Shown in pieces: positions 1-22,498 of a DNA stretch of 22,498 nt; within the stretch, counting starts at the first letter, position 1; every line of letters begins with the position of its first letter. This stretch comes from a virus. A model generated the notes under the pieces. The model searched no databases and was not told the origin of the DNA. It saw only the letters and a list, made by a program, of their open reading frames with translations. The stretch is taken from IMG/VR virus record IMGVR_UViG_3300020171_000459, positions 1 to 22,498 of that record. One strand, given 5' to 3'. The position numbers were made by a program, and so were the translations under genes.

Positions 1-483
1 TTCATCAAGATATTTGTATAATCTATTTTGAATTTCAGGATTATCCCCACTGACATAAACTCTATTCCCAACTTTCCAACCTTCTGCTAAATATTGTCCA
101 TAAATCCAAAGTTTTCGTGGATCTGCAAATGGAATATCTAATTCAGGAAGTTTTTTGATACATAAAATCTGTCTTTCATACCATTTAGTTAAATCAAAGT
201 CACAAAGTTTCTGTTCTATTACTCCCTTATCTTTAGTTACTTTCCATTTGAAAAATTTATGTTCAGGAGTGCAAATAAATGAAGTTCCGTTTCTAACCTT
301 GACTTTCACTACTTCTTTCTTTCCTTTGTTCCACCAATTTAAAATGGGTTTAAACTCTAATCTGTTTTCTTTAAAGTTATAAGAAAGTGCCTGTATATCT
401 TTAAAGTTTTGTAAGTCTTTTATTTTCTTAATTGAATATCTATTATTCTCAAGGCAAATTATTTTTGTATCACCTGCAAAGCA
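1..483 (-). other. Intein N-terminal splicing domain plus start of LAGLIDADG endonuclease (partial)
   Basis: The intein begins at Cys157 of the host frame (codon 483-481). Block A is CFAGDTKI: Cys1 nucleophile followed by the usual Gly-Asp-Thr. Block B is TPEHKFF at residues 228-234, with the Thr-x-x-His that activates the N-terminal splice bond. About 50 residues later, IYGQYLAEG (283-291) matches the first LAGLIDADG helix (block C) of homing endonucleases, with a hydrophobic lead and the YLAEG ending. The second LAGLIDADG helix and blocks F and G are beyond the edge. The insertion point directly follows Asp-Asp and coincides with the predicted catalytic Cys, so after splicing the +1 Cys of the C-extein would become the catalytic residue. 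Confidence 0.9.
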
Positions 484-951
484 ATCGTCTTTCTTTAAAG
501 CCCAAGTTTCAGTCGGCTGCATCCAGCACTCATTAAAGCCAAATTGGTTCTGATCTGTTTCATAAGTCAGTTTTGGAGCTAAGAACTTACAGATGTCTAA
601 AAAGAGATTGTCGTATCTCTCTCGCATTGTTTCGCCTTGGTACTTATCTAAATATAAGTTGTTATCTTTCAGAACCTTTTGAAAGACGCAGTTTCTTGGC
701 TCAATAAAAGTTCTGACATCAAAATCAGGTTTAACTCCTTTAATTTCTCTGCCTTTGTAAGTAATGTCAGCAGTAGGATATTTTGAGTATTCAGTTTTAA
801 ACCATTCAGGTATTTCAGTTTCCATTTTTCCACGCAAATTAAAGTTCTCTAACATTTGAGTTGCAAGCTGGGAATTAACATTCTTGAACTTGTTTTGAAG
901 CTCCAAGTAGTCTGGACAGAAAAGTTTTGTAATGAAATCAAACCAACTCAT
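1..951 (-). CDS. Transglutaminase-like cysteine peptidase, N-terminal part, interrupted by an intein (runs off window)
   Basis: An open frame of 317 codons runs from ATG at 951 to the window edge without a stop. Residues 1-156 are the N-extein. Its end resembles bacterial and phage transglutaminase-like cysteine peptidases: Tyr-Glu-Thr-Asp (130-133), then ECWMQPTETWALKKDDC (141-157), which fits the family pattern W-x-x-P-x-E-T...GDCED around the catalytic Cys. From Cys157 the protein becomes an intein (separate entry). The catalytic His and Asp would lie in the C-extein, outside the window. The start overlaps the upstream stop as ATGA. Coming after the tail hub, the product could be a tail-associated peptidase or a virion/host modifying enzyme; the substrate is unknown. 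The family call rests on the short motif and is moderate; the intein call is stronger. Confidence 0.65.
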   Translation of the reverse strand, partial: MSWFDFITKLFCPDYLELQNKFKNVNSQLATQMLENFNLRGKMETEIPEWFKTEYSKYPTADITYKGREIKGVKPDFDVRTFIEPRNCVFQKVLKDNNLYLDKYQGETMRERYDNLFLDICKFLAPKLTYETDQNQFGFNECWMQPTETWALKKDDCFAGDTKIICLENNRYSIKKIKDLQNFKDIQALSYNFKENRLEFKPILNWWNKGKKEVVKVKVRNGTSFICTPEHKFFKWKVTKDKGVIEQKLCDFDLTKWYERQILCIKKLPELDIPFADPRKLWIYGQYLAEGWKVGNRVYVSGDNPEIQNRLYKYLDE

Positions 952-1160
952 AAAGTCATCTCTAATAATCGCAACCTCTCTTTGTATTCAATTATCATTT
1001 TTGGTATTTCTTCTTCGCCTATTTTGATTTGCTTTTTGTAATGATCCATAAGTGCCTGCCTTTCTTCTAAAGGATAATTACTCCAGCGTTCCAACATTTT
1101 TTGATAGTATTCCCTAAGGACTTCTTTCGTTTCCATGCTTACCACGCTAAACGGATTCAT
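948..1160 (-). CDS. Small helical protein, 70 aa, function unknown
   Basis: A charged, helix-forming protein rich in Glu, Lys and Tyr (for example KEVLREYYQKMLERW, then KKQIKIGEEEIPKMIIEYKERL); it may form a short coiled coil. No catalytic motif or membrane segment is seen. The ATG at 1160 has AAGG six bases upstream and overlaps the end of the 72-residue gene. A second in-frame ATG at 1136 (METKEV...) is also possible and would remove that overlap. Its stop overlaps the start of the transglutaminase-like gene as ATGA, so the two are probably translationally coupled. Position after the hub suggests a tail-tip accessory or assembly protein, which is inference only. Confidence 0.7.
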   Translation of the reverse strand: MNPFSVVSMETKEVLREYYQKMLERWSNYPLEERQALMDHYKKQIKIGEEEIPKMIIEYKERLRLLEMTL

Positions 1161-1365
1161 TAAAGACCTTGTCTATATCTTCTTTTTGTTTTTTTAATGC
1201 TTGCTTTCTATTGTTTATGAACTCAATAGATTTGTCAATATTTGCAGATTCAAGATTTATACTTGATATTTCTTCATTGAGTTCGTTCTTGCTTAGATCG
1301 CAAGTATATACTTTTCTGTATTTTCCATTTGACAATTTTTCATATTTTAATTCTACATTTTCCAT
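1147..1365 (-). CDS. Small coiled-coil protein, 72 aa, function unknown
   Basis: The start is supported by GAGGTATATT just before ATG at 1365, directly after the hub stop. The N-terminal 25 residues look like a short beta segment (VELKYEKLSNGKYRKVYTC). The rest is helical with heptad-like spacing of Leu and Ile (SSINLESANIDKSIEFINN and following), ending with Lys/Asp/Glu. It resembles small coiled-coil proteins often encoded next to siphovirus tail-tip genes, but I cannot assign a family. It ends with TAG and overlaps the next gene by about 14 bases. Confidence 0.75.
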   Translation of the reverse strand: MENVELKYEKLSNGKYRKVYTCDLSKNELNEEISSINLESANIDKSIEFINNRKQALKKQKEDIDKVFNESV

Positions 1366-1373
1366 AATATACC

Positions 1374-4300
1374 TCAGTAACTATATCTTAAAATTGCAGT
1401 AATATCTCCTTTTATTCTGCAAACATTATCTGGCTGAATTGTAACTTTGTGATAACCGAGAGAATCAATATATTTTGTTAAATCAATTTTAGTTTCTCCT
1501 TGATCTTGATCAACTTCTAACGTATGTCCTAAATCTGCTTCTATGTCAGAAGTTTTGTCAATCCCATCAATTATTATTTTGACATCAGTTACTCCCCAAG
1601 TGGTTGGATAAATAATATCAAAACTTGTAGTTTCGTTTTCTGAAAAAATATTTGAAAGCCAGAAAATAGTTATATTATTTCCTCCAACACCTGCTCCATT
1701 ATCTCTGACTTGCATTGCAATCGTTCTTCCATTTAAATTATCATAAGTCTTCATCCAAAATGAAGATACATCTGCATTTGCTAAAGCAGCAACGTGATTA
1801 CAAACAGTATAACACTGGCATAATACTTGACTTGTTGTAAGATCAATAACTCTCCAATCTACTTGATATTTATTAGGTGTAATTGTGTTATTTGTAATAT
1901 AATAAGTTCCAGAGAAAACTGCACTTGTTGTATCTGTTGCTCCCCAAGCTAATGTTCCTGCACCTGCTGGTGCTACTGGATACCAAATAGCTGGATTTAC
2001 TATTCCTGCAAAAGTTGCAGTAAATCCTCCATTCCAAGCAGTTGTATCCGTAGTGCTAAATGCTTGGTATCTTGAAAGTGTATAAAATAAGAAAGCATTT
2101 TTTATTTGTTTAGTTCCTTCTGGAATATAAAATTCTAAATCTAATCCTTGATCTGCATCACAATCAGAATGATCTGAATAATTAATCATGTCTCCAAGTG
2201 CAAAAGGCATGGAATTATCCTGTGCTTGCCCTTGAGTTTCAGCAGAACCTACCATACTTGTAAAAGTTGGAACTATGTCAGCCAAGTCTAATTCACAGTA
2301 AATTCCTTTCTTATTTACTTTGTAAGTTATTTTAGTGATTTCTTTAGAAGCTGCAGCAAGTCCAAATCTTGTGCTTGTCATAGCAACAGTTTCATGCACG
2401 TCTGCGTCCATTAAGAGAATATTAGTCTTAGCTTTATAAGTGTAAACTGGATCTCTCGCTCCTGCATCGCTTACGAAGTCATAAGCATCTACAATTAAAT
2501 CCGAATAAGTATAACACGCTACTGGATCGTCAAGCTCTAAGTTAGTAAACGTCTTTCCAACTGGGCCATAACGACTTATTGAAGAATTTGCCTGTGCAGT
2601 TGCTTGTGTTTTAACAGCATAAGTATTATCAATTATCCTTGCATTGTCTAAAATTCCACGCACCACAGAGCCGTCAGAGTTTCCACGCCCTTTAATCGTT
2701 CCTGCTTTAGTGCCTATTGAACACGCATCACATCTAAACTGCGTTGCTGCTTTTGAGCTATAAACTATCTGTTCGTCGTAAACTTTAATCGTTCCAGTTG
2801 CACCAAAGTTAGTTGTGTCATCTACTGTTACCCCCAGAGTTACATTCACGCTTGGAACTGAGTTTGAAAACTTTGTGAAGCCATCCATATACGAAATAGA
2901 ACGTGCACCTATAGCTCCATAGTCATTATTAAAATCTGCACCTGCATATCCTCCTGTAGCCCATGAAAGTCCTTTGCCTACCATTATCACAGTTGGAGCA
3001 CCAACCATAGTTGCTGCACTTCTTGGTTTATTTGCAATTAAAATCCAATTAACACCATCTAAAGAATAATAACCCTCAAAATTTCCTCCAGCTGCATTTG
3101 CTTTTAATTTTATCCAATACCACTGGTTTGCATTTAAATTTGCAGAAACAGTTGCACTTGCCACTCCTGCAGTAAAAGTTATAATTCGGGTTTGATAATT
3201 AACTCCATCATTCCATAAATATGCCTGGACATTATTATCATTATCCCAATACATTCCTAATCCCAATCCTAAAACTCCACAATTTGCATCTGAAACCTTG
3301 ACCTTTGTAATCATTGTAATTAAATCATCAGTATTAGCTTTCTGAATATGTCCATAAGCTCTTGCGTGAACATCTAATTTAAATTGTTTATTTGTTTCAG
3401 AAAGTGTGCCACCTAAAGCAACTGAAGCAGCAGAAATATGTTGTGTCCACGCACCTGCGATTGCGTTGTCATTAAAGTTATCAGAAGCAGAACTAACCAT
3501 AGAATTTGCATAGACTTCTAAGCAAGTTACTTTAGAATTGTTAAAATGCTTTTGAGCTTTCGTTCCGTTTGCTCCTCTTATGCAGTTATACAAACACTCT
3601 CCAGATACCCCTTCGTAAGCAATTAGCTCGTCGTCTATTTTAATTACACCTGCGTATGAGAAATCATTGTCTGGGTTTAGCACTTTAACTGTGTCTCCAG
3701 TTTCGGATAAGAACCCAGCAGGCATATTCAAATAATCTACGCTATCTCCCTGACTTAATACAGTTCCAGCAGTCTTGGTTGCGTTTGCATAAGTCTTTCG
3801 GTCGTAAGTCGCAGACGTGGACTCAGACTGATTTGACTTTCCTTTTACAATAGCCACATTTACTAATTTGTACTTATCCTCATCACGTTTTAAGTCTTTA
3901 GTGTTCCCTGCACCTAAACCATCTGTGCCATCGTCTATTACATCTGTACTTGCATCTAAGTTATTATTTCGTTTAAGTTTTATTACTTTGTTATGAGTAA
4001 CCCACCAGCGTATTGGTAAATCTTTACAGAGTGAATTATTTGCAGTAAATATGTTGTATCCTTTGCCTTGAAAGTCTGTAATTTCAAAGACATCATTTAT
4101 AGTTTCCACGTCAAAAGTATAACCAATTCCAAGATCTAAAATTTCTTGATTCAAGGATTTAAAAATATCTGAAACAGAAGGTGGATAACAGTATTCTTCA
4201 AAGATTGCATCACGAGTGTTTCTTGCAAAGAACTGTGAATAACGAGTATTCCATTGTGGTGCTGAATTCCACCAAATTCCATGAATTAAATCTTCTTTTA

Positions 4301-6065
4301 TAAATAATCCACCTTCTGAACAAGTACCTGTATTATCAATTAAATTTAAATCCCATGCTGCACCTACTTGTTTATAAGCATATTTTATATTAGAATTAGT
4401 GGTATCTTCATAAATAATATGCAAATTATTTTGGCTATCAACACATATTCTTCTATCACTTCCTCCCGTAGCAGTTGTATTATCAATTACTTCCCAAGTC
4501 CATGCCCCTGCTACAGAACGAGATGAATGATATAGATTACTTCCAACACCAGTAATTGAATAAGCAATATGTGGCAAATCATTTTTATCAATACAAATTG
4601 TTGTCCATATCACAGTAGCGGCTAATACAGATTGTATTGTCCATCTTCCAGTTCCTCCTGCTACAAAGACAGAAGAATTTCCTATTGCACAGTATAAACC
4701 ACCTCCAGCATTTTGATAATAAGAAATATAAAAAATATCTTTGCTATCTACTGCTATTGAAGAATATGTAGGTGTATTAGCTGTTGCATCTACAATTTCT
4801 GACTGCCATGCTCCACTTGAATTCCAAGAATGTTTTAAATCTCCTGCAGTCCAATCATAATGTGCTACATGAATATAATCATTTGAGTCAATACAAATTG
4901 AAGAATAATAACCAACTGCATTTGCGCCCCCACCGTTATCAGCTAATTCAACTGTCCATGCTCCTGTTGTTCCATACGCATGATAAAGATTAGTATTTCT
5001 CATATAAGAGACATGAATTATTCCATTGCTATCAATAGCAGAAGAAGTATATCCATTTATTGCATTTGCATCAACAACTTCTTCTGCCCAAGAACCAAAT
5101 CTTCCATATTTATGATAAAGTTGATTAGTGCCAGTATGCACCCCAAAAACATGAGTTATCTCATCATTAGTAACAACTATAGAAGGATAAATATATCTTG
5201 TTCCTGTTTGAGTTTCAGTCCACCATTCTTCTGAGTTTGTAGTCGCCCAAGCTGCGCCTGCGTTGTCTGAATGTTTTAATTGACCTCTTGTGTATTTGTC
5301 TAATGTGTCCGCAGCTAAGATGTAAGTGTTCGTAGCAGTTGCAGTTGTTGAGCTAACTACTAACCAGTAAGTCGTGTCTTTAGTTAATTCCACGCTTGTT
5401 GTAAATAGAAATTCATACCAAGCGAATGTTAGAGTAGTGAACGCAGGAAGGGTTGCAGTTGCTAACGCCACACCAGAAGGACTGCCTGCTGTGTCTGCCT
5501 GAAGACTTACTGTTATCGGGCCTCCTGTTCCTGTGTTGTAACGCAATCTTAGTTTAACTCCCATGATGTTTTCTGTAATAGTCGGACTGAAACTCTGTGC
5601 AACGAACTCATTTGCTCCGCCGAAGTTAAGCGAGGAATTTAAATTATCTGTACTGTCTGACTGGTCTAAATTAATGTCACCATAATAAATCTTATCCACG
5701 TCATGCTTCTTGAACATCTCTCCATAGCCTTGACACTTAACCTGCAAAATTCGTCTGTTTGAATCAGAATAATTCACGTCTGTAATATATCCTCCAAACT
5801 TTCTGACATGAGCAGTCGCACCATCTACTGTTAAATAAACTTGTACCTCTTGCCCAGCTTGGTAAGTGTTAATTAAAGTTCCCTGCTTATCATTACAGGT
5901 AATAACTGCATTTCCTAAGTCGGTGCTACTCTGTGGCGTGCACTCAACTTCTATAATATTTTGAATAGGAATTAAAGTCGTGCCATTGTCTGTTGAGTAA
6001 TAAGCATAATACTTAGGTCTGTAAACAGGTGCTCTTACGCTTCTGCCTATTGATCCAGTTGCCAT
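1374..6065 (-). CDS. Giant tail hub / tail-tip protein (1563 aa) with beta-propeller and lectin-like insertions
   Basis: Residues 20-125 resemble the N-terminal barrel of tail hub proteins (gp27/late-control-D/XkdQ type): a short strand-rich domain with FGGYITDVNYSDSNRRILQV near 90-109. Hub-like sequence resumes at about 620-750. Between them lie a beta-sandwich-like domain (about 150-260) and six to seven repeats of about 50 residues (about 290-600) with the pattern SSIxIDSNDxIHVxYxxxxxLYHxxxxxGAW, a BNR/sialidase-like beta-propeller. Residues 860-1065 look like a concanavalin-A/LamG-type domain (YYSLDGVNW, NQWYWIKLKA). It is flanked by two copies of a motif of the form GxIKIxDExIxY...GT (about 800-845 and 1085-1125). 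The C-terminal 350 residues are beta-rich. Likely role: baseplate hub that also binds host glycans. Its start overlaps the upstream stop as TAATG. Confidence 0.85.
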   Translation of the reverse strand: MATGSIGRSVRAPVYRPKYYAYYSTDNGTTLIPIQNIIEVECTPQSSTDLGNAVITCNDKQGTLINTYQAGQEVQVYLTVDGATAHVRKFGGYITDVNYSDSNRRILQVKCQGYGEMFKKHDVDKIYYGDINLDQSDSTDNLNSSLNFGGANEFVAQSFSPTITENIMGVKLRLRYNTGTGGPITVSLQADTAGSPSGVALATATLPAFTTLTFAWYEFLFTTSVELTKDTTYWLVVSSTTATATNTYILAADTLDKYTRGQLKHSDNAGAAWATTNSEEWWTETQTGTRYIYPSIVVTNDEITHVFGVHTGTNQLYHKYGRFGSWAEEVVDANAINGYTSSAIDSNGIIHVSYMRNTNLYHAYGTTGAWTVELADNGGGANAVGYYSSICIDSNDYIHVAHYDWTAGDLKHSWNSSGAWQSEIVDATANTPTYSSIAVDSKDIFYISYYQNAGGGLYCAIGNSSVFVAGGTGRWTIQSVLAATVIWTTICIDKNDLPHIAYSITGVGSNLYHSSRSVAGAWTWEVIDNTTATGGSDRRICVDSQNNLHIIYEDTTNSNIKYAYKQVGAAWDLNLIDNTGTCSEGGLFIKEDLIHGIWWNSAPQWNTRYSQFFARNTRDAIFEEYCYPPSVSDIFKSLNQEILDLGIGYTFDVETINDVFEITDFQGKGYNIFTANNSLCKDLPIRWWVTHNKVIKLKRNNNLDASTDVIDDGTDGLGAGNTKDLKRDEDKYKLVNVAIVKGKSNQSESTSATYDRKTYANATKTAGTVLSQGDSVDYLNMPAGFLSETGDTVKVLNPDNDFSYAGVIKIDDELIAYEGVSGECLYNCIRGANGTKAQKHFNNSKVTCLEVYANSMVSSASDNFNDNAIAGAWTQHISAASVALGGTLSETNKQFKLDVHARAYGHIQKANTDDLITMITKVKVSDANCGVLGLGLGMYWDNDNNVQAYLWNDGVNYQTRIITFTAGVASATVSANLNANQWYWIKLKANAAGGNFEGYYSLDGVNWILIANKPRSAATMVGAPTVIMVGKGLSWATGGYAGADFNNDYGAIGARSISYMDGFTKFSNSVPSVNVTLGVTVDDTTNFGATGTIKVYDEQIVYSSKAATQFRCDACSIGTKAGTIKGRGNSDGSVVRGILDNARIIDNTYAVKTQATAQANSSISRYGPVGKTFTNLELDDPVACYTYSDLIVDAYDFVSDAGARDPVYTYKAKTNILLMDADVHETVAMTSTRFGLAAASKEITKITYKVNKKGIYCELDLADIVPTFTSMVGSAETQGQAQDNSMPFALGDMINYSDHSDCDADQGLDLEFYIPEGTKQIKNAFLFYTLSRYQAFSTTDTTAWNGGFTATFAGIVNPAIWYPVAPAGAGTLAWGATDTTSAVFSGTYYITNNTITPNKYQVDWRVIDLTTSQVLCQCYTVCNHVAALANADVSSFWMKTYDNLNGRTIAMQVRDNGAGVGGNNITIFWLSNIFSENETTSFDIIYPTTWGVTDVKIIIDGIDKTSDIEADLGHTLEVDQDQGETKIDLTKYIDSLGYHKVTIQPDNVCRIKGDITAILRYSY

Positions 6066-6694
6066 TAGTAATCATACTCTACTTGTAAATAAATGTTAAA
6101 ATCTGAACTTGTTATATCTGTTAAATCGTTAGGAGAAAACAAAGCTAATGTGAAATATTTAGAAGTCCCAGCACCTGCAATCGCTGCACACTCTACATAT
6201 TGAGTTGAACCCTTGAGTGCATTTGTTACTGCTGCACCTGCTGCACCAGTTGTTATTAAACACCAGTTTGCTGCTGGTGCTCCTCCTGTTGTTTCAGTTG
6301 CCTTTAAGAGAGAAGTATTTGTGCTTGTAGCTGTGCCTGTAAAGATTTTTTTAGTGGTAGTCGTTGCATTTGAATCGTCCCATGCCTTTAATCTTGGCGG
6401 TGTGGTTGTTGCATCTCCTGAAAATAAAACCCTTAAAACATTTTGATACTGAAGAACTGCACTAGGTATTACAAAAACTGTGCTTTGAGTTCCAGATACA
6501 TAATATAATTCTTTAGAAAGCCACGCTTCTTCTGCTGTGTTAAAAGAAGTTCTAGGCACGTCTATATTATCCCCGTAACCAAAACTACTATCAGGTCCAG
6601 TTAGAAAAAGAGAAACATCACTATCAATTTCTGTCCATACAGGAGCTCCTTCTGTTCCTGTGTTTATATACATAGTTACTACTGGTTCTGCCAT
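6065..6694 (-). CDS. Minor tail / tail-tip protein, 209 aa
   Basis: Beta-rich, Thr/Ala/Ser/Gly-rich protein with no signal peptide and no membrane segment. Residues 1-55 contain VVTMYINTGTEGAPVWTEID, and the C-terminus ends in FNIYLQVEYDY, both typical of small virion beta-sandwich proteins. No enzymatic motif is visible. There is no good SD; the ATG lies one base after the upstream TAA, and its own stop overlaps the hub start, so it is probably translated by coupling. Position between the distal-tail candidate and the hub suggests a tail-tip component. I do not recognise a named family. Confidence 0.75.
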   Translation of the reverse strand: MAEPVVTMYINTGTEGAPVWTEIDSDVSLFLTGPDSSFGYGDNIDVPRTSFNTAEEAWLSKELYYVSGTQSTVFVIPSAVLQYQNVLRVLFSGDATTTPPRLKAWDDSNATTTTKKIFTGTATSTNTSLLKATETTGGAPAANWCLITTGAAGAAVTNALKGSTQYVECAAIAGAGTSKYFTLALFSPNDLTDITSSDFNIYLQVEYDY

Positions 6695-6695
6695 A

Positions 6696-7124
6696 TTATA
6701 TCATGTAAAATTCTTTTCCACGCACAAAAGTAAACGATACGGGCCAAGTGTTTGCTCCCTGTCCTGCAATTATTTCAACAGTCGGATTCATTATATGTCC
6801 ATCTTCAACGATAGTGTCCCCATTTCCTATGTCAATAGTTAATTCTAATAAATCATCTGTTGCCATTAAAGTCTTAAAATTGTCATATTGTTGCTTTAGA
6901 GTTCCTAAGCCAGATGCAGGTGCTCCTGCTGCTGAATAAGTCATATACCCAGAGAACTGAATACCTAAAGGTGTCCATAATATTCTTTCTAATGCTGATT
7001 CTACTTCGTCTATTTCTTCTACTTCTTCAAGACTTGGATTAAAGTTAAACTTTGCAGAGTTTTGAAAGTTCATAGTAAATAAAAGAACTCCTGCTGACGA
7101 TTTTATTATTACTTCATTAGCCAT
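6696..7124 (-). CDS. Probable distal tail / minor tail protein, 142 aa
   Basis: The start chosen is ATG at 7124 (MANEVIIKSS), preceded by AGGAG with eight bases of spacing. A GTG three codons upstream is in frame but has no SD. The gene overlaps the tape-measure end by eight bases. The sequence is mixed alpha/beta, with an acidic stretch (SLEEVEEIDEVESALER, about 34-50) and a C-terminal strand pair (WPVSFTFVRGKEF). Position right after the tape measure and before the hub is where siphoviruses encode the distal tail protein (Dit), and size fits a minimal one. The assignment is from position rather than a clear motif. Confidence 0.75.
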   Translation of the reverse strand: MANEVIIKSSAGVLLFTMNFQNSAKFNFNPSLEEVEEIDEVESALERILWTPLGIQFSGYMTYSAAGAPASGLGTLKQQYDNFKTLMATDDLLELTIDIGNGDTIVEDGHIMNPTVEIIAGQGANTWPVSFTFVRGKEFYMI

Positions 7125-8493
7125 AAATACCACTCCTGTTTAGTTCGTCTCTTAGAACCATTTTAATCTTGTTTACCATATCAGAGTCTCCACCATAAAA
7201 ATTATTTACAAAACTTGCATTCTTTGAACTTGTTTGATTTGCGGGGATTACTTCTTCGCCTTGATGTAGATAAGCTAATCCAGTATTAGGTACTACTCCA
7301 CCCATTGCATATCCACGAACACCTAAAGCCTTACCAATTGACTTTTGTATTGTTCCTATTGGATCTCTTGCAAGATCATTTAACATAGGGCCAAATGTTC
7401 TGGATATACCCCCCATTAAATCAAAACCTCCCCCACTTTGATTAGATCCCCCATTAAGACTTTTTATAAAATTATCTATTGCGTTCCTTGCCAAATCAAT
7501 AGAAGATATAAAATTAGAGAATGGATTTGTACTTGGAAAGTATTTAATAGTTTTATCTACTTCTATTCCTAAATTACTTGCAGTTTTTGCAATTTTATCA
7601 TTTGTATCTTTTACAGCAGCATTAAATGCTTCTAAAGAACCTGGAGTTCCGCTGATCATATCACTAATTGTGCTTCTAAATATCTCAAGTCCTGTTGCTG
7701 TATTTCCAACTTTTGTTGGCAAGTCTTTAAACTTTTCATAAGCATCACTCCAAAGCGAAGGCAATTTTCCTAAGTTTGTAGCATTATCAGATACAGCAGT
7801 TCCAAGCAATTCACCTGCTAATTTCCAAGTATCCGGAAGTGCTTTGAGTGCTGCTGAACTTATTATACCTCCAATGTAATCAGACAAATCTTTTCCTGCT
7901 TTTTCAAACCATCCTATTAATCCTTCAGTATCTTCTAAACCTGACATAAATCCAGATAATGGACCAATAGTTTCTAACATTCCTCGCTTCAATGGTTCCA
8001 TAGCAAGAGAAGTAGCAGCCATTATTTGCATTAGTTGTGCCTGTGCTTCAGTAGAAGTTATATCTCCACGCTTTTCTGCCCTTAATACTTCCCTTGATTT
8101 TCTAATTGATTCTCTTGCAACTGTTCTCATCATTTGTATATATGGTCTTGCCAAAGTAGCAATAAAATCACCGAAAGGTTTAAGCACTAAATCAAGAGTC
8201 TTCTTTTGTATTTTATCTAAAGAACTTAAACGAGCACTTACTTCTCTAAGTCGGTCTGACATCTTACTAATTTTATCAGATACACCATTTATTGCACTTA
8301 CAACTAAAGCTACTCCTGCAACAACACCAGTAATAGCTGTAAGTGGGCCAATCATATTTGATATATTTTTTTTCATAGCCTCTAAAGGAGCAGTTAATCC
8401 TTTCGGAACTTCTTTATCTCTTTTAGTTGTTCCTCCACCTGTGGTTATTCCACCTGATCCTATTATTTGCACTTCAACCTTTGCGTCTGGCAT
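7117..8493 (-). CDS. Tape measure protein (short, 458 aa)
   Basis: Mostly helical protein placed between the chaperone pair and the tail-tip genes, as expected. A hydrophobic segment at about 47-70 (PLTAITGVVAGVALVVSAI) can insert in membranes, and a coiled-coil-like region follows (KISKMSDRLREVSARLSSLDKIQ). The C-terminus has the common tape-measure ending with Gly-Gly-Val-Val...Gly-Glu-Glu-Val-Ile-Pro-Ala (GGVVPNTGLAYLHQGEEVIP). The protein sets tail length. At about 0.15 nm per residue it predicts a tail near 70 nm, which is short for a siphovirus. ATG at 8493 has GGTAGAAG upstream and starts three bases after the frameshifted chaperone stop. Confidence 0.9.
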   Translation of the reverse strand: MPDAKVEVQIIGSGGITTGGGTTKRDKEVPKGLTAPLEAMKKNISNMIGPLTAITGVVAGVALVVSAINGVSDKISKMSDRLREVSARLSSLDKIQKKTLDLVLKPFGDFIATLARPYIQMMRTVARESIRKSREVLRAEKRGDITSTEAQAQLMQIMAATSLAMEPLKRGMLETIGPLSGFMSGLEDTEGLIGWFEKAGKDLSDYIGGIISSAALKALPDTWKLAGELLGTAVSDNATNLGKLPSLWSDAYEKFKDLPTKVGNTATGLEIFRSTISDMISGTPGSLEAFNAAVKDTNDKIAKTASNLGIEVDKTIKYFPSTNPFSNFISSIDLARNAIDNFIKSLNGGSNQSGGGFDLMGGISRTFGPMLNDLARDPIGTIQKSIGKALGVRGYAMGGVVPNTGLAYLHQGEEVIPANQTSSKNASFVNNFYGGDSDMVNKIKMVLRDELNRSGIYG

Positions 8494-8495
8494 AT

Positions 8496-9010
8496 TTATC
8501 TTCTACCTAACATTTTTCCTAATATATCAATTAAATTTTCGTTATATGTCTGTTCCATTACTAAAAATGCCTGAATTCTATCGTTTGGCATTTTATCTAT
8601 TTGTTCTTCAGATAAATGTAACCCCTTTTCTAATATGAAGTAAGTTACATTTTCTAATATTTCTAAATCTTTTATGCTTCTTGTTCCGTTTTTGATTGCA
8701 CTTCTATATTGTTTTTTTTTTCACCTATCTCGGAAAAGTCTTGAATTTCTGCATAAATCATATCCCCAACAGATATTCCTAATTCTTTTAAACTCGCATC
8801 TGACATATCAAATGGAGCTTTTTCTATTCCTTCTATGAATATTAATTCTTTCATAGTAATTGGATCCATGTCTGATTGAACAAGACTTCCAATCATCTTA
8901 AATTTCATGCTCTTTCTTTGAATGTTGTTGTAGTCTTTCCATCCAATTTTCTTAATCGTGACGACTTCGTCATGTCCTCGCCATTTAATAGGTATGTCTT
9001 TAGTTTCCAT
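8496..9010 (-). CDS. Tail assembly chaperone, -1 frameshift product (GT-type, about 171 aa)
   Basis: The 112-residue upstream frame contains ten consecutive A bases followed by C, which forms A AAA AAC in the zero frame at codons 98-100. A -1 shift there enters a frame of 71 codons (QYRSAIKNGT... to ...DILGKMLGRR) ending with TAA at 8498-8496, just before the tape measure. This second frame has no start of its own with an SD. It is the expected T part of the lambda G/GT arrangement: tail tube, G, GT, tape measure. The model reads 9010 to 8711 and then resumes at 8711. The fused product would bind the tape measure and recruit tube subunits. Confidence 0.88.
8672..9010 (-). CDS. Tail assembly chaperone G-type, 112 aa (zero-frame product)
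   Basis: Zero-frame product between the tail tube gene and the tape measure. It begins METKDIPIKW after GAGGTAATATT and is alpha/beta, with MKELIFIEGIEKAPFDMS near the middle and a polar C-terminus (KKNNIEVQSKTEQEA). The slippery run lies at codons 97-100, so the last 12 residues are unique to the unshifted form. In lambda-like systems this form is made in excess over the frameshifted one. The family is very divergent; the call rests on gene order, size and the slippery site. Confidence 0.88.
   Translation of the reverse strand: METKDIPIKWRGHDEVVTIKKIGWKDYNNIQRKSMKFKMIGSLVQSDMDPITMKELIFIEGIEKAPFDMSDASLKELGISVGDMIYAEIQDFSEIGEKKNNIEVQSKTEQEA
8711..8721 (-). promoter_or_regulatory. Programmed -1 ribosomal frameshift site A AAA AAC in a run of ten A
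   Basis: On the minus strand the sequence GGTG, ten A, then CAAT places the heptamer A AAA AAC with correct zero-frame phasing (codons AAA AAA AAC). Slippage by -1 opens the 71-codon downstream frame. The long A run could also cause transcript slippage with the same outcome. I did not identify a definite downstream stimulatory structure by eye. Confidence 0.88.
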
Positions 9011-9019
9011 AATATTACC

Positions 9020-9973
9020 TCAAGGCGCTGCCGCCTCTGCATTACTATAAATTATGCTTGTTAGTCCTCTTGCTGTCAGAGTTATGTCTTCTGTGATTAA
9101 CTCGTTTGGCTTTGCTCCAGTTTTGTGTGTGTCTGGCATTAGATTAGTCAATAACATTACCAAACTTCTTTGTGCACCTGCTGCTTCTCCGTTAGTTATT
9201 GTTAATTCTGCACTTGCCACTTCTGCTACTGTTGTTCCTGGGCCTGTTGCTGAACCGTATGCTTTCTCAAGAAGTGTTGCTGCTGCCTCAAAAGGCATTG
9301 TAACTTTGACATCTACAAATCTTGATCCGTAGTATCTGCCAGCATTGAATCTGCTGTTTAACACACTTAGTTCACTTGGATTTCTATTGTAAGTAATCTC
9401 TACTGTCTGAACATTAGAAATTGGTGTTGCGTTTGGCATTTCAAGTGATGCGTTTGCAAAAGTAAATGGTTGTTCAGTTACTGCAACTGCTGCTCCTAAA
9501 GCTGCTCCTTCTGTTTCGGTCTTATAAAATCCGTCCATTGAATAGGTTATTGGTTCTCCAATGTTTGCTTTAATTGTGCATTTTGTTGGGACACAACCTA
9601 AGAATGTTCTAAGAGAATCAGTAGATAAGTCCACGCCATAATCAATACTTATTGATCTGCATACATCATCATAAGTGTAAGTGTGTGTAAATGGTGCTGC
9701 TCCCCCATCTCCAGAATCTCCTATTACAGATGCTAAAAAGTATGCGTCTGCCATTGTAGCTGTTAAGCTCCATGTTCCTTTAAATCCACCTGCAACCTGT
9801 GCAGCATAGTCCTGACTGTTCAATACTGGTAGTCTAATGCTTTGATTGTCAAAGTCAAAAGAAACGTCTGTATCATATCCGAAAGTCTGATCTATACTTG
9901 CTGCGACTGTTCCATAAGTTGCTAATGCTTCATAACCATAATTTACGTATGTCTGTGCTCCTGTTACTGCCAT
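9020..9973 (-). CDS. Major tail tube protein, 317 aa
   Basis: Beta-rich protein of the size of siphovirus/archaeal-virus tail tube proteins, with an N-terminal strand region (AQTYVNYGYEALATYGTVAA), an internal GTWSLTATM and a C-terminal LTARGLTSIIYSN. Gene order (tail terminator, tube, chaperones, tape measure) supports the role as the polymerising tube subunit. It has one of the strongest translation starts in the window (AGGAGG, seven-base spacing), fitting a protein needed in many copies. The surrounding 20 bases are identical to those of the decoration gene. No tail sheath gene accompanies it, so the tail is presumably non-contractile. Confidence 0.85.
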   Translation of the reverse strand: MAVTGAQTYVNYGYEALATYGTVAASIDQTFGYDTDVSFDFDNQSIRLPVLNSQDYAAQVAGGFKGTWSLTATMADAYFLASVIGDSGDGGAAPFTHTYTYDDVCRSISIDYGVDLSTDSLRTFLGCVPTKCTIKANIGEPITYSMDGFYKTETEGAALGAAVAVTEQPFTFANASLEMPNATPISNVQTVEITYNRNPSELSVLNSRFNAGRYYGSRFVDVKVTMPFEAAATLLEKAYGSATGPGTTVAEVASAELTITNGEAAGAQRSLVMLLTNLMPDTHKTGAKPNELITEDITLTARGLTSIIYSNAEAAAP

Positions 9974-9984
9974 AATAATTCCTC

Positions 9985-10662
9985 CTAACTAATTAATTCA
10001 TAGTGAAATGGGACTTCAAGGTTTATTGCTCTTGAGAGAACCCTGTCATGCCTACCTGCTTCTTTTCTTATTTCTGAGGTATTAATGATCTTGAGATATG
10101 CGAAATTATAGAAACCTTTTTTTGTTTCTTGAATCTTTTGCCTTACTTGTTCGGTCAGACTTTTAATCTGGTCTGCACTTCGGCTAAAGATATTTACCAC
10201 AAACTTAGGACTGCTCTTATCAGCTCCTCCACCTAATGCTCCGTCTTCTGTTGCGTAAGCCATACTATCTACGACGATATAAGCATAGTCATCAATACTA
10301 ATTGGCAATTGTGGTCTTCCGCCTCTTACTAACCAGTCTGAAGCTATTGAATAATTCACTACGATTGGATTGTTTCCAGGATCTGCTCTAAATGTGATTG
10401 TTTTCTGTGCTACTTTGTCATTGTAATTAATGTAGTAGTCCACGAACTCTGTCTTGCTGATTGCATTGACTGTAACTGTTCCCATTTTAACTGGCTGAAA
10501 AGTAGTGATGTTATAAGTGTAAGTGCCTGCTACGCCTGAGATGTTTTGTGACTTTGCAGTGTAAGGTCGGTCGGTTAGATTTGGATCAGTAATATTTTTA
10601 AGAAGAAACTTAGAGATTTCAATAACCCATTCCGATTCATCTATTTGATTTGTTACCGTCAT
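9985..10662 (-). CDS. Tail terminator / tail completion protein, 225 aa
   Basis: Located between the gp10-like protein and the tail tube, the usual place for the tail terminator. The C-terminal part (EIRKEAGRHDRVLSRAINLE, then VPFHYELIS) has the Arg-rich then strand-ending pattern common in this group. The N-terminal 110 residues add a beta-rich region (VAGTYTYNITTFQPVKMGTV) that minimal terminators lack, suggesting an extended version. ATG at 10662 is preceded by AGAGGAATTACCA. Function would be to cap the tube and form the joint with the head. Named family not certain. Confidence 0.7.
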   Translation of the reverse strand: MTVTNQIDESEWVIEISKFLLKNITDPNLTDRPYTAKSQNISGVAGTYTYNITTFQPVKMGTVTVNAISKTEFVDYYINYNDKVAQKTITFRADPGNNPIVVNYSIASDWLVRGGRPQLPISIDDYAYIVVDSMAYATEDGALGGGADKSSPKFVVNIFSRSADQIKSLTEQVRQKIQETKKGFYNFAYLKIINTSEIRKEAGRHDRVLSRAINLEVPFHYELIS

Positions 10663-10733
10663 TGGTAATTCCTCTTAGGATAATCCTTGCGACATTGCTT
10701 GGATTTTTGTTAATGGTAGTGTGTACCTTATAT

Positions 10734-11135
10734 TTAACTTAATGCTTTCACAATTTCTGCCTGAACTATTTTGGCAAATTCGTTCTCAAGCTGGTAAACT
10801 GCTGAACGCAAATAAGGAGAATAACCGACTTCACTTCCTTTTCCTGTTCTTTGGTAAGTGTCATGCTTTCTTGGTGAGTCAGGCTCTCCGGCCCAGTAAC
10901 TCGCAGTTCCGTATTCCATTGCAGCTGCATAAGGAACAACGCTTTCTGGCACGAAAACTATAACTTTGTCGCCTTCAATCTTGAACTGAATGTTTGCTTT
11001 CAGAAGCCCAGTCTCAACAGGTGCTAAATCTTTTGCTCTGTTTGTAACTGCTTTTGCAATTTCTAATTTTGCGTTCTCTATTCCAACTGCTATAAGTCTT
11101 TCAATGTCCTTCTCATTTCTAACAGTCTTAACCAT
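10734..11135 (-). CDS. HK97 gp10-like head-tail component, 133 aa
   Basis: The pattern AKDLAPVETGLLKANI (about 34-49), followed by strands and PYAAAMEYGT (about 68-77), is characteristic of HK97 gp10-type neck/minor tail proteins (AP-x-x-TG-x-L-x-x-x-I then YA-x-x-x-E-x-GT). A basic loop and SPYLRSAVYQLENEF follow. It overlaps the stopper gene by eight bases and lacks a clear SD, so it is likely coupled. Seventy-one untranslated bases separate it from the tail terminator gene. Confidence 0.88.
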   Translation of the reverse strand: MVKTVRNEKDIERLIAVGIENAKLEIAKAVTNRAKDLAPVETGLLKANIQFKIEGDKVIVFVPESVVPYAAAMEYGTASYWAGEPDSPRKHDTYQRTGKGSEVGYSPYLRSAVYQLENEFAKIVQAEIVKALS

Positions 11136-11478
11136 TTCTAATCAACAGACAAAAGTCAAATAAAGCAGTATTCCCCGCATACTTTCTATTAGCAGAGTCC
11201 ACTATGTAAACTACTGAATTGACAGTTAGTTTATCTCCCTTTTTGATGCTTGCAGCTACAGGTATATTGACAAAAGCGTCTGCAATTACAGGTTTGCCTT
11301 CATACTCCCAGACATATTTCTTGTCATTGTGCCAGAACTCGCAGGCATAAGTTACTGGAGTTCCGTCTGAGGTGTATTCTTCCCCGCTATCTAAAGTGTA
11401 ACTAATTGTAACTGGCGTTAGAGAATTCGTTCCAGCTAACTTTTTTATCATCTGCTGCACATGAAACGCACATACCAT
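11128..11478 (-). CDS. Head closure / stopper protein, 116 aa
   Basis: Small beta-barrel-like protein with IKKGDKLTVNSVVYIVDS (about 77-94), which matches the Gly-Asp-x-hydrophobic...Tyr-x-Ile pattern of head completion proteins (SPP1 gp16/HK97 gp7 type). Its start overlaps the adaptor stop as TAATG. Position between adaptor and gp10-like protein fits the neck stopper that closes the DNA channel before tail joining. Confidence 0.75.
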   Translation of the reverse strand: MVCAFHVQQMIKKLAGTNSLTPVTISYTLDSGEEYTSDGTPVTYACEFWHNDKKYVWEYEGKPVIADAFVNIPVAASIKKGDKLTVNSVVYIVDSANRKYAGNTALFDFCLLIRNG

Positions 11479-11825
11479 TAGTAATACACCTTTTTGAACA
11501 TTGCATCTGCATCCATCTTTCCAGATACAATTCCATTAAATGCTTCTAAATATGAGTTTGAACTCTTGAAAGTTAAACTAACTCCGCCTGCTTGACCGCC
11601 ATAACTTGCTATGTTTCCTTCCAGTCTAAGCGAACCTAAGTAAGCTGTGTAATAAACACTAAGCATTTTTAGTTCTGCTGAGCTTCTTCCATTTAGTCCC
11701 ATTGAATCAATCTGCGCATCTGCGAGGACTATTAAAGCTGTAATATCTGTAGTAGATATATCCGTTGTTGCTGATCCTGACCAGCCGGTTACTAATTGAA
11801 CATCTGTATTTGTACTATAACTCAT
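11478..11825 (-). CDS. Head-tail adaptor protein, 115 aa
   Basis: The N-terminal half is helical with the form typical of connector adaptors (STTDITALIVLADAQIDSM, then a helix AELKMLSVYYTAYLGSLRL). The C-terminal half has a strand (GGVSLTFKSS) and a final helix. Size and position directly before the stopper fit the SPP1 gp15/HK97 gp6 group, which docks under the portal ring. It begins one base after the upstream TAA. Confidence 0.75.
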   Translation of the reverse strand: MSYSTNTDVQLVTGWSGSATTDISTTDITALIVLADAQIDSMGLNGRSSAELKMLSVYYTAYLGSLRLEGNIASYGGQAGGVSLTFKSSNSYLEAFNGIVSGKMDADAMFKKVYY

Positions 11826-12053
11826 TTAAAACAAACTCCATAATTTTGTTACCATTCCAATTATAATTGCTCCAAGCATTAATGTTACAATCCATTTTAT
11901 CCAATCAACATTGATTTCAACTTTGTTAAGTTTCTCTGTATGACAATTCAATATTTCTGTATGTTTTTCTAATTCTTTCTGCACATTCCCCATCTCCGAG
12001 TTTAATACTGCAAGGTGCTTTGCATTTTCCTCTGGTAATTTACTATTTTTCAT
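11826..12053 (-). CDS. Coiled-coil plus membrane-anchor protein, 75 aa (XhlA/holin-like)
   Basis: The start ATG at 12053 overlaps the stop of the preceding paralog as ATGA. Longer in-frame starts would lie inside that gene and lack SD support. Residues 10-48 form a probable coiled coil (GNVQKELEKHTEILNCHTEKL), followed by VDWIKWIVTLMLGAIIIGMV, a single membrane segment near the C-terminus, ending KLWSLF. This layout resembles XhlA/BhlA-type phage membrane proteins. A holin-related role is possible, but its place within the head-neck block is unusual for lysis genes; it may instead be a membrane-active virion component. Confidence 0.7.
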   Translation of the reverse strand: MKNSKLPEENAKHLAVLNSEMGNVQKELEKHTEILNCHTEKLNKVEINVDWIKWIVTLMLGAIIIGMVTKLWSLF

Positions 12054-13081
12054 CTTGCACCACTTACCCATTTGCATGGAATATTTAACATTGGAATTAA
12101 TTGAGGTTTGATATATGGAAGTTGGTATGGCTTTATTTGCTTTTGTCCTGTATGAATTACCAATCCTTCTGGTTCTACTTCAATTCTTAAGTCTGTACTT
12201 GTAAGATTTTTAAATGTTAAGATGTTGCTTTCAAGATCAAAATATCCTGTTCCGCTTAAATTATTTGAAATGTAAAGATTTCCATTAGTAGTAACTGCAT
12301 CAGACACATTGCTTATTTCTAAGTCATAAAGCCAATTTGTTCCTGTAGATGTTTGATTTATATTTAAAGTTTGTTCTGTTCCTATTAATTTTATTTTTCC
12401 AGTCTGTGCATTTAAAATTCCATTAACTTCAATATCTCCTTCTGTTGTAAGAGTATATGAACCTAATTTCAATGTTCCGTTTGAACCAATAATCATTTCA
12501 TCAAATTTGCAATTTCCTATAAGACTTATTTCAACTGCAAACCTTCCGAAAGTAAGATCAGACTGATAATCCAAGCCTTTTATATAAACTTCGCTTCCTG
12601 CACCTGCTGAATCCCAATCAAACCCATTTCCTGTAATTGTTGCTGTTCCTAAAGACTGAATAACAATTGGAAAATTAATTCCTAAAAAAGTTATAGCTGA
12701 TCCTAAGTTTGATAAGGTAGCTCCATTAGCAAGAGTAATCCCCGCAGACGCTAAGGTAGCATTAATAATCATGTTTCCACTTGCTCCAATGTTTATATTG
12801 CTTGCAGTCAAGACAGAATATAAAAGATATAAAGTTCCGTTTGTAATTGTAGTTGTTCCTGAAACCGTTAAATTTCCACCAAGCGTAATAGTCCCTGTAT
12901 AAGTATCTAAACTTGAAAGCGTACTTATTGATAAAACAGTTGTTGTGCTGCAGTTATCTGTTGAAGTATTATTAAATATAGCTGTATCTGTATTATCGTC
13001 AGGCCAACCTACTGCGTTCCAATTGCCATTTGCTTCCCAGATTCCTGTTCCATTTCCGTTTGTCCATGTGTAATTTGTCAT
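12050..13081 (-). CDS. Adhesin-like virion protein, paralog 2, 343 aa
   Basis: The start is placed at ATG 13081 (MTNYTWTNGNG), aligning with the paralog's start and overlapping its stop as TAATG; a longer start upstream has no match in the paralog. The N-terminus has WEANGNWNAxGWPDDxTDTAIF, reminiscent of the W...NW...P...D-x-A-x-F signature at the start of autotransporter-type beta-helix adhesins. The middle is a Thr/Gly/Asn-rich beta-solenoid-like region. The last 70 residues (SNILTFKNLTSTDLRIEVEP and following, ending IPCKWVSGAR) match the paralog closely. Likely a virion surface fibre or adhesin; the target is unknown. Confidence 0.78.
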   Translation of the reverse strand: MTNYTWTNGNGTGIWEANGNWNAVGWPDDNTDTAIFNNTSTDNCSTTTVLSISTLSSLDTYTGTITLGGNLTVSGTTTITNGTLYLLYSVLTASNINIGASGNMIINATLASAGITLANGATLSNLGSAITFLGINFPIVIQSLGTATITGNGFDWDSAGAGSEVYIKGLDYQSDLTFGRFAVEISLIGNCKFDEMIIGSNGTLKLGSYTLTTEGDIEVNGILNAQTGKIKLIGTEQTLNINQTSTGTNWLYDLEISNVSDAVTTNGNLYISNNLSGTGYFDLESNILTFKNLTSTDLRIEVEPEGLVIHTGQKQIKPYQLPYIKPQLIPMLNIPCKWVSGAR

Positions 13082-13995
13082 TATGTTCCACTTACCCATT
13101 TGCAAGGTATATTTAACATAGGAAGTTTCATAGGTTTCATGTAAGGAAGTGTCAAAGGTTTCCTCGCATTCTGTCCTGAATTAATTACATATCCTTCCGG
13201 TTCTACCTTGATTGTCAAATTCGTGCTTGTTAATTTGTTAAAAGTCAGAACATTATTTTTGACATCCAGCAAACCAGTTCCAGCTAACTCGTTTAAAGTC
13301 AAGTTGCTGTTATCTAAATATAAACCTGCATTGTTAATTGTGGTTATTCCCAAAACTGTTACTGAATCATAATAAGGATAAAAGACCGCATTAGGCCCAG
13401 TTCCATTTATAGTCAAGTCTCCTAAAATATTTGTAACTTTCTGAAGAATAACATAACCTGATCCGCTTAAAGTCACATTATATACATCTTGCCATTGTGG
13501 AATAAAATTGGTTGTATTTGTATTGTTGAAATTTATTGTTCCGTTATTATGAATAAAAGTTCCAGAAACACTAAATCCACTATTACCTACAGTAGTTACT
13601 CCAGAAGTTGCAGAATAAGTTCCAACAGTTACAGCCAGACCTCTACAAGTTATTGCACTTGCATTTCCTGTCAAATTTCTGCAGGTTAGATTTCCAGTTG
13701 TAGTCAAACTATAATTACTTGTTGATGTGTCTAACTTTCCTGCAACCAGATTTATTGAAAAAGGTGAATCGGTTGTAGCTAAGTTTCCACCAAGAGTGAT
13801 TGTAGCAGTATAAGAGGCCGTACTTGAAATTTTAAAAATTGTTAAATTTCCAGTTGTGTTACAATTTGTATTAGAAGAAGTTCCGTCAAAGATTGCTGTA
13901 TCAGTGATATCATCTGGCCAGCCTGCAGCGTTCCAGTTGCCGTTTGCTTCCCAAACATTAGTTCCAAGTCCATTTGTCCATGTAAAGTCTGTCAT
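13081..13995 (-). CDS. Adhesin-like virion protein, paralog 1, 304 aa
   Basis: Begins MTDFTWTNGLG at ATG 13995, overlapping the micro-ORF stop as ATGA. It shares about 45 N-terminal residues and about 65 C-terminal residues with the next gene, while the central region (about 60-235) aligns poorly. The centre is repetitive and Thr/Asn/Gly-rich (NLTCRNLTGNASAITCRG; VTTVGNSGFSVSGTF), consistent with a right-handed beta-solenoid. The conserved C-terminal block LPYMKPMKLPMLNIPCKW is Pro-rich and may be a docking tail. No secretion signal is present, so it is a virion rather than an exported protein. Confidence 0.78.
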   Translation of the reverse strand: MTDFTWTNGLGTNVWEANGNWNAAGWPDDITDTAIFDGTSSNTNCNTTGNLTIFKISSTASYTATITLGGNLATTDSPFSINLVAGKLDTSTSNYSLTTTGNLTCRNLTGNASAITCRGLAVTVGTYSATSGVTTVGNSGFSVSGTFIHNNGTINFNNTNTTNFIPQWQDVYNVTLSGSGYVILQKVTNILGDLTINGTGPNAVFYPYYDSVTVLGITTINNAGLYLDNSNLTLNELAGTGLLDVKNNVLTFNKLTSTNLTIKVEPEGYVINSGQNARKPLTLPYMKPMKLPMLNIPCKWVSGT

Positions 13996-14078
13996 TCTGC
14001 ACCTGTTTTCAATGTCGGAGCTAACAAGGGGTATTTCTTTGGCAAAAGTTCAGGAAGTGTATATTCCACGAATGCCAT
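13992..14078 (-). CDS. Micro-ORF, 28 aa, resembling the C-terminal tail of the adhesin paralogs
   Basis: ATG at 14078 follows AAGAGGTAAAT (good SD), and the stop overlaps the next start as ATGA. The peptide has YTLPELLPKKYPLLAPTLK at its core. This aligns with the paralogs' C-terminal LTLPYMKPMKLPMLNIP at the LP...P.K.P.L..P positions. It may be a separately made docking peptide or the remnant of a deleted third paralog. It could also serve only to couple translation. Too short for a firm call, but initiation signal and spacing are convincing. Confidence 0.55.
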   Translation of the reverse strand: MAFVEYTLPELLPKKYPLLAPTLKTGAE

Positions 14079-14080
14079 AT

Positions 14081-14515
14081 TTACCTCTTGTTAACAAAGA
14101 CCTTCATTGTTACGCTTGCTGCTGCGGTTACATTTGTTGCATTTACATCCAATCTGACTTTAATAAAGTGTGGACTTGGTGTTACTGCTGCTGACTTAAT
14201 AGTAGTAATCGCCTGTGCTGTGCTTGCAACAAGATATTCATTTCCTGTTGAGTCATAAGCCACTCCATCTGGACTACTTATTATCTTGTAGTCAAAGTTA
14301 GTTGCACTTGCTGGGCCTGTTGTGTTACATTGAACATAAATCTTTTCAGCTTCTGAAACATCTATCGCCAAGTCTGCTGTAGTTGCTCTTGGAGTTGTCG
14401 GGCTTTTTGGATCTAAAACTGTGCAAGAATGTGGTGCAATATCATTGCCTATATCAAGTTGTGTAGTAGTTTGTGTCCATGTAAATGTATAAACTTCGTG
14501 TGCGTTTTTGCTCAT
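14081..14515 (-). CDS. Virion structural protein, 144 aa, beta-rich
   Basis: Beta-rich, Thr/Ala/Val-rich protein without membrane segment or catalytic motif. The N-terminal region VYTFTWTQTTTQLDIGND and central KIYVQCNTTGPASATNFDYK alternate hydrophobic and polar residues; the C-terminus ends AAASVTMKVFVNKR. It looks like a single jelly-roll or immunoglobulin-like domain such as phage head decoration or fibre-base proteins use. The start overlaps the 57-residue gene stop as ATGA. Family not recognised. Confidence 0.75.
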   Translation of the reverse strand: MSKNAHEVYTFTWTQTTTQLDIGNDIAPHSCTVLDPKSPTTPRATTADLAIDVSEAEKIYVQCNTTGPASATNFDYKIISSPDGVAYDSTGNEYLVASTAQAITTIKSAAVTPSPHFIKVRLDVNATNVTAAASVTMKVFVNKR

Positions 14516-14685
14516 ATCAATACCTCTTTAATATTCTCTCCAAACTTTTCCTTCAGCATTTTGTATTCTGCATCGGAAACTTCGGTAGCATATTTTTTAA
14601 ATACTGCTCCGATTTTGTTTTTACCATCTGGTTGTTTTTTGGCATAAGCCTTTCCATTTCCTTCTCCTGCCCATTTGATTTTCAT
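14512..14685 (-). CDS. Small basic protein, 57 aa, function unknown
   Basis: ATG at 14685 is preceded by GGAGG with spacing of seven (GGAGGTAATGACATG), and the stop overlaps the next start as ATGA. The peptide begins MKIKWAGEGNGKAYAKKQPD and ends with a predicted helix (VSDAEYKMLKEKFGENIKEV). Lys-rich with Gly-rich N-terminus, no Cys. It is the first gene after the hairpin at 14711-14730. No function can be assigned. Confidence 0.75.
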   Translation of the reverse strand: MKIKWAGEGNGKAYAKKQPDGKNKIGAVFKKYATEVSDAEYKMLKEKFGENIKEVLI

Positions 14686-14710
14686 GTCATTACCTCCAAA
14701 TAAATTAAAG

Positions 14711-14730
14711 GGAAAGGGTTTCCCCTTTCC
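14711..14730 (-). terminator. Intergenic hairpin after the fibre gene, possible terminator or attenuator
   Basis: A perfect 8-bp inverted repeat, GGAAAGGG / CCCTTTCC with a 4-base loop, lies in the 58-base gap between the fibre stop (14744) and the next start. Reading the minus strand it is followed by CTTTAATTTATTT, a broken T tract. This could reduce read-through from capsid genes into accessory and tail genes, or protect an mRNA end. The tail is too interrupted for a confident strong terminator. Confidence 0.55.
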
Positions 14731-14743
14731 GTTAAGATTTCAC

Positions 14744-17629
14744 TTATGGTGCTGATGTTGTGCTTGATATTCTCAGCGAACAAGACACATTACTGCACGC
14801 CTGACTTCCATTGTTTGAAGCGACTGCTCTTACAGTAACTTTGTCCCCAGCATTTAATGATATTGGATTTGCTACTGTGTTTACTGTCGTATCTGCTCCA
14901 GCCAGTTGCATAGTCATTGCTTCTGCTCCAGCATTCTTCATTATAGTGAAGTCAACAGTTTCTCCTGCTGCTGGTGCTATTCCTGCGGATGCATACATTG
15001 CAACTATTGTGCATGCTTCTGGTGCTACATAGACTAAAGTTTCTGCTGCCTGCCATGATCCTGCATCTGGTGCTATATATCTTGTATTCCCTGCACCCAA
15101 AACTGCTGGGCCTGTCATACTTATTGTATAATAAGATGTGTGTGTATGTGCCGCAATGTCAACGCCGTCAACAGTTCCGCCCACAGTTAAGTTTCCAGAC
15201 ATATTGATTGTTGTTACGCCTGTGACTGCTCCTGCTGTTGTGCTGAAATTGCCATCAGTCAAAGTTGTGCCAGTTATTACACCTGCATCAGTTACAGACC
15301 AAGAAGTTCCTGACATTCCGCCTGTGTTAGTTATTGCACCTGCTCCTGCGACCAGACCGACACAATTTACTGCACCCACCCCACTTACAATAAAAGTTGG
15401 TGTGCTTATCAATCGTGTCCATGCCTGAGTTGCATCTATTTGTATTGCATAGGTTGTTCCTGCTGTGCCTGCTCCGTTGCTGTCAATGTAGATTGCTCTT
15501 GATGTAGAACCCACGTTTGCTCCCTGCGCATCTAACAAACAAGCAACTATCTGATTTGTATGCACTCCTGTTTCTGCGGTTACATCCAAGTCAAGATTTG
15601 CCAAAGCTGTATCTGCATCTGCTGTGTCTATATCAAAGTTTAGAGCACCTGCATTTGCGAAACTTGTTGTTGATACGAATTGTGCTGTTGTCAATACGCC
15701 TGCTTTTGTCAGACTAAAGTTGTTTGCAATGATTGAATTTCCTGTTGAGCCATTCATAGTTATGTTCAATCCATCGCCTGCAACTACTGCTGCTCCCATG
15801 TCTATTGCAATTCCGTGGCCTGCTGTGGCTGTTGCGCTTCTTGTTACATCAATTAGGTTAGCTGCTGTTGCACCAGTTGGTGTCACATCTACTAATCCAT
15901 TAAATGTAGCCAATGCAGAAAATGTTGCTGTTCCAGTTGCACCTGTTGTTACAATTGCTCCGTTTGCTGTAAATGCACTGCCTGTTGCACCGCCCATTAC
16001 AACTGATATTGCATTGCCTGCAACTACTGCTGCACCCATCGCTATTGCCAAACCATCTCCTGCGGTTGCAGTTGCTGATCTGGTTAAGTCAATTAGGTTA
16101 GCTGCTGTTGCGCCTGCTGGTGCTATGTCAACAAATCCGTTTAGAGTAGTTACACCTGCAATAGTCAAAGCTCCTGTGCCTGTTGTAGAAAATGCTCCTG
16201 TTGTTGTGATATTTCCGTCTGCCTGCAAAGCGTAACCTGTAGCTCCCCCCATGACAATGTTAATTGCATTGCCACCTACTACTGCCGCACCCATAGCAAT
16301 ATCTATTGCATTTCCAGCTGTTGCAGTTGCGCTTCTTGTAATGTCAAGAAGATCTCCTGCTGTTGCTCCGGTTGGTGTTATATCCACGAATCCTGCTGTG
16401 CTGATTATACCTACCCCGTTGGCAATACTTACACAACCAGATAATGCTCCTGCTGTGGTTGTAAAAGTTCCATCAGTAAGTGTTGCACCAGTAACAGTTC
16501 CTGCACCTGCATTAACACCCACACAGATTATAGCTCCTGTTGCACCTGTTATAGACCACAATGTTCCTGATACATCATTTCCGCCTGCCAATAAAGCATT
16601 TGTAATGTTTGCGTCAGAACCATTGAAAGCTGTGACTATTCCGTTAGCCATTGCTCCTGAACAAGTTGCAGAGAAAGCATCTGTTATTGCCATCGTTGCG
16701 TCTGTGTTGTCTACTAAGATACCCACGTCTAATAGTTGTGTAGCTGCTGCGTTCTGCAAGACAGTCAAACCTCTAATCACACCTGCGTTAGATGAAGTCA
16801 TGTTAATTATGACTGCATCAACTGCGCCTGTATGGCCAGAGCTTGTTATCTCTAATCTCTCAGCTGCGACGAAATCCATATCCACATTTGCTGTGAATGT
16901 GATTGCGCCTGGTACACTAATTGCTCCACTTGGAAAGTCAAAAGTTCCTGTTGATGCTGACATATCAAAGTCATAAGAACCTGCTGCCCAGACTAAGTCT
17001 GATGCCATTTTAGCAGTTGCGACTATTGTATCAGTTATTGCATTTCCAAGAACTGTGTTTCCGTTTGCTGTTAGAGTTCCGCCAATAGTTGCGTTTGCAA
17101 TCGTTGTGAAAGCTCCGTTGACCTCAACTTCCTTCTCAAACACTGCATTCTCATCAAAAGTTGGTGTTGCTAATATAGTTAGTGTGTCTATTGCAGCGTC
17201 TCCCAAAGTCATGCTTCCGTTGAATACGGTTGCACCATTGAAAGTTGCTGTGCCTGTAAATGTTGAAGAACCTCCAACTGACAAATCTCCACCAGTCAAA
17301 ACTATATTGCCTGCTGCACTTGTGTAAGTTGCTGTTGCTGTGATTGCACCTGTTACATTTAACACTCCTCCTAAAGTAGTTGCTCCTGTTCCGACAGTTA
17401 ATGTCTTTATTCCAGGAATACTTGTGTTTCCTGCAAGAGTTACTGCTCCTGTAGGTGTGGTAAATGTGCCAGAACCTGACCAGGCAAATGTTGGGTTTCC
17501 TGATGTTGTTGTGTTTCCGTAAAAGGTTTGAGTGTCTCCAGCTGCGTCACCATATTGTCCAGTTCCTGTATTGACAAATGAAGTAACAGTATCTGAAGCT
17601 GTGCCCATTCCTCGTTTCATGTTTCCCAT
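14744..17629 (-). CDS. Large repetitive head-fibre-like protein, 961 aa
   Basis: Very Ala/Thr/Gly/Val-rich. Residues 1-230 have short hydrophobic-Gly-Thr repeats (AVTLAGNTSIPGIKTLTVGT; GVLNVTGAITATATYTSA) like phage fibre shafts or beta-solenoids. Residues about 413-655 hold three tandem copies of a roughly 80-residue unit beginning G(F/L)VDxxPxGATA and containing TRSATATAG and MGAAVV. At about 830 is AAHTHTSYYT, a His-x-His motif as in metal-coordinated fibre tips, followed by a 125-residue beta-rich C-terminal domain, probably the distal knob. SD GGAGGTAAGAAT precedes the start. The gene follows the capsid protein directly, so a capsid-attached fibre is inferred; a tail fibre is the alternative. 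Confidence 0.85.
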   Translation of the reverse strand: MGNMKRGMGTASDTVTSFVNTGTGQYGDAAGDTQTFYGNTTTSGNPTFAWSGSGTFTTPTGAVTLAGNTSIPGIKTLTVGTGATTLGGVLNVTGAITATATYTSAAGNIVLTGGDLSVGGSSTFTGTATFNGATVFNGSMTLGDAAIDTLTILATPTFDENAVFEKEVEVNGAFTTIANATIGGTLTANGNTVLGNAITDTIVATAKMASDLVWAAGSYDFDMSASTGTFDFPSGAISVPGAITFTANVDMDFVAAERLEITSSGHTGAVDAVIINMTSSNAGVIRGLTVLQNAAATQLLDVGILVDNTDATMAITDAFSATCSGAMANGIVTAFNGSDANITNALLAGGNDVSGTLWSITGATGAIICVGVNAGAGTVTGATLTDGTFTTTAGALSGCVSIANGVGIISTAGFVDITPTGATAGDLLDITRSATATAGNAIDIAMGAAVVGGNAINIVMGGATGYALQADGNITTTGAFSTTGTGALTIAGVTTLNGFVDIAPAGATAANLIDLTRSATATAGDGLAIAMGAAVVAGNAISVVMGGATGSAFTANGAIVTTGATGTATFSALATFNGLVDVTPTGATAANLIDVTRSATATAGHGIAIDMGAAVVAGDGLNITMNGSTGNSIIANNFSLTKAGVLTTAQFVSTTSFANAGALNFDIDTADADTALANLDLDVTAETGVHTNQIVACLLDAQGANVGSTSRAIYIDSNGAGTAGTTYAIQIDATQAWTRLISTPTFIVSGVGAVNCVGLVAGAGAITNTGGMSGTSWSVTDAGVITGTTLTDGNFSTTAGAVTGVTTINMSGNLTVGGTVDGVDIAAHTHTSYYTISMTGPAVLGAGNTRYIAPDAGSWQAAETLVYVAPEACTIVAMYASAGIAPAAGETVDFTIMKNAGAEAMTMQLAGADTTVNTVANPISLNAGDKVTVRAVASNNGSQACSNVSCSLRISSTTSAP
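15660..16393 (-). repeat. Three tandem coding repeats of 240-255 bp in the fibre gene
   Basis: Copies begin at 16393, 16138 and 15898 at the codons for Gly-(Phe/Leu)-Val-Asp. Spacings are 255 and 240 bases, both multiples of three. Copies 2 and 3 share an exact run of more than 20 bases in the segment coding for AAxLIDxTRSA. The third copy is the most divergent at its end (NGSTGNSIIANNFSLTKAG). The repeats keep frame, so unequal recombination could lengthen or shorten the fibre without breaking it. Confidence 0.85.
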
Positions 17630-17667
17630 ATTCTTACCTCCGTAATTTTTTCAATAAGGCAAATACC

Positions 17668-18513
17668 TTATGGAGTTATGTCTATCTTTGCAATCGCATT
17701 TGTGTGTAGATAAGCCATTGCTGTTCTCATTGAGAAGTAATACTCTGTTCTGTCGTATTTTGGATTTTCAAATGTTTCCATTTTCAGAGGTCTTTTCTCG
17801 CCAATGACAAAAGCATTGTTTCTGTCAATCATGTAACCTGTGTATTTACCAGATTCATTAATGACTGTGCTTCCTTCCCAGACTTTCATACCCATAATTC
17901 TGCCTACTAAGCCGTTTGTTGGATTGTTTACTCCAGATTTGTCTGCTTCCATATATGTGTCAATGCCTTCAAGGTCATTAACCAATTGTGGAGATAGAAT
18001 TAAATCTGTTGGTTTGAAATCATTTTTTGTCAAGTCCAGCTTTGCTTCTCTCAGGTTGTCAATATCCACGCTTGTTGTTCCGCTTGCTGTGTTGCCTGCG
18101 TATGTTCCAAGCAAAGTTGCGATCAGATATTCTTCGTTTCTTGCCATTCTTTCTGCGGATGCTTTTGAGTTCATGTCCACAACAGAAAATATACAATCTT
18201 CTGTGGCTTCCTTTGTTACATAGAAAGCGTCAGCATACTTAACTGGTCTGAGATTTCTTGAAGTCACTGTTTGAAACTCTTTTAAGATTTCAGCTCCTTC
18301 TGCAACTGTATGAATGTCAATAGTTGCACTTGTCTGAATTGGTATATCAATGTCAGAGCCCTTGATTTCGCTTGCTGGGATGTTATAAGCTGCAAGTCCC
18401 CTCAAAACTAATTCTGGTTTCGCATATTCCCAATACTTATTCAATATCGTCTCTGGGACTATTGAATCATATTGAGCTGTGTCTGCTTCCCCTGCGTTTA
18501 ATAATCTGTGCAT
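17668..18513 (-). CDS. Major capsid protein, HK97 fold, 281 aa
   Basis: Gene order, size and pattern fit HK97-fold capsid proteins: an N-terminal arm (VPETILNKYWEYAKPELVLR), an E-loop-like segment (SDIDIPIQTSATIDIHTVAE), the spine region with ERMARNEEYLIATLLGTYAG, a P-domain stretch LILSPQLVNDLEGIDTYM, and a C-terminal TEYYFSMRTAMAYLHTNAI. There is no N-terminal delta domain, consistent with a separate scaffold. The start has an ideal SD (AAAGGAGG, short spacing), fitting high expression. A 6-bp hairpin overlaps the stop. Confidence 0.92.
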   Translation of the reverse strand: MHRLLNAGEADTAQYDSIVPETILNKYWEYAKPELVLRGLAAYNIPASEIKGSDIDIPIQTSATIDIHTVAEGAEILKEFQTVTSRNLRPVKYADAFYVTKEATEDCIFSVVDMNSKASAERMARNEEYLIATLLGTYAGNTASGTTSVDIDNLREAKLDLTKNDFKPTDLILSPQLVNDLEGIDTYMEADKSGVNNPTNGLVGRIMGMKVWEGSTVINESGKYTGYMIDRNNAFVIGEKRPLKMETFENPKYDRTEYYFSMRTAMAYLHTNAIAKIDITP

Positions 18514-18526
18514 ATCAATTCCTCCT

Positions 18527-18904
18527 TTAAACTCTTATCAGGACATCGCCTGTGTTTCCAGTTGTAAATGATTGCAATGCTTTCCCAATCACTTTACCTG
18601 CAGTTGTTCCGTTAGTTACTGTTTTGTAACCTTCTGCAATAACTGTAAGACCGGTTGTAACTCCTGTTCCTGCGGTCAATTCAAAAATTCCATCTGTGCA
18701 TACTGTGCCTGGAATAGTTGATGTTAAACTACCTTGCACTACAACACCCATTACTTGAGTATCAGCGAATGAACCTGTAACTGAAGTGCCGATATAAGTG
18801 CCAGTCATTGTGCAGAGATCCCCTGCAACCAAACCTGCGGTAGTTGTTGTTGTCGGATAAATTGACAACAATTTTCCGTCTCCTACATATTTTCCTGCTG
18901 CCAT
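18527..18904 (-). CDS. Capsid decoration / cement protein, DUF2190-like, 125 aa
   Basis: Small Gly/Thr/Val-rich beta protein with the repeated layout of DUF2190-like cement proteins: AGDLCTMTGTYIGTS, a VMGVVVQGSL turn, GIFELTAGTGVTTGLTVIAE, and a final GKALQSFTTGNTGDVLIRV. It lies between protease-scaffold and capsid protein, the usual place for this family, and has a strong SD (AGGAGGAATTATT). Expected to bind the outside of the capsid after expansion and stabilise it. Confidence 0.85.
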   Translation of the reverse strand: MAAGKYVGDGKLLSIYPTTTTTAGLVAGDLCTMTGTYIGTSVTGSFADTQVMGVVVQGSLTSTIPGTVCTDGIFELTAGTGVTTGLTVIAEGYKTVTNGTTAGKVIGKALQSFTTGNTGDVLIRV

Positions 18905-18921
18905 AATAATTCCTCCTTAGT

Positions 18922-19272
18922 TTATTTAATCAAAACCCAGCTTGTCGGTGAGTCTTGTTTGCATAGTTTTTTAACTGCTGACTCTTTTGTCATAACAGTT
19001 TTTCTTATCTCTACTTTTGATAGAGCTTCTTCCAATTCAGATACTTTCTTTTTGAGTTCTGAAGTTTCATCTTTTGCCATCTGCTCGGCTGGCACTTCTG
19101 GTGCTTGCTCTGCTGGCTTTTCTTCCTTCTTCATGCCCTCAATAGCTGAAAGTCTGTCTGAAAGTTCTTTTACCATTGCCAAAACTTCTTCCAAAGAAAC
19201 AGCTGGCTTTTGCTCTACTGGAGCTTCTGCTGCTGGAACTTCGTCTTGAAGTTTCTTTTCTTCTTCAACCAT
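18922..19272 (-). CDS. Internally initiated scaffold protein, 116 aa
   Basis: In-frame ATG at 19272 (Met200 of the protease, MVEEEKKLQDE) is preceded by AAAGGAGG with eight bases of spacing, one of the best SD sites in the window and inside a coding region. Use of this start would give the coiled-coil scaffold without the protease, like lambda Nu3 within gene C. The product is acidic and Lys/Glu/Ala/Pro-rich with two helical stretches and a basic C-terminus (AVKKLCKQDSP). The protein is predicted, not proven. Confidence 0.7.
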   Translation of the reverse strand: MVEEEKKLQDEVPAAEAPVEQKPAVSLEEVLAMVKELSDRLSAIEGMKKEEKPAEQAPEVPAEQMAKDETSELKKKVSELEEALSKVEIRKTVMTKESAVKKLCKQDSPTSWVLIK

Positions 19273-19869
19273 TGTATCTTCCTCCTTTATTTTTTCTAAA
19301 TAAGCAGAAACCTGCTTAGAATTGTAAAGCTCAGTCAATCTACTTCTTTCATCGGCTGGCTCACAAACATGAGATAATTCAAGTGGTGTTAACCCAGATG
19401 CGTATAATTCGCCTTTCTTCTTTACTATTTTATCTACTCCAAAACCTGCACTAAATCCGTCAGTCACACCCATTTTTATATTCCTTGCAACCTGTTCATT
19501 GGTTACGATTGCATCAAACTTTATTCCTTCTTGATTTCCTTCGCTGTCATGCCATGCATCCCAGTAAGAGTTAGTAACTTTCCCTATCACATCAAAAATA
19601 CTTGTTGAGTGATCTGCTCTTAATTGCTTGCCCATAAATTGAGGCACGACTGCTTGGAGTTCTTCCTTTGTATAATTTACATCATTGTGTTTGCCAACTG
19701 TAATAGCTACTCCACTGATGTTAAGCCCTTTAAGTTCTGGGTTCTCCTTGTCAGTATAATAACTCAGGACATTAAACTTCCCAGAGTTCTTCAGAATAAT
19801 TGAATACCCTTTTGAATCTTCTGTTATTATATTTTCTACCTTTCCCATTCCGTCTTTTAGTCCGCTCAT
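18922..19869 (-). CDS. Prohead protease fused to scaffold domain, 315 aa
   Basis: The start at ATG 19869 (MSGLKDGMGK) overlaps the upstream stop as ATGA and has GAGGGGAAG upstream; a longer start inside the previous gene is unlikely. Catalytic features of HK97/herpes-type prohead proteases are visible: His87 in LRADHS, Ser140 in TDGFSAGF, and the conserved PLELSHVCEPAD (162-173), matching the family's LxEVSLVxxPA segment. After about 200 the sequence changes to a Glu/Lys/Ala/Pro-rich region with a coiled coil (SLEEVLAMVKELSDRLSAIE and SELKKKVSELEEALSKVEI), a typical scaffold. A strong internal start at Met200 would make scaffold alone. Confidence 0.9.
   Translation of the reverse strand: MSGLKDGMGKVENIITEDSKGYSIILKNSGKFNVLSYYTDKENPELKGLNISGVAITVGKHNDVNYTKEELQAVVPQFMGKQLRADHSTSIFDVIGKVTNSYWDAWHDSEGNQEGIKFDAIVTNEQVARNIKMGVTDGFSAGFGVDKIVKKKGELYASGLTPLELSHVCEPADERSRLTELYNSKQVSAYLEKIKEEDTMVEEEKKLQDEVPAAEAPVEQKPAVSLEEVLAMVKELSDRLSAIEGMKKEEKPAEQAPEVPAEQMAKDETSELKKKVSELEEALSKVEIRKTVMTKESAVKKLCKQDSPTSWVLIK
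19270..19288 (-). promoter_or_regulatory. Internal ribosome binding site for the scaffold
   Basis: Minus strand AAAGGAGG, eight bases, then ATG. In the protease frame these bases code Lys-Glu-Glu-Asp-Thr-Met. Glu-rich coding can give GGAGGA by chance, but the full AAAGGAGG with ideal spacing at the exact boundary of the scaffold domain argues for function. Confidence 0.7.
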
Positions 19870-20075
19870 AATAACTTCCCCTCTTTGAATTTGATAAATG
19901 CTCCACCAAAGTAATCTAAATAATCCTCGCTTAGTTCTTCTGCTTTCTTTCCAGAGCAGATGCAAATAATTTCTTCATAAGTGTTTTCAAGCGTGTCCTG
20001 CAATTCATAGTTTACTGGTAACAATATTGTATTCTTGCATTTCTCACAAACCCACTTTATGTATTTTTTTACCAT
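19866..20075 (-). CDS. Small zinc-ribbon-like protein, 69 aa
   Basis: Contains VCEKC (Cys10, Cys13) and ICIC (Cys38, Cys40), a four-Cys arrangement that could hold one zinc ion. The rest is acidic with aromatic residues (SEDYLDYFGGAFIKFKEG). ATG at 20075 has AGAGGAAATAAATC upstream and overlaps the preceding gene by seven bases; the stop overlaps the protease start as ATGA. No family recognised; the position between portal and protease suggests a head-assembly accessory. Confidence 0.7.
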   Translation of the reverse strand: MVKKYIKWVCEKCKNTILLPVNYELQDTLENTYEEIICICSGKKAEELSEDYLDYFGGAFIKFKEGKLL

Positions 20076-20323
20076 GATTTATTTCCTCTTGAGTGCTTTT
20101 CTACTCCGTTCAATTTGAATTGTCTGATTACTTTGTCATCTGTAATGTGATGAGTGCAACTTGTATCTTCTGTGTGATATTCGTAAAGTCCGAAACCTGT
20201 CTTGTCAGTCCTGTCTAAAGTCATAAACTGATTTTGAATTGTTGAAATGTTATCTTCTACAAAGTCTGTTATGCCTCTTGCAACCGGCATCATTGTCCCT
20301 TTTTTAGTCCAAAATGCATTCAT
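20069..20323 (-). CDS. Hypothetical protein, 84 aa
   Basis: The start at ATG 20323 (MNAFWTKKGTMMPVARG) overlaps the portal-MuF stop as ATGA; further upstream in-frame ATGs would lie inside the portal gene. Sequence is mixed and polar, with DFVEDNISTIQNQFMTLDRT in the middle and His-rich DTSCTHHITDDKV near 57-69. No membrane segment or known motif. It could be a small head-assembly protein; this is inferred from position only. Confidence 0.65.
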   Translation of the reverse strand: MNAFWTKKGTMMPVARGITDFVEDNISTIQNQFMTLDRTDKTGFGLYEYHTEDTSCTHHITDDKVIRQFKLNGVEKHSRGNKSW

Positions 20324-22128
20324 ACTGGTCTCCATGAGCAGCGGCAATTTGTATGGGCTGGAATTAAACCCTTTGCTTGAATAATATTAAATGTCTGTCC
20401 ATTCAAATCGTAACAAACATGACCTTTCTTATCATTTCTGCTATCTATTGTTGCATCCCATTTAACTTCTTCTATTCCCTGTTGCTGTAATCTCAATAAA
20501 CTTCCTTCATTTGCTATTCGTATGGATTCTGTGCGTGCAATCATTTTTGCTCTTTCTTTGTCATTATCTATAAGTGGAGCTATTTCATTTGAAATGCTTG
20601 AAATGCTTAATCCTTCTGTAAATGCTCTTGAGAATATGTCTCTTAGCTTTTTAACTATTGACTTTGCAATGTCTTTAATCTCGTTGAAATTGTATGCTTG
20701 GATAAATTTTAAAAAGAAGTCTTTTGTATCTAAGTAAACTGTCTTGTCAGACCAGCCTATCCATTCTTCTAAGTTGTCTATTTTGTCTAATTCTTCCTTG
20801 CTTAGTTCTTTGTGTAATAAAGGTTGAAATGCAGGTTGTTCAGGTTTGTATTCCCCGCTTAGTTCATCCGGTGAGTATCCAAGCTTCTTCTGTGCTAATT
20901 CTTTGGTAATTAGTCCAGCTTGATATTGAGCTATGTATTTCTGTGTCTCTGCATTTGTGTCTTTGTAATCAAAATCGTTAAAACAGATTTCTACCTGATC
21001 TGTGGTTAATTTGTATTGCGCTAAGAACTCAGAGAAAATATATTTGTTTAACTGCCTGAGTATAATGTCTTGATTGTATTTGATGTCCGGCTTGAGAAGG
21101 TCTAAAAGTGCTTGTGAAGAAGCATAGTTTACTTCTGTGGCCTGTCCCATAAGAATCTTAGGAACTCCAATACCCATTAAAATTCCTTGCATGCCTACTT
21201 CTTGATACTCTGGAAGCAAAGAAGATTTTGAGTTGTCATCCACCATTCCTATATTTATACTGCTGTCATGAACAAACTCTATTTTATTATTCATGTCAGT
21301 AAAGTCTGCACTTATTCTATCCATAACTTCTTTAGGTATATGCTTTGAACTTGGATCATCTTTATTTCCTATTGTAACATCATACTTTGGAAAGCCTTTG
21401 CGATAAATGAAATTCCCAGTTCCCTCTTGAATGTTCTCAAAGATAGTTAGTTCTCGCCAAAGCGGCTCTACTACTCCAATTCCATAAATTCCAGTTGGTG
21501 ATTCATTAAGCCTAAAGTAAATTATATCATCAATTCCAAGCTCTATAAATTGTCCGTTGGTTACTTCCTGATAAAAGTTTGAAATATTTCCATACTCATC
21601 ATGCTCTATTACTACCGAACATGGATCTATAAGCGCTATTGAACTGATTTGTCCCATTCCGTCTCTGACTATCTCAGCAAAGCAGTTTCCAAAGATTTGT
21701 AGTTGCCTTGCAATGTTTTCTGTCTTGAAATTTAAATTCAGTTTCTCCACGAACCTGTAAAAGTTGTCTTCCACTAAAGGAAGGTCAGTTTCTATTTTTA
21801 GTCCAGGTGAAGCCACTAATTGAGCCTTCTTGTTAATTGCTGTAAATAAGAGTGAGTTATGAGTATAGACTTTTAACATTCCTTTAAACTGATTTCGCTT
21901 TGAATCTACCTGAAAGTATTTAGATTCTTTGCCTATTGTAATCTGACTCTTTCTTTCGTTGAATAAATATTTGCTTCCAAAGGTCTGATCTGACTTCTCA
22001 AGAAAAATAGTTTCTTCTGGTATTTCATCACAAAGTCTGTTAACTGGCTTTGCTTCATGCTTTTTTGAAGAATAAGTCGGTTTAAATTCCTTCGCTTTAA
22101 ACACATTAAGTAAATCAGAGACTTTCAA
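20320..22128 (-). CDS. Portal protein fused to MuF-like C-terminal domain, 602 aa
   Basis: Residues about 60-440 are a phage portal: NSLLFTAINKKAQLVASPGL, FGNCFAEIVRDGMGQISSIA, LIDPCSVVIEHDEYGNI, DDIIYFRLNESPTGIYGIGV and GIGVPKILMGQATEVNYASS follow the portal order (wing, clip, stem, crown). Residues about 490-602 match Mu gpF-like minor head proteins: MIARTESIRIANEGSLLRLQ, GIEEVKWDATID, and the ending IPAHTNCRCSW with the family's H-x-N-C-R-C. The fusion joins two proteins normally encoded side by side. The frame opens without an ATG; TTG at 22128 is the likely start with only a weak SD, so the first residues are uncertain; GTG at codon 8 is an alternative. Confidence 0.9.
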   Translation of the reverse strand: MKVSDLLNVFKAKEFKPTYSSKKHEAKPVNRLCDEIPEETIFLEKSDQTFGSKYLFNERKSQITIGKESKYFQVDSKRNQFKGMLKVYTHNSLLFTAINKKAQLVASPGLKIETDLPLVEDNFYRFVEKLNLNFKTENIARQLQIFGNCFAEIVRDGMGQISSIALIDPCSVVIEHDEYGNISNFYQEVTNGQFIELGIDDIIYFRLNESPTGIYGIGVVEPLWRELTIFENIQEGTGNFIYRKGFPKYDVTIGNKDDPSSKHIPKEVMDRISADFTDMNNKIEFVHDSSINIGMVDDNSKSSLLPEYQEVGMQGILMGIGVPKILMGQATEVNYASSQALLDLLKPDIKYNQDIILRQLNKYIFSEFLAQYKLTTDQVEICFNDFDYKDTNAETQKYIAQYQAGLITKELAQKKLGYSPDELSGEYKPEQPAFQPLLHKELSKEELDKIDNLEEWIGWSDKTVYLDTKDFFLKFIQAYNFNEIKDIAKSIVKKLRDIFSRAFTEGLSISSISNEIAPLIDNDKERAKMIARTESIRIANEGSLLRLQQQGIEEVKWDATIDSRNDKKGHVCYDLNGQTFNIIQAKGLIPAHTNCRCSWRPV

Positions 22129-22182
22129 GAGAGCACCAGAGAGGAAATCCTGCCAATAGTAGTGTGTATGTTACTTATAAAA

Positions 22183-22389
22183 CTATTGTTTTAAAATCTC
22201 AGCAGCTCCACATTCCTTGCAAAGAGTTCTGTTCTTTTCTTCTGGTAAGAAATAACTCAAAAATGGTTTAACCTTCAAATGCTTTCTTTCTGTCTTTTTC
22301 CAAGGAATGTTCTCTTGCTTCTCTGGTCTGTTTGCTTGGAATCTGTAACAAAGTCCTGTTATTTCCTTATTGCACTTGTCGCATTTCAT
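22183..22389 (-). CDS. Small zinc-finger-like protein, 68 aa
   Basis: Two Cys pairs, CDKC (3-6) and CKEC (57-60), with a basic middle region (WKKTERKHLKVKPFLSYF), suggest a zinc-binding nucleic-acid or protein-interaction domain. The start overlaps the terminase stop as ATGA and it ends with TAG. Placed between large terminase and portal, it could aid packaging; function is not assignable from sequence alone. Confidence 0.75.
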   Translation of the reverse strand: MKCDKCNKEITGLCYRFQANRPEKQENIPWKKTERKHLKVKPFLSYFLPEEKNRTLCKECGAAEILKQ

Positions 22390-22498
22390 CTTCTTCTCAC
22401 CGAATAACTTGGATTAAACTCTCCTATTCCTAATCCCATGCAAGCTAACCCTAAAGCCATTACACAATTATGAACTAAAATATAATTAGCAAAGTATT
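22386..22498 (-). CDS. terL: Large terminase subunit, C-terminal end, interrupted by an intein (partial)
   Basis: The frame enters from the window edge and ends at TGA 22388-22386. Its last 36 residues read YFANYILVHN, then CVMALGLACMGLGIGEFNPS and YSVRRR. The first ten are an intein C-terminus. The C-extein CVMALGLACMG fits the segment right after the nuclease motif III of large terminases (HDD-hydrophobic-x-x-ALALA). Being directly upstream of the portal supports TerL. The product would be the ATPase/nuclease motor that packages DNA; splicing would be needed to rebuild the Asp-Asp metal site region. Identification rests on a short fragment plus gene order. Confidence 0.7.
   Translation of the reverse strand, partial: YFANYILVHNCVMALGLACMGLGIGEFNPSYSVRRR
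22467..22498 (-). other. Intein C-terminal splice junction (partial)
   Basis: The residues FANYILVHN followed by Cys match intein block G: hydrophobic strand, penultimate His, terminal Asn, then a +1 Cys nucleophile in the extein. The Asn codon is 22469-22467 and the +1 Cys codon 22466-22464. Only ten intein residues are in the window, so class and endonuclease content are unknown. Confidence 0.8.

Follow-up and report, generated by a model that had tools for sequence, protein, structure and literature searches.

A putative LAGLIDADG-type intein at the catalytic cysteine of a viral transglutaminase/LapG-like enzyme gene

Does the gene cut off by the left end of this viral contig carry an intein directly before the codon for its catalytic cysteine, and would the encoded enzyme then depend on protein splicing? 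The window, meaning the whole stretch of DNA that was analysed, is 22,498 bp long and identical to the full record of an uncultivated tailed virus (G000). Its minus-strand genes run from right to left as portal-MuF, head protease, capsid, connector and tail genes, with the left-end frame last. This frame (951..1, minus) consists of 317 codons, is open throughout and runs off the contig, and its ATG overlaps the end of a small upstream ORF (948..1160). Given the base composition of this DNA, the chance of a stop-free run of 316 codons is about 7e-13. The record ends at position 1, which places intein blocks F and G and the C-extein of the gene outside it.

The intein N-terminal half and its host enzyme

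The original prediction read this frame as a transglutaminase-like peptidase interrupted by an intein, and all of the motifs it named were found in the one open frame, including ECWMQPTETWALKKDD at 531..484. The N-terminal half of the intein (residues 157–317) occupies 1..483 on the minus strand and is cut at the contig end. It was matched by NCBIfam TIGR01445 (E 4.8e-14, 53.1 bits, cut-off 24.5) and by Pfam PF14890 (E 1.7e-11, 44.6 bits, cut-off 35.8), which bears out the intein call for this half. Sequence reading together with TIGR01445 places block A (CFAGDTKI, including Cys1) at 460..483 and the block B region (TSFICTPEHKFF, containing ICTPEHKFF, with TxxH present) at 250..285, both on the minus strand. 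A first LAGLIDADG-like helix, KLWIYGQYLAEGW (76..114, minus), attributed to a putative homing endonuclease, was read from the sequence and was aligned by BLASTP with the equivalent region, DPDLHKLRGLYVADGW, of the intein in contig L090 described below. It is the single helix of this kind read in the window intein, the position of the second motif falling beyond the contig, and endonuclease models gave no match to the N-half in the same profile searches that returned TIGR01445 and PF14890.

The N-extein (484..951, minus; residues 1–156) ends ...WMQPTETWALKKDD right before the catalytic Cys, as judged from a family profile and its invariant columns. Queried alone, it had no match in Pfam, in PHROGs or in a tblastn search of 50,697 phage records, and single-protein scans of viral contigs returned no relatives of it, nor of the tail protein. 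Because no family model matched the N-extein by itself, genes split in this way are liable to be annotated as truncated or chimeric. The family was gathered with the motif pattern ETx5GDCEDG, which gave 55 stretches in viral contigs (L018–L072); a pattern with a fixed Lys yielded chance matches only and was dropped. The profile was built from 53 of the 55, leaving out L022, which bears an intein, and L024, an unconvincing member. The N-extein reached 54.0 bits with this profile of the uninterrupted family, whereas the highest of 1000 shuffles was 8.2, and its match runs precisely up to the invariant catalytic Cys of GDCEDG, in agreement with the placement of the intein that had been proposed. 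Tyr130, Asp133, Glu141, Trp143, Glu148, Thr149, Asp156 and Cys157 are shared without variation by 21 uninterrupted members, and the window N-extein ends KKDD, the usual family ending being GD.

Family members match Transglut_core, DUF553 and Peptidase_C93, and Cys, His and Asp are invariant across 38 of them; in the window gene the catalytic Cys site was located, and the His and Asp would fall in the unseen C-extein. An AlphaFold model of one member (L018, pLDDT 88.5) has LapG as its closest structure (E 4e-8), with further structural matches to 3isr, TglA, the pseudomurein endoisopeptidase PeiP and, more weakly, PeiW. By its Pfam matches and predicted fold, the viral host family falls among the Transglut_core, BTLCP and LapG proteins. 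The BTLCP/LapG peptidases (Peptidase_C93) share the fold and the Cys-His-Asp arrangement with the viral host enzyme, whereas LapG itself, a bacterial enzyme of the periplasm, has no intein, and the viral family is divergent, the structural match showing 21–23% identity. Once mature, the enzyme encoded beside the tail genes is probably a peptidase or transamidase of the LapG type. The label of virion peptidase, used in the original prediction, is one that we infer from the position of the gene after presumed tail genes and from a modelled fold like that of LapG and, less closely, of PeiP and PeiW.

When the phage records were queried with a family member, the sole match, a weak one, was to a Geoglobus pleomorphic virus. 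A study of river viruses (PMC11283719) reported BTLCP genes to be the commonest auxiliary gene there. In one of the 53 profile members (L027:9245-10633, minus), the catalytic Cys and His are separated by an in-frame insert of ∼138 aa that is unlike an intein; this protein is near-identical to another member (L049:463-1395, minus), the 138-aa insert being present in L027 only.

Inteins at the same residue in other viral contigs

Complete inteins at the catalytic Cys were identified in two further contigs (splice junctions are marked here by a slash). In L090 (IMGVR_UViG_3300035701_000082), a 295-aa LAGLIDADG intein has the junctions GD/C...VVHN/CEDSG, and the sequence reads ...WQLPVETYTLGAGD / CLTADT...ETDIVVHN / CEDSGSLRIALARRAG...GHYF. 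In L096 (IMGVR_UViG_3300025697_003353), a 145-aa mini-intein has the junctions GD/C...IVHN/CEDGT and reads ...WQYHPITILRKFGD / CLPEDT...ESDIIVHN / CEDGTILFLDACRMCG...GYHSY; an AlphaFold model of this precursor, made without an alignment, reached a pLDDT of 33. The insertion residue in both is the same as in the window, the catalytic Cys being the +1 splicing nucleophile, and the intein C-terminal model TIGR01443 lies above its cut-off in both. The expectation that an HN/Cys junction is followed by a CED-type continuation thus holds in these relatives, while the window gene stops before that point; its missing half would be expected to end in the same way.

These contigs came out of pattern searches of differing stringency. 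A strict site-intein pattern (block A with GD) had no match in viral contigs, a looser one gave five matches with L090 among them, and a C-terminal junction pattern gave ten with L096 among them; a scan of genome contigs for the same junction returned chance matches or uninterrupted relatives only. An apparent match to L090 in Bacteroides phage SJC03 was dropped, as the intein host there reads as ribonucleotide reductase. Seven contigs (L092, L094, L095, L097, L098, L099 and L101) show long frames with intein-like C-termini, FANGILVHN/CEDC, and C-exteins ending DHPNCRC that resemble MuF-like minor head proteins.

The L090 and L096 inteins are clearly related (z 26; identical at 41 of 88 residues of the splicing region), whereas the window intein is more distant from them, with z values of 12.1 and 9.6 against shuffles. 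It is nearer to the intein of L002 (z 17.0), which sits in another host and at a site of a different type, so that a common origin of the three inteins at the catalytic Cys does not follow. One family member, L022:1754-3892 (plus), carries a complete 335-aa LAGLIDADG intein upstream of the catalytic motif, with a +1 Ser (junctions DDYH/CYSQDT...IWSGN/SYQ). An intein at the catalytic-Cys site is found in none of the 53 family-profile members (L018–L072 without L024 and L022). Judged from the sequences of the window, L090 and L096, the catalytic Cys is a recurrent site of predicted inteins in this viral family.

It is thus very probable that the window gene is a viral transglutaminase/BTLCP(LapG)-like cysteine-enzyme gene with a LAGLIDADG-type intein directly before the catalytic-Cys codon, and the overall interpretation first put forward is supported by homology, by way of other contigs. 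No earlier report of an intein in this host family was found in the literature searched, the coverage of which was incomplete; the host is no singleton oddity, because inteins recur in the family. Within that literature, this is a known kind of element in a host family new to inteins. The closest known counterparts are the same-site inteins of L090 and L096, which share with the window the host family, the insertion residue and the catalytic Cys at +1, but differ in being complete and, in L096, a mini-intein, with modest sequence similarity. The TerL and other active-centre inteins of mycobacteriophages are alike in lying in phage genes, in their insertion at functional motifs and in their homing endonucleases, but the part of that survey available here lists mainly nucleic-acid enzymes and the portal as hosts and mentions no transglutaminase-like or cysteine-peptidase host (PMC5050341). 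An intein in a peptidase gene is in itself no novelty, one being known from the gene of an organellar serine peptidase of unrelated fold.

Predicted splicing and probable persistence of the intein as a homing element

In the translated precursor, an N-to-S acyl shift would begin at Cys1, the N-extein would pass to the +1 Cys, and the Asn would cyclise as the intein leaves. The +1 Cys through which the exteins were joined would then become the catalytic nucleophile of the finished enzyme. Since the +1 splicing Cys is also the catalytic Cys, the precursor should be inactive, and by standard splicing chemistry activity would depend on splicing. Homing most likely explains why the intein persists, because the stretch that encodes W..P.ETx5GDCED is one of the most strongly conserved parts of the gene and because imprecise loss would destroy the enzyme.

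A zymogen-like activation switch, by which the timing of splicing would arm an envelope- or virion-associated viral transamidase or peptidase, is unlikely to be the reason why the intein stays at this site. One nucleophile does serve both splicing and catalysis, the 145-aa mini-intein of L096 is too small for an endonuclease and is still open and intact, and conditional splicing is reported for other inteins (PMC6195587, PMC7360933). However, the absence of an intein at the site from all 53 profile members makes such a switch dispensable for the family, and selfish homing accounts for the pattern. Regulation by splicing is possible, but is not needed to explain the intein, as uninterrupted members manage without it. 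Were the switch real, the splicing Cys would become the catalytic nucleophile and the moment of splicing would decide when the enzyme is armed.

There is likewise little to favor a dead or decaying intein, or a Hint domain that cleaves without splicing, in which case the full enzyme would never be made. The C-terminal splice residues of the window intein lie outside the record, leaving room for such a reading, but Cys1, the TxxH of block B and the LAGLIDADG acidic residue are all intact, the 317 codons are open, and HN/Cys is kept in both same-site relatives.

A viral transglutaminase/LapG-like family that is nearly absent from cultured phage records is thereby added to the intein hosts, and it has a recurrent site at which the splicing nucleophile and the catalytic nucleophile would be the same residue. 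The full-length and mini-intein alleles of this one site and the intein-free relatives form a compact natural set for asking whether such an intein is selfish only, or also gates the enzyme.

The right contig end and an apparent TerL intein

At the right end of the contig, upstream of the portal gene, minus 22496..22386 reads YFANYILVHN/CVMALGLACMGLGIGEFNPSYSVRRR up to a stop. YFANYILVHN has the form of an intein C-terminus, although intein models gave no match to this short piece. The C-extein matches TerL C-termini, aligning with VMSLGLACYGARGFGE in L104 (0 of 2000 shuffles as good) and with CVMSLAIA in L107 (2 of 2000), and had no match to transglutaminase C-exteins. A best match of the right-end peptide, to a Pseudomonas TerL, was set aside because it lay in the wrong frame.

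A circular genome, in which the left-end N-half and the right-end C-half (read as YFANYILVHN/CVMALGLACMG...) make up one intein and the gene is no functional transglutaminase, is very improbable and closure of the contig was rejected: the ends do bear intein-like halves in compatible orientation, but their direct join is out of frame, shared 12-base end repeats are absent, the joined intein of only ∼170 residues with its LAGLIDADG helix has no space for the remaining endonuclease, and the right-end extein is of the TerL type.

The window virus instead seems to carry a second intein, in TerL at the HDD/C nuclease motif. Both sites, in TerL and in the transglutaminase gene, would be DD/C, provided that the unseen N-extein of TerL has the same ending as in its relatives. 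The TerL inteins surveyed in mycobacteriophages are all placed in the ATPase domain (PMC5050341). The position of the contig ends would be accounted for by a putative break of the assembly at two related inteins. The virus of L090 likewise has an apparent intein in TerL in addition to the one in its transglutaminase gene; its 814-aa TerL frame (L112:851-3292, plus) appears to hold a complete intein that begins EYC/YHKDTEF... and ends QGN/C.

Next to the right-end piece, portal and MuF-like domain are fused in a single ORF (20320-22128, minus). Most of this ORF is covered by the match to one phage record, that of an Altiarchaeum virus (25% identity, E 6e-4), which is a weak hint that the window virus has an archaeal host. 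Further along, the neighboring ORFs 12050-13105 and 13081-13995 (both minus) are apparently tandem paralogues, with near-same starts (TWTNG.GT..WEANGNWNA.GWPDD) and near-same ends (PY.KP...PMLNIPCKWVSG).

What the first reader, a model, noticed from the sequence alone, without database searches (positions are those of the whole stretch)
22386..22498. Second intein in the large terminase, directly at nuclease motif III
The edge fragment reads FANYILVHN then CVMALGLACMG. The first part is an intein end, the second is what follows the Asp-Asp of terminase nuclease motif III. Splicing would restore the catalytic region. TerL inteins are known, but here the downstream junction is within 2.1 kb of the cluster's other packaging genes and splits a metal-binding motif.
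Basis: partly seen in the sequence, partly recalled or inferred. Interest (0 to 1): 0.7.

Follow-up and report, generated by a model that had tools for sequence, protein, structure and literature searches.

The report
Intein at viral packaging enzyme's nuclease
The edge of this virus contig holds the last ten amino acids of a self-removing protein insert (an intein) sitting directly behind the catalytic aspartates of the DNA-packaging enzyme, a spot that has been invaded several times in unrelated phages, so it is a real but not unprecedented feature.

Summary
The minus-strand frame at the contig edge (22496-22389) reads YFANYILVHN|CVMALGLACMGLGIGEFNPSYSVRRR and stops at 22388-22386. The first ten residues are a canonical intein C-terminus: among 546,689 six-frame 20-mers, only real intein ends scored as high. 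The rest is the end of a large terminase (TerL): all 32 viral contigs found with CVMALGLA(C/W) carry (H/T)DD, the motif III aspartates, directly before that Cys. The window is the whole record, so its own upstream half cannot be read; relatives supply it. Contig L040 has a full-length TerL reading GAHDD|286-aa intein ending EYFANNILVHN|CVIALAV, and its 69%-identical relative L061 reads GAHDDLVIALAV uninterrupted. Five other phages or contigs have inteins at the same codon boundary; Mic1, TJE1 and Highwayman have them one to four codons downstream. Side result: all six large (270-327 aa) inteins at or near this site in relatives hide an HNH endonuclease in another reading frame. Whether the window's intein does so is unknown.

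The parts
22467..22498 (-). C-terminal end of an intein in TerL (block G, YFANYILVHN, terminal His-Asn), running off the contig edge
   Evidence: Translation; profile score matched only by real inteins among 546,689 20-mers; 9 of 10 residues identical to the L040 TerL intein end YFANNILVHN
22386..22466 (-). C-extein of the large terminase: Cys+1 and the helix that follows motif III Asp-Asp, CVMALGLACMGLGIGEFNPSYSVRRR, stop at 22388-22386
   Evidence: 32 of 32 viral contigs with CVMALGLA(C/W) have (H/T)DD directly before this Cys in a TerL C-terminus
22183..22389 (-). 68-aa zinc-ribbon-like ORF overlapping the TerL stop by ATGA
   Evidence: ORF list; weak Zn_ribbon_8 match; overlap seen in sequence
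20320..22128 (-). portal protein fused to a MuF-like minor head domain, the expected downstream neighbour of TerL
   Evidence: PF04860 E 9.6e-15 and PF04233 E 3.9e-11; phrog_2662 portal E 3.7e-29
1..483 (-). other, separate intein: N-terminal half (CFAGDT..., start of a LAGLIDADG-like endonuclease) running off the opposite contig edge
   Evidence: TIGR01445 intein_Nterm E 4.8e-14 beginning at residue 157; PF14890 E 1.7e-11
484..951 (-). 156-aa N-extein of that other intein, ending ALKKDD before the intein Cys; family not identified
   Evidence: No significant family match; no tblastn match in phages at E 10

Best explanation
The edge fragment is the C-terminal junction of an intein inserted into the nuclease domain of this virus's large terminase, between the two motif III aspartates (...HDD) and the Cys that follows them. 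The TerL gene is translated as a precursor. The intein's first residue attacks the upstream peptide bond, the chain is passed to Cys+1, the intein's terminal Asn cyclises to release the intein, and the exteins are ligated to ...HDDCVMALGLACMG..., restoring the helix behind the two metal-binding aspartates. Until splicing, the nuclease site and packing of the motor subunit should be disrupted, so DNA cutting and packaging would depend on splicing. Shown: the C-end of the intein, Cys+1, the TerL C-extein and the gene order. Inferred from relatives: the HDD, the intein body, in-cis splicing and homing.
For: Canonical block G with His-Asn then Cys, as distinctive as known intein ends. The C-extein matches TerL behind motif III in 32 of 32 contigs. 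L040 encodes a complete TerL (PF04466 Terminase_3 E 1.4e-32, Hint_2 E 6.5e-9) with HDD|286-aa intein|CVIALA and 9 of the 10 last intein residues identical to the window. Its relative L061, 69% identical, lacks the intein and reads GAHDDLVIALAV. The same codon boundary carries inteins in L059/L072, vir335, ctRVW222, MT838676 and Rhodobacteraceae phage OP947163. TerL sits directly upstream of the portal, as in Mic1, TJE1, Highwayman and vir335.
Against: Only 10 intein residues are present. Blocks A, B and F, the HDD and the TerL ATPase domain of this genome lie beyond the record. No other contig of this virus was found. Splicing is not tested.
Confidence: 0.93

Rival explanations
1. A split intein: the TerL C-terminal piece is encoded as a short separate gene that begins with a C-intein and is joined to the TerL N-terminal piece by trans-splicing.
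For: The frame runs off the edge after 10 intein codons, so a nearby start codon upstream cannot be excluded.
Against: All nine complete inteins at or near motif III found here are contiguous with both TerL parts.
Confidence: 0.08
2. No intein: a diverged terminase in which motif III has changed from HDD to VHN, so the fragment is simply the TerL C-terminus.
For: The frame is continuous and TerL-like; the letters before Cys align without a gap.
Against: All 32 intein-free TerLs with this C-extein keep DD before the Cys, and these aspartates are catalytic (established knowledge of TerL nucleases). The ten residues score as real intein ends do and match the L040 intein end in 9 of 10 positions.
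Confidence: 0.03
3. The two contig edges belong to one gene: the intein half at 483-1 and the intein end at the other edge are the same intein in one interrupted gene of a circular genome.
For: Both edges lie in inteins on the same strand, and both insertion sites have, or are expected to have, Asp-Asp before a Cys.
Against: The left N-extein is only 156 aa and matches no terminase model, whereas the right C-extein is TerL-type. A direct join is out of frame (left frame ends at base 1, right frame starts at 22496) and no shared stretch of 10 bases or more was found between the edges.
Confidence: 0.04

Closest known systems
TerL motif III intein of contig L040 (IMGVR_UViG_3300028176_000018)
   Same: Insertion at HDD|C, Cys+1, intein end EYFANNILVHN, hydrophobic helix CVIALAV behind it
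   Different: Different virus; Terminase_3-type TerL with a longer C-terminal tail; complete intein of 286 aa with an out-of-frame HNH gene
Microcystis phage Mic1 TerL nuclease-domain intein (PMC7156551, MN013189)
   Same: Published TerL with an intein inside motif III, Cys+1
   Different: Junction one codon further downstream (DHL|CDALRY), mini-intein of 146 aa, plus a second intein in the ATPase domain
TerL inteins of vir335 (BK063680), ctRVW222 (MW202478) and Rhodobacteraceae phage LS06-2018-MD07 (OP947163)
   Same: Intein at the same codon boundary, behind DH/NH of motif III
   Different: DALRY-like motif III; vir335 and ctRVW222 have mini-inteins (132-133 aa); the Rhodobacteraceae phage has Ser+1
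Mycobacteriophage TerL inteins (PMC5050341)
   Same: Inteins in large terminase, some shown to splice and to cut intein-free alleles
   Different: All seven sites reported there lie in the ATPase domain, none in the nuclease domain

Membership tests
Intein (Hint-type protein splicing element) | Block G: hydrophobic residues, terminal His-Asn, then Cys/Ser/Thr+1 | tested here: met
   ILVHN|C at 22467/22466; score reached only by real inteins
Intein (Hint-type protein splicing element) | Block A nucleophile and block B TxxH in the N-terminal part | not testable with these tools
   The record ends 32 bases into the intein and no relative of the same virus was found
Intein (Hint-type protein splicing element) | Intein-free homologues continue seamlessly across the site | tested here: met
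   32 intein-free TerLs with (H/T)DD|CVMALGLA; L061 versus L040. Tested on relatives, not on this virus
Intein (Hint-type protein splicing element) | Excises itself and ligates the exteins | not tested
   Needs expression of the precursor
Large terminase subunit (TerL) | Characteristic helix that follows nuclease motif III | tested here: met
   CVMALGLACMG; every contig found with this string is a TerL with (H/T)DD before it
Large terminase subunit (TerL) | Walker A and B ATPase motifs, nuclease motifs I and II, and the Asp-Asp itself | not testable with these tools
   Beyond the edge of the record
Large terminase subunit (TerL) | Gene position just upstream of portal and head genes | tested here: met
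   Portal-MuF at 22128-20320, protease-like protein and major capsid protein next

The most novel reading that the evidence does not exclude
The missing body of the window's TerL intein, like all six large inteins found here at or near motif III, carries an HNH homing endonuclease in another reading frame inside the intein. TerL motif III would then be a recurrent landing site for inteins that hide their mobility gene out of frame.
Probability: 0.4. Interest if true: 0.5.

Novelty: new member of a known kind. Interest (0 to 1): 0.3.

Why it matters
It adds a case to a pattern that the literature read here does not spell out: mycobacteriophage TerL inteins are described only in the ATPase domain, yet motif III of the nuclease is hit at the same codon boundary in unrelated phages and an archaeal virus. 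Placing an intein right behind the two catalytic aspartates ties both DNA cutting and motor assembly to splicing, which makes these precursors good material for testing whether splicing gates packaging. The fragment itself is too short to study, so the value lies in the site comparison.

Tried and rejected
Searches for the same virus or a close relative by portal, major capsid and left-edge protein in viral contigs and by portal in genome contigs found none. A genome-contig scan for VHN-C-V-M-A-L gave no match. The pattern with Ser/Thr/Cys+1 and VMAL gave only chance matches. Most hits of the VHN-C-V pattern were DNA-polymerase inteins (VHNCVQALAR), not TerL. An AlphaFold model of the left-edge protein had mean pLDDT 37 and was not used. 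I considered calling the left N-extein transglutaminase-like from memory of its DD-Cys context, but family searches gave no support, so it stays unidentified. The TerL half of the profile script used some generic motif strings of my own, so its TerL score is not used as evidence. The Pacc40 methylase insert hit by the L040 intein turned out to be an ordinary in-frame LAGLIDADG-like intein.

Full report
What was checked. The window is a complete virus record of 22,498 bases, so nothing upstream of the edge exists in it. On the minus strand, bases 22496-22389 read YFANYILVHNCVMALGLACMGLGIGEFNPSYSVRRR and the frame stops at TGA 22388-22386. The TGA overlaps the ATG of the next ORF, which fits a true gene end. 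The frame is open at the contig edge.

The first ten residues are an intein end. A profile made from 15 intein C-ends found here, not including the window, was slid along 546,689 20-mers from six-frame translations of the window and other loci. Only seven reached the window's score: the window itself and six DNA-polymerase intein ends that had contributed to the profile. All other sequences within four bits of the window also look like intein ends.

The remaining 26 residues are the end of a large terminase. A degenerate DNA pattern for CVMALGLA(C/W) found 32 viral contigs. In every one the Cys is directly preceded by HDD or TDD in a TerL-like C-terminus. The window has VHN there instead, as expected if an intein ends at that point. 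Downstream lie a small zinc-ribbon-like ORF and a portal-MuF fusion (PF04860, PF04233), the normal neighbours of TerL.

The missing half is seen in relatives. A pattern for VHN-C-V found contig L040, whose 847-aa TerL has Terminase_3 (E 1.4e-32) and Hint_2 (E 6.5e-9) matches and reads GAEPGAHDD|CFVKGT...EYFANNILVHN|CVIALAV, an insert of 286 aa. Its relative L061 (69% identity) reads GAEPGAHDDLVIALAV with no insert. L059/L072 has KHDD|CVAGDT...HNFIANGIVVHN|CIDTM and a further intein in its P-loop. In the annotated phage collection, vir335 (host given as Methanomassiliicoccales), ctRVW222, MT838676 and Rhodobacteraceae phage OP947163 have inteins at the same codon boundary of DH/NH-type motif III. 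Mic1 and TJE1 have them one codon downstream and Highwayman four.

Mechanism. The best reading is standard protein splicing of a TerL precursor, restoring HDD-CVMALGLA. Shown: the C-terminal junction with Asn and Cys+1. Inferred: the N-terminal junction, splicing in cis and homing. Because the junction is right behind both aspartates, the motif III pair stays in the N-extein; what is interrupted is its connection to the following helix. Kelley et al. [quoted passage not shown] the passages read do not mention motif III. TerL inteins are also reported in crAss-like phages (PMC7886860). The site comparison here is therefore useful, but the window is one more member of a known kind.

Side result. 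In all six large inteins at or near motif III (L040, L072, OP947163, Highwayman, TJE1, MT838676; 270-327 aa) a second reading frame (+2) of the intein encodes an HNH protein (PF13392, E between 2.9e-15 and 2.3e-13). The three small ones (vir335, ctRVW222, Mic1; 132-146 aa) have none. In L040 and OP947163 the nested ORF has a Shine-Dalgarno-like sequence before its ATG. Out-of-frame HNH genes were recently described in phage methylase inserts without recognisable splicing domains (PMC11855218). I found no paper in the library on such genes inside inteins, which is weak evidence because the library is incomplete.

Noticed in passing
window 1-951, minus strand: The opposite contig edge also ends inside an intein (block A CFAGDT, LAGLIDADG-like start IYGQYLAEG) in an unidentified protein, again inserted between Asp-Asp and Cys (ALKKDD|C). 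Both contig ends lying in inteins may mean that assembly broke on repeated or polymorphic intein sequence.
   Followed up: partly
L040:531-1058 (-); inteins in L072, L063, L064, L065, L068: All six large TerL motif III inteins contain an HNH_3 endonuclease gene in the +2 frame of the intein, nested within the splicing ORF.
   Followed up: yes
L035, L037, L041-L044, L046-L052: DNA-polymerase inteins ending GPFIVHN|CVQALAR carry a 216-235-codon open frame in the +1 frame with a conserved GGRGIxVCxxW...NCxW pattern that looks like another hidden endonuclease; Pfam gave no significant match in the two tested.
   Followed up: partly
L072 (IMGVR_UViG_3300000234_000005): One TerL with two inteins, one inside the P-loop (GLGK|intein|STLLE) and one at motif III.
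   Followed up: partly
window 14744-17629, minus strand: 961-aa repetitive protein (repeats like DITPTGATAxNLIDVTRSATATAG) encoded just downstream of the major capsid gene.
   Followed up: no
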